From contig NC_055991.1 of the NCBI RefSeq assembly GCF_018446385.1, forward strand, positions 73,412,123 to 73,476,122: DNA of 64,000 nt, given 5' to 3'. This DNA comes from Zingiber officinale (Eukaryota > Streptophyta > Magnoliopsida > Zingiberales > Zingiberaceae). The notes beneath the pieces are model-generated. The model worked only from the letters and a program-made list of their open reading frames with translations. It was not told the origin of the DNA and did no database searches. The translations under genes were made by a program, and so were the position numbers. This document shows, in pieces, positions 1-64,000 of this stretch; position 1 is the first letter of the stretch, and each line of letters opens with the position of its first letter.

Positions 1-493
1 AAGAAAAAAGACATATTCGATGACTAACCAATGTAGGCAGCTAGCCATAAGTAAATATTATATGAGCAATAACCATCTGATCAAGACTCCTAAGCATAAC
101 TGAGAGATTTTTCTGAATAAACTTAACCCTATGATGGATACCAATCAAAAAGGTATGTATAAGATATCTTACACCATATCTACAAATAAAAACATTTTAC
201 GAATATAGTTCTTTATAGAAATAAAAAAGGAGAAAGTATAGAAATAAGAATGCATGTATCTCTATTTGATAACTCCCATGAAGAAAAAATCATATTGATG
301 CCCAAACAGAAGTCAATGTGGGTTCATAATTTCAACCGCTTATCAAGTTTTTTGCAAGAATTCAACAACAATTGAAGTAGATTCTAGTCCTAGAACATCA
401 GAAAATATGATCAGGTAAAAATTAGAATGCTTGAGAAATACCTGAATATAAAGGTCATGAAGATGGTAAATATAAGAATGCCTAGAATACCCT
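1..493. other. Non-coding host sequence, duplicated elsewhere in the window
   Basis: No convincing coding region. The block is a diverged copy of host sequence seen twice more: bases 1-130 resemble 13,412-13,520 (shared text such as ctgatcaagactcctaagca, near gatggata), and bases 146-420 resemble 20,776-20,965 (shared aaaggtatgtata and gcttatcaagt). The two matching halves are adjacent here but about 7.2 kb apart in the other copy. Confidence 0.6.
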
Positions 494-1085
494 GTAGTGT
501 CCAGAACCAATTGTTTTAATTAAGAAAATTTTTATTTAATTAATTCAGATTTAATTCGAATTGATTTAATTTAAATGAATAACTTTAATCAGGTGTAATT
601 AATTTAGTTATATAACATCAGAATTTATATAAAATTTCATGACTTAAATATGTATAAAATTTATACGACTTAAATAGGTATAAGATTTATTTCATCGGTA
701 TAGGTATAAAAATTCATATATATAAAATTTATATACCAAAGGGATATAAATTTTTATGTAGCATAAAAAAAGGGAAACTTTGTCAAAAATTTATTGTTAG
801 GGGATAGAATTCAAAGTTTGGAAAGAGCAAGGTATATAAAAATTTTTATGAAATCATTCAAAGGATGAGAGGGATTTGACACAAACAACATATATACCTT
901 ATAAAGAAAAAAAAACATTGCTCCTATTTGGTATGTTAACCCACCTCTCCCAAACCCCTAGCCTCCACCTTCTTCAAAATCCCAGGGGTCCTAAAACCTC
1001 CCATCCTCACCTAAAGGTCATGGGTCCTAAGCTCTAAAGGGCGGAGGAGAGGAAGGAGATTGGTAGCAACGATTTGGAAGGCATA
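494..1085 (+). mobile_element. Truncated LTR, 5' portion (Ty3/Gypsy-like)
   Basis: It begins TGTAGTGTCCAGAACC followed by AT-rich DNA (attgttttaattaag). This matches the start of the complete solo LTR at 8,781-12,925 when that is read on its minus strand (TATACGTCCGAAACC, then attaag). Near 900-1,000 there is a TATA-like stretch (tataaag) followed by C-rich 5'-leader-like sequence, as in the other LTRs here. The 3' end is missing: the sequence runs into SINE-like and array sequence. The family assignment is inferred from the LTR style, because no internal domain is present. Confidence 0.5.
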
Positions 1086-1136
1086 TTCTCTACTTTGATT
1101 AATGCTTTAATTTTAAAAAAATGAAAAAAATTGATA

Positions 1137-1352
1137 ATCTCAATTAGCCTCATTGACTATCCCTGAGGTGATCGACCCGACTCCACAAAATTTTTCCACC
1201 AACCACCAGGATAAATCGAAAAACGCGCACGACGGGCAGCCCAGAAGCCCAGTATCCATTGGTTGCGCACCTTGTTTGGAGAAAAAAATTCCTACAAATA
1301 CATCTAGCTGAGGATCAAACCGCGGGTGCATAAGTGACAACCTGGATGTCCT
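1137..1352 (-). mobile_element. Possible tRNA-derived SINE, minus strand
   Basis: Read on the minus strand, the block starts near cggtaggacatccagg, contains a B-box-like ggtttgatcc about 40 bases in, is GC-richer than its surroundings, and ends in a T/A-rich tail at its 3' end (about 1,100-1,137). That arrangement fits a polymerase III SINE. No clear target-site duplication was found and the family is not recognised, so an unrelated GC-rich fragment remains possible. Confidence 0.35.
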
Positions 1353-1765
1353 ACCGAGGAGAGGAAATTGGAGGGTAATAATGAAAAGACCAAGAATACC
1401 CTGAGAATACCATGAATACTAGAAGTTCTAGAAGTCCCATCATATTCCAACCAAGGAGAGGAGTTCAATCTTACAGTCGAGAGGATAATAATAATTAGAA
1501 TATCTAGGATATCACAAGAATGCCATGATTATCCGAAATCCCTTCATGTTAAAGAGAGGAACTCGATCCTTCAGTTTGGAAAATAATATCCATCCCGATC
1601 AAGCACAGAAACTTGATCCTTCAGTCGATTGGGTAATAAGGAAAAGACCAAGAATACCCCTAGAATACAATGAATACGAGAAGTGCCAGAAGTCCTATCA
1701 ATTCCGATCGAGGGAGGACTTTGATCCTTCAGTCTGGAGGACTAAGAGCATTATAGTCAACTTTG
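1353..1765. repeat. Degenerate tandem array 1 of the hairpin repeat family
   Basis: About four diverged monomers sharing the phrases gagaggaactcgatccttcag, gggtaataa, agaccaagaatacc and gaagtcc. The same phrases make up the large arrays at 38.3-40.4 kb and 55.5-58.0 kb. Open frames across it are by-products of the repeat. Confidence 0.75.
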
Positions 1766-1940
1766 AATACCAAACAATTATACTACCAAGCTTTTATTTT
1801 TTCCATCAATAGTAGTTGAGAAGATAAATTGCATGAAGAGAAAAAGTGGATTCGTGTGATATTTAAACTAATTAAGAAAACTTGACCATGAAAATAAATA
1901 AAATGACAAAAAGAAATAAGAGTCCAGGGCAAATAGATAA

Positions 1941-1968
1941 CACTACAACAAAATCCCTCATAGACATC
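1941..1968. repeat. CACTA left terminal inverted repeat
   Basis: It begins CACTACAACAAAA and continues into catagacatc. It is the inverse complement of 8,215-8,242 with two mismatches. TAA precedes it directly. Confidence 0.95.
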
Positions 1969-2165
1969 AGTGGAACAACAACAGTTTTAAGCAAAAACCG
2001 ATGTCTTTGAGTATTTTACACCAATTTTTTCAAAAACCGATGTCTATGAGCGCTGAATTTCGCTCATAGACATCGATTTTTTAGCCGATGTCTATGAACG
2101 CCTTTTTTTTCCATTAATAGACACCGACTTTAACAGCGGTTTTTAAAACCCTGTGTCTATGATAA
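1964..2165. repeat. CACTA left subterminal repeats
   Basis: Several direct and inverted copies of a unit around accgatgtctatgag / catagacatcgatt. In CACTA elements such subterminal motifs are transposase-binding sites (family knowledge). The same motif recurs at the right end. Confidence 0.85.
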
Positions 2166-2530
2166 ATAAAATAATTTAATTTTTCCTCCCATACTTAGCC
2201 AAAATTTACAACACTTCCCTCCAAACCTAAACCTATATCGCGCCGTCCTTCCCCTTGCTAGATCGACGCCCCCTTCCTCTCCGATCAAGATCAACACACG
2301 ACTCCCTTGTGAGGTCTGTGGAAAACGACCACATCCATATCCTCTTTCCCCTTCTCTTCTCCTCTCCCTTCCGTCTTTGCCCTCTCGCGGGTTGCTCCAT
2401 CTCTTAGGGTTTCTTCTCCTCATGCTTTTTGGTTTCTGGTTTCTCCGTCTTTTCCTCATGCTTCCTGGTGCTTAGGGTTTCTGCTCTTTCGTCGTCTGCA
2501 CATTTTGCACCTCGCCTAGGGATCTTTCCA

Positions 2531-2832
2531 ATGACGATGTCCTCGACCGCTTCCGCTCTCATTCTCGCCATCATCCTTCTGCTTGTCGCCCCCTTGTCAC
2601 CTGGGAACTGCGCATCGACTGGAGAAGGTAACGCTCTCTTCTTCTCTTTCGATGGGTCGGGGAAAAATCGGAGCTTCGCCACGGAGTTTGCCCTCTATGG
2701 CGATGCTGAGATGAATAGCTCGGATGTGAGGGTGACGCGTGCGGCGAACGAGAGCTCCGGGCTTATGATTTACTGGAAACCAGTCAGATTCTTCGGCACC
2801 AAGCCCGGGTTCTTTCCATCAGATTTAGGTTA
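2531..2832 (+). pseudogene. Captured 5' fragment of a legume-lectin-like (L-type lectin) gene
   Basis: A GC-rich, 5'-UTR-like stretch (2,190-2,530) leads to an ATG at 2,531. The frame begins with a hydrophobic signal peptide (about residues 8-28, ALILAIILLLVAPLSPGNC) and continues FSFDGSGKNRSFATEF, then a GDAEM and a VTRAANESSGLMIYWKPVRF segment, characteristic of the N-terminal half of legume-lectin domains (concanavalin A-like). It stops shortly after GTKPGFF, where the family would continue. The C-terminal half lies 0.8 kb away at 3,636-3,870, with a transporter fragment between them. A secreted or receptor-kinase lectin was the likely source; the kinase part is absent. Confidence 0.7.
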
Positions 2833-2917
2833 ATCACAACGATGACAATTTCAATAACTCTGATATGCTGTTATTTCCTCTCATTAATGTTCGCTTGCTG
2901 ATCATGTATTTGCCCTT

Positions 2918-3529
2918 CTATTGTCAAAGAACTATTACATAGGTACAACTCGAGAACTGTCTAGGTTGAATGGTGTTTGCAAAGCTCCAATCATACAACA
3001 TTTCTCGGAATCCCTGTCTAGATCAACTACTATTAGAAGCTTTGATCAGCATCAAAGATTTATAAACACTAATTTCAACCTATCAGATCAGTTTTCTAGA
3101 CTAAAGTTTCACACAACCGCTGCAATGCAATGGCTTTGCCTTCGTTTGGATATGTTGTCGTCAGTTGTGTTTGCTTTTTCTTTACTTTTCCTAATCTCCA
3201 TGCCAAGAGGGGTGATTGACCCTGGTAATTTCCTAGCAGATAGTTCAATTCTATGTTATTTAAGTACATGTGATATTAATTTCTACCATTTTGGGTTGGC
3301 ATCCTCTTCCTCTCAGGTATATCTGGCCTTGCTGTCACATATGGACTTAATCTTAATAAGGTACTAACTTGGGTCATAAGGAATCTCTGTCAACTTGAAA
3401 ATCTAATGATATCTGTTGAGCGAATACTGCAGTACACGACCATTGACAGTGAACTACCTTTGTCAATAGAATCAAATAAACTATACTCAAGTTGGCCATC
3501 CAATGGAGAAATTGAACTTCATAATTTGT
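2918..3529 (+). pseudogene. Captured fragment of an ABCC (MRP-type) transporter gene
   Basis: Two exons are visible. Exon one (to 3,224) reads NYYIGTTRELSRLNGVCKAP, then a QHFSES..STTIRSFDQ segment, then LCLRLDMLSSVVFAFSLLFL and GVIDPG. These are hallmarks of the second transmembrane domain of plant ABCC transporters. An intron with GT-AG ends (3,225-3,316, 92 bp) keeps the frame into exon two (from 3,317), which reads GISGLAVTYGLNLN, ISVERILQYT and SSWPSNGEIELHNL, the linker just before the second nucleotide-binding domain. The fragment ends there, before any Walker A motif, so it cannot make a functional transporter. It interrupts the two lectin halves. Confidence 0.85.
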
Positions 3530-3635
3530 AGGTACACGTGACACCAAACTTATGTAAAACTAGTTTTTTCTAGTTTCCTCCATGTAATTCTGATTTGTGA
3601 CTTCTTCTTGTCGATTGTTAAGTGTAGATTTTTTC

Positions 3636-3870
3636 TAGTTGTGGATTCTTTCCGACGATGGTTTGCTTCTCATCCTCAGCAGAGGAGAAAAATTGCATTC
3701 TTGGATTGATTACGATGGAGAATCGAAGAGAATAGAGGTCAGGCTTTGCCAGGATAAGGATCCGAAGGAAGCAGCCCCTTCGATCTCTCACTCTATCGAT
3801 TTGTCTTACATGTTGTGGAGGAAGGCGTCCTGGGTGGGTTTATCTTCCTGGAGTGGCAATTCTAGTCATG
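3636..3870 (+). pseudogene. Captured 3' part of the legume-lectin-like gene
   Basis: The frame reads LSRGEKLHSWIDYDGESKRI, then EVRL, SHSIDLSYMLW and ASWVGLSSWSGNSS. This is the C-terminal half of a legume-lectin domain (the WIDYDG..RIEV strand and the VGLSSSSG loop). It probably comes from the same gene as 2,531-2,832, because the two pieces cover complementary halves of one domain. The middle of the domain is missing. The frame runs to a stop at 3,903-3,905. Confidence 0.65.
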
Positions 3871-3905
3871 ACATACTTGCACAATTCCAGTTTATTCTGC
3901 ATTAA

Positions 3906-5324
3906 TGCTTAGCAGCTTCAGGCATTCATATGACTGATGATGAAAGCAAATTAATTGTTCTATAATATAAGTATAGGATTGTTATATCAAAAAATTCATG
4001 CTAAAAAAATTTAGTAAAAAATATTTATGGACTCAGTGCATCTTTTTTTAACTAATAAATTGTAAAATAGTTTCCTTGTTTCCCATTCTTTAGGTTATCC
4101 TTTGATTGTTACTGCTTCATGGCATCATGAATGTTTTGTTTGGTCTATTAAGTTGTTTGGCTGTGGTTAATTTCAGCTCCTGTTTGAAACAAGAAAATGG
4201 TTTTGGTGCTGAGTGAATAGGAGAAATACTAATATACATGTATCCTGATTATATTTGCCCCTTTCATGGAAATTACTATATATTTCTTGTTCCTATTTAA
4301 CTTTTACAATTCATTTCTGATTATTTTTCATTGTGCGTTGTATTTGTTTGCCTAGTTCCTGTTTGCTACTTTGTAGACAAGTCTCAATTCTTAATCAGGA
4401 TCGGACAGGATGTGCTGCATGATGTATTTAAAAGGATACTTCTTTCATAACTAGCATTTGGTTTCTAATTGAGTTTGGTTAGTTTTATTATATTTAGTAT
4501 ATCCCAACTGAGTTGCATTTAAATTATTTGTATAAAAGTTGATTTCCATTGATAATTAGCTAAAACATTTAAATAGTTTTTAAAATTATAATTAAAATAA
4601 ATAATAATAATAATAAATTAAATTGAACTAAATTTTAATTTGTCGTAAAAAAATACAATAGCATGTCTTCGTCACTGTTACATAATTGCTTCCTATTATG
4701 TACTTTGATTGGACAAGGAAAGTCTCCCATTTATAGTGTTTACTTAGAGGTACTTGGTTGCATGGTATGAAAAGAGCAATAGGAAAAAAAATGGAATAAC
4801 GGTGCTTGATTTGAGTAAGTAGTGATGGATCCAACAGAATCAATCTTCCAAATATGGGATTACTTAGCAAAATGGGGTATAAAAATCTTTCTATTCTCAT
4901 TTCACACTTCTATTATTCTTATTTTTATTACCATTCATATTCTTAGGACGGATTAACAGGGACGCTGAGAATGAACACATTCATCTTTTACCATAATCAT
5001 TTTCATTACCATTCATATTCCTTTCCAGAAAACAAGCGCACCCTTACCCTTCTCACAAATCATGGAAGCAACGTGATGTCAAATGGCATGGTTCAAATCC
5101 ATTATTTAAAAGGCTCTCCATTGACTTGTTAAGGATCTGGTAAGTATTTTATCGCCAATGGCATGTTGAGACCAGCTCGTCAAAATTGATGTCTAAGTTA
5201 TTTACATCTCAATTCTATGCTTTTAATCTAAATGAAGAATTATGACAACATTTGGAGGTCAGTTAATAGTTATGGTGTTTGGCAACCATATTTATGATGA
5301 TGATGATAGCATCTTGTTCTGCAG
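3906..5324. other. AT-rich spacer inside the CACTA element
   Basis: No coding similarity recognised. About 4,880-5,040 contains a repeated phrase (attaccattcatattc twice), which might belong to a small nested element, but no clean inverted ends or target duplication were found. Confidence 0.5.
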
Positions 5325-6217
5325 ATTGATGCTCATATAGGCAGTGTTAATGACATTGCCTTTTCATATCCCAAGAAGACTCTCTCGATCATCACTTGCG
5401 GCGATGACAAGGCAATTAAAGTGAGTAAAACCATGTGGTTGATCAGCCAGAAGATTGTACAAGAAGAATTATATGTTCTTAACAGGTTCCGTTGCATGAT
5501 GAATTGGTGTGGGATGCTTCAACTGGACAGAAACAGTATACTGGACAGAAACAGAATTATATATTTCTAGTGTTTCATTATTTCTATCTGTGAAGTTTTT
5601 CTTCTCAACTTCAACTGATGGTAAAATCAAAGCACTTGGTTCCAATGCAGTTTTTCTTCTGGATGCAGTTTACTAGCACTTGGTTCCAATGCAGTGCATA
5701 AACTCTAGCAGTGGCCGTGCGATGAACGAAATCCATCGGGCAAGGTCAGAAAGAAACAGTTGTAAGAAATTATCTATTTGCTATAAGCCTAGTGCTGATT
5801 GTTTGCTTTGCTTGTTCAGTCAACTGCATCTGTTGCTCCTCAGCTCTGTCAGCCACCAAATGGTATTCTTATGACCAATGAAAGGAGTGATAACAATCCA
5901 GAAGAAGCAACTGCTTGTATTGCTTTATCTAAGAATGACTCTTATGCAACGTCTGCATCAGGTGGAAAAGTTTCTCTGTTAAATATGAGGACTTTTAAGG
6001 TGCGTAGCCATGAATTGATTTTACTCTTGCTACCAAAAATGGAGAAACCAAACCGACTAAACCGACTAAATCGAAACATATCTTTCAGGTTATAACCACT
6101 TTTATGCCAACCCCACCGGCAGCCACGTCTTTAGCATTTCATCCTGAAGATAATAACATGATTGCTGCTGGAACGGAAGATTCTAGTATTTTGATCTATA
6201 ATATTCGGATTGATGAG
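5325..6217 (+). pseudogene. Captured exons of a TOPLESS/TPR-type corepressor gene (WD40 region)
   Basis: Exon-like blocks with splice borders: 5,325-5,420 (IDAHIGSVNDIAFSYPKK, then TCGDDKAIK; donor gtgagt), about 5,507-5,540 (VWDASTGQKQY), 5,669-5,743 (LLALGSNAVHKL, then an in-frame stop), 5,820-5,999 (NPEEATACIALSKNDSYATS, then GGKVSLLNMRTFK) and 6,089-6,217 (TTFMPTPPAATSLAFHPEDN, then EDSSILIYNIRIDE). These are successive segments of the WD40 propeller of TOPLESS-family transcriptional corepressors. Several exons between them are missing, and there is a stop after VHKL. The N-terminal LisH/CTLH part is not here. It is a non-functional transduplicate. Confidence 0.88.
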
Positions 6218-6360
6218 GTTCATAATCTCGTGCTTTCTATTTGTCAAACTATGTCGATTCTTGATGTCTTCTATAGTTTGTATTGCTTTTGAAATTCAAT
6301 AGGTAACTTCCTCTTTTGCATTACTTTGAAATCATTGTCTATAATGTCACTTTCTTTCAG

Positions 6361-7070
6361 ATATTTTGAAGGTAAATGGATGTATTCAGGAACTCCAACT
6401 AAACAGTTCAGGTATTGGAGATGAGGTTGTTTAATTTTACTTGTTGCAAGTTCCGGTTGTTTGTTTCTTGAGGAAGAAAATGATTCTTGATTCTGGTAAA
6501 GTCTGAATGCTAAATGTGTTATGTAGGGTGCAAGGGTTATTGCAGATATGCTGAAAGAAAATCAAACTTTACGTGTACTGGAACTTAACAATAATATGAT
6601 TGAATATTCTGTATGACCTTATTCTTGGGCAATCTTTCATGTTTTTTTATGAAATTCCTAGATCTTTTACACTTTGTTTCTGGTGTCCTTACTCCTTACA
6701 CCTTATTTCCATGTGAAATTTTATAGGGTTTTGCAAGTCTTGCTGGAGCACTAGTTGAGAATAAGGTAATTCGATCTATACATCTCAAGCTAATAAGACT
6801 TACACACACTTAGATTTTCTATCCATGCAGTTCGTTCTTGCAGATTTAATTTCTCCATCAGATCTGTTGGCTTTCCAGTATTTATTGATTGTATTACTTC
6901 TCAGCAATTATGTAAAACTATATTTCTTCTTGTTTAGGAAAAATAACACTTCTAGATATTTGCAACAATGAGATTGGTCCCAAAGGCGCCTTTAGCATCG
7001 CTGAGTTTGTTAAGAAAACTAAGTCCTTGCTACGGCTGAATCTTTACATGAATGACATTGGCGATGCGAT
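6361..7070 (+). pseudogene. Captured exons of an EMB2004-like leucine-rich-repeat (RNI-like) gene
   Basis: Four or more exons with intact borders: 6,361-6,425 (LKVNGCIQELQLNSSGIGDE), 6,527-6,610 (GARVIADMLKENQTLRVLEL, then NNNMIEYS; donor gtatga), 6,727-6,765 (GFASLAGALVENK; donor gtaatt) and 6,938-7,070 (ITLLDICNNEIGPKGAFSIA, then EFVKKTKSLL and LNLYMNDIGDA). The repeat style (LxxNxIGxxGA) is that of ribonuclease-inhibitor-like LRR proteins. The wording is closest to the plant EMB2004-type protein, needed for Arabidopsis embryo development (assignment from memory of the family). The rest of the gene is absent. Confidence 0.75.
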
Positions 7071-7571
7071 GTGGTTATTGACTATTATTGCTTTATGCTC
7101 TGTTGCTTCACTTCTGAAACATAAATTATCATCTAAGGTGCATATATATATATCTCATTGGAAATCATATAAATGAATTGATGTTACTCATCTTTATTGC
7201 TGCTGAGGAATTTATTTACTTTCCATGTACTCTTAGTGATAAAAGTGAATTTATTATTTGCAAACTAAAAGTGAATTTATTTACTTTTCATGTACTCTTA
7301 GTGGTAAACAGTTATGCCATTTGGGGCGACTACTAATGAATTGAATTTGAAAGATTAAATTGCTGTTTATGTAGTTAGATTAAAATTTTTGGTTTGGATT
7401 ATATTAAGTTCCCAGGAATGATAGATCTATCACTATATGATGTGGTTGAGATAAATGATGAATGTTTTTCTTTTTAAGCATTCCAATTAGTCATCTTGTT
7501 ACCTGATGCTCTTACTACTTTTTCAACTATGATTTTTAGTCTTGGTTTACTAATATATTATTTATGTGTTT

Positions 7572-7659
7572 TTACAGTTTACAAATCTCAAGTACTCCAG
7601 AGTTGAAATTGATGAAGTGCGGTTCGAGTGGGCTGAATGCATGCTAGATTACATTTGAA
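7572..7659 (+). pseudogene. Exon-like fragment of unknown origin near the CACTA 3' end
   Basis: After a polypyrimidine tract and acceptor (tttttacag), the frame reads NLKYSRVEIDEVRFEWAECM, then LDYI and a stop. It looks like a terminal exon, but I do not recognise the protein. It may be a fifth captured gene or part of the parental element. Confidence 0.35.
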
Positions 7660-7924
7660 GTACGGTTCTATCTTGATGTGTTATTAAAAGAATGTTCTAC
7701 CTTGATTTTGATATCTATTAGCTAGCTTTTGATGTAAAAAGAATGTTTGAATATTTTATGGATATTATTGTAAGAAGATTATTTATATAATTTGTGAATA
7801 TTTGTGTATTTTATGGATATTGTTGAATGAAGAATATTTGTATAATTTGTGAATATTTGTGTATTTTTATATTATTGTCGGTTTTTCATTGTTTCGGAAA
7901 TCAAATTTGTGCTGTTAAAAAATA

Positions 7925-8225
7925 TACATATTACATCGATTTTCCACCGCTGCAAAACCGGTGTTATTAACTAATATTACATCGGTCATTTACCGCTGCC
8001 AAAACTGGTGTTATTAACATACAATATTACATCGATTTTACACCGTTGATGAAACGGTGTCGTTAAGTGATACTACACCGGTTAATAACCGATTCGAAGA
8101 CCAGTGTCGTTAAGTGATACTACACCGGTTTTAACCCGATGTCTAAAATGACAGACTTTTAACATCGGCTTCATAGACATCGGTCGAAAATGAAATAGAC
8201 ACCGGTGGAAAACCGATGTCTATGA
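7925..8225. repeat. CACTA right subterminal repeats
   Basis: Multiple copies of units such as tacaccggttttaacc, aaaaccggtgt, ccgatgtcta and catagacatcgg, in both orientations, mirroring the left end. Confidence 0.85.
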
Positions 8226-8242
8226 AGGTTTTTGTTGTAGTG
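8215..8242. repeat. CACTA right terminal inverted repeat
   Basis: It ends TTTTGTTGTAGTG, followed at once by the TAA target duplication (8,243-8,245). Confidence 0.95.
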
Positions 8243-8245
8243 TAA

Positions 8246-8780
8246 GGAAACAAGAAAAATATAAAAGATCAAAACATTAGATACCGACATCCTACCCTTT
8301 AGATTTCAAAGAAAAGAGAACATTCTTATGTCATTCAAAGTGAAAACTAGACTGACGAAAAGAAAGAATGAGACTAGATAATGAATTTCTTATCAAATTT
8401 CAAGAAAAAGAGAAGAACATTTGCCAATCATCCACATATAGAATGAAAGGGCATGTTGTCATTATTATCAATCTTAGCAAATATTTACAAGATGACAAAG
8501 TTTATTAATTGATCGATATGTAACAAATGATCGATTGCATAATAAAAAAATTAAAAGTATTGAAAATAATATGAAATTAAAGAAAAACTGCAAGTGATAA
8601 TTATAATGAAAATGAAAAATTGGTGAATACATTGTAAAGAAAAATATGTTGGGAGAAAATATGGTAACAACAAAATAATACTAGAAAATAGGTAATAAGT
8701 ATCATATCAGAAGTTCCCAGGTGTAGTAGCCGTGGAGGCTCAGAAGTAGGAAGTATTGCCATCATAAAGTGCATGCAGTC
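8246..8780. other. Non-coding spacer between CACTA and solo LTR
   Basis: AT-rich; no gene, repeat or RNA recognised. It ends with cagtc (8,776-8,780), the left target-site duplication of the next element. Confidence 0.6.
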
Positions 8781-9551
8781 TGTAATGTCCTAATTTTTTT
8801 TTACAATATATAAATATGAGACATCACTTACTCATACTTTCATAGCGGTTCCTTAGTTCAAATAAAATTACACAGACGGTTCGAAAAAAAAACATAGCCA
8901 AATGCAGAATTTAAACTAGAAGGTCTTCGGGTTGTACTGCTATTGTCGCGAGTTGACTCACTGATCAACACCTTCTGTCTAATCTGTCTCATTATCTGAA
9001 AAAAACGTCTGTGAGTCGAGAGAGTCAGCATGCTCAAAATTGTGTTATGCAATAGTTAGCGTCTATATAATCTAGTGTACTAAGAGAAACACATGCTAGG
9101 TAACTTAGAACCTTCCTACTAACATACCATGAATGTAAACATTGACATCGACATAACCAAGAGAGAATAAACATAACCATGCATATGAATAAACATAATC
9201 ATGAGCATGTATATAAATATAAATATAAGCATACGAACAAACATAATCATGAGCATGTACATAAGCATAAATATAAGCATATGAACAAACTTAATCATGA
9301 GCATGCATATAAGCATAACATAAGCATACTTGCATGGTATAAACATACACCTAAGAATAGCTTTTATCATGAGCATATACATGAGCATACATGAACATAA
9401 ACATAACATATCATGAACTTAACATATTTATAGCATATCATGAACCTAACATATTCATAGCATATCATGGGCTTAACATATTCATAGCATAACATGAATC
9501 TAAACTTAGCATATCCTGAACCTAACTTATTCATAGCCTAACATGGAAACT

Positions 9552-10020
9552 GATATTGGGCTCCCTCTGGAGCCTTGTCCCGTAAACGGGATCCCTTTGG
9601 GGCCTTTTCCCTCACAGTATTCCCATCAAATTCTCATTATTTTGTCACAGTCGACTTACCCGATATTGGGCTCTCTCTGGGGCCTTTTACCATAAACGAA
9701 CTCCCTCTGGGGCCTTTTCCCATAAATAGACTCCTTTAGGATCTTTTTCCTCACGGTATCCTCATTAATTCTTTATCATTATCATTACTTTATTACAGTC
9801 AACTCACCTGATATTGGGCTCCCTCTAGGATCTTTTCCCGTAAACAGACTCCCTCTGGGCCTTTTCCCTCACGGTATTCTCATCAAATCCTCATCATTTT
9901 GTCACAGTCGACTTACCCCGATATTGGGTCCCCTCTGGGATCTTTTCCCATAAACGAGCTCTCTCTGAGGTCTTTCCCGTAAACGGACTCCCTCTAGGGC
10001 CTTTTTCCCTCATGATATTC
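9552..10020. repeat. Minisatellite inside the solo LTR
   Basis: Tandem units starting gatattggg at 9,552, 9,662, 9,810 and 9,920 (spacings 110, 148 and 110). Each contains one to three copies of a roughly 40 bp subunit with ctccctctggggccttttcc, then gtcacagtcgac. The 148 bp unit has an extra or longer subunit. Confidence 0.85.
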
Positions 10021-10299
10021 TCATTAAGTAATTTTCATTATCGTGATAAGATGTAAGAGGAAACATAAGATCCACCTAAACCTAGATCATATTAAGGTAT
10101 CATAATATTTCATAAGAAGAACATGAACATGATCTTATACGCAAGCATGCAATTCCATATCATATATATAGCCTACTAAACTACCATGATGTGGAGTAAG
10201 AAGCAACTTGAACTTACCTAAGCTAGAGATCCGAAGCCCAGACGTAGCATATATACATAGTCATCATGATAAGTAGAACATAAATCAAAATCGTGAACT

Positions 10300-11720
10300 C
10301 ATTTAAGGTACCTAAACATACATGAACCCGAGGAACTAACATAAACATGATATGAGGAAACATGAAGAAATTGTAGGGCAGCATCATGATGAATATGACC
10401 TCTAAAACAGAATTTAAAAACTACTCTTAGTAAACTGAAATTTACTAGTTTTGTAAGGTGATTTGAGCATAGGCAAGTTTCCAATCTTCTAATGGAAAGC
10501 AACTAAAGCATGGCCCAAACATGAAGTGCAACATCCCCATACATAACTCTTAAAACATAATTTAAACCTACATTTATCATGTCCGAAACTTGCAAGGTCT
10601 ATAACTTATTTTGAGCATGCATAGTTCCCTAGTTCCTAAGGGTATACAATTAGTAAAAATATGAAACAAGTTGTTAAGCGAGATCATGAGGACTAAAGCT
10701 CTAAACCGGAATTTAAAACTCACCACTTAAAAATTGAAACTTGGAAATCCTATTCTATAATTTGAGTATGCAAAGTACTCTAACTTTTAAGGGTAAACAC
10801 ATAGGAAGCATGGAGCGAAGTTATCATCAAGATGAACAACCACTAAAATCAGTAACTAAAACTGAGCCTATAGAATCCAAAACATGGTGAACCTTACAAC
10901 CCCACTTGAGCATGCAAAGTCCTCTAATTTATAATGGGAAAACCTTAGTAAACATGAAACAATTGTGAAGGTATCATCAAGATGAATAATCCCTAAAATC
11001 AGTAACTAAACTCAATTCTTTAGAATCCAAAATCTATACAAATTTACAGAATTAACTAAAGTGCATACAAGTAGATAACATACATAAACTTGTACAGCAA
11101 GAACATGATGGACAACCCTTAGAATTTAGTGAGAAAACTAACCCCTCAAGAAGCCGAAAACCTCATCTATACATACCATTTAGAGGAAAATAACTAAACT
11201 AGGGTAGCTAAACATACATGAAATTGAGGGCTAAAATAAAACATGATATGTGAAGAACATGAAATAGTTGTAGTGTAGCATCAAGGTAAATGACCCCCCC
11301 TAAAATCAGTGAATAAATCTCCTAAATAAAATATAAACCGTGGAAATTCTAGAACATAATTTGAGCATATAAAATTCTGAATCTTAGATAATGGTACTCT
11401 AAAAAACTGAACTTAAACTAAGATATATGAACCTAGCAAAAAGGTTTCCAAAACCGCTTTCTTATCATGCCCGAAGTTCCACATCTATACAAGCAATTGG
11501 GAGAATAAGAAAAGAACCTAATCTAGAGCATCATACCCCAATTATCAGCCAAGAACAGCAAGTTATAGGATCCGAATTACAACAAATCATAGAACTAGCA
11601 AAACATAACATCAGGTAGAGTTCATGAACAACTTGTAAAGAAACATAATAACCAACCCTTGACAATTAATGAGGGAACTACTCCTCATGAATCCGAAATC
11701 ATGCATTTATACAAGTAATC
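10300..11720. repeat. Diverged roughly 150 bp periodic repeats inside the solo LTR
   Basis: Recurring phrases such as aacatgaaacaa, gtatcatcaagatgaa and ccctaaaatcagtaactaaa appear near 10,340, 10,650, 10,800, 10,950, 11,100, 11,250 and 11,620. This suggests an old tandem expansion that makes up much of the LTR's length. No coding content seen. Confidence 0.55.
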
Positions 11721-12259
11721 AAAACTTTAAGAAAAGAACTTTAAACAAAAACACCACAACTCAATCTAAGGTATCCGAAATTCACAAGACATGGAAGCTA
11801 ATTTAAAGTATTAACATATTTGAAAACATGTCTTAAGTACTTAACTATTACTCCTTGTCTTTCCTCGAAACTCTAGCACTGGTGGAGAAAACAAAGGGTG
11901 GGGGAAACCTCCTTAGGCCGGCGGCAACAAGAAGACAAGGTGGAGTTGAGGGTTTAAATAAAAGAGAGAACTTAGGAGTTGGTCTCAATTTCTATTTCCA
12001 CATCGCTCCACATATAAATTTGTGACTTATATAATTGTTAGTTCTTTTATTTTATTTTTTATAAAACTTAATACCAAGTCTAGATATGATTATATAATTC
12101 CATATATATATTTTACTTAGTCGTATAAATTTTATTATGATATATAATCTAAAATACTATAATTTCTTAATTGGTTACCAAGTTCTCTTTCTATATATAT
12201 TAATCCTATATTCTCCTTATTTAATTTTCTTTTTTCTTTGTAATTATACCTAATATATA

Positions 12260-12580
12260 TCACATAATTTATTATTTTATTTCCATATTAGTTAGATGAA
12301 TAATCTCTACAAATTTATAGATGCTAAGTTTTATCCCTAAATGTTAAGTCCTTTAATTCTCATATACTAAGTTTTATCCACATATAATATTTTTCCTTTT
12401 TATTTTCATACATGTTATATCACGTAATTTATTATTTTATTTCCATATTAATTAGATGAATAATCTCTACAAATTTATACATACTAAGTTTTATCCCTAA
12501 ATGCTAAGTCCTTTAATTCTTATATACTAAGTTTTATCCACATATTATAGTTTTTCCTTTTTATTATCATACACGTTACA
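12260..12580. repeat. Tandem duplication of about 160 bp inside the solo LTR
   Basis: Two near-identical units, 12,260-12,420 and 12,421-12,580, both starting at cac(a/g)taatttattatttt and containing agatgaataatctctac and ctaagttttatccctaaatg. A third, more diverged partial unit follows to about 12,660. Confidence 0.8.
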
Positions 12581-13527
12581 TTTCTATAATTTATAGTACA
12601 TATATTATTTATATCTCATTTATGATTAGATGGATAATTTATACACATAAATGCTAAGTCATGTAAAATAAAAAATTTATATCTATATGTTATATTAATT
12701 TTTTTTATACACACATTTTGGTTTTTAAAATAAACTTTATACATATTTATATTCAACCGTTTTCTTAATTGATTCATTTCAATTCCATAAATGTAAGTTA
12801 ACTTAATCAAATCTAACTAAATCTATCTATTAAATTAATAAATTCTTAAATAATTCCGAATTCTAATTAAATTATAATTTAATCCAATATATATCCTTAA
12901 TTAAATAAATGGTTTCGGACGTATACAGTCTTATTGGGAGAAAACAAAATATGCTCGATTACAGAGCAGAAATGAAGCAAATAAAAAGAATAGCAAGCAA
13001 CCAGTAAAATTAGATGATAACTAAATTTAGACAGAAATATACTGAAATATAAAGGTAAACAAATCTGTTAGAAGTTGTCCAAGTTTACATGACACTTACA
13101 GACTATTAACTATTTGCTCAAAAATATCCAATGAAGGGCCTTTGGGAACTTGACCTTCAGCATGTACATCAACGAATAAGATTTAGCATAGTCTCAATTG
13201 TTGCATCTCCAACATTTCATGAGTGCAGTAAATATCAACATATTTCATCTGCAGCAAATTGTTTGAGGATGAGAAATAAAATGACAACCAAATCTCTGTT
13301 GCAACAAATATTTAACTAGTAACTATAAAACACAATTACTAAGGATCATTAATTCAATTAATAGATTATGTGAAACAAAAACTTCCATAGTACCTATAAA
13401 GAATCTTGAAATACCAAGGCAAAAAAAAAGAGACATATTCAATGACTTACCTGGCTATGAGTAAATAGTCATCTGATCAAGAGTCCTAAGCATAATTGAG
13501 AGATTTAACCCAATGATGGATAGTTAT

Positions 13528-13589
13528 TTACTCCATCAGCAACAATTCCCTTGCTTCCTCTTGGGCAGTCTTTGCCTTCTCCATATGAA
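13528..13589 (-). other. Exon-like block, possible terminal exon
   Basis: On the minus strand, after an acceptor (ttttatag), the frame reads HMEKAKTAQEEARELLLME and then a stop. The composition is coding-like (charged helix). I do not recognise the protein. It could belong with the block at 13,849-13,919. Confidence 0.3.
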
Positions 13590-13848
13590 CTATAAAAATA
13601 TACATGTTAGTATTTAACATCAGTAGCAAAGTAAAATAAGATTTACCATTCTTCATCTTCCCTTTCTTGTGTCTTTTTTCATTGTGTTTATGGATTTTTT
13701 TTTTATTTATCTCTCTTTGAATTATTGAAAGGTAAGTTGATGCATTCCCCTTTGATAAGGGAAGGAATTTATTTTGCACAAATTTAAACTCCGGAAAAGT
13801 ACAGGTTAAGCCATGTAAGCATACCAATCCATCTTGATCACCATGAAC

Positions 13849-13919
13849 CTTAAAACAGCCTTTTGGTTGCCTAGAATTTTAGTCTCAGCAATATAAACTC
13901 CTTGTTGATAATTGTCCAT
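13849..13919 (-). other. Exon-like block of unknown gene
   Basis: On the minus strand, between an acceptor (atacaccag) and a possible donor (aag/gttcat), the frame reads MDNYQQGVYIAETKILGNQK, then AVL. It has the look of a 71 bp internal exon, but no family is recognised. Confidence 0.35.
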
Positions 13920-14805
13920 CTGGTGTATACAATATCAAGAAAAGCATACAAAGAAAAAACAATTGCAAACTTTTATTATGCTATGATCATATTTAGACCA
14001 AAATGGAGTTGGGAGAAAGAGTCGAAAAATGAACTTACAAAGTAGAATAGGCCAAGATAACAAAATATTCTAATATCTTCTACATGGTAAACTTATTTGA
14101 CCAAATGAGGCATTTTTTTTTGTAAGTTTTACAAGTTCAATGTTACATGCACACACGCCCACCAGCCATCAACTCAGCAGGTAGGGCAAAATTTAAGTAA
14201 GAAATCCAATTAACTTATGGAGAATGAACAAACTCCATGACTTGGCAGTAACAAAATAAGTGATCATGTCAACACTCAATGGCTATAAAACACAATGATC
14301 ATTTTCCGACCTTCAATACACCACAAAATGCATTTCAAAAAGATAACATCTATTTCACAGCCAAAAAGCACAAGGCATATCTGTAAGAATAGAATATGTT
14401 CACCTCATGAATCAATTTAACTTTAAATGTGTTTACATGTCTAACAGAAATAAAATTTTATGCACCAACAGTAAAAGAACAACATGGTGCTTTAAAATAT
14501 TTAGAAAAGTTAGTGCCTGCATAATGAAATAACTTAAAAGTGCAGTATGTTTGAACTGGAGAATGTTTGTTATTTGCTATAAATTCTAATTAACGAAGAA
14601 GAAGTATTTGCAAGACAACATATTTTCAGTGAGCATATCTTGTAATGAATGATCTAGGAGAGTGTTAAAGTGTTGAAAATAAAAAAACAAATGCAATGAG
14701 TTACGAGTCATATAGAAAATACATTTCGCATCAATAAAACAAAAAAGAAACTTACATTTTCAATTTCAATGAACAAATCATTTAGGGATATGAACAAATT
14801 CAATG

Positions 14806-14909
14806 AACATCCGGAGTTTTGCTTGAGTTTAGCAGCAAGGCATCAATCTCTTGTAAGTTTCAGTTCAATCTCTTGTAAGTTTCAGTTCCTTTTTGTGAAT
14901 AAGAGTCCT
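14806..14909 (+). repeat. Left terminal repeat (R) of the pararetrovirus insert
   Basis: It begins aacatccggagtttt and ends gaataagagtcct. It matches 20,537-20,640 over 104 bases with four mismatches and no indels. The position downstream of the right-hand TATA box matches the terminal redundancy (R) of a caulimovirid pregenomic RNA. Confidence 0.9.
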
Positions 14910-14973
14910 GAAAATTCTTTCTAGTTCTTGTTCATTATCTCTTACTTGCAATTAGAAGCACGCTTTCTTTTTT

Positions 14974-14985
14974 TGGTATCAGCGC
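14974..14985 (+). promoter_or_regulatory. tRNA-Met primer-binding site of the pararetrovirus
   Basis: TGGTATCAGCGC. It differs by one base from the canonical TGGTATCAGAGC, complementary to plant initiator tRNA-Met, where minus-strand DNA synthesis starts in caulimovirids. It lies 169 bases after the start of the left repeat. Confidence 0.88.
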
Positions 14986-15241
14986 TTGTTGTTCATATGG
15001 CTAACTAAACCTCTTAGCCAAGTATTCAAAAGGAGAGGTCCCTGGGGTAATGATTTAACCATAGCTTTTAAAGGCTGCCAAATTTCAAGAGATTTGCCCA
15101 GTTCATAATAAGGCGACCTCAGTAGCTACAAGTAGATTGCAAAAGATCACAGTACGCGTAAGACTACAGGAGGCAGCAGTAGTCCGTCGGGTGAGCAAGA
15201 AACAAACTAGCACTCACTAAGCTGTAAGTGATCTTGGTTAA

Positions 15242-15671
15242 ATGTCAAGACGTTGGGAAGAAGCTATAGAAGAGTGGTACTGAAAATCTGATACCTCGAA
15301 CTTAGAAGACCTTGACCTAGTTGAAACAAAGCCATCAACAAAAGAACTAGCTCACAACTTATCAGTTGTATACGACCGTGTTTGTTTGTCTTGTCGAGAC
15401 CACCTTAAAAACTTTAAAACCATACTTGAGGAATTGGAGTTTTTGAAAAAGGAAAACCAAAAGATAAACAAAGCCCTAGTAAACCTAACAAAAGAGGTAA
15501 TAGACAACAGACCCCTTACAGAGTCTAAAGTTCAAGAGTTGATCCTAAAAATAGTAGAGCATCCCAAGTTGATAAAAAAAACAGGCTTTACAATTATCTG
15601 CAGAATTAAAGAAAAAGCTGGAGCGAGTCGAAACCTTACTACATAAGGTAGAATCTTGGACTGGCACATGA
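15242..15671 (+). pseudogene. Pararetroviral ORF1 (broken)
   Basis: The ATG at 15,242 opens MSRRWEEAIEEWY, a typical badnavirus ORF1 start, followed by an in-frame TGA at 15,281-15,283. The same frame continues to about 15,590 with a coiled-coil-like stretch (ILEELEFLKKENQKINK). A frameshift near the A-run at 15,577-15,585 moves the reading to another frame, ending with SWTGT and a stop at 15,671 that overlaps the ORF2 start. Badnavirus ORF1 proteins are small and poorly characterised, with reported virion association. About 140 residues would be the intended length. Confidence 0.75.
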
Positions 15672-16051
15672 GCTATATCAACACCCAAGCCAGCCAGAGT
15701 TATAGAGACGCCCTCCAAGCTACAGAAGAAATCGAGGCACCTGCTATTGGTTTTTGCAGACCGACTGAGTACAAAGAACCAACCTCTAGCTCAGGAGCTT
15801 TACTGAAGCAAGGTAATACACAAATACAACTTTTAGTACAAATACAGGAGAAGTTGCTGCATATTGAAGAAAGAATAGCCAAACTTGAAGCACAGAAGCT
15901 AACAACAACTCTTCCAAAGGAAGTTATCAAAGAATTAACCAACAAAGTTAGCAACTTAAAAATTACAGAAAGAACCAGAGAAGGACCAGGCAAACTTCTA
16001 GTTTTCAAAGGTCCTTTTAAAGAAGAAAAAGAAAAAGTTTCCAAGAAATAA
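15668..16051 (+). CDS. Pararetroviral ORF2 (open, 127 aa)
   Basis: The start at 15,668 was chosen because its ATG overlaps the ORF1 stop (ATGA), the usual badnavirus arrangement, though an in-frame ATG exists 12 bases upstream. The frame is uninterrupted to TAA at 16,049-16,051, which overlaps the ORF3 start as TAATG. The protein has a heptad-like central region (VQIQEKLLHIEERIAKLEAQ) and a lysine-rich C terminus (KEEKEKVSKK), as expected for the small virion-associated, nucleic-acid-binding ORF2 product. It is the only viral frame still fully open. Expression is not shown. Confidence 0.72.
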   Translation: MSYINTQASQSYRDALQATEEIEAPAIGFCRPTEYKEPTSSSGALLKQGNTQIQLLVQIQEKLLHIEERIAKLEAQKLTTTLPKEVIKELTNKVSNLKITERTREGPGKLLVFKGPFKEEKEKVSKK

Positions 16052-16283
16052 TGGCAACCAGATCCCAGACACAAAACCCTCCTGTAACAACTACTACAAG
16101 AACTAGTACTGAAGTAACACCTTTGTTTGAAGACCAGATCAGAGATTACCGCAGAAGTCAACGGCGATGGTACAATGCTCAACAAGGAATCCAAAGGCCA
16201 CGAAGAAGAATCTGGAACAACAAATGGACCCTCAAGCTTAGCTCAGACTATCTATGCAGGAGTGAGCTGCTATAGTTCCCGCC

Positions 16284-16802
16284 GAAATTCTGTACCACTC
16301 CAGAAGAGATGATGCTCATCATCGTGTTTATATACATCAGTCAGAAGAAGCCCTCCTGGTAACATCTAACCAATCTGACAGATCTTTCATCCAGCATGAA
16401 AGTTTTAATCAATTACAAAGAAGTGGTATGAGATTCCTGCATATGGGAGTCATACAAGTAAGAATTCAAATCCTTCACCGACAAGAAGAAGGAACAGTGG
16501 CCCTAGTTGTTTTCAGAGATAACAGATGGCAGGGAGACCAGGCCATCTTCGCCACTATTGAAGTTGACCTCACTTATGGAAGTCAGATAGTATACGTTAT
16601 CCCGGATACTATGCTAACCATATCTGACTTTTACAGGAATATTCAAATTTCTGTATTAACCAGAGGATACGAAAACTGGCGGAACGGTGAAGCAAATTTA
16701 CTAGTCACAAGAGGAATGGTTGCGAGGTTATCTAATACCCCCAATGTCGGATTTGCATATTCAGTAGCTAACGTGGTAGATTATTTGGCAAGCCGCGGAG
16801 TC
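16284..16802 (+). pseudogene. Movement-protein domain (30K superfamily)
   Basis: The frame contains MGVIQVRIQILHRQEEGT, a WQGDQAIFATIEVDL segment, IPDTMLTISDFYRNIQIS, then LTRGYENW and VTRGMVARLSNTPNVGFAYS, the conserved core of caulimovirid movement proteins that enlarge plasmodesmata for cell-to-cell spread. It is open from about 16,284 to a TGA at 16,803-16,805, after which the same frame goes on. Confidence 0.85.
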
Positions 16803-17079
16803 TGAGCACTGCCCGAAAGAAGATACAACACCAGCGATGTTCTCGGACAAAATTGGATCAGTAGGCAATCTACTGTAAACATACCCATGCAACCAACAGA
16901 GGTTAGTACACGGAATTTATTGGATGGTCGTATTTCTTTGCATTTTGAAAATTATCAGGCATCAACAACTTCATCACCCCCAACATACAAAGAACAAGAC
17001 GAGGAAGTCCAAAGTGATGAAGAGGAAGTTCATAGTCAACATCTAATCTCTGTACTTACGCATGAAGAACCATTGTTAG

Positions 17080-17490
17080 TAAAGAAAATTGATCCATCAG
17101 CTCAACTACACCAAAGAAAGACACTGGGAGCTGCTGGCTATGATCTGGCTATTAATCGAGCACAAGATATTCCTCGCAATAGCAGATCCTTATTAACAAC
17201 TGGCATCAGTATACAAGTTCCTCAGGGTACTTATGCCAGAGTAGCCCCACGATCAAGCGCCTCCTTACCTAAAGAAATTCTCATTGGAGGAGGAGTTATT
17301 GATTCAGATTATCGCGGAGAGGTAAAAATTCTTGCATTCAACACTACTAACACAAATATCTATTTACAGAGGCATGAATGTATTGCCCAACTTATAGTTG
17401 AACATATATCAACCCCTGAGGTCGTTGAAGTAAACAAGTTGGACAGTACTATCCGTAATCATACCGAATTTGGCTCCACTACTGAAATCC
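17080..17490 (+). pseudogene. dUTPase domain within the viral polyprotein
   Basis: Trimeric dUTPase motifs are seen in order: AGYDLAI (motif 1), PRSSAS (motif 2, usually PRSG), GGGVIDSDYRGEVKILAFN (motif 3, with the catalytic Asp context), IAQLIVE (motif 4, normally preceded by DR; here HEC) and EFGSTTE (motif 5, usually GFGSTG). The frame across it is open. dUTPase hydrolyses dUTP and so limits uracil in DNA. Motifs 4 and 5 are eroded, so activity is doubtful. Only some caulimovirid lineages carry this domain, which makes it a marker of the lineage. Confidence 0.88.
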
Positions 17491-17589
17491 TTTGTGAACT
17501 TGACACTGTCGACAAAAGGATGAAGGAGCTACTTGCTAACTATGATGATACTAAAGCAAAAGCAATTGCTCAAAGTTTTTTTTCCTTCC

Positions 17590-18130
17590 GAAGCAAGCTC
17601 TGCGGCATCCTCCCCAACTAATTCGGATGATGCACGTATGTGGTATAGCACCATCGGCATGCCAAATGTTTCAAGAGAACAAACGATATGGCTCGATCCA
17701 GCATCCAAAATTTGGAAAGAACAATTCAACATGCTTTTTCCACAAGAAGAGTCTTTTCATGTCATGCTCAGCTCAGATATTGACGATGAGCACATTATTT
17801 ATCTACAATATTTAGCACAAGCCCCTTTACAACACTTTTGTTGCTGCTGCTACTACTGCTAAACCTTATTGTCATATCATTGTAGCAACAAATGAAGAAT
17901 GGATGACTGATTATCCACAAATAAAGCAGTTGGAAGAACAATTGTATTCTTCAGCCATGCCACAGTATAGGCCACCCACTGATACTGCAATGGGTCCTGT
18001 TGGCTATCCACACGCTAGGGCCATAAAAGAATCTTCCTCTATGATGGCCCAGCAACCACCTATATTCGAAGGATATCGAGCAGGAAAAGGAAGGTTTAAG
18101 GCAAAAAACCAATCAGAATGGTGGAATCTT
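17590..18130 (+). pseudogene. Residual viral sequence where the capsid region should be
   Basis: Coding-like in two successive frames: DDARMWYSTIGMPNVSREQT and EQFNMLFPQEESFHVML, then from about 17,863 KPYCHIIVATNEEWMTDYPQ and PIFEGYRAGKGRFKAKNQSE. There is no Cys-Cys-His-Cys zinc knuckle and no recognisable full capsid core in these 540 bases, whereas relatives have well over 1 kb here. I read it as the flanks of a deletion. Confidence 0.6.
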
Positions 18131-18467
18131 TGTCATTCCTACCCAGCTCAAAGGCGGGTTAATGAAAATAGGTGTTCATTCCTTCCGAATTCCTTTTACT
18201 TATGCATTCCCTATGAAGCTAGGTGACGACATTCAGATGATATTGGGATGCAACTTCATACGAGCCATGAGTGGAGGAGTACGTATAGAAGGGAATGAAG
18301 TCACCTTTTATAAAAATGTGACTACAATTCAAACACAGCAAACAACCCCAACTCTAGCTACACTTGAGGAGTTAGATTTAGATGAGGAAGAGTACAATAT
18401 AATTTCCGAACAAATAAACGGAGGCACTATGGTCCACCCAAGTTTTCAAGAAAATTTACAAGGTTAA
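18131..18467 (+). pseudogene. C-terminal remnant of the viral aspartic protease
   Basis: The frame reads VIPTQLKGGLMKIGVHSFRI, then FPMKLGDDIQMILGCNFIRA and GGVRIEGNEVTFYKN, the part of the caulimovirid protease that follows the active site. The catalytic D-S/T-G motif upstream is absent, because the sequence changes abruptly at about 18,130 after SEWWNL. An acidic linker (LEELDLDEEEYN) then leads to the RT. Confidence 0.75.
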
Positions 18468-18479
18468 TAGGGGACTTAA

Positions 18480-19300
18480 CCCAAGCTGGATATATTGGGG
18501 ACAACCCAATGAAATATTGGGCTAATAATCAAGTTATGTGTCATCTTGAAATCAAGAATCGTGAATTTACTATTGAAGACAAGCCTTTGAAGCATGTGAC
18601 ACCCCAAATGCAAGATTCCTTTCAAAGGCATGTGAAGACACTCCTGGAATTAAAAGTTATTCAACCAAGCCAGAGCCGCCATAGAACAACAACAATTATT
18701 GTTTACTCAGGAACCACTGAGACAGGCATTGAGAAGAAAGGCAAGGAGTGACTGGTATTCAATTATAAAAGATTGAATGACAATACACACAAGGATCAAT
18801 ACTCCTTACCAGGTATCAATACTATCATTAAACGAGTTGGTTATAGTAACATTTATTCAAAATTTGATTTGAAAAGCGGTTTTCATCAAGTTGCTATGCA
18901 TCCTCAGTCCATTGAATGGACATCTTTTTGGGTACCTGACGGCTTATATGAATTACTCGTTATGCCATTCGGGTTAAAGAATGCTCCCGCAGTATTTCAA
19001 AGAAAAATGGATAACTGCTTCAGAGGAACAGAGCCGTTCATAGCCATATATATTGATGATATCCTGGTATTTTCTAAGAATGAAAAAGAGCATGCAGAAC
19101 ATTTGAAGGTTATGCTTGATATATGCAACAAGAATGGTCTCATACTAAGTCCAACAAAAATGAAAATAGCAGTACATACAATTGATTTTCTGGGAGCCAC
19201 TATTGGCAATAAAAGAATCAAATTACAACCTCGTATTATCAAGAGGATCTCAGGATTTCAAGAAAAGATCTTCAAACAACAAAAGGCCTGCGATCATGGT
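18480..19300 (+). pseudogene. Reverse-transcriptase domain
   Basis: Motifs seen: DQYSLPGINTII, YSKFDLKSGFHQVAM, MPFGLKNAPAVFQRKMD and the catalytic box YIDDILVF, then ICNKNGLILSPTKMKIA and IDFLGATIGN. This is a classic Caulimoviridae RT. A TGA at 18,749-18,751 interrupts it before the SLPGI motif, and a frameshift near 19,285-19,300 separates it from the connection region. Confidence 0.93.
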
Positions 19301-19893
19301 TAGGACTTCTTAACTATGCTCGTTCTTATATTCCTAATCTTGGAAAAACACTTGGGCCACTATATTCAAAAATTAGCCTGACCGGAGAAAAGAAGATGAA
19401 TAGTCAGGATTGGGCCTTAGTAAGACAAATTAAAGAAAAGGTCCAACAACTCCCGGATCTCGAGCTTCCACCAGAAAACTAGTTTATCATACTTGAAAGA
19501 GATGGCTGTATGGAAGGCTGGGGAGGAATATGTAAGTGGAAGCTACAACAATTTAATCCCAAATCAACAGAAAAAGTTTGTGCATATGCAAGAGGGAAAT
19601 TCTGTCCACCAAAAGCTACCATAGATGCCGAGATCTATGTAGTAATGAACAGCCTGGATAGCTTCAAGATTTATTATCTTGATAAAAAGGAATTAATGGT
19701 CCGAACTGATTGCCAGGCTATAATATCATTTTTCAACAAAAGCTTTCAGAACAAGCCTTCTAGAGTGAGATGGATAGCCTTCACCAACTTCGTCACCGAC
19801 ATGGGTATACCAATTAACTTCCAGCATATCGACGGTAAGGACAACCTTTTGGCTGATGCCTTGTCTCGTCTTGTGTGCAGTTTAACCACATGA
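19301..19893 (+). pseudogene. RT connection and RNase H domain
   Basis: After the frameshift the frame reads LRSWLGLLNYARSYIPNLGK. A TAG stands at 19,480-19,482, then the RNase H domain follows with ERDGCMEGWGG (first catalytic Asp), DAEIYVVMNSLDSFKIYYLD (Glu), VRTDCQAIISFF (Asp) and HIDGKDNLLADALSRL (final His and Asp region). The catalytic residues are present. It ends at the stop at 19,891-19,893. Confidence 0.9.
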
Positions 19894-20309
19894 TGGCATC
19901 CACAAGCAGAGACCCTGATGACTCTGGAGGAAGCCCTAAGTCAAATCAAAGCTCAACCCAATCAACATGCCTCCAATTATCTAGCCCACATTATCTATTC
20001 CTTACTAAATATGAAGACCTGGTCAACTCAACCCGAACAAGCGTCCTCCTTGAAGAAGAACATGACGCTAGACGACAAATGGCCAGCATCGTAAGAGCAG
20101 CATCTCAGCAAGTGCTTGCCAGCTTCGAGAACTTGAGCTTATCTGCCAGCTCAAGGAATACGACTTCCAACGCAGAAGCCACCATGAAGGAAAAGAAACT
20201 TATTGGTACAAACAACTGCCAAATGTCAAAGAAGCACGCCTTGAGCTCTGGAAAAGCTACTTTCAACTACAGGATGTCATAAAAAGCATCAAGAACACAC
20301 CGCCATGAA
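19894..20309 (+). pseudogene. Coding-like region after RNase H (possible extra viral ORF)
   Basis: In overlapping frames the sequence looks coding: LMTLEEALSQIKAQPNQHAS (about 19,915 on), HDARRQMASIVRAASQQVLA in another frame, and ELWKSYFQLQDVIKSIKNT up to a stop near 20,309. It resembles the short ORF or C-terminal tail found after ORF3 in some badnaviruses, broken by indels. No function assigned. Confidence 0.45.
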
Positions 20310-20496
20310 AGGAACAGCTAATTAACCTTGATTCCCCATAACAATGTATTGAGCCACGGGGAGCCGCTCACTTGTTATTAGGAATAAAGCCTAAAAAGTA
20401 AGATAAGTCATATAGACTTAGTTGGAAAGGTGCTAAAGAAGGAACCAGTGAATGATGGTGGGGCCCAATGAGCACCCAGTTCACGCTTTTCTCTTC

Positions 20497-20504
20497 TATA
20501 TAAG
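20497..20504 (+). promoter_or_regulatory. Pararetroviral TATA box
   Basis: TATATAAG, 33-40 bases upstream of the start of the right-hand repeat, in the position expected for the pregenomic RNA promoter. The predicted transcription start is around 20,527-20,535, close to where the terminal repeat begins. Confidence 0.8.
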
Positions 20505-20536
20505 TACCTTTAATTCACTCTTGCAAAACACGGAAA

Positions 20537-20640
20537 AACATCCGGAGTTTTACTTGAGTTTAGCAGCAAAGCATCAATCTCTTGTAAGTTTCAGTTCAAT
20601 CTCATGTAAGTTTCCGTTCCTTTTTGTGAATAAGAGTCCT
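20537..20640 (+). repeat. Right terminal repeat (R) of the pararetrovirus insert
   Basis: Partner of 14,806-14,909, offset by exactly 5,731 bases without gaps. Similarity stops at the end of gaataagagtcct on both copies. The aataag may serve as a weak polyadenylation signal. Confidence 0.9.
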
Positions 20641-22307
20641 AAAAGTTTGTGGCTGCAAATTGTTCTAGTGTGTGAATCCTAAAAGGATAAAATTACATGA
20701 GAAATCAAAGGAGGAAATGAAAGTAAATATCTATTATAAAATCAAAGATAATAGCAAGTGAACTTCTATGGATGAAAAAAGGTATGTATACGTTGCACCA
20801 TAACTTAAAAGAAAAACACTTTATAAAAGTAACTTTACAGAAATAAAAAAGGAAAAATTATAGGTATAAGAAAGCATGTACTATCATTTCAGCAGCTTAT
20901 CAAGTCTTCTGAAAGAATTCAAAAAGAGCTCAAGTAGATTTCGTCCCCCAAACACCAGAAAACCTGACTCTATTGTGAAAAAAATAAATTAGACACTAAA
21001 ATATCAAACATCACAAATTACAGAGAACGTAGATTTAGAAACCAATATGACAAAATTCATCTGAACAAATTTTAAAGAGAGACCACAAGTTTTCACAAAC
21101 CACACTGATCCATCCATTTCAATAGAAGATTGAAAAAGAAAATCAGTCAAATATATAAAACTCAATTAGTTCAATAGAATAGCTTATTGCCAATAAACAA
21201 ATTTTCAACTCCAAGAAGCAGGGAAATTAAGTGAAGATTCAAAAAACTACATCGCATATGTCAAACAAATTGTTACCTGCAATTATAGAAATCTTAGCAT
21301 CCAAGAAAAGCAAGCTCTCAAATTACAAAAGAGCAGTAGTTATCAGGGCAGAATGGAATGAATTTAACTCCCAACACAGCAAGAAAACAAATCCGTGCAA
21401 GCATCAACTACAGGACAACAGAGTAAAAAAAATGCATCAGATTTGTTAGAAATACTTAATTAAGTAATTGTTTCAAGAAACAGATTAAAAAAAATCATTG
21501 TTATCCAAATTAAAATTTGAATTAATCAATATATAAAAAGGTCACCTAAGATCTCAAAAGGAGTCTTGATGTAAATAAAAAGAAAGTAAGAAAACAAATG
21601 CCCATTATAAAATAAAACAAAATCACAAGTGAAGTATTGATGAGAAAAGTTAATAGTTCGTTAGATGGTAAATCCTATGGACAGAATAAAAAGTTGATAG
21701 AGCATATAACAATGATTATTTAGATATTTGAGGATATAAATTAAGTAATAATAGAACTATCAAGTTCTTTAGAAAGAATAATATTGGCACCTCGAGCAAT
21801 ATGATTTGAGCGTGATAGACAAGCTTCCTAGTGTCACTTGTAATCTGTTACAAAGAAAAAATCATAAGAGAAGGAACAAGCAGATTTACAAAAAAAAGTG
21901 TTAATCTATAACAAACATAAAGAGAAATGATCAAAGAAAAGTATTTTCACATATATAGACCTTATAACTGTAAGAAGAATAAATAGGAGCAACACTTTTT
22001 GCCCATGATAATGCAATATATCATATCAAAGATGTACAGAAACACACTTTATTCAAATTTAAGTGTTTCATCTAGAATTTTATTAACATAATGGATTCCA
22101 AACAAGCCTATAAATTGAGAGAAGCAAATTCAGTTTTTATTAACACAGAAATGCTAGAAATTATAAAATATTGGATAATGAGTTTGCATCTCATACTTTT
22201 CGATCAAAATTTCCTAGATCCTTCAACAAATTAGGTGTTATCTTAGCATTAATATCCTCGTGAGGAAGTCAATCAGATCTAGATTCAGAAAAAGAGAATT
22301 CAATAAA
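20641..22307. other. Host non-coding sequence right of the pararetrovirus
   Basis: AT-rich, no gene recognised. 20,776-20,965 is a copy of sequence at the left end of the window. The phrase cattataaaataaaac near 21,600 echoes attataaaatcaaag near 20,735, suggesting further old internal duplication. Confidence 0.5.
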
Positions 22308-22441
22308 AAAGGACAGCTTGGTGCATGAAGCTCCCGTCATGCGAATCCCGGGAAGGATCCATTGTACGCAGCCTTATCCTACTTTTTGTAAAAGGTTGTT
22401 CCCAGGATTTGGACCCGTGACCTTTTGGTCACAAAGCGACA
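22308..22441 (-). mobile_element. Au-type SINE, minus strand, 5'-truncated
   Basis: On the minus strand: gtgaccaaaaggtcacgggt, then an altered B box, cttttacaaaaagtag, ggataaggctgcgtacaatg and a 3' end near gcttcatgcaccaagctg. This is the same family as 45,430, 54,793 and 26,578. The first part, with the A box (gccttggcgcaac), is missing. Confidence 0.85.
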
Positions 22442-22546
22442 AAAAGATATGTCTTTTCAACAAAAAGATAATTGTCAAATAAGTAACCATAGTGATGAAT
22501 TAAATAAATCCAACAAAAAGATAATGTTGCATCATTCATACTTGAC

Positions 22547-23970
22547 CTTATATGCATTTTTTTCACACTTAGCATCCAAAGCACTCAAAAGAGCAAGCTA
22601 GACATCAGTCAGAAAACCTTTAATGTCTCAGAAAGCAAAACTTAAGATTCTGATCGTCATAACAATTATTATTTGAAAAATCAAAAAAATTTAAACTGGG
22701 CCTACAAATTTATGTAAGATTCCAATAAATTTGATAGTCGCATTCGTGATTTTATGTAGATTGCAACCCAAACTCTTTGCGAAAATTAATTAAATTTTAT
22801 AACCAACGCTTACTTTGAAGAAAAGATTTTGTGAGAATTACAAGTTGTAAAAAGATTCCAACAACACCTTTAACTTTATAGGCGTAATTCCAAAGTCTTC
22901 AACTGTAGATACCATCCATGAAATTCCTTCACCGGAAACCTTGGGATTCTTGCTCTTTCATGATTTTGTAGAGCTTGAACATCAACAAAGCATCTTGTAA
23001 GAGATTATACAAATTTAAAAAAAAATTGTAAAAACAAATCAAATTCCTTTAATATCAAAAATAAATCATTGACCAACTACCTCACAATAAATGGTAAAGC
23101 ATTCCATTGCTTGATTTCATGTTTTAATATCATCAGCCCTGTCGTTTATGCATGTCAAAAAGAAACATCCACTTAGACCCACTAGATTAAATATCCTTAA
23201 AATTCAAATCTAACTACAATGGCAAATTAGAGTGGGAGAGCCGGCATGGGAGCAACTCATTCAAGAAAACTTTTGACATAGATACAAGAATATGAAGGAA
23301 AAATAAATAGTTGTTCCATACCCAAAAGACACAGCACCACGCATCACTTTGGAATTTTTTTCATGATGGAAGCCATTTAAGTAATGACATCAATGAGCAG
23401 GTGCTGAACTTGTCCCCATAAACACACTAAAATCTCTTACTAAGAAGTGTTGAAATCTATAACTATCTTTTTTCAATTTCCACTTTGGTATGTTACCTGT
23501 ACATTTTTCTAATTCCATCAAAGTACATCGCATAAAAACCAAATCAAAATCTAACCATATTATTTAGATTCTGAAGATTCTCAATTTCCTCTTTAAAAAA
23601 CAAATAGCTTAAAAGACATATCTTGGTGAGTGTTATTCTCCCTAGCATAAGTGTTATATGATTGATTTTATGGCATATTCTAAATCATTACAAGTAATGA
23701 AAATCCGGTAGGTTGTACTACTTTACAATTGATATATGAAGTTATAATACAATGAAGCATGCTACACATAATGACAACCTAGATTTATCACTTATGTTCC
23801 TATATGGAAGCACACCATATATGTAGACTAGAACACTAAAACATAATAATGACAAGAAAGAGGGATTCATTATATTCTAGTCGTTCCTTCCAAACATTAC
23901 TCTTTATTTGAGAGAGTTTCCACCTTTACGCATGATCCCAATCTTCTTTCAATTTCCTCTAAACTCATTT
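22547..23970 (-). pseudogene. MOR1: MOR1/GEM1 (XMAP215 family) pseudogene fragment, copy A
   Basis: Read on the minus strand from high to low coordinates, exon-like blocks follow the order of the TOG/HEAT region of plant MOR1, a microtubule polymerase: 23,880-23,970 (MSLEEIERRLGSCVKVETLS), 23,520-23,600 (KEEIENLQNLNNMVRF), 23,312-23,412 (QVQHLLIDVIT, stop, then IMKKIPK, stop, CVVLC), about 23,090-23,168 (DRADDIKT, stop, NQAMECF), 22,868-22,973 (KNPKVSGEGISWMVSTVEDF, after a small deletion) and 22,547-22,626 (DIKGFLTDV, stop, LALLSALDAKCEKNAYK). Splice borders are partly kept, but several stops and frameshifts show it is dead. Intact MOR1 has about 2,000 residues; only this central part is present. 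Confidence 0.88.
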
Positions 23971-24090
23971 CGCAATCAAACAAATTAAGAACCAAATTAG
24001 AAATAGAGTATTAGCAAAAAATATACCCAAAAGATTTAATGAATAATTATTCTATGTTAGTTTTTTTTTCCTACTTTGCAATCTAATTCC

Positions 24091-24700
24091 TAGGGTTGTA
24101 AACAAGCCGAGCCGAGCCGAGCTTTGGGGTGTTCAAGCTTGTTTGATAAGATAACCGAGCCGAGCCGAGCTTAAAATGAGCCAAGTTTTTTAAAAGAGTG
24201 TTTAAGCTTGGCTTGGTTTATTTTTTATGAGCTTGAGCTTGTTTGAAGTTTGGCTTGAGCTTGGTTCGTTTAGATATTTTCAAGCTCTCAATTCAAGCTT
24301 GGCTTGAGCTTGGTTCGAGCTTGGTTTGAGCTTGGTTCATTTAGATGTTATCAAGCTCTCAATTCAAGCTTGTTTGATTGTTTGAAACTTTTAATTGTTT
24401 GATTGGTTATTAAGATTGATAATTTAAATTTATTTATTTATTTTATTTTATTTTATTGTTAATTAAAAATATTAAAAAGAGTTTTATTAATAAATATGGT
24501 TCATGAACATTGTTCACGAACGTTGTTCACGAACGTTAACGAGCTGAACACATATGTATTCAAGCTTGTTTGTTTAGCTTAACGAGTTGTTCAAGCTTGT
24601 TTGTTTAATTAATCTAATGTATATTGAACGAACATAAACAAGTTCTTACCAAGCCGAACACCAAGCTTGTTCACGAACGCTTGGTTCATTTACAGCCCTA
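24091..24700. mobile_element. Non-autonomous hAT-type element, 610 bp
   Basis: The ends are inverted (TAGGGTTGTAAACAAGCCGAG against the complement TAGGGCTGTAAATGAACCAAG), and an exact 8 bp target-site duplication CTAATTCC flanks it (24,083-24,090 and 24,701-24,708). Eight-base duplications are diagnostic of hAT insertions. The interior is made of repeated gagcttggttc / gttcacgaacg motifs with no transposase. It sits in what was an intron of MOR1 copy A. Confidence 0.9.
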
Positions 24701-24708
24701 CTAATTCC

Positions 24709-26577
24709 ATTTAAAAGAAAACAAGAGGCCTGTAATTCCAAAAAAAACATAATTGGAGTTCCCCATAGACTTATGTTTCAAACCGTGTTCATAATACGGT
24801 TAACCGTGTTCATAACAGATTGTCTATTGTTCTCTTCTTCTCTAGAATAGCTAAGCAAGATCATGTTACCTACACCCTAAAGCCACAACAAACATTGGTT
24901 AACCATTGTGTTCTCTCAACTTCAATTTATCCTTCTTATTCCCTATAGACTTGTGTTTCAAACCGTGTTCATAATACTTATTAAGCAAAATATAGTGACT
25001 CATAAATCGTTATCTTTAAACATCACTTATGTAGAGGCAAAGAGCACTTTGGATGGTATAAAATATGAGTTCAAAAAAAATACAAGAAGTAGGGCCATTT
25101 TTATTTAGAATGCGAGAAAAACTAATGGTGAGTTCAAACAAAACTCACATGCCACAACGATACAATTTGAATAGGATCATGTGTCACATTATACATAGTC
25201 TAGTCTTGTATTGCAATCATACCCAAATAGTTGGGACTAACATGGCTTGACGACCATAATAATTCTTGGAAAAATGAAGCTCGTATATGCTAAATAAGAT
25301 CACCTATATACATAAATCGAACACAAACCCAATATTTGTTAACCATATTAGTTAAGTAAAAAAACCTTGCTACCAATAACTTAAGTGTTAAGTAAACTAA
25401 CATATTAAATTATTATGTTAATAATTAGATCATGAACCTTTACTATGCATGTCCAAGTAATTGTGTAAATATCACACCAAACATAAACTCCAAAAGAGCT
25501 CCTAGCATGCAATAATAAGATGTCACTTCAGATCAAAATATCCTCAAACTATTAATAGGAAAGAAAAAAAGAAATGAAAAAAATTACAACCTCAAAAGCC
25601 CCATGAATAAATGCAATTTTTCAAAAAAAAATGCACGTGTTTGGATGCTTGTTGGAAAGATCAAAACTCAGATCCTTGAAACCTATACATAGAGATTAGA
25701 TAATCAATATAAAGTAGAAATAAAAACATTTACGGTTTTGAGGAAGATTGAGAAAATAAAGATAAAAAAAATTAGAGGCAAAAGCAAACAAGATGGGAAA
25801 GATAAATAAAAAAAGTTAAAAGATAAATATAGATATGAATAAGTGGAAGACACGAAACAAGAATGATCATCTAACCCAAATGGTGTATCTAATACATAGA
25901 TTTCTCAATAATTACATTGATTATATGCTATCTGCCTATATAGAAATTTGTGATGCAAGGGTTATATAACCAATAAGTAATGATTATGTGTGCATATGTA
26001 TAATCTAAATCATTTTATATAAATTTCATCTTAAAAATACACTTCAAGCATATTCTCCAGGGGAAATCGTCTCTATAATATGAACAAGATAAAATATAAT
26101 CAATATGTTGCTATAAGTTTATTGTTGCTAAAGTTAATATTGAACAAGAAACAAAAGAAATTCTTAGCCATTGCACCAAAAGAAACTTGTTTAAGCAATA
26201 GACTAAAATTTGTTTAATCTTCCTAGTAGTAATTTTGCAAGGATTGGCTAAACTAAAACAAAAACATTTAATCTACAATGAAAAAGTTCATTTACATACA
26301 CTATTCATGCGAGAAAATATTTACTTTGAATGAAGCAACAAAATCTTGAATCTTTATAATCAACACACAAAAATTAATACATATGTTCATGCAAACATTA
26401 ACAAAAATAAATAAACAAAAAATCTTGAAAGAAATGTTATAGTATTCTTTGGTTATTTGACCCGCAACATAAACTTTAATGAAATCACTTAACTACAACG
26501 CAAGAGTAACAACATCTATTTTGATGGGCCAAACAAGTTATAGTGGAATTGTATATAAGTATAGCTATCTATTTTGA
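24709..26577. other. Non-coding, AT-rich; one local direct repeat
   Basis: Up to about 24,756 it continues the MOR1-copy-A duplicated block, then similarity ends. 24,760-24,797 and 24,939-24,977 are direct repeats (catagacttatgtttcaaac against tatagacttgtgtttcaaac). No gene recognised in the rest. Confidence 0.5.
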
Positions 26578-26725
26578 AGGGAAGCCTTGGCGCAACGATA
26601 AAGCTGTCACAAGTTCGAATCCTGGAAATAACCTCTTGCAAAAAGCAAGGTAAGGTTACATACAATGGATCCTTCCTCGGGACCCCGCATAGCGGGAGCT
26701 TCGTGCACGGGGCTGCCTTTTCTTT
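26578..26725 (+). mobile_element. Au-type SINE, internally deleted
   Basis: A box region gggaagccttggcgcaacga, B box gttcgaatcc, then cctcttgcaaaaagcaaggt, ggatccttcctcgggacccc and gggagcttcgtgcacggggc. Compared with the 45.4 kb copy it lacks the segment with gtgaccaaaaggtcac between the A and B boxes. Confidence 0.88.
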
Positions 26726-27344
26726 TTATCAAATCTCATGGTGGTGTTGGATTTTTATGTGAATCTGAAAGATATGTCATAGGGCCGGCACACACTTAAA
26801 GAGAAACACTAGCACTATAATAATAAAATATTTAGCTATTTATCTTTATCTTTATCTTTATTTTATCCAATCAATCTGAGGTAAGCAGTCACAGTGCAAA
26901 ATTAATACTTTCAGAAAAATATATGAAAAATCAAATATCATTTCTGAAATGGATTTTCCAAAGTTAGAAATGATAAATATGTAACCCTTCTAGACACTCA
27001 GGAAAAAGATGAATTCAAACATGTTGTCGGGGTTCTAATGAATCCAAATAATAGCATCACTATTCTACATCTATACCCACATGATTTCAATTAATTGACA
27101 CAATATTTGTACGGTCTAATAAAATGAAGCATATTGCTTGAACTAATTGTTATGAATTAAGAGGAAAAAAAGGACTTAAGAATTATCACAATTAAGTTAC
27201 ACTAAGCTTTGTTTGATGATTATAGTCTTCACTGAATATGCACCAACTAAATGTACAACAAATTTGCTATATACTTTACTAATGACGAATTGGCATGGTG
27301 ATACAAATAAATAGTTTTTAAAAAAATCTTACCTACTAGAGGAT
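26726..27344. other. Non-coding, nothing recognised
   Basis: AT-rich sequence with a short (tcttta)n stretch near 26,840. No coding similarity seen. Confidence 0.5.
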
Positions 27345-27700
27345 TCAGAGCTTTCATAAGCATGATACTAGAAAGGTGGCAGAATAGTTTTCGTTGCATC
27401 CATCTTTTGCTGCTTGTTTGCATTAATCTTATTAATATAGTCATCAAGATTATTTTGGTTAATGATTCCATTTTCTCTTTCCAATAAGGTCTATCAATCC
27501 CTGGTCAGCTGCTGCTAAAGTTGCAGTATCTTGAATAGATATTTTTGGGTCCTGGTCAGGATCCTTGCTAATTGATACTTTCTTAGAAGTACCTTCTAAA
27601 ATTAAATCAGAATCTCTTGATTGCCTTTATCCTTCGTCAGTAGTATACTCTTCATCAGCTGAGTTATAAACTTCATTAGGAATAGCTTCCTGAATCAGAA
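27345..27700 (-). pseudogene. Degraded coding-like fragment of unknown family
   Basis: On the minus strand, successive frames read QEAIPNEVYNSADEEYTTDE, then (after a stop) RDSDLILEGTSKKVSISKDP, QDTATLAAADQGLIDLIGK and, shifted, NQNNLDDYINKINANKQQKM. The low-complexity acidic and Asn/Gln-rich content is clearly more coding-like than its surroundings. It could be a retroelement or viral gag-like remnant or a decayed host exon; I cannot name it. Confidence 0.35.
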
Positions 27701-27719
27701 TCCCTTATGATACTATGAA

Positions 27720-28220
27720 AAATAACGGGCTACTTTGCTTAAGTTGTTCCTACAAATTTTATTACCTTTAAAACGGAAAACAAAATAACTGGTTACTTTA
27801 CTTAAGTTGTTCCTGCAAAACATGACAGTATGTGATGGTAAGAAAACTAGAAACTGTGCTCAAGGAGAACAGTTAAAGGCAATCAAAGTTCTGATATACA
27901 GGAAAATATTTTAAAGTAGCTAACCAACTTTGCTGAAGCCTACCTACCCCAGTATTATTTCATTGAGTTCACTCATTGAAGGAGTTCTTTCCACAGCATG
28001 CACTTGTAATATAAGTCTGTTTTAACTATCAATATCACCCTGAGTAATGGAGAAGCAGATGGAAGATAGAAGCAAAGGTTTGAAGTCTTTTCTTCCATGT
28101 TTCCCAATTCAAAAATCAACAAAAACATGTTACCTGTAGCTAAGTATGTATTACACTTTCATCCTTAGGGTAGTTATTCTAAACTAGCATTTTGTACAAG
28201 GGCATAGATCTTTTGAAGGA
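27720..28220. repeat. Segmental duplication block, copy of 36,490-36,930
   Basis: Near-collinear with 36,490-36,930, sharing for example caataactggttactt, ggcaatcaaagtt and ctcattgaaggagt. On the minus strand both copies hold an exon-like phrase (RTPSMSELNEI). Similarity ends near 28,216, after gggcatagatcttttg. Confidence 0.8.
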
Positions 28221-28314
28221 TTTTCCAAACATATCTATAGATATTATGTCATTAATTTCATTTCTCTAGTAGTGCAACTGATAGTTTCTTTTCTTTTCTT
28301 GTCTTTTTAACCAA

Positions 28315-30002
28315 TTAAAATTTATGTTAGGGTTTAAATACTAATTGAGTTTAAGTAATTAAAGCATTAATAGGTTTAAGTAATTAATGTATTAATAAGT
28401 TAACGAATCCGACCAGATTGCTAGCAATCCGACCCGACTTATCCTTTTAAATACATGTTTTATTTCCCCTCCCTCACCTTTAAAGTCGTCGACCTCCCCC
28501 ACAACCCCATCCAAACCCTAACAACTTCGGAGGAGATAGAGGAAGAACCCCATCGGAACGCTTAAGGTCGTCTTTCTCTACGTCTCGCTAGTCATCTTCT
28601 ATATGCAAAAACACCAAGGCAAGTTCGCTTTTCGATTTTCGATATTTACTGCACCATACGGATCGTAGTATAATATTTTGATTTATGTCGTAAAGTTTTC
28701 TATTATGCTTTTATTGCACTATATGGATTATATTCGCCTTTCCCTATGTTTCTGCTTTTTATCGCGCTACATGGATTATAAATACGAAAGCATGCATATT
28801 ACATACTCAATAACAAGACAGATTATGGATGAGAAAGCTAAATTAACGTACATTTGTTTTGTTGTTTGATACTTTTTAAATGTGGTATATTTTGACTTGC
28901 CTTTGTTTTGACCAAATAAGAAGAATTATTGATCTGATTGCATTGTTTTGTATTAATTTGTTGGCATGCAAAACCTTGTTGCCCAAAAGGTTATTGTGTT
29001 GTTTTATATTAATTTGTTGACATGCAAAAATTTTGTAGTTCAAAGGGTCATTAATAGACATGCACTTAGATAACTGATCTTGTAGTATATTCATGCAATA
29101 TCAAGCTTTCAAATGACACTAAAATTACAGATTTCATGCATCTTTTATTGTTTCAGTGCATTATACGTTGTCTAAAAGTTATGTTGTTACTAGTTGGTTT
29201 AGGTAGATATACTGCTAGGTATCGGCTTGGCTATTTTATCCAAAATAGTATTAACTTTTTTTAACAGTAGGTAGAAGTCCTGGCTCGATGAATCTTATGT
29301 TTCTGAGTAGTTGAAATTGTTAAAAGGTCGATGCAAATAACTTCTTAATTTTATGTCCTGGCTCGATGAATCCAGTTTAAGAAGGGTTCAGAGAACCTTA
29401 TCAAATAAGAGTTAGGGAATCTGGCTTAAGAAGGTCCGGTGAACCTTACCAAAACAAAGGGTTAGGAAATCCGACTTAAAAAGGGTCCGGTGAACCTTAC
29501 TAAAACAGAGGGATTAGGGGATCCAATTTAAGAAGGGTCTGGTGAACCTTACCAACCTAGTACTAGGGTAAACGTTTCGTCAAACGATCAGAGGGAATGT
29601 TAATTACAAGTCTTGTAATTTACATATAAGCTTACAAATAAAATAAAAGATAACAAAGGTAAAAGAAGGGAATGTTAATTTAGGGTAATTTGGAGGTTCA
29701 TGAAACTAATGTCAGAAGTTACTCTCTATCACTATTTAACATGGTACTTATCAAAATATTTCTTGTGAATGCGACAAATGATATTTATATAAAAGGTTGA
29801 ACTTGCTATGTCTTTTAGACTCACTAGATCTATATGGTGCAGGTAATGAGGAGACGGAAGGACTTGATGGATGAGAGGTCTTATACTTGACAGTGCACAC
29901 TCGAGGGCTTATTTTCTTAGTCTCGTTTTCTTCTTGCATTAGGGTGTTGGGTCTTCTAGTCGAAGTTGAGTCATTTGTTTTGGTAATTTGTAAAATACGG
30001 CA
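28315..30002 (+). mobile_element. LTR-like sequence with promoter and internal tandem repeats
   Basis: The layout resembles the LTRs at 8.8 and 32.2 kb: an AT-rich start (tgttagggtttaaatac at 28,326), a TATA-like ttttaaatacatg (28,445) followed by a C-rich leader with ccctccctcacc, then a long AT-rich body and a minisatellite. It is cut off at the 3' tail of the LINE. Neither a clean terminus nor a target duplication was found, so a decayed LTR is an inference; a host gene promoter plus first exon is the alternative. Confidence 0.4.
29369..29565. repeat. Tandem repeat, about 58 bp x 3-4
   Basis: Units of the form aatc(c)ggcttaagaagg, gtccggtgaaccttacc, aaaacaaagggttagg, diverging at about 10-15% between units. 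Confidence 0.8.
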
Positions 30003-32200
30003 ATAATAACAACAACCAAGTCTTTTTCCACTAGGTGGGATCGGCTGTATGAATCCTTTTATGTCATTGAGCTCTATCTCCTATTATATCATCATCTGTA
30101 TTTAAATAAATTTTATCTTGTTTTATTGTTGCTAACCAAGTCTTTTTTGGTCTGCATGTTTATCATAATTTCACATCGCCTAACTGGAGCATTTATTAAT
30201 CGTCTAAGTACATGTTCGTACCATCTTAAACGTGTCTCTCGGAGTTTTTCCTTAATGGACGCAACTTCAACTTTCTCTCTAATGCTCTCATTTCTTATTT
30301 TGTCCATCCTCGTATGTCCACACACCCACCTTAATATCCTCATCACTGCAACTCTCATCTTTTGCTCATGTGCTCGAGTCATAACTCAACATTCAGCTCC
30401 ATATAACATAGCAGGTCTAACTGCGATTTTATAGAACTTACCTTTAAGTTTAAGAAACACTCAACGCTCCTCTCCATTTCACCCATCCTGCTTGTATTCT
30501 ACGTAAGACATATCTCTCAATCCCTCCATCGTTTTGCAAAAATGATCCTAAATATTTAAATCTCTCGGTTCCGGGCAACTCGTTCTCTCCTATCATAACA
30601 ATTGTTTCATTACTTCTAATATTACTAAACTTAAATTCCATATATTCTGTCTTTAATCTACTAAGCTTAAAACATTTTCCTTCTAGTGTTGCCCTCAAAG
30701 ATTCTAGTTTAGCATTTACTCCTTCACATGTTTCATCCACCAAAATAATATCATCTGTAAACAACATGCACCACGGTACTGTGTCTTGAATGTGCGTAGT
30801 GAGTTCGTCCATAATTAGTGTAAAAAGATAGGGACTTAGAGCTGATCCTTGATGTAATCCTATCTTTATTGGAAATGCCTCAGTTACTCTGCCTGAAGTC
30901 TTTACTCTGGTCGTTATATCCTGATGCATATCCTTAATTAATTCAATATATGTTACGCTAACACCTCTCTCTTTTATAAAATTCTCCATATAATTTCTGT
31001 CGGGAAGTTATCATAAGATTTTTTTAAATCAATGAATACCATGTGTAGATCTTGTTTTTGCTCCTGATATTTTTCAATTAATTGTCTAAGAAGATGTATA
31101 GCTTCTATTGTCGACCTTCCAAGCATGAACTCAAATTGATTTTCTGTCACTGTGGTCTCCTTCCTTAATCTTTTTTCTATTACTTTTTCCCAAAATTTCA
31201 TAGTATGACTCATTAATTTAATACTCCTATAGTTTGCACAATTTTGTACATCTCCCTGGTTCTTATATAAGGGAATTAGAGTACTTATCCTCCATTGATC
31301 ATGCATTTTTTTCGTTTTCAATATCATGTTAAATAATTTTGTAAGTCATTCAATATATTGTTTCCCTAAGCACTTCCATACCTCTATCGGAATATCATCT
31401 GGTCCAATGGCTTTTCCTTTGTGCATCTCATTTAAAGTTTGTTTTACTTCTGAAGTTTGAATTCTACGATAAAAATTAAAATTTCTATGCTCATTTGATC
31501 TACTTAAATTACTTAAGTTAAGTTGGTCACCTAAATCTTCATTAAAAAGTTGATGAAAATACCTCTTCCACCGCTCTTTTACTTCTCCATCGTTTACTAA
31601 TACCCTATCACATTCATCTTTAATACATTTTATTTGGCTAAGATATCTTGTTTTCCTTTCTCTCACTTTAGCTATTCTATAAATGTCTCTTTCCCCTTCT
31701 TTTGTATCCAATTTTTGATATAATCGTTCAAAAGTTTCATTTTTTGCTTCACTCACTACTTTCTTAGCTTCTTTCTTGGATATTGTGTATTTTTTTTAAG
31801 TTTTCCTCATACTTACAAATATATAATTCCTTATAAGCTATTCGTTTTTCCTTCACTTTCTCTTGTACTTTCTCATTCCACCACCAAGATTCTTTACTTA
31901 GTGGTGCATGTCCTCACCAAGTACACTCTTAGCTACTATTTTCAACTTTGATACCATCTTATCTTATGTTATATTAGAGTCACCGTATATTTCACCTAAT
32001 ACTGGTACTTCTACCTTCTGCTTAAATATATTTTGTTTCCCATCCTTTAACTTCTACCACTTAATTCTAGGAATCATATATATTTTCTTTCTATTGATAC
32101 AATGTTTGAGGCGTATATCCAACACTACTAACCTATGTTGGGTAGTTAAGCTTTCTCTAGGGATGACTTTGCAATCTTTACAAAACTTTCTATCCTTCTT
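30003..32200 (-). mobile_element. RTE-clade LINE, 5'-truncated, minus strand
   Basis: The minus strand ends 3' with ggttgttgttattattg, the TTG-rich tail typical of plant RTE LINEs, preceded by cagccgatcccacctagtgg. Upstream lie the RT domain and its C-terminal region. Sequence 5' of the RT (31,757-32,200) matches the endonuclease-RT linker, but the endonuclease itself is absent, as in most truncated LINE copies. Target duplication not resolved. Confidence 0.88.
30113..31756 (-). pseudogene. RTE LINE reverse transcriptase, broken
   Basis: Three minus-strand open segments follow one another: 31,756-31,346 (KGKAIGPDDIPIEVWKCLG), 31,327-30,974 (WRISTLIPLYKNQGDVQNCA, then NYRSIKLM and FIDLKKSYD) and 30,989-30,450 (FPIKIGLHQGSALSPYLFTL, then the catalytic box FTDDIILV, where the family usually has FADD). 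The conserved end LRWVCGHTRMDKIRN is at 30,113-30,382. Frames differ between segments, so the gene is inactive. Confidence 0.88.
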
Positions 32201-32220
32201 CCTTGGGAATTGATTGGAAT

Positions 32221-34991
32221 AATAATTAAATAATAAGGTTATTTGAAAAATAATCTTATTGAATTTTTTTAAAAAATTTTCGGAGCTCGTAAGGCGTATT
32301 TTGAGGGGGCAAATCTATAGGCTTGGGAAAATCCTGTTTGGAATACCACTTATGTGGGAATTGATTTATCAAATAATCTAAGTATATGTATACATTAAAA
32401 CATAGGTTTTTTTTTTCTTTATTTCCCGATTCATTCCTCCTTCGCCCTCTCCCTCTTACGACGACTCCTCCCGATTTCCCCATCTCCATCCCCGATCGCC
32501 CTCTGCCCCCATCGAGCGTCGGCGCCAGGACTCTTCAAAGCCGCAGACGCCACCTCCTCTCCCTTCTCTCTGCATCTCCTCCGACCACCATGAGCCGATG
32601 CTAGGTCACCGCCGCCTTGTTCCATCTCCTTTCTCGATCCCGTCGCCTATGCCCTAGCCACCCTCTACCCTAGCTTGGATCCACCATCAGCGTGTCGTGC
32701 CCTAGTGCCGACACAGATCCAGCACATTCTTCTTCGAGCCGTGCCCTAGCGACGCCATTCTCCTCTACTCGGATCACCTCCACAGTTGCAACTAGCGTTC
32801 ATCCGAGAGGGATCAGTGGATATGATTAAGGGTTTCAATTTGCACTGTTCGTCGGTGGCGATCCACAACTCCAACCACTTTTCAGACAAGTAAGCACACC
32901 GATCTCATGCCAACAGTAGAGCAATCGGATTTAGGGTGAAGCTGGGTTAGTGTTGGAATATTCAAAAGCTATGTTGGTGTTGAGACTTTTGTGCTTAATC
33001 AACTTCCCTGTTTTTTTCTTAGCTCTGGCCGATAGCGCTGTTCCGACCATCTTTCTGACAATAAGGGGTTTTCTGGTAGTGGGCTGATAGAAGGATACTC
33101 AAATTTGGGTAAGTTATGGTTTGATTCATACATGAATGTAGATTTAAATTGGAACGGTGTAGTTGTTAATCTGTTGTTATTTGGATAATTAGTGATTAGT
33201 GGATTTAGAATGATTTATGATAAGATTTGATTAGTGATCAATTGGTAATGAATTAAGTGATTCATGATGCTAAGTTTGGTTAAATATGAATTACTAAATA
33301 TGAATTTGGATCAGAAGATGAAACAATTGGTTGATTGAGGATTATTGGATTATCATTAATTAGGGTTAATTAATGATCGTTTTGATTAGGGTTTTTCCCT
33401 ATTAGTTTAGGTCTTGAAGCTATACAATATGTGATTTGCAGGACTTTGATTCGAGATGAGAGTCTCGACGTGGGTTCTATTTCGGATACGATCTCTATTT
33501 TTTAGGCGGGTACCTTTGACTTATCTCTTTTGATATGCGTAGTAATTTATAGCGAGTAGTAATGATTGTGTTTAGCTACCATTGGTATGTCACTACTTGA
33601 AACTTATAGCATGCCTTTGTTTGTTATTATCTGTTATGCATTTAGACTTATATTCTTTTGTTCTTGCCATGTGTACTTATGATCATATAAGTAGTGACAT
33701 ACATTGCCTTAAAACTAGTTACTAGACATACCTGACATGTGTACCTAGTTTCATGATACTTAGATCCTTGTTGGATTTCTTTACCTTTTTGGTATTATAT
33801 ATTATGGAGGTGTTAGGATTTACATGTTGTAGTGTCATGCATCATCTTGCATGATTGCATGTTGAGCGATTGTCGGCTCCTTGTTGAGCACATCGCCAGT
33901 TACAAGATCTGCACACACAACCACTCATGGATTAGTGGTACATCAGGCAGGGTGTGTGTAGTTTGCTCTGTCGGTCCGTTCATGGGTAGCGATGACTGCA
34001 GCGTGTAGCGGGCAGGGATCCCTCCCCTTGACCATGATATAGGGAGATGAGAGCTTAGGCTCCCCCACTATGTTTGGGGTAGGAGGATAGGTGTACTCCG
34101 ACAGCATCCTGTCCACTCGGTCACTCAGGAGTAGTGATGACAAAGTGCACAGTTGTCATAGCCCTACCCACTCGGTCTCACCATCGCGTGTGAGATGGCT
34201 GACTGACGTCAGGGGTGACCATGCCATATTTGCATCATATGCATGGATTGCATTTATTGCTTGTAGTTGCTGCATTTTGTATGTTGCATTTTTGGTGGTT
34301 GCATATGATTGGCATGCATATAGGAGACACTTTATGTCTGGTCTTACGACCCTTATATCCAGATAGGAGGTCCTGGTGAGTACAGTTTCTTCAACCTTTT
34401 CAGTTCACATTTCTTATTATTGTTTCGGAAACTGTACCGCATGATTATTACTAGTAGTTATATTTTACTATGCATGTCCGCTTGATACCCGCTGAGTTGT
34501 TGAACTCACTACTCCTTATTTTTCCTGTTGTTTTCAGGTTATGTCGTGTCGCTCGGAGTATCCTGTCTGTCGGTCCCACGTCACATCAGAAGACGGTTTA
34601 CCTCGCTCTTGATTTCTCTTTTTTATATATTCCTTATTGATTTAGCTTTGTATTGGTGTTTAGTCACGTGATTATTTTATCGTTTTGGTGTTGTATTTGT
34701 GTTTAAGCCGTGCCAGCACGCATTGTGTTGTTTTGGTTTGTATGGACTTTCCTTTCGTTTTCCGTTATGTTCTTAGTACAGTCGTATGGGTTGTTATATA
34801 TATAACTGCGTGGTTGTGGTTATTTTGTTCCAGCCGAGTGGACTGACTATATATATATATATATATATATATATTCCAGCCGTTTGGGCTGATGTATTTT
34901 GTTTGTGACGTATTCATGCTTCAGATTGTCATCGGTACAGGGGAGATGCTCCCGGATTTTTCTCTGGCAGGAACTCCTATGGGGCGTGACA
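32221..34991 (+). mobile_element. Solo LTR, about 2.8 kb, plus orientation (left end approximate)
   Basis: The right end is clear: a typical LTR terminus ggggcgtgaca at 34,981-34,991, with no primer-binding site after it. The interior shows a promoter (about 32,390, aaacatagg then a CT/CG-rich leader), the phrase ttgatacccgctgagttgttg near 34,480 that is common in Tekay/Del-type Gypsy LTRs, and no coding domains. The left end lies against the truncated LINE, and a TG start was not found, so the boundary is uncertain. Short open frames in the GC-rich leader are not taken as genes. Confidence 0.65.
34849..34875. repeat. (AT)n microsatellite
   Basis: Uninterrupted alternating AT of about 27 bases inside the solo LTR, followed by ttccagccg, a near copy of the flanking ttccagccgagtgg phrase. 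Confidence 0.9.
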
Positions 34992-36489
34992 TAATTGGCT
35001 GAGTTCATCTCACTTGTTAGTTGCACTGTTTGTTCTTTTGAAGATTTTATTCACTATTATGATATTCAAACTCAAATTATTTTGGGTTTCAAGTTGAACC
35101 AGTTTATAATGTAGTATCATTTGAAGTTGTTCTATTTAATTTGAATCTCTTAAATGTTAATACATTGTTTGATCACAGCACTATATAGGAGAAGTTGATA
35201 CAATAGAGAAAAATCAAAAGGTCGCAACAACAACAATCATGGGCAAGTACCCCAATGACACTAAAGTATCTCACTTTGATCCTGGTGAAATGGGAACTCA
35301 TAAGAACAATAAATGGTTGAACCCAAGCCAAAAAACATTACTAACTCCCAATCATGGATGGCAATCTGAGGCTAGCTAATGATAACATCAGAATTTAATA
35401 ATAAATATGGCTTGAAGACATTAATTACGATTCAAGCCAAGAGATTCAAAGGGACACCATTTTCAGCTAAGAATATTCTTAACATAGAAGGCAAAAAAAA
35501 AAAAAAGAATCACACATTAACCTAAACCAGTGGTTAAGGTGAGTAAGCTCACTTGAAATTCAATTGCATCCAACAAGTTAGAAGCTTAAGTAAAGAGCGA
35601 AAAAGCATACACTGCAGTTGGCAAAATATAGAAACCAAATCACGAAGGTTAAGTCCATTCTCATTTGTCTGTATATTCCTAAAAGAAGAGTTCTTCAGGA
35701 TACTAAGTGCTAAAGTGCTAAATTATTAGGGTAGAACTACAAGCCAGTTCATCAATCACTAGTCCTCTATAGATATAATCCTTGGGCCATAAATATTAGT
35801 AGATGTGTGTATATAACATGAAAGGTTCAATACTATCAGATACAAAGTGGCATTTCATGAGTGCACTTGATCATATTGTCAATATATCAAACTGATACCA
35901 GTTTCACATGCTCACATACTCTAATTGATTAGCTTTTCTAGTTTATGTCAATATTATGAGAGAAATAAAGTATATGGTCATCTCCATTGTTTTTGTTAAG
36001 CCGTATTTGTAAATAAATTTTATATAAGAAATCAATACATGATAATATAATCACTTAGACAACTCTTTATTAGAAAACAAAATCACTTGGGGAATTAATT
36101 AAAGGATCATGCAAGGAACATTTAAATCAAAGCCTCTAGGTGAGATGCCTAAGGCAAAAGTACTCAACCAAAATAACAAAAGAACAAATGGTATAAGAAA
36201 AATTGATGACCGAATCTAAAATAGTTAGTCTAGGTGCTGAATATTTGGATTGTATTAACTTAACTACTATAATGTTGAATCATCCACCACCTGTGATAGA
36301 AAAATACTTATATGGCAACAACAAAAAGCATTATAGCGCACCGGCATGGTATTTTTACTACTCATATTTTAATTGAAAGCATAACTTTGAACAGAGAAAC
36401 TCTAATAGGACTTGGCATTAAAACAAACAATTGGTCAAATAGGAAAGCAACTGCTTGTAAAACTAGAAAAGAAGGAAAGCAACAAAGTC
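34992..36489. other. Non-coding, nothing recognised
   Basis: AT-rich intron-like or intergenic DNA. No coding similarity, RNA gene or transposon ends were found. Confidence 0.5.
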
Positions 36490-36930
36490 ATAAATGGAAA
36501 ACAAAATAACCAGTTACTTTGCTTGTTGTTGCTGCAAAACATGAGTTTGTGATAGTTAGAAAACTAGAACCCGAGATCAAGGAGAACATTTAAAGGCAAT
36601 CAAAGTTTTGATATACAGGAAAATATTTTCAAGAAGCTAACCTACTTTGTTGAAGCCTACCTGCCCAGCATTATTTCATTGAGCTCACTCATTGAAGGAG
36701 TCCTTTTCACAGCATGCTCCTGCAATATAAGTTTGTTTTAACTATCACTCACCTTGAGTAATGGAGAAGCCGATGGAAGATAGAAGCAAAGGCTTGAAGT
36801 CTTTTCTTCCATGTTTCTCAATTCAAAAAACCAACAAAAACTTGTTTCCTGTTGCTATTTTAAAACTAGCATTTTGTACCAGGGCATAGATCTTTTGTAG
36901 GATGCATGACAAGAATGAAAAGTAATCGGG
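36490..36930. repeat. Segmental duplication block, copy of 27,720-28,220
   Basis: Collinear with the 27.7 kb block. Here it joins directly to MOR1 copy B, whereas at 27.7 kb MOR1 sequence is not adjacent. The minus strand holds an exon-like HAVKRTPSMSELNEIMLG. Confidence 0.8.
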
Positions 36931-36972
36931 AAACAGAAGATAGAAGGTTTATATCAAGGAAATATAAATGGT

Positions 36973-37922
36973 TGTTCCATACACAAAGGCACAGCACCAC
37001 ACATCGCTTTGGAAATTTTTTCACAGCAGAAGCTATTTAAGTAATGACATCAATGACTTTTTGTTGAACCTGTCCCATAAACAAACACGTTAAAATCCCT
37101 TATCAGATAAGTGTAGAAATCAATAACTATTTTTTTATAATTTTTACTATGGCATGCCACGATATGTTTTTCTCATTCCATCTAGGTATAGTACATAAAA
37201 ATAGAATAACAATCTCACATCTAGATCCTAAAGATTCTCAATTTTTTCTTCAAAAAGGCCAATAGCTACAAAAGATATATCTTGGTCAGTGTTATTCCGA
37301 CCCACATTAGTGTTATAATGATTGATTTGATTACATGTTCTGAATCATGATAAGTAATGAAATCTTGTAGGTTGTACTACTTTTGAATTGATATATGGTG
37401 TTATAATACAATGAAACATGCTACACATAATGACAACACAGATTTATCACTTATGTTCCTATACGAAAGAATGTCACATAGGTAAACTAGACAACTAAAC
37501 ATAATAATGACAAGAAAGAGGGATTCATTACTTTCTAGTTGTCCTTCCAAACATTATTTATTTGAGAGATAGTTTCCACCTTTACGCATGATCACAATCT
37601 TCCTTCAATTTCCTTTAAACTCATTTTGCTAGGCTATTATCAATCAAAGAAATTAAGAACTAGATAAGATAGAAAAGAGTATTAGCAAAAAACCCTACCC
37701 AAAAGATCTATAGAATAATTGTTCTACATTAGCTTGTTTTCCTACTTTGAATATGATTCCATGTAAAAGATAACAAGAGGTCTTTAATTCAAAAAAAAAG
37801 AACTGGAGTTTTGCTAAGACAAATTACCTCAACATCTTCAATCTCAACAAAAACCTTCGATTATCCCACCCCATTTGTCGTTTTCACATACGACTTTGTA
37901 ATAGACTTTTGTTGGTAGGGAG
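36973..37922 (-). pseudogene. MOR1: MOR1/GEM1 pseudogene fragment, copy B
   Basis: Minus-strand blocks in order: linker exon 37,828-37,922 (KSYVKTTNGVG, stop, SKVFVEIEDVE; donor gtaatt), 37,538-37,628 (MSLKEIEGRL, stop, then SCVKVETISQINNVWKDN, stop), a decayed block about 37,185-37,258 and 36,973-37,074 (VQQKVIDVIT, stop, IASAVKKFPKRCVVLC). It keeps the AG acceptor (cctag) before MSLKEIE that copies A and C have lost. The stop after DVIT (TAA) is shared with copy A. The downstream exons seen in A and C (KNPKVSGEG and DIKGF) are absent. Flanking similarity to copy C extends to about 38,160. Confidence 0.85.
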
Positions 37923-38339
37923 CTAAAAAGATATCCAATCAAATTGAAATTCATTAGTTGGATATGAAAATCACATTACAAATAATATCTGCGCTCACCA
38001 ATGCTTGGGCAGGTTTCTTCCCAATAAGCATTCTAGCAGCAAACCGCTTATGAATGAGCTATCAGCCCTATAAAAGGTCAAGGAACAAACCATAGAAACC
38101 TACGTAATGACTAATGAATTATGAGTTATCTATTGCAATAATTTTATTTTGTTGAAACTCCAACAAAAAGCATGACAAAAGTAGTAATGGTTGTACATGT
38201 AAAAATAAATACAAAGCCAAAATGGCAAAGCTTAATGTGTGAATAAAAAATATGTCAACTTTGGAGCTTCACCTAACTTAGTCAATAGCAAATAAGAAAC
38301 AAGTTATATCATTGTATTCAATAAAAAGATAATTAACAA
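37923..38339. other. MOR1-copy-B intron-like flank
   Basis: Collinear with 51,540-51,790 of copy C (shared ggatatgaaaatcacattac, atgcttgggcaggtttcttc). No coding exon recognised in it. Confidence 0.6.
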
Positions 38340-40400
38340 TCCTGTCTCAACTGGAGAGAGGAACTCGATCCTTCGGTCGGAAGGGTAAAACCAATAATAT
38401 TATGCTCATGACAAGAATGTCAAAAGTCACATCCTTGTCCGACCGAGGAGATAAGTTCGATCCCTCAACACGGAAGGATAACAAGAAGGCTAAGATACTT
38501 GAAATTGTATTGAAACCATAAAGAAGTCTAATCCTATCCTAACTGGGAGAGGAACTCGATTGTTCGGTCAGGAGGGTAATAAGAAAACCAATATTACCAT
38601 GCTCATGCCACGAATGATAGAAGTTTGATCCTATTCCAACAAAGGAGAGAGAAGCACGATCCCTCGACCGGGAGGATAATAAGAAGACCAAGAAAACCTT
38701 TAAAATGTCCTAAATACCGCGAAGAGGTCTCATCCTATCCCAACCGGGGAGAGAAACTTAATCCTTTGGTTGGAATGGTAATACCAAGACCAATAATACC
38801 ATGCTCATGCCAAGAATGCTAGAATCCAGATCCTATTTCGACCGAGGAGAGGTCTCTGATCCTTCAGTCGAAGGGGGGAGGGTAATAATAAGAATATTGA
38901 AAAATCCAAAAGAAAACCGAGAATATCCAGCTACCCGTTCAATCGTGACCAAAAAGAGGGTAATACGAAGAAGGCCAAGAATACGATGAGAATATCCTGA
39001 ATACCATAAAGAAGTTCCATCGTGTCCTAATCTGAGAGATGAACTCAATCCATTAGTCGGGATGGTAATAAGAAGACCAATAATACCATGCTGATGTCAT
39101 GAATGCTAGAAGTCCCATCCTGTTTTGACTAGGGAGAGAAGCTTGATCCTTTGGCCAGAAGGATAATAACAAGACGGCCAAGAATACCCTGAAAATGTCC
39201 TAAATACAACAAAGAAGTCCCAATAATACCATGCTTGTGCCAAAAATGGCAGAAGTTCCATCCTATTCTAACAGGGGAGAGGAGCATTATCCCTCGGGCG
39301 AGAGGATAATAACAAGAAGGCAAAAAATACCCTGAAAATGTCCTGACTACCACAAATAAGTCTCATCCTGTCCGAGCCGGGGAGAGGAACTCGATCCATC
39401 GATCGGGAGGGTAATAAGAAGACCAATAATACAATGCATGTGCCATGAATGCCAAAAGTTTCATCCAGTTCTGATCGGGGAGAGAAGCTCAATCCTTCGG
39501 CCGAAGGATAATAACAAGAAGGCCAAGAATACCCGAATACCACAAAGAAGTCTCATCCTATCCTGACCAATAATACCATGCTGATGTCATGAATGCTAGA
39601 AGTCCCATCCTGTTTTGACTAGGGAGAGAAGCTTGATCCTTTGGCCAGAAGGATAATAACAAGACGGCCAAGAATACCCTGAAAATGTCCTAAATACAAC
39701 AAAGAAGTCCCAATAAAACCATGCTTGTGCCAAAAATGGCAGAAGTTCCATCCTATTCTAACAGGGGAGAGGAGCATTATCCCTCGGGCGAGAGGATAAT
39801 AACAAGAAGGCAAAGAATACCCTGAAAATGTCCTGACTACCACAAATAAGTCTCATCCTGTCCGAGCCGGGGAGAGGAACTCGATCCATCGATCGGGAGG
39901 GTAATAAGAAGACCAATAATATAATGCATGTGCCATGAATGCCAAAAGTTTCATCCAGTTCTGATCGGGGAGAGAAGCTCAATCCTTTGGCCGAAGGATA
40001 ATAACAAGAAGGCCAAGAATACCCGAATACCATAAAGAAGTCTCATCCTATCCTGACCGAGGAGGGTAACACGATCCTTCAGTCATGACGGTAATAAGAA
40101 GACGAATAATACCATGCTCATGCCAAGAATGCTAGAAGTCCCATCCTATTTCGACTAAGGAGAAGAAGCTCGATTCTCGACCGGGAGGATAATAACAAGA
40201 AGGCCAAGAATACCTGAAAATGTCTTGAATACCACAAAGAAGTCCCATCCTATCCCAACCGGGGAGAGGAACTCGATACTTCGGTCGGGAGGGTAATAAG
40301 AAGACCAATAATGTCATATTCATGCCAAGAATGTCAAAAAGAACCATTGAATTCAAACCGGAGAGAAGAGCTTGATCCCACAATTGGGCACAATAATAAG
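38340..40400. repeat. Tandem array 2 of the hairpin repeat family (about 100-105 bp monomers)
   Basis: About twenty monomers. Two monomer types tend to alternate, one continuing accatgctcatgccaagaat and the other cctgaaaatgtcctgaatac. Each contains tcccaaccggggagagga and cgatccttcggtcgggaggg, whose ends are complementary. Long minus-strand frames across it simply follow the repeat period. Confidence 0.9.
39080..40059. repeat. 490 bp higher-order tandem duplication inside array 2
   Basis: 39,080-39,569 and 39,570-40,059 are nearly identical with an offset of 490 bases. Monomers within the unit differ much more from each other, so this is a recent higher-order duplication. Confidence 0.92.
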
Positions 40401-40620
40401 AATGTCCAACCTTGATAGGGAAAATCCCTCCGAGGCAAGGGGGAGTAGCGACCCAAGACTAGGGCAAGACCTACACGACCAAGGGAAGTAGTGACCCAAG
40501 GTCATGAAGATTGTACTAAGAATAGGGTAAATCCCACCCCGACCAATGGGAGTAGCTACCCAAGGTCGTGAGAATTGTACTAGAATAAGGGCAAGTCTCG
40601 TCCCTTCCAATTACTTGATT
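40401..40620. repeat. Shorter tandem repeat at the end of array 2
   Basis: Three units of about 65-75 bp with gggagtagcgacccaag, gtcatgaagattgtactaag and gggtaaatcccaccccgacc. It is different from the main monomer but shares the ccgacc style. Confidence 0.75.
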
Positions 40621-41631
40621 TGGCAACATAAAGTAGCTAAGCTTTAGGTCCAGACCATAAACCAATCTTCACCTCTAATAAGAGAATATCATATAGGAAG
40701 CTAACAATTTAAACGAAACCAATCATGAACAAAAATTATTGTGATGTTGAAAGAAAAAAAATCAGTCACAAAAATAAAAGAAAAATGCAAAAGAGTTGGT
40801 CACCTTACACCAAAAATGTCTGAATTATAACCTCATCTTGTTTTCTTAACTAATTAAGAAATATATAAAAAAATCAATGTTAGTTCAATCTTTCTCGAAG
40901 GAAAGAAAATATTATTCTAAAGCATGACCGCAAGCAAGGTTTATAGACTTGGTATAATCAACTTATGCTATGATCATGGTAGCAAATTTAATCATTTACT
41001 AAATATTGTAGCATTTTCTTTGATGAAGCAATAGTTATAGTAAAAATAATCCATATTTTGAATTATAACATGATTATTGATGTTTTTTTTCAGAGCTAAT
41101 AGTAAAACATGTTGGCAACCATAACGTTACAGGTTGGAAATATAAAAGAAGAATCCAGTAGCTAGGAAAGTAATGTAGCCAAATAGAAATAGTCCTAGAA
41201 ATATTTCACGTGATGAAATAATAACTAAAGGGTGAGTGCTAGATAAGGCCTCGCAATACGAGCAATGAAGATCTTGCCTAAACTTTCAACAGAAAATAAT
41301 GATCACATACATTTCAGTTTATATATATATAATTCTTGTCCTTCTCAATTAGGTTTTTCTTTCAGAATCATGTCAAAATAATACCAATAAACTAGAGAAT
41401 AGCTCACTGCCAAAAGAGAATTAATCAAATGTCAAAGTTTTAAATTAAAGGTAGAGCATGAAAAGATGAAACATCAAATAAAAAGTATATGGTCTGTTTC
41501 AAATATCCGAAGGTTCTGTTACATTCATATGGAGGTTGGATGAGGAAGAAAAGGATTTAGGACATTGCAGCAAGCTGCACAAGAAAGAGAGCCTCTACTT
41601 TTCGACTTGATCATTATTCAAGAGGTGAATA
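40621..41631. other. Non-coding, nothing recognised
   Basis: AT-rich. No gene or transposon ends seen. It ends at agctcatt, the left copy of an 8 bp direct repeat. Confidence 0.5.
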
Positions 41632-41639
41632 AGCTCATT

Positions 41640-42601
41640 CATTTCATAGAATTGCGATCCTACGTAAAATCGATTTAGGGTCAAGATCGGATCCTAGAAT
41701 CGTACGATCTTATAAAAAATCCTTAAAATTTTATCATACATGATTAATAATTAGAAATAATACCTAAAAACTCATTTACATATAAATAGATAACTAATTT
41801 GCATATATATGCAATCATTTACCCTCAACACCTCAGATTACATTACTATATGTACAAATTTAAATTAACTAGTAATTTAACTACCATTATCGCATAGTAA
41901 TAATATTTATATTTTCATATAGAATATAAAATTTCTATTAACACAATAATAATAACACATTCAACGTCAAAAATATTTCCTTGGTTTATAAGATGATCCA
42001 ATTTAAAGGCCAACAAAGCACTTAACGTATATAACAGAAGCTATTGAATCCTTTGATTCAAATATGAACGTCGGAAATAATCTTCTAAAGACTAGTTGAT
42101 GCCACATAATACTAGACCAAAAACTGATCATTTTGGAAAAAAGATATGACAAAATATTATTGATAAAAAACTAACTCAAAAATGATTAAACATATGTTTA
42201 AATAATTTTAAACCCTATCGAAATGAAAAAAATAATAAAAAAAAGATAAAATCTTCTAGGCTTCCGAAAAGGATTTAAATTATATTTTTTGGGTTTGAAA
42301 TAGGTTGGTTAAGGATAGACTTTGAAATTTATTAAAGATCTCTGAACGAATTTTGATTTGATATATTATAGACCTCGTGGTTCAATCCGAGTCAAAAGTT
42401 ATGACCTCTCAAAGCTTCCACCAATCCTGCTCCAATTCTGCTCCGATCCTGTTACGATTCTACCGATTCTGTTCCGATCCTACGGATCCTGCTATGATCC
42501 TACTGCAAAAATCGATTCTGCATGATCCTGGATGGATTTTGGATTTCCGGATAATAGGATCGTATGATCCTACGATCCAAATCGTGATTTTGCAAACTAT
42601 G
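41640..42601. mobile_element. Probable non-autonomous hAT-type element, 0.96 kb
   Basis: It is flanked by the 8 bp direct repeat AGCTCATT (41,632-41,639 and 42,602-42,609). The ends are roughly inverted: catagaattgcgatcc near the left and gatcc..atcgtgattttgcaaactatg at the right. The right 200 bases consist of many short gatcctg / gattctg repeats in the style of subterminal hAT motifs. No transposase. The left terminus is imperfect. Confidence 0.55.
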
Positions 42602-42609
42602 AGCTCATT

Positions 42610-43580
42610 ACAACCCATAAGTGCTTCAGCAAAATAAAACAAAAGAATTTCCACATTGTCTATCATGAGTCAATGCCACAAAGCATTAAGAACATAACAG
42701 ATTGGATGTATCTCAAGAAAGAGAAAAAACATAATGCCTATATGTTGATAGGGTGAATGCCCTAAATTATAGCAAAATAGTCATTTCTAGAAGGTCAAGC
42801 CTAAGCGAAGAAGGAAGAAATTGTAGATATAATGTAAACCTAGGAATCAACTATTGTAAAATCAATTTTGCCAAATCTAGTAAATTTTGTTTTTTTTCTT
42901 GGAACCTTGCTGGGATAATATCATCCAACATATATATTTTTATGCTTGAAAATTGTAATAGCAAGATAAAAATAGCTATTTTGTGTAAGCACTATTGTAT
43001 TTTGTACTTCTTTGTTCATTGATGAACGTTTCCACCAAGTACACAATACAAATCCATGATTTTGTATTGCTTCTTTGTTCTCCACAAGAAACTCAAATCA
43101 TAGTAGTTTCCTAGTTTAGGCTGGCACTTGGTTAGTTGGAAATAAATTAGCAGTACATAACCTATCTGTATCTAGCAGAAAAATATGGTAACCTATCTGT
43201 ATCTAGCAGAAAAATATGGTCACTTACAGTACTCCAAACTAACAAATCCACTGAGAGTCAAGGCTAGACTTGGGACTGCCGCTCTTCATGTGGGAAAATG
43301 TGCAAGCATTAGAGAAGATATAGGAAAAAAAACATCTATTAAAAGCAGAATATTAAACACTTATCAATTGCATGAAAAAGATAGCATCACTTTCAAGTGA
43401 TAAGGTCCTGGTTGAAAGAATAGCGCATAATAATGAAATTAAATTGTCTACAAGTGGACGGATAATATCGGAAGGATCACTTGGTAAAACAAAGAAACTG
43501 AAAGTCGCCTGTAATAAATAACTAAAATAAGGACAAAGCCAAAGGCCAGGTGAAAATATAAAACCTTTTAAGCAAGCTAC
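42610..43580. other. Non-coding with a 31 bp perfect tandem duplication
   Basis: No gene recognised. 43,159-43,189 is repeated exactly at 43,190-43,220 (unit beginning aacctatctgtatctagcag). Confidence 0.6.
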
Positions 43581-43805
43581 CTTTAGAATGCAGTTTCTAG
43601 CTTCAATCATGGTTCCACTAAAACCCAAGTTTTACACGCACACAAAGCAAGAGTCTGCAAAATATTGACACATAAATCTCCACATGAACAAGAGCAAAGA
43701 CATCTTTATCATCCCCAATAATGGAAACTTCAATCTGATGAGGAAAAAACATAAATCACCTGAGTTTGCAGATGCTCAATGCTTGAATCAACCAACTCAT
43801 TCTCA
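43581..43805 (-). other. Cluster of exon-like blocks of an unknown gene
   Basis: Minus-strand blocks: 43,805-43,760 (ENELVDSSIEHLQTQ before a gtgatt donor), 43,735-43,676 (IEVSIIGDDKDVFALVHVEI after acceptor ctcatcag) and 43,617-43,581 ([12 protein letters not shown] between acceptor gttttag and donor gtagct). The first two are only 25 bases apart, too short for a plant intron, so intron sequence may have been lost. The amino-acid text looks genuine, but I do not recognise the protein. Confidence 0.35.
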
Positions 43806-45412
43806 TCTCACCCATCAATCTCAGGACATAATCGAGCATTTGATCTCTTTATTTTAAAGGGAATGAGATGCTCATTTCAGAAGAATTGATGACAACACGA
43901 CCTTTACAGGAAGTGATAGAGTTATCAACATTTTACGATGCTCAAATAAGTTTATTTGTTAACAGGAAGAAAAGGCTTCAACATGTCCACACTAAGCGTA
44001 TGAACCTCTCCTCCAAAGTGAAAGCAAAAAAATTAAATCACAAAAGAAAAGAAGTAATATTTGGCAGCAATGTCTTGGTAGAAGACAAAAATAGAAAAGT
44101 TTGCACAAATTAATCTAGGACAAGCCCAGATAACCTTTTTGTAGTTCTTGATCTAAGAATTAAGTGAAGCATGTATTGAAATGTTTTCAACTGAAAAACT
44201 GAGGTTTGGTATATGTATTAGTTAACATAAGAAGGCAAAAATACAAAATTTTTTGGTTGGTTAGTCATACTGGAGGGGTTTTTAGCAAAATTCGCTCTAG
44301 TGTTGACAAATCCTAGTTTTCAAAAGACTACATAAGAACATAAAATACTAGGCTCTCTTAGCTGAGACTATTGGTTGTTTTTCAATGCACCTTCCTGTCA
44401 ATGCTTCAAATATTTACAAAACAAAAAAAGAGAACTTCAAGATCTGACACCACCAAGTTCTGGCATTTACATCAATAGAATCCATTTTCTCTAAATAAAG
44501 ACTAAAGAATTTAATTAGACTCATCCTCTTATGCATAGATATTTGACATGCTCAAGAGTGTCAAGATTCTTATTAAGACATTATACGCTAAACTACTTAA
44601 TATGATTTTCACGTTAGAGCAATGTAAATTTCAAATTTAGGCCTAGGAATGAATGATAATGATTAAGCATTCCAAACTTGAGGTTTAAAACTAAGCACAA
44701 GTTCCAATTAATATATTTGAAAGAATCAAACCACTATTTTGTTTTTTCCCTCTAGTTGTACTTATTATCCAAAATCATGTGAATACTCTTAGAAATAGAA
44801 GTCTCTAATTTATTTAAATATATTGTGTAATGGAAATTGACAACAATTTAGATGTGTTCTCTAATATTTCAGTCAGTCTATCATTGCGAACTAAAATTAT
44901 GAATGTCTCAATCATTTGTTTTCTTTGTTTGCAAATATGGATCATGTGTAGGTGCAGATCAATGAGACCGGAAAACTAAGGGGGTTGAACAGCACTTCAA
45001 CCTACAAATAATTTTTGCCTTTTCTTGCATTTTATAAGGCCAAAAAAACTCAATAGTGATTTGCATGATGCTTGTATGTTTGTTCGTATTAAAGTAAGCA
45101 CATCAAAATAATAATAATCATAGAAGAATGCAATGCTAACAAGAGACCTTTACATGCTTAGAACCCTAATCCTACTAACAATCTATCCAAAGTTAAGTTG
45201 ATCATGTCAACAATCCCTCCTTGGATAAAGTGGAGAAACCACATGTACAAAGACCTTGTAGAAGAAGCCTTTTGATACTAAGTTGCATTTATCTCGACCA
45301 AACAAAGCTAGAAATCAAATATGATTTTTCATGCATTATTCTAAGAAGAAACATGCTCATTGTTTATATAAAGAGGCCTCTACAACTAACCAACAATACT
45401 TTTTGAACTTAT
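43806..45412. other. Non-coding, nothing recognised
   Basis: AT-rich sequence without supported exons; short open frames here have no recognisable motif. Confidence 0.5.
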
Positions 45413-45429
45413 CTTGACAATTAAAATCT

Positions 45430-45590
45430 GAAGGGGAGCCTTGGCGCAACGGTAAAGTTGTTGTCATGTGACCAAAAGGTCACGGGTTCGAATCCTAGAA
45501 ACAACCTCTTGCAAAAAGTAGGGTAAGGCTGTATACAATAGATCCTTCCCCGGGACTCCGCATGGCGGGAGCTTCGTGCACCGGGCTGCC
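45430..45590 (+). mobile_element. Au-type SINE, full length
   Basis: A box gagccttggcgcaacggtaa, tRNA-like gtgaccaaaaggtcac, B box gggttcgaatcc, then cctcttgcaaaaagtagggt and a 3' end gggagcttcgtgcaccgggc, tgccc. Flanking 17 bp direct repeats (cttgacaattaaaatct at 45,413-45,429; cttgacaattgaaatct at 45,591-45,607) differ at one base. Confidence 0.95.
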
Positions 45591-45607
45591 CTTGACAATT
45601 GAAATCT

Positions 45608-48600
45608 ATTTCAATTGACTCAAATTCAAATAAAAAGCCATGCATCTCTTATTGACAGTTTAAATATCAACTAACTAAAGTTTCAATTGACTCAAATTCT
45701 CTTATTCAATTGGATTCCTTATTTAGTCAACTCAAGTATAATAGAGCACATTTTATTCACGAACAAATAGTCTGTAGACAGCTCAACAGTTGATTGAACA
45801 CCAGTGGACTCAATCTGCTAAGAGATTCCAATTTTGCTCGCTCACACCTCCGTAACCCTATGTAAAAAAGCTTTGGGATCGAGCTTGGACATCGACTACA
45901 ACAAGAAACTCATGTTACTAGATCGAAGGTTCTCTACAAGTCAAATTTACTCACATCATTCTTAGATAATGTTGCCCAAATCACGTGAACCCCAAAATTA
46001 CAATTTAACATATTTCTAAGAACATTGCCTTAAGGACTTTGCTAGCTTCCATATCTTCCACATGTCCAAAGGCTATAACCCTTCCTACGATTGACCAAAT
46101 GCCTCACTGCTACTTTCAATCCATTGTATGCAACCCTAACTTAAATCCTATGTGATACATCTCCATTGACGTTGACCACTTGAGGCACAATTGCACCAAC
46201 ATCATGTTATGAGAAATAATATGAATAGAGCACTCACTTTCTAGACATATAGGGTATGACATATAAATACATAGGTTATAATTTCCTTATATGGTACCCT
46301 TTTTCAATGTCTGCTATATTCCTAGTTGGCAAATACTCTTCCCGCACTACAAGCCATTTCTTTCATAGGATTTTTGTTGCCCAAGATCAACCACCCTTCT
46401 GCCAAAACCATATGTGTTCTTACAGTGACCAAGGTCTTCCTTCTCTCACGAAACCATCTTCTCCAACAAACAACCCCTTCACAGCTCTATGTAATAAAAA
46501 AAAAGTGCCAAGGAGCCAAAGTTTCTACCTCTGCCTACTACCCCAAGAAATAGGAGAGGATTCCTCTGCTTCTTTTCTTAGAGAATTGAATAGTTTGTCA
46601 CAGAATGCAACAGAATAGATACTCCTTGGAGATAGAAAGACAATTATTGGAACAATAATTCTATGGTACTTGGTATTTCAAATTCATTAAGTAACCAAAC
46701 ATAGGAGTACTTATTCCACATAAAATCAAAGGGAATAAAATAGTAATTACCACATAACTATTTTAGAAATCATGTAGCATTATAGTATTGAAATATGAAA
46801 ACAATAATTAAAAAAAAAGGTATGCAACCTCCCAATATAAAAACACTTAAAAGAAAGAAGACAATTTAGAGTCATAGTTGAGCTCATATCTCAAGAAAAA
46901 TAGCAAACTCTTAGTAACACCACAATGAATTTTTAAAAAAGTAATAAAGGATCAGATCAGGGATCATACCACTAGTGCAATTATTCTAGCTTGAATGACT
47001 TGTTGAAGGAGCATATCTAGCATCATATCTATACATTAGTGCTAAAGTTGCATATGTATCGCCCACATCCTCTAAAACTATCAGAAAAATAGGACAAAAA
47101 CCTAGAAGAAATTTTAGAGAAATGAGTTGCATATGTATTGCTAGGATTTTCACCGAGTAATTATAAGAAAACTTAACAAAATAAATAAATAATACAATGT
47201 GAACCTCAAAACCAATTGAGGTTAACTGTGTCTTGTTGATGTTAAACAAAAAGCGACAATAAATATTTAAAAGTAAAAAAATATAATACTTCTTAGAATC
47301 ATGGTTTTCACTATTTTATGTACCAACTGATAGTTGCGTAGCGATCAAGACAATATTAATATAATAGGTAAAATTATAAACCACATTGCACGTAGAACTG
47401 TAAAACCAAGAAATATTAGTCCTTAGTGGAATCATATCTACCATGCAATGCCTTAATAGATTAAGAATTTTGTTCCAAAAACAGACTAATATGCCAAAAT
47501 GTCGAGGCAAGAATACTATTCATAGATTGAGTATTTCTATCAAATATACTTCAAAAAATAACCTAGAAGAATAACCCTTGTTTAAATTGTGAGTGTTGTC
47601 TCACATGTATCAGGAGATACGCCCAATTCTAATTCTACTTCAACACAAGGCACAACATGCCAATAAAACACGACATAGTGAAGGAACAGGAAATATTTTG
47701 TATAGCATTGTTTTTTTTAAAAAAAAAAAAGTATAATTACATGCATTCACAGACCCAAAATGAAAACCTTAGACATAACTGATTTTATCTCAAACTTTGT
47801 CATAAGTAGTAATGCATTAATAAGCTAGATCGAAGATAAGATCTATGTCTAACTTATTGAGCGAATTAGAGAAACTCTCATAAACAAAAACACAAATTAG
47901 ACATGAAGATGCCGAAAAGAAAACATCACACACAAATGAAAAAATAATTATATAGTTGGGCACATAGCAAATAGTGTTTCCAAACTCCTATCAGCAAAGT
48001 TTTAGAAATTGCTAATGGTGCACATAGACAATTCCTTCACTCAGACCAATCAATAGATAACTATTTCTTCAATGTCAAATCAACACATTGATAAAGAGAG
48101 GATTAAAGAAAGGATTAAAGGAAGGACATTAGCACCAAATAATAAAGAGAAAAAGAAATCGTTCAGGGTCCCTGGCAAAAAGATAGATAGAAATCACAGC
48201 TAAGTAGACCTTAGCCCGATGAGAACAAGATGTCTTCTTGGATTAAGTCTCATACTCTAGGTTTAGTTTTCCACTAGTTGCAGACATATAACATGGAAAT
48301 ATCATAGAATAGTATAAACACCCAAGTGTCTTCTTGGATTTAGAAATTGTGATTTAGTTTTTGAAGAATTTGATGGTGAAATTTTAAGAATAATAATCAC
48401 AACAATTGCAGCAAAATAAGGAGTTTGGAACGACAAGATTATAATATTGATATCATGTGGAAATTATGGCAAATAAAATCATGAATATGGCAAGCTTAAG
48501 TCATTGAGTCTAACGGTACATGCATAATATATACAGATTCAATGGTAGTTTTGAGTTCTTTCAAAATGCCCATTAAGGTAAAAGATGGTTTTCATAGATT

Positions 48601-49160
48601 AGAATGTTGAGCAATTAGGAAATATGTAATAAATGAAAAGAAAAGAAAAATATCATTATGGATATGTGAAGTTACATGAAAAGATAAAATAAAAAATATT
48701 ATCTATGAGAAATTAGATATAACTTCAGTAGATTATAAAATGATGACAAAGAAATTTTAGTTATGGGAAAGGTGTCAAGATACAGGATGGCAAATAACTT
48801 TTAATTAATTTGATTATTTAAAAAAATGTTAATTAACTTAGAATAAGTTATGTCTAAGGATATATACTCTCATGTCTTTCATAAAGTGCAATAAATAGAT
48901 ATGACCTATATAGTTAATATGGAATTAGAAAAAAATAAAAGTTGTAACAAGTTATGTGAGACTACACACAATCACTTAAATATAATGTCATTTGTATAAG
49001 GTACTTGTTTATAAATAAAATATGTTGATACATAAAATTATTTGAGTTAAATTCCAAGCCCATAAACAAAACAAAAAGGTAGAAAATATAATATATCATC
49101 AAATTGAAGATACAATCATGTAATGATCTATAAGCAGAAAAGCTACCAAATGGACACTTA
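45608..49160. other. Non-coding with two weak coding-like patches
   Basis: Mostly AT-rich. 46,256-46,618 (+) is an open 120-codon frame without any motif I know. 46,987-47,085 (-) reads EDVGDTYATLALMYRYDARY after an acceptor-like tctgatag, which could be a decayed exon. Neither is firm. Confidence 0.4.
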
Positions 49161-49181
49161 CATTGATTATCATGTCGTCCC

Positions 49182-49373
49182 CTCGGGACGGTCTAGTAGC
49201 TAGCACATGAGGTATTGCCATCATGAGGTCTAGGGTTCGAATCTCGACAAAGCCAAGGTAAATGCCTCCGATATATGCTAGCCACTATTTCAAAGATGAT
49301 TTACCTCCTTCGTGTTGGCTCTGAGACGGGTTGGCAGGGGCGTTGGGGGCGAGCGTATTCGCCTTTGGCCACC
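49182..49373 (+). mobile_element. tRNA-derived SINE of a second family
   Basis: It starts ctcgggacggtctagtagct (A box area) and has the B box gggttcgaatctc about 60 bases in, then a GC-rich body ending gcgtattcgcctttggcc. It is flanked by 21 bp direct repeats (starting cattgattatcatgtc at 49,161 and cattgactatcatgtc at 49,374) with two mismatches. It is unlike the Au family. Confidence 0.88.
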
Positions 49374-50096
49374 ACATTGACTATCATGTCATCCCAAGTC
49401 TCTAGATAAGATAAATCATACCTTAAATCGTCATGATCACTTATATATGCCTTCATTTTTTGAACCTAATACTTGCCAAGAATAAATTGTGCCAAAATTT
49501 GAAGATTTGGACATAATTAAAATTGACACAAATAGGAAGAGTCAAAGAAAAGCCAAGTTGGGATTTTGGCATGTTCTTGGGAAGACAGGGCAGCCTAGGA
49601 TTATTTTTAGCTTAGCAAATGATTTAAGGATAGAAACACTTACATAAATAATTTAGATATATTATTTATGCTAAATTGCCATGATTGCTTGTCCATGAAT
49701 ATGCTAACAATATAATCAAATGTAAATGTAGGCTTAGTGTAATAGCAGGGTGAATTAAATAAATCCAGCAAAAAGATATTGTCAATTGTCAAATAAGTAA
49801 ACATAGTGATGAATTAAATAAATCCAACAGAAAGATATTGTTGCATCATTCATATTTTACCTCGTATGGGTTTCTATTCACACTCAGCAGCCAAAGCACT
49901 CAAAAGAGCAAGATTGACATCAGTCAGGAAACCTTTAATGTCTCATAAAGCAAAACTTAAGATTCGCATCGTCAAAACAATTATTATTTGAAAAGTTAAA
50001 AAAAAAAATTAGGCCTGTAATTTTTGTAAGACTCAATAAGTCTGACAGTCACTTTAAAGAGAGGATTATGTGAGAATCACAGGCTATAAAAAGATT

Positions 50097-50538
50097 TAGG
50101 GGTATTAAAAATGAACCTAACCCAATGACCCAACCCAAGTCGACCCGAAAAAAATCAGGTTCAGATTAGACATTTTCGGGTTCGGGTCGGGTTCAGGTTG
50201 AAGGGTTGCAAATTTTTAGGTTGGGTCGGATCAGGTTCGGATTGATCCAAATATAGACTTTTTAGGGTTAAATCAAATTTTATTTTAAAAATTAAGATAT
50301 TTTTATGTATATTAATATCAATATTTGTATGATAATAATGAAGTATTGAGATAAAAGTGAAGAATTATAGTAACAATAGTTTAAAAAAAGACATTTTGAA
50401 TAGAATTTTCGGGTTATTCAGGTCGGGTTCGGGTTTAGGGGTTTTGGATTGAATTCGGGTTTGAGTCGCGTTCGGATTGAGTTAAAAAAAATTCAACCTG
50501 ACCCAACCCGACCCGATCCATCCGAATTGACACCCTTA
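50097..50538. mobile_element. Non-autonomous hAT-type element, 442 bp, with an empty-site paralogue
   Basis: Ends TAGGGGTATTA and the complement TAAGGGTGTCA. The interior is rich in cgggtcgggttcgggt-type repeats. 8 bp duplication aaaagatt / aaatgatt (50,089-50,096 and 50,539-50,546), one mismatch. The matching place in copy A (about 22,852-22,862, aaaaagattccaac) lacks the insertion, which gives a direct empty site. Confidence 0.88.
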
Positions 50539-50760
50539 AAATGATTCCAATAGCACCTTCAACTTTATATGCATAATTCCAAAGTCTTCAATTACAGATA
50601 CCATCCATGAAATGCCTTCACCGGAAACCTTGGGAGTCTTATGATGCTCTTTTATAATTTTGTAGAGCTTGAACATCAACCTACATCTTATATACAAATA
50701 AAAAAAATTATAAAAACTAATCAAATTCCTTACTCTATTAAAAATGAGAAAAAAACAGTA

Positions 50761-50867
50761 AGTTATCCTTGTAGTTAGATTTGAATTTTAAGGATATTTA
50801 ATCTAAGGGGATGTTTCTTGCTGACATGCATAAGCGAAAGGGCCACCGATATTAAAATATGAAATCA
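50761..50867 (+). repeat. Inverted MOR1 exon segment within copy C
   Basis: This stretch matches copy A (about 23,100-23,220) in the opposite orientation: here the + strand reads gtagttagatttgaatttta, aggatatttaatcta and gatattaaaa.atgaaatcaa, which in copy A is on the minus strand. Sequence on either side stays in normal orientation, so it is a small local inversion, with loss of neighbouring sequence. Confidence 0.8.
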
Positions 50868-51539
50868 AGCAATGAAAACCAAATCAAAATCTGAACATAT
50901 TGATCTCAGATCCTGAAGATTCTCAATTTCCTCTTTAAAAAATAAATAGTTGCAAAAAACATATCTTGTCAATGTTATAATGATTGATTGTACGACATAT
51001 TGAACCATTACAAGTAATGAAAATCTTATAGGTTGTACTACTTTACAATTGATATATGTAATAGAATGACATGTTACAAATAACTAGATTTATCACTTAT
51101 ATTCCTATATGAAAAAGCACACCAAATAGACTAGATAACTAAACATAATAATGACAAGAAAGAGGGATTCATTACCTTCTAGCCGATCCTTCCAAACACT
51201 ACTCTTTATTTGAGAGACAGTTTCCATCTTTACGCATGATCCCAACAATCTTCCTTCAATTTCCTCTAAACTCATTTCACAATCAAAGAAATTAAGAACC
51301 AAATCAAAAAATAGAGTATTATCAAAAAAAAAAATACCCAAAAGATTTATTGAATATTTATACATTTACATATTACCCAAAAGAAAACAAGAGGTCTTTA
51401 ATTCCAAAAAAAAATATTATTAGAGTTTCGCTGAGACAAATTATCTCGACATCTTCAATCACAACAAAATCCTTCAATTGTTCCACCCCACCTATTGTTC
51501 ACTTACAGTTTAGCAGTCGCACAATTCTTACTAGGGAGC

Positions 51540-52679
51540 TAAAAAGATATTCAATCAAATTGAAATCCACTAATTGGATATGAAAATCACATTACAAATA
51601 ATATCAGCGCTTGCCAATGCTTGGGTAGGTTTCTTCCCACTAAGTATGTTAGCATTAAACAACCATATGAATGAGCTATCAGCATGCTCAATAAAATGCC
51701 ATATCAAGAAAGAAAACTTAGAAACCTATATAATGACTAATGAGTTATGAGTTATCTATTGCAATCATTTTATGTTGTTGAAACTCCAACAAAAAGTAGG
51801 ACAAAATTAGTTAAGTTGTAAAAGAAAAGGGAGAAGCATTCATACAACATCCAAAGGAGAGAGAATGAACACCAAAATCTGACCTTCAAATCTAAAAAAA
51901 AACAAAAGAAGAAAGAAGAAGCTTGTCAATAACAACTTTTACCTAGAAAGACAAATCTTACCTTCTTGAGTTTCAAGAAACAAGAGCATCATTCTCTAGT
52001 CATCCATAAATGAGCATACTTATAGTGCCCATATATTTTAGTCCAACCTTCGAAACATAAAAAAAACTCACGATGAACACTTCATGAAAACATACTAATT
52101 ATAGCATTTCAAATGATTCAAGGGGAAAAAGAAACAAAACCAACCTTGGACATTCTGGCTATTAATCTTGAGCAACTTGGAACAATTTTTAGAACTCAAA
52201 AACAAAAAACTCTCTAAAGACTTCACATAGTTGAAATATCAACAAAAGAATATCAAGCCAAAATTATAAAGTGGAAGAAAACAAAAAGGACAAAAGAGGC
52301 AACATAACACATGTGTCATAAATTTACAAGACTTGATGTCAAGGGCACGAGCATGGATCCAATCTAGTGGCTAAATTTTTAGCATAAAGTTAAGAAAGAC
52401 TTGGTGGTTCTTTAAGTTTTCATTGATGAAGAATTTATCATATTTGGCACTTTCTTATATCAGTTCTATGATTGACAACCACAATTTAGCAAGGTAATGA
52501 AAAAAGAACAAAAATTCGAGGTAATAAAAAAAATCAATTTATTTTGCACAATTCAATTCTAATGACAATAGATAAAAGAAAAAAAATCCTATATGGAAAA
52601 AAATTTAAAACATAATTGATTGTATAATAGATAAAAGGAAATTCCAATTAAAAAATGATCGCCTCCTTTCATAGCAAAA
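51540..52679. other. MOR1-copy-C flank, then unassigned non-coding DNA
   Basis: Similar to 37,923-38,160 up to about 51,790. Beyond that it is AT-rich with no recognised feature. Confidence 0.5.
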
Positions 52680-53145
52680 AGTAATTGATCTATTGGCCAC
52701 AATGAAGCAACCCTACGGGATGGGAGTGAAGTGGATTTACAGCTGCATTTTGAATCTACATGAAGCTTTGCACCGGATGCCAGCAACTAGGACACCATGT
52801 AGCGCACTGTAATGCCTCCCGGAATCCCCAAACAATGAATACAATTGTTGGGAACCATGAAGACCTGGATAGTGCTGCTAATGAGGCCAGTAATGAGACA
52901 ACACAAGTCCTGTGATAGAGGGAACAACTCAACAGAATAGTCAACCACCTACACATCAGCAAACAGACAATGACTATAACATCAACGTTTCACTACCACC
53001 GATATTAGAAGATCTTGAGGAGAATGACCCACCAACCCTGGTGTGCACAGATGGTCTGAACCAGAAGGACATGTGCCCACTTGGGGACAGTAACGATTTA
53101 AAGCTGTCCCAACCTCTGACAGTCTCAAATGAGGAAGCTACCTGA
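52680..53145 (+). pseudogene. Coding-like fragment with a CCHC zinc knuckle (LINE ORF1- or gag-like)
   Basis: The frame at 52,763 reads KLCTGCQQLGHHVAHC, a C-x2-C-x4-H-x4-C zinc knuckle as in LINE ORF1 and retrotransposon gag proteins, then NTIVGNHEDLDSAANEASNE and a stop. A second frame (52,912-53,145) continues with acidic, Pro-rich text (NVSLPPILEDLEENDPPTLV). The GC content is higher than its surroundings. It is most likely a decayed L1-type LINE ORF1. No RT is nearby. Confidence 0.45.
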
Positions 53146-54771
53146 AAATTAGATTCTAAGAAAGGTTCATATACTCACTCAAGGGAAGTCATCACAACGG
53201 AAGGGAACTTTTAAATAAAGCAAGAGTTGATCCTACAAGGCATTCTGATACAATTGCAGCAACTGCAGGACGCCTAGTGACTGATAAAATCTTTGACAAG
53301 CAAGAAAAAGAATTTGAGAAATAGTTTTTTCAGCAATCATAAATGCAGGAGTTCAAAGGATGGAACCCAATTGCAAAAGCTACCGTTCAATGCTGCCTGA
53401 GCACACAACGACTGCATTCACTATTTGGTGTAGCTCATGTGTCAAAAAAAAAAAAAAAAAAAAAGAATTAGAAAGCATGGTAACTAACCCATCGATAATG
53501 AGAATGTGTTTGTTCTGAGCATAATTATCTTTCCATATTCCAGTTATAGATTATAAGTCACTAGGTGAATGTATCTTATTCAATTCCAAAGCGTTGCACC
53601 TTCAAAAAATATATAAGCAATGAAAAAATTAAAAAGCCATACATATCTAGTGAAGTATGTATAAGAAATGATAGCATTATCCCATTCTCAAGAACTGAAG
53701 TCACTTGAGCATTAACCAACACGCCGGGAACCAATAGGTCAATTGAGAGACTTTTAAGATCTTTAACCTACGATAGAAAATCAAGACAACCAATAATTGG
53801 ATTAAATATTAAAACATAGACAAATGAAAGACTAAAACAAACAACACATTTTGCGACCACATCAGGATCAGAATCATCATAGAGAACAGCTCGAGCTTTA
53901 TCAAAGCTTTTAACACAACACTATATAAATTGTCTCATAGTAAGCATATTGGAAGAAGAAAAGTGGAGAGCAATATTTCTTCTTGAATCAATAAAATCAC
54001 AGTCAGAAAAATGAAATAAATAATAGCGACAGAAGATAAAAAAAACTACACATGGAACAAAAAAATCGAAAGATACTTTCCTAGAGAAAATAGGCAAATG
54101 AAAACTTCCCGCCAAGAATGACCAACCATAAAAGTACATATCTGAAATACTTGTTCGTTACATCCACTCATAAGAAATTCCTTTCAAACATAATCCTAAT
54201 ATCAATCAAACTAATTGTTAAATCATAAGCATTCTTTCAAACTGCAAATCAAATATGAGTGCTCGAGTGATCAATTCAAAACATCACAAAGTACTAAGCT
54301 TAGATAGTCGCAGTTTCTAAGAAATCTAGGTAAAAGAATTGGAAAGACAACCACCCAAACTCAGAATTAATTGAAAACCAAGATTTCAATGATGATAAAG
54401 GAAATCATCATATGGAATGTGCATCAAAATAGTACATTCAAAAAAATAAAAAGATGACTAAATGATTTTGTCCATGCGCCTTTCATACATGTTGCTAGGC
54501 AGAAAAGAACTTAATATAGTCAATAGTCCTCTCAATACATACCCCATCAAACATAATAATCTTCCTTGAGGAAGAAAAAAAACGTGTCAGTAACTTAGGA
54601 ACAAGGAGAAGACAAACTGAAAGTTCAAAAAAAGCCAAGACATAAAAAAAAAAATTATGCTGCTTAATTATATGTATTCAGAAAGATAAATATTTAGAAA
54701 GCGGCAAAACTGGAACCATGGAACCATCTTGTCGTGCTTTACTTAAACCAAGTGCATCAATTTTGATAAGC
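53146..54771. other. Non-coding, nothing firm
   Basis: 53,146-53,430 is still somewhat GC-richer and may continue the decayed element. A poly(A) run of about 22 at 53,441-53,463 could be its 3' tail. The remainder is AT-rich without recognised features. Confidence 0.45.
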
Positions 54772-54792
54772 TTATTAGAAATTATTAATGAA

Positions 54793-54955
54793 GGGGAGCC
54801 TTAGCACAATGATAAAGTTGTTGCTTTGTGACCAAAAGGTCACGGATTCAAATCCTAGAAACAACCTTTTGCAAAAAGCAGGGTAAGGTTGCATACAATG
54901 GATCCTTCCCCGGACCCCGCATAGCGGGAGCTTCGTGCACTGAGCTGCCCTTTTT
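54793..54955 (+). mobile_element. Au-type SINE, full length, with long target duplication
   Basis: It starts ggggagccttagcacaatga, has the inner gtgaccaaaaggtcac and a degraded B box (ggattcaaatcc), and ends gggagcttcgtgcactgagc, tgccc, then a T run. Perfect 19-21 bp direct repeats flank it (54,772-54,792 and 54,956-54,976, containing attagaaattattaatgaa), so it is probably a fairly young insertion, despite changes in the A and B boxes. Confidence 0.95.
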
Positions 54956-54976
54956 TTATTAGAAATTATTAATGAA

Positions 54977-55480
54977 AAGAGTGATAAACACACAGAAAAA
55001 AAAGATACAATACCAAAAGTATGATAATATATCAAGAAATTATAAAATCTTAAGTAATAATCTGATGTGAAAGAACATACATATAAAATAGACGTGATGT
55101 TCGGGTAACAGCTGATCGACGTGATGTTGTTGAAATGCACCATACATCATTAGGATATCTAGAACACCTACATCACAAATGCTGACAGAATTTAAGCAAC
55201 AAAAAATTTAACTAGTTAGAAGGAACATATTTACTTTCTACAAACTTCAACATAGCATAAGTGAACCTACTTAATTATCATCGAATTCACACCATTATTG
55301 AAAGCAATGATTGTTAATCCGGGAACATAAATTTATTAACAACATGTGACTGAGATTATAAAGTTGAAAATACAAAAAATTATAGGATTCAATAACCTAA
55401 AAATAATGATAACAATTAGTTTGCTAGATTATATATGAGCTACTACCATGGAGTAAAAAAATCAAAAGGAATCCCTCTTT
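54977..55480. other. Non-coding, nothing recognised
   Basis: AT-rich. No gene or repeat identified. Confidence 0.5.
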
Positions 55481-55670
55481 TCCAATCCTGCCCCAACCCG
55501 TGAGAGGAACCAGATCTTTAGTTATTAGGAAAATAATAAAAATGTTAAGATTACCAAAATATCCATTTCATTAGGATTGAGATGAAAGGACTCGATCCTA
55601 CGACTAAGAATAATAATAATAAGAATGCCTAGAATATTAGAATATCCATTTCCTTTGGACCAAGGAGAAA

Positions 55671-55731
<61 letters not shown>

Positions 55732-55732
55732 T
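55671..55732. repeat. (AAT)n microsatellite
   Basis: About 20 uninterrupted trinucleotide units embedded in array 3. Confidence 0.95.
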
Positions 55733-56829
55733 TTGTAGGTACCAGAATTATAATCCAACTGAGAAAAAGAGCTCGATCCCACGGTCACTAAGATAATAAG
55801 AAGAAGAATGCCTAAATACCAACGATTTACTGTTAAGAATAAGAATGCTAGAATACCCATCTCGACCGATGGGAAGAGCTCAATCACTATATCAGGAGGA
55901 TAATAACAAGAAAGCTAAATAATCTCCCAATCGAATAAAGGAGTTTGATCCCTGGTAGGAGGATGACAACTAAAAAACCAAGAATACCATAAGTCTAATA
56001 ATGTCCTAATAGAACATATCAATAATGTCCCAGTCGGAGAGAGGAGCTCAATCACAATAACAGGAGGAATAACTAGAAAGCCAAGAATACCAGAAGTCCA
56101 ATAATGTCCCGACCGAGGAAAGGAATTCGATCTCTTGGTCAGGAGGAGGACAACTAGAAAACCAAGAATACCAGAAGTCCAATAATGTCCCAGCCGGGGA
56201 GAGGAGCTCAATCACTAACAGGAGGATAATAATCAGAAAGCCAAGAATACCTGAAGTCCAATAATGTCCCGACCGAGGAAAGGAATTCGATCCCTTGGTC
56301 GGGAGGATGACAACTAAAAATCAAGAATACCAGAAGTCCAATAATGTCCCAATAGAGCATATCAATAATGTAACAGCCGGGGAGAGGAGCTCAATCACTA
56401 TAACAGGAGGATAATAACGAGAAAACCAAGAATACCAGAAGTCTAATAATGTCCCGACCGAGGAAAGGAGTTTGATCCCTTAGTCGGGAGAATGATAACC
56501 AGAAAGCCAAGAATATCAGAAGTCCAATAATGTCCCGACCGAGGAAAGGAATTTGATCCCTTGGTCGGGAGGATGACAACTAGAAAACCAAGAATACCAA
56601 AAGTCCATAATGTCCCAATAGAGCATATCAATAATGTCCCGCCCGAAGAGGAGCTCAATCATTATAATAGGAGGACAATAATGTCCCAACCGAGGAAAGG
56701 AGTTTGATCTCTTGGTCGGGAAGATGATAACAAGAAAGCCAAGAATACCAGAAATCCAATAATATCTCAACCGAGGAAAGGAGTTTGATCCCTTGGTTAG
56801 GAGGACGACAACTAGAAAACCAAGAATAT

Positions 56830-57958
56830 CAGAAGTCCAATAATGTCCCAATAGAGCATACCAATATGTCCCAACCGGGAGAGGAGCTCAATCACTATAT
56901 CAAGAGGATGATAACCAGAAAACCAAGAATACCAGAAGTCCAAAAATGTCACGACCGAGTAGATAAATCCGATAAGACTAGAAGACGAGTCACATCTGGG
57001 ATAGAATACTAATGAGATTAGAAAACCAATCCACTAGGGGATATTTGTGAAAAAAGACTAGCCCAGGACCGGGTATATGTCGAAGAAATAAGAAAACCAA
57101 GATCACCTAACAATATCGAGAAGTCTAATAGGATAATAATTCCAATCCCTCCCGGAGATAGTAAGTGAAAAAACCAAAAGATCTAAAAAACTAATGTTGT
57201 TTAGGGTTATTAGTAAGATCAGAAAACCAATCCCCTAGGAGAATATTAATAAGATATGGATAAGATTATAAAATTAATTCTACTCGGGGTATAGACCAAT
57301 ACAATCAGAAAAACCAATCCCGCAAGGGAATATTAATAAGATCAGAAAAGCAATCCCGATAGGGAATAACTAGAAAACCAAAAATATCAGAAGAGTCCAA
57401 TAATGTCCCAATAGAGCATACCAATATGTCCCGACCAGGAGAGGAGCTCAATCAATATATCAGGAGGATGATAACCAGAAAACCAAGAATACCAGAAGTC
57501 CAAAAATGTCACGACCGAGTAGATAAATTAGGTATAATATTAAAAATTCCGATAAGACTAGAAGACGAGTCACATCTGGGATAGAATACTAATGAGATTA
57601 GAAAACCAATCCACTAGGGGATATTTGTGAAAAAAGACTAGCCCAGGCCCGGGTATACGTCGAAGATATAAGAAAACCAAGATCACCTAACAATATCGAG
57701 AAGTCAATAGGATAATAATTCCAATCCCTCCCGGAGATAGTAAATGAAAAAACCAATAAGATCTGAAAAACTAATGTTGTTGAGGGTTATTAGTAAGATC
57801 AGAAAACCAATCCCCTAGGAGAATATTAATAAGATATGGATAAGATTATAAAATTAATCCTACTCGGGGTGCAGACCAATACAATCAGAAAAACCAATCC
57901 CGCAAGGGAATATTAATAAGATCATAAAAGCAATCCCGATAGGGAATAACTTAGAAGT
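56830..57958. repeat. Roughly 560-580 bp tandem duplication at the end of array 3
   Basis: Two close copies, about 56,830-57,385 and 57,386-57,958. The offset is 560 bases at gaccgagtagataaat and 580 after a 20-base insertion or deletion near 57,530. The units include non-hairpin text such as gggttattagtaagatcag. Confidence 0.9.
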
Positions 57959-58149
57959 CAAATAAGAAAAGAAATTCAATCCACATTATAAGATACTATA
58001 GTTTGGAGGTTGTTATTCTCAAATAAATAGAGATTCTGCTATAGACAATTATTAGTAGAGACTCCTATACTTCAACCAACATGGAATATTGTAGGTTAAC
58101 ATGGTTTTTGGCTTAATCAAATTGCTTCATTAATATATAATCTATATCC

Positions 58150-58260
58150 CCTATACAACAACAATCAAGCCTTATTGGCAGGGTCGGCTAATCAAAATCC
58201 TTTATGGAACTAAATATTCCCCTCTTATATGAAAATGATAGAAGTCAGATGTAAACAGTT
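58150..58260 (-). mobile_element. RTE LINE 3' tail fragment
   Basis: The + strand reads acaacaacaatcaagcctta, then ggcagggtcggctaatcaaa and atcctttatgg. This matches the 3' end of the RTE LINE at 30,003 (caacaaccaag..gggatcggctgtatgaatcctttta). Only about 100 bases are left. Confidence 0.65.
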
Positions 58261-59000
58261 CAAAATACATACAATAATAAATAATGCAATTAATACTAAC
58301 CAATACCATTTTTCAGCATGAATTCTCGCTAAGTCTATTGATCCATGCTAGCCATATATAACAATGCAATACATACACTTAATTTGCAAATCAATTAAGC
58401 CCATTGCTAAAATTAAGATAGCACCACTAATTCTCCTTCACAATCAATAGCAGAAAAATTAATAAATTCCGAATGTATACATCGAGCATTTGTTAAAAGT
58501 TCAAATAGATGTGATTGATTGAACGTATAATCAAAAATAAATCAACATATATCCATTTCAAAATGAACAACCGACGAGGACTAACAAAAAACCTATATTG
58601 TATTAGTAAACTTTTAACAAAGCACAAGCCTGATCATATAGCTGATAAAAAAATGACTCTGATCAAAGCTTAATCAAAATAGCCAAGAGTGAACTTAATT
58701 GATTCCTGATCATATAGCTGATAAAAAATTGTTTCATTGAAATTAGCACAAGCCTGTTCCTTGTTAGATTGATCCTCATAATCAAATAGAAAGCACATAT
58801 GAAAATAACTATTGTAAGAAGAACCTTAGAGGACTCATTCTGAATTTCTAAACTCACTTTCTATATTTCATACCAATAAAGACCAGAAACATATGAGACC
58901 AAAAGAAGGTGAAATCACAATTAATTAAGCTAAAGAACCAACTATAGAAATGTCAAAGCAACTATTATAAAATCAATCAGAAATGAGAGCAAAAAAAAAC
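58261..59000. other. Non-coding, nothing recognised
   Basis: AT-rich. It contains a short near-repeat (cctgatcatatagctgataaaaaa at about 58,629 and 58,706). No gene seen. Confidence 0.5.
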
Positions 59001-59146
59001 CTGGATGTAAAATGGCAGCTCTATGCTCCTTGATGTGCATATATTTCTGTAGACCAAGGAAACCATGAATACTAAATTGGAGTACGACAACAACTGAATG
59101 AATATACATGAAGCCATCCCCGAACATGCAAAAAATTCTGGCCAAC
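59001..59146 (-). other. Exon-like block with hydrophobic segment, unknown gene
   Basis: On the minus strand, between acceptor tttcttag and a weak donor (ccag/gtttttt), 146 bases read LARIFCMFGDGFMYIHSVVV, then VLQFSIHGFLGLQKYMHIKE and HRAAILHPG. It looks like part of a membrane protein. It may belong to the same minus-strand gene as 62,048-62,161 and 62,590-62,607, but that is inference and the protein is not recognised. Confidence 0.4.
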
Positions 59147-62047
59147 CTAAGAAAAACAAAGAAATGTCATGCAATTTGATATCTCAATAAAATTATGCTA
59201 TGCACATAAGGGATCAATATATATAACGAATTGCAACCCAAGAGAATAAAGTAGAAAAAATTATATAATCAAAAAGTGGAACTCATGTTATCACATTAAT
59301 TCACTTCTATCCAATGAAATTTAAAAACTATATCCGCAACATGGATCGAATACTTCATTAGTGACTACCACAATGCTCGTACTCTACAAAGAAGTTTGTA
59401 AATATTCCTTGGACCTGGAAAAAAATAATAATTAGCTTTTAAAAAAGCCAATTTCTTCAAAACACTTCAAATTAAAAAAAAAAGTAAACATTTGATGCCC
59501 ACAAAAGCTTCCACAATGCTATTTAGACTTAGAACTATGCATTTTATAGTAAAAGAATTTCTGCAAAGTACCTATTGTAATTGCAGCAATTGCAACAACT
59601 CTAGTGACAAAAAACTCCGTGACTAACGAAAATTTTGAAGTGGTTCTAAATTATCTTTGCAACATTTTCCAAAACCCCATTTCTCCGTGCATCTAAACTG
59701 CAATCTCACTACGAATGATTTTAGGCTCCCAAAGCAGGAAAAGACAAATATTTCTTGTAAGCTCATAAAGATATATGGCCTCAGATTTAACAACCGTAAA
59801 GACATCAACACAATTGTTACATGTTTTTACTTACAGTGGCTTCGGACAAATCTTGCAAAACATGAAAGAGGACGAGTTAAAAGAAAATTAACTAAGAACT
59901 TTACCTACTAGTTACATGTGATTAACTTTCAAGATAAAGATTATTTTTTAGAAAAGATAATCACATGATGGCTGAGTGCAACAATGAAACCAATAGTGGT
60001 GTCAATGGGATGATGTTAAATACGTAGGTACAAGAACAATTCAAAGTTTAGAAGATATGTTATACTTGACCCAAGGACTAACTTCCAAGAGAATGTGAAG
60101 GACATAAAGTATCCTCCAATGCTATAAGAATAGGCAAAAGTAGTATTACGATACTGAAGCACTTATTGCACCTATTTAGTTAGGGAAAAGTATGAACATA
60201 GATCATGATCTAGAAAAAAAAAAAAAAGATTTTTGACATGTCAAACCCTCAAAATCACAAGAAGGTTGGATAATGAAATGGAATAAAGTTCTCTCGGTTC
60301 ACTATTAGCAGCACGAAATGACTCATCTGCAATGTGTAGCCAAAAATTGATCATGTACAGTCAATTCCAACTACAAACAGCAAATACTTTTAAAGTGTAT
60401 ACTTTTAAAGTGTATGATACACAACTAATAACATAAAAAGAGAATTGAAAGTAATAGCCTACAAAAAATTAACAGAGATGGACTAAAAGGGAAATTGTCC
60501 ATAAGGAGCATGATACTCAGTTGAAGACAAGGAAATTCTTTTATAAAAAACTGAAATGGCCATCTAAATTTACCTACATAAAAGAGTTGGCAAGGAACAT
60601 ATCTGGACAACATTATTGCAAAAGAAAAACTTCAATATTATGCTGAAGATAAACGACCATGCTCATAACCTTGATTTATTGTGTATTACCGAGATCTTCC
60701 TAGTACTCTGGATGTCAGTCAAGCTACAAAGGTTGTTTTCCTTGCAACATTTTGTAGAAAAAGGAAATTTTCTTGACAAATAAAATAAAATGTAACTCTG
60801 GAAAATCAAAATTACTCAACAGAGTCATGTCATGGAAATTCCAATACCAAGAATATGTAAAGACTCAAAACATCAAAGAATTGCAAGCATCCATAGCAGT
60901 AAAGAGGAAGAAAAAGGAGAGGAGTGAAGAAGTAACCCAAGATCTTGCACATAACTAGGTCTCATATGGGCCTTCAACTATCCATGGAAAGGAACAAGGA
61001 AAATGAAGTTGGTTTCAATTTGTCTAATTGAAATAAAAATGAAAGGAATGCATCCAAAAGTCATACCTTGCTATACAACTCAGGCTTCTATCAAAGAAAC
61101 AGAATTATCTGGACCAGATCATTGAATGATTCATTTACCACCCTTCCTTTCGTGGTGGAGAGAAAGAAAGTACAATGGTATTTTGTTGCTTTATATATTT
61201 ATCTCTTTGAAGATATAGAAATCCTAAAATTCCTTTCTAATATGACAAACTAACATTATCGGATATGATGAAAGTAAAGGGACTATTCATGGAGGCAGAG
61301 CATGGACCTATCACAAACAACCTCAAAGAGCTGAATTGCACCTAAGTTGCCTTAGACAACTTAGGCTAAGATTCTCGGTTCCATTAAATTAATAGGATGT
61401 CATAAGATCAAATGGAAAAGAAATCTTGGAAGGGGAAAATAAAATGTTTAAGTGTGCATACAAATTACTTACTACAAAAAATATTTTCAAGAAACTAAAT
61501 GTCGAAGAATGTTATTAAGCTAACCCACATGTGTGTTGATTCAGACTAGAACTTTAAATTATACCTAACATTCTGTAATAAAATTTCTTTTGACAACTGA
61601 ACATCACAAACTGAGAAAGGAAATTTTTTCCCTTTTTCTTCAAGAGCAGCTTATACCTTAGAGATCATCTTGGTGTTCTGAGTAATCAAAGTTTAACACC
61701 ATCATGTTGTGGTAAGTTATAAAAGGTATTATCTGTGAATGTATCTAGAAACTAAAAAAAATAAAAACTCTACTAAAGTAAATTTAACACACATTATTAA
61801 GAGCCTTCCACAATAACTTTAAATGGAATCATCTGGGTATATATAACTTAACCCACCCACTCACACTAGGGATTATCACCAAGTTACGGCTCTCTAAAAA
61901 GGTTTTTTTTATACAATTCAAATATTTAGATTTGGAAAATTCAACAAGAAATATTCACATAATGTATTGTCACTCAGTCTTTGCTCTCATTACCAAACAT
62001 ATAGCAAAATTGATAAGACCAGCTGTCTTGATTGAAGGATTCCTCAC
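59147..62047. other. Intron-like DNA between exon-like blocks
   Basis: AT-rich. One further weak exon-like piece lies on the minus strand at about 59,625-59,697 (FRCTEKWGFGKCCKDNLEPL after acceptor gattgcag, soon followed by a stop). Nothing else recognised. Confidence 0.4.
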
Positions 62048-62161
62048 CGGTCTTTGTTGTACCACATAATGTGAGCAACAACGCAGCAGTGAGTAAAAAT
62101 GCAGTTAAGAGAAATCCAGGCATTATAGATCCGAAAAAAATTACCACAGCACAAAAGATAC
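62048..62161 (-). other. Exon-like block encoding membrane segments, unknown gene
   Basis: On the minus strand, between acceptor ttattgcag and a good donor (gaccg/gtgagg), 114 bases read GIFCAVVIFFGSIMPGFLLT, then AFLLTAALLLTLCGTTKT. That is one or two transmembrane helices. If read through the donor, the frame runs to a stop at about 61,974. The phase does not simply fit the candidate first exon at 62,590-62,607, so an intermediate exon or decay would be needed. Confidence 0.45.
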
Positions 62162-62255
62162 CTGCAATAACCAAACCCATACGTCCTAAGTCAAAGAAAC
62201 AAACACAAGCATAAGTTGGGAACCTAGTAAAATTACATCAACTTGTGTGGCAGGA

Positions 62256-62375
62256 GTTACATTAACTCGCAGAAAATAACATGAATTTCAAAGGTAAAGA
62301 AGCAATAAAACAAACGTTACATAAACTCGCAGAAAATAACATGAATTTCAAAGGTAAAGAAGCGATAAAACAAAG
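62256..62375. repeat. 60 bp tandem duplication
   Basis: 62,256-62,315 and 62,316-62,375 differ at only a few bases (unit beginning gttacattaactcgcagaaa). Confidence 0.92.
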
Positions 62376-62589
62376 TGAATGTTTGCACAAATGGCTCTAC
62401 TACCCAGTACAAACCAAGAAAAGGAAACAAAACCAAAACGAAATCGGACAAAGAAATTATGAGAATTCACTACAATAAGCAGCCAATCACAATACTAGGG
62501 CATCGAACAAAAATGCCCAAATCCCACAACACGAAGCAAGATTTCTGACATCGGAAAAAAAACAGGGAGCAGGAAGCGGAATTGGATAC

Positions 62590-62870
62590 CTTGGCCCCGG
62601 TGCCCATCACAGCTCGCGTCGCTGAAGCTCCTCTTCACGCAACGAGTCGAGCGGAAGGGAGGAAACCCGAAAATTGGAAAATGGGCCGGCAGAAGGGGAG
62701 GAGGCGAGGAAGCGGGGTGGACGGAGTAGAAACCGAGGAGAAAACCCGACGCAAGGAGAAGCCCGACTCAACCTCATCTTTCCCCTTCGACTCCGTGTGG
62801 CGAGGAAAGGGGCGATGTGGGAGATGGAGGGGCAAAGCGATGACCTGCCTCTCACGCAACGGCATTATAC
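62590..62870 (-). promoter_or_regulatory. Candidate promoter, 5' UTR and first exon of a minus-strand gene
   Basis: A GC-rich island in AT-rich surroundings. On the minus strand: TATA-like ggtataatg (62,864-62,869), a roughly 220-base CT/CG-rich leader, then ATGGGCACCGGGGCCAAG followed by a donor gtatcc, giving a short first coding exon MGTGAK (62,590-62,607). This is the shape of a plant gene start. Open frames on both strands inside the leader are probably chance products of high GC. The gene's identity is unknown. Confidence 0.5.
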
Positions 62871-64000
62871 CACGCTAACGGTCATATGCTTTATTATTAA
62901 TTGTCATGTAAAAAAATTAAGAAATTTGTTGATTTTAAAACAAAATAAAGATAAATTGATTGATGATTATAATTAGATATTTAATTATGAAAATTTAAAT
63001 AAATAATTTTAAATAAATTTTAACTTGATAATAATTATATATTAAATTATTTTTAAAAATATTAAATAATTAATCACATAAAAATATTTTTTAATTTTAA
63101 AAATTATATATTTATCAAATTAAATATTTAAATAAAATATATAAAGTCAACCAGATTGTCTAATGTTACAAATCAGGAAGCAGCTGTACAAATTCGAAAT
63201 CAGAATATATGGTCAATATACGGTTTAGTAGCAGAGTATTAGATTTTAGAAATCAAACTCACTGGATTTGCATACTTTGTGGCAGACTTGTGTTCATGAT
63301 TTTTTATCTTGGAATGGATGAGTAATTGAGGTTGTTCAGCCTTTATATGAGATACCGCAGTAAATGTTGATCCTCACTTACATTGTTATTGTACTTGTAA
63401 TAAGAATGGTGTATCAAGAATATTGCTCTTTTAGTCTTTGTAGCTCCTGGAATTTGCTTAGATTCTAGAACACTCTGTTGGTATTAATTGTTGTGCCCTA
63501 GATGCTTTCCTGTCATCAATTATGATTGCATTGACAATTGCTTCTGTTCAAATTCAAGACTATCTGAAGTTACTGTACTTCTGGATTGCTTTAATTCATG
63601 ATTTACTGCAACAATGATTTATAGCACTATCTCACTCACACTGAGCTAGATCCCTGCGTTGAATTTCTGCTGCTTTGAGCTCTGAAATTCTGAACTAGAG
63701 CCTGCTTGTTTTCTAGATTGAGATGTTGTCGAACTTATCCAAACCATAAAATTATATTGTTATATTTCTCTAAGACTTTCCCTCAGCTTGGAGCTTAGAT
63801 ATTTTCATGACTAGATATTTTATGTCATGAAGCCTCATTTAATGTATCGAATTTCTCTTAAAACATCAACTACTAAAATTGATTGCAAGTATTGATTGAT
63901 ATGTGCCTACATAGGTTGGCTCAGTGGTACTTCAAGGTGGTGTTATTGCAATAGATTATAGGATTGATTCTTAATGTGTGAAATACATCACAGGTCACTT
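62871..64000. other. Upstream non-coding DNA
   Basis: 62,900-63,140 is extremely AT-rich. The rest is less so but shows no supported exon or transposon ends on either strand. Confidence 0.5.

Follow-up and report, generated by a model that had tools for sequence, protein, structure and literature searches.

A Pack-CACTA element of ginger carrying fragments of four host genes and a putative constant 3' exon

The soybean CACTA element Tgm-Express1 spans 5.7 kb and contains fragments of five unrelated host genes with their introns, and the available part of its description reports chimeric spliced transcripts by RT-PCR (PMC1947982). In Ipomoea nil, the Tpn1 family comprises 339 copies with a mean length of 7,081 bp, for which a chimeric transcript is cited in the accessible portion of the report (PMC5105172). 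Pack-CACTA and Pack-TYPE elements of Arabidopsis, rice and maize have CACTACAA ends, target site duplications and coding DNA from multiple loci (PMC8903248, as far as its accessible text goes). Gap filling with template switching was proposed for capture by animal Pack-TIR elements, of which 160 (56.9%) lie no more than 15 kb from the parent and in which microhomology is common, according to the available sections of PMC8277862. Two models, tandem fusion and gap repair, compete to explain gene acquisition by Pack elements.

Positions 1941-8242 of the 64-kb stretch of DNA analysed here (the window) are a complete non-autonomous CACTA element of Zingiber officinale (ginger). The element is of a known kind, with an architecture apparently undescribed in the open-access literature searched; a term search of the main texts of two ginger genome papers returned no occurrence of the word CACTA. 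Very probably, it belongs to a large ginger Pack-CACTA family that captured genes stepwise through template-switching gap repair and carries a constant 3' exon. Like Tgm-Express1, it is a CACTA element with several unrelated host gene fragments and their introns, but the constant 3' coding exon common to other elements has no mention in the available part of PMC1947982; the ginger elements form a many-copy family with capture steps readable in their DNA, whereas transcripts were shown for Tgm-Express1. The Tpn1 family resembles it in non-autonomy, 28-bp ends, 3-bp duplications, subterminal repeats and captured host sequence, but occurs in a different plant lineage, and the accessible portion of PMC5105172 makes no mention of a common terminal coding exon. 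The ginger element shares CACTACAA ends, duplications and multi-locus coding DNA with the Pack-TYPE elements; the model given for those in the accessible text of PMC8903248, tandem insertion and re-mobilisation, contrasts with the nested replacement and copied filler found in ginger. The annotated features were as follows:

1938-1940, unstranded: left target site duplication, TAA (sequence read)
1941-1968, + strand: left terminal inverted repeat, 28 bp (arm pairing; genome matches to the 28-mer with two ambiguous positions)
1958-2162, unstranded: left subterminal repeats, ACCGATGTCTATGA-like, in both orientations (repeat count)
2531-2813, + strand: lectin fragment, 5' part, open from the ATG at 2531 (similarity to ginger lectin-type models)
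2813-3620, + strand: ABCC transporter fragment with intron (exons 2930-3224 and 3317-3531; TAG at 3529-3531)
3639-3934, + strand: lectin fragment, 3' part (acceptor AG at 3637-3638; lectin homology from about 3647; PF00139, E 9e-12)
4451-5213, + strand: segment of unassigned source, replaced by 268 bp in eight fetched copies
5214-6356, + strand: TOPLESS-type gene fragment (exons including 5325-5420, 5820-5999 and one starting at 6089)
6354-7149, + strand: RNI-type LRR gene fragment (identity to a C19 gene; PF13516, E 8e-13)
7569-7658, + strand: putative constant 3' terminal exon (acceptor TTTTTACAG at 7569-7577; 26 codons and TGA at 7578-7658)
7921-8225, unstranded: right subterminal repeats (repeat count)
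8215-8242, - strand: right terminal inverted repeat (arm pairing, genome matches)
8243-8245, unstranded: right target site duplication, TAA (sequence read)

The matching 28-bp ends, TAA/TAA duplication and subterminal repeats on which the first-pass annotation had based a complete Pack-CACTA element were all recovered. The arms at 1940-1971 and 8212-8243 pair over 32 nt (91% complementary), the inverted repeats have a CACTA-type start, and the 3-bp duplication and the subterminal repeat arrays at both ends are those of CACTA (En/Spm) elements. With at most one mismatch, CACTACAACAAAA occurred twice in the window, both times exactly and at an element end (0.26 expected; two reached in 4 of 100 shuffles), while ACCGATGTCTATGA (at most three mismatches) occurred six times in 1941-2170, four times in 7860-8242 and 12 times in the whole window. 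A six-frame Pfam scan of the element returned no match to transposase families, and at E 0.01 the lectin domain was the sole domain shown; this absence of an own transposase, as in Pack-CACTA elements, comes from a scan insensitive to split exons, which also missed those of the ABCC, TOPLESS and LRR pieces. The tRNA scan of the window found no genes, and the CACTA end pattern had no match in viral contigs.

The cargo comprises, as had been proposed, sense fragments of legume-type lectin, ABCC transporter, TOPLESS-type and RNI-type LRR genes. The identified fragments lie on the + strand without exception and retain introns, and the intron borders reported earlier held up, with GT/AG intact at every border checked. 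The lectin 5' piece was 88-96% identical to 18 ginger lectin-type models, with another two at 50% and 58%; by itself it matched PF00139 weakly (0.031, below the cut-off), and a PDB search with the lectin pieces gave no match at E 0.01. Its lectin homology ends at 2813, the start of the ABCC piece, and runs on into the lectin middle in one group of copies (type C, below). The ABCC piece matched ABCC13 best among solved chains (E 1.9e-50) and the Pfam ABC_membrane family at E 3e-5, below that family's cut-off. It was 95.3-96.7% identical over 808-809 bp to four loci on C11/C12, where ABCC exons extend past the captured stretch on both sides. Matches to the TOPLESS-type pieces, which have lost internal stretches and contain a 21-bp duplication (5631/5675), include named TOPLESS/TPR proteins; the best 60 of 567 matches in a PDB search were WD40 proteins of other families. 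The 268-bp version of the preceding segment (in L009, L013, L014, L017, L020, L024, L025 and L028) partly encodes TOPLESS-type protein. The LRR fragment, internally lacking about 1.3 kb of its parent gene, had 96.7% and 96.9% identity to a gene at C19:3.83 Mb, whose LRR exons likewise extend beyond the captured stretch on both sides. Having been called EMB2004-like, it stands as an LRR gene part by its PF13516 match, but that name was supported by no search; a ginger product near-identical to part of it is named 'leucine-rich repeat-containing protein 74B-like'.

The suggested genome search for four parents located two, the ABCC array (C11/C12, including C11:109.94 Mb) and the LRR gene (C19/C20), at 95-97% identity; the lectin and TOPLESS parents, unlike these, were not located in the ginger genome. 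For ABCC and LRR, the cargo is host coding DNA with its parent elsewhere, on chromosomes other than that of the window copy, whereas more than half of the animal Pack-TIRs lie near theirs (available sections of PMC8277862). A single-locus origin of the four pieces, which would have placed them adjacent in one ordinary locus, was discarded because the two located parents are on different chromosomes.

Genome-wide, the 28-mer end pattern (two ambiguous positions) had 1293 forward and 1293 reverse matches (control: 0 and 0), contradicting the case of ends unique to one element. Among 100 end places listed, all on C1, there were 17 facing pairs within 25 kb (about 0.5 expected) and two neighbours in other orientation. 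Relatives with 94-98% identity lie on many contigs. Forty places were scored, consisting of the window, 20 copies fetched in full and 19 more; L037 (one of these 19, partly read) and L038 are outside the fetched set. Both ends were present in 15 of the 20 fetched copies, and no right end was found within the stretch read in the remaining five (L011, L014, L015, L024 and L027). Fourteen of the 15 complete copies had an exact 3-bp duplication, with 13 different triplets, the exception being L019 (CGT/TGT). Because these duplications differ between copies, the family has transposed; it is multicopy, with common ends and varied cargo, as Pack-CACTA families are.

The last exon (7578-7658), overlooked in the first-pass annotation, behaves as a constant part of the family, judging from its distribution. 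Of the 15 complete copies, 14 carry it at a distance of 540-588 bp from the 3' end, and it closes at least 109 ginger gene models on at least 22 contigs, a lower bound since the search was restricted to proteins 0.55-1.75 times the query's 141 residues. For this count, five tail-less models (P0239, P0240, P0241, P0243 and P0244) were dropped from 109 matches and five added from the 120 listed of 137 matches in a second protein search. The sequences upstream of the tail in these models formed 50 clusters. Its assignment to the LRR gene was rejected, as the tail also occurs in L012, which has no LRR piece, and in LRR-less models.

The tail might instead be a non-native gene fragment, captured early, that rode along. 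This is somewhat doubtful, with the tail common to models of 50 upstream clusters and staying beside the right end while the upstream sequence varies. Between CACTA ends, the tail was seen in lectin-type copies only. In favour of capture, some members lack the exon: L021 is without it and has a different right part, and L040, a 2.4-kb end stretch of another member and candidate long autonomous relative, has only the last 208 bp in common, with no tail found. Even if captured, the tail now acts as a constant part. At least 109 ginger gene models have an exon which, in the copies read, is part of a transposon, a matter of consequence for counting genes and studying gene families in this crop. 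More tentatively, the family may be a natural genome-wide gene trap, its fixed 3' exon (acceptor, stop and downstream sequence) making captured heads into spliced, stop-containing transcripts, with sense captures persisting or being expressed preferentially. If so, ginger would contain hundreds of fusions that its annotation treats as ordinary genes, and the succession of template switches would be preserved in nested copies.

The copies read included types A (the window, L010, L016, L018 and L019, the latter with small deletions), B (L009, L013 and L017), C (L025, L026 and L028) and D (L021-L023), differing mainly by internal replacements and deletions. Type A copies diverged from the window by 1.7-1.8%, with 75-82% of changes being transitions. 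The ABCC piece is nested in the lectin piece and a fifth gene in the ABCC piece, both flanks being intact each time, and all four type D copies read (L021-L023 and L038) contain a 22-bp filler that exactly copies a string of the lectin part, one with a single occurrence in the window (2779-2800). Comparison of the copies shows that cargo was gained and swapped stepwise within constant ends, in an order leading from lectin, TOPLESS and LRR to ABCC in place of the lectin middle and then to the fifth gene in place of the ABCC core. A straight C-B-A line was dropped, 5783-6352 being absent from type B but kept in A and C; type B is, on this evidence, a side branch and sister to A, so the types form no single linear series. 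L014 is B-like at 4451-5213 together with A-like TOPLESS deletions.

In the proposed mechanism, transposase supplied in trans would mobilise the element, the gap would be refilled by DNA synthesis with a template switch into a host gene and a return to the element, and captured sense exons would be spliced to the constant exon, so that gene heads would form closed transcription units. Template-switching gap repair is favoured because the copies show steps and the filler from the lectin part; the 21-bp duplication at the TOPLESS deletion was also counted for it. The left ABCC border overlaps by about one base, so microhomology lends no support there. Tandem fusion, in which two neighbouring CACTA elements are co-mobilised by their outer ends with the intervening host DNA, was proposed for Pack-CACTA in Arabidopsis (PMC8903248) and extended to other Pack-TYPE elements (PMC13317346), as far as the available parts of both reports go, and the earlier captures (lectin, TOPLESS and LRR) could stem from it. 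It would be expected to leave internal relics, but a window scan for CACTA end or subterminal relics between the fragments found none above shuffled level. These results, the nested replacements with both flanks kept and the copied filler eliminate it for the later steps, and as a general account it is improbable. Under template-switching gap repair, the ginger family, with young copies single capture or deletion steps apart and parents in the same assembly, makes the switch points directly readable and offers a view on how mobile elements build new gene combinations.

That the locus is an ordinary host gene of chimeric structure, or an artefact of assembly, is scarcely credible: the ginger annotation does give relatives as protein-coding genes, but this reading is already contradicted by the ends, the duplications, the 94-98% identical copies spread over many contigs, the stops and the transition-rich decay.

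A chimeric transcript, as had been suggested, is plausible, since the sibling P0119 is one annotated gene model in the order lectin-ABCC-lectin-TOPLESS-tail. The small RNAs also suggested would have no built-in hairpin as their source, all captured pieces sharing one orientation. As evidence, this shared orientation is weak, since four pieces would agree by chance 1 time in 8; a role for sense capture would be better argued from the shared 3' exon. The window copy is decaying, and a long chimeric protein from it is probably absent because stops occur where relatives read a residue. Among amino-acid changes in 106 of the 109 tails (three excluded as too short or diverged), 66 of 84 fit C>T/G>A, compared with 18 of 176 possible missense changes; with each distinct change counted once, the copies being related, the fit was 17 of 30.

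The element at 1941-8242, taken for a complete Pack-CACTA element in the first-pass annotation, was bounded by CACTA ends matching at 91% over 32 nt and flanked on both sides by the TAA duplication, and its subterminal repeats formed arrays. CACTACAACAAAA occurred twice in the 64-kb window, at the two element ends. No transposase family was matched within the element by a six-frame scan, although the split exons of ABCC, TOPLESS and LRR likewise escaped it. Cargo identities were obtained from Pfam, solved structures (ABCC, LRR) and protein searches, with Zingiber officinale proteins as the closest matches among those listed. All captured pieces shared one orientation, as annotated; the fragment called EMB2004-like was LRR, the name EMB2004 being unconfirmed.

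Cargo of the window element, in order
First piece, + strand: lectin 5' part
Second, + strand: ABCC piece, two exons with intron (solved structures and genomic match)
Third, + strand: lectin 3' part (Pfam and protein searches)
Fourth, 4451-5213, + strand: unassigned segment
Fifth, + strand: TOPLESS exons (protein searches)
Sixth, + strand: LRR exons (Pfam, solved structures, protein searches)
Seventh, 7578-7658, + strand: last exon

GT/AG was preserved at the cargo intron borders checked, and the ABCC and LRR pieces aligned to genomic DNA across their introns, which shows that DNA, not cDNA, was captured. Two of the four parental genes were located (ABCC on contigs C11/C12, LRR on C19/C20); the search did not locate the lectin and TOPLESS parents. 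Window 2813-3620 matched four ABCC-array loci on C11 and its partner C12 unbroken over 808-809 bases (96.7, 96.7, 95.4 and 95.3% identity), and ABCC exons there extended past both edges of the matched stretch. No CACTA-like ends were found in 9.9-kb stretches at these loci, the best 28-mers having 10-11 mismatches. The LRR blocks 6354-6931 and 6922-7149 matched a gene at C19:3.83 Mb (96.7% and 96.9% identity), which had a partner on C20 and exons extending beyond both edges of the matched part; about 1.3 kb of it was skipped between the blocks.

A search with the first 1501 bases returned 3097 first-look candidates, 40 of which were scored: 13 spanned approximately 1-1501 (window included), one spanned 123-1291, five reached 936 and 21 reached 873 or 849. 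Twenty of the 39 places outside the window were fetched (12/12 full-length, 3/5 reaching 936, 5/21 reaching 873/849; L009-L028). Both ends were shared by 15 of these 20 copies, and the 3-bp duplication was exact in 14 of the 15 (exception L019, CGT/TGT). The 28-mer pattern of both ends, with two ambiguous positions, had 1293 forward and 1293 reverse matches in the 3.09-Gb assembly (control 0/0), in which the window lies on C6 (134,210,104 bases).

Four types were distinguished among the copies, with the order of steps read by parsimony. Type C (L025, L026, L028; L026 with additional private changes) lacked ABCC, and had an intact lectin middle and more of TOPLESS. Type B (L009, L013, L017) had ABCC and retained 815 bp of TOPLESS absent from type A, which comprised the window copy, L010, L016, L018 and L019 (with small deletions). 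Loss in type B of 5783-6352, retained in types A and C, makes it a side branch. L014 combined ABCC and the type A TOPLESS deletions with the older 268 bp at 4451-5213, which places it between C and A. In type D (L021-L023), 999 bp containing exons of a fifth gene, as read in protein model P0120, replaced the ABCC core 2877-3455, leaving remnants of ABCC at either edge; 4451-5213 was the type A segment, whole or partial. The remaining copies (L011, L012, L015, L020, L024, L027) were incomplete or showed truncations or private rearrangements.

At its right border, the piece from the fifth gene carried 22 bases identical to lectin part 2779-2800, a string occurring once in the window; this filler was present in 4/4 type D copies read (L021-L023 and the further stretch L038). 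Template-switching DNA synthesis would leave replacements nested between preserved flanks, together with copied filler, and the pattern seen here favours it. A 21-bp string was doubled at the TOPLESS deletion; overlap was about 10 aligned bases at the LRR deletion and only about 1 base at the left ABCC border. Tandem fusion, which predicts end or subterminal relics between fragments, is improbable, at least for the later steps, as end-like or subterminal-motif relics there did not exceed the shuffled level.

The last exon, preceded by TTTTTACAG, encoded 26 residues and a stop. It was present 540-588 bp from the right end in 14 of the 15 complete copies, L021 being the exception, and also in the incomplete L014; its acceptor letters were altered in L009 and L025. 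In L021, the 3' part, from the equivalent of window 6011 to that of 7711, was swapped for different cargo, which the TOPLESS-type models P0001, P0009 and P0034 share.

At the protein level, this tail was found in at least 109 ginger models (104 of 109 matches of one search, plus five among 120 listed in another), C-terminal in 108 and exact in 44. They lay on contigs of 22 different lengths, in agreement with the 11 pseudochromosome pairs of a haplotype-resolved ginger assembly (PMC8342452). Upstream of the tail were 61 different octamers and 50 clusters of 30-mers; whole bodies formed 28 single-linkage groups, because several models have fragments in common. Matches to the set came from 62 Pfam families, a number that includes overlapping repeat families; kinases, thioredoxin, cyclophilin, SRF-type transcription factors, Mlo and ribosomal L10 were among them. 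As gene models are biased to open, sense frames, the set is no measure of orientation bias. The sibling P0119, a gene model and not an RNA, read lectin-ABCC-lectin-TOPLESS-tail. At its start, P0119 (ZIOFF_062345) has a reverse transcriptase piece of copia type (PF07727) joined to the lectin part.

Tail and CACTA ends were seen together in lectin-type copies only. Another member, with facing family ends about 19 kb apart, had in its right 2.4 kb (L040 1-2401; C1:35249000-35251400) only the last 208 bases in common with the window element, so some members have no tail exon.

Among described elements, the nearest single one was Tgm-Express1, with cargo of comparable kind spliced into chimeric RNA (PMC1947982), and the nearest family Tpn1 (PMC5105172). 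No description of a Pack-CACTA family with one constant right-end coding exon and readable nested replacements was found in the open-access literature searched; the kind of element is known, its architecture and scale apparently new.

The window copy had stops at 3529-3531, within 5210-5260 and within 5643-5720, where relatives read a residue. Tail changes fitted C>T/G>A in 66 of 84 cases (17 of 30 distinct ones; expectation base 18 of 176 possible changes), and type A copies diverged by 1.7-1.8%, with 75-82% of differences being transitions, which together suggests young, methylated copies.

Elsewhere in the window, pararetrovirus-like frames lay at 16266-19303 (movement protein, PF01107; dUTPase, PF00692; reverse transcriptase, PF00078), a reverse transcriptase frame (PF00078), LINE-like by our reading, at 30453-31007 (- strand), and long, diverged, clustered direct repeats at 38338-40402 and 55873-57956.
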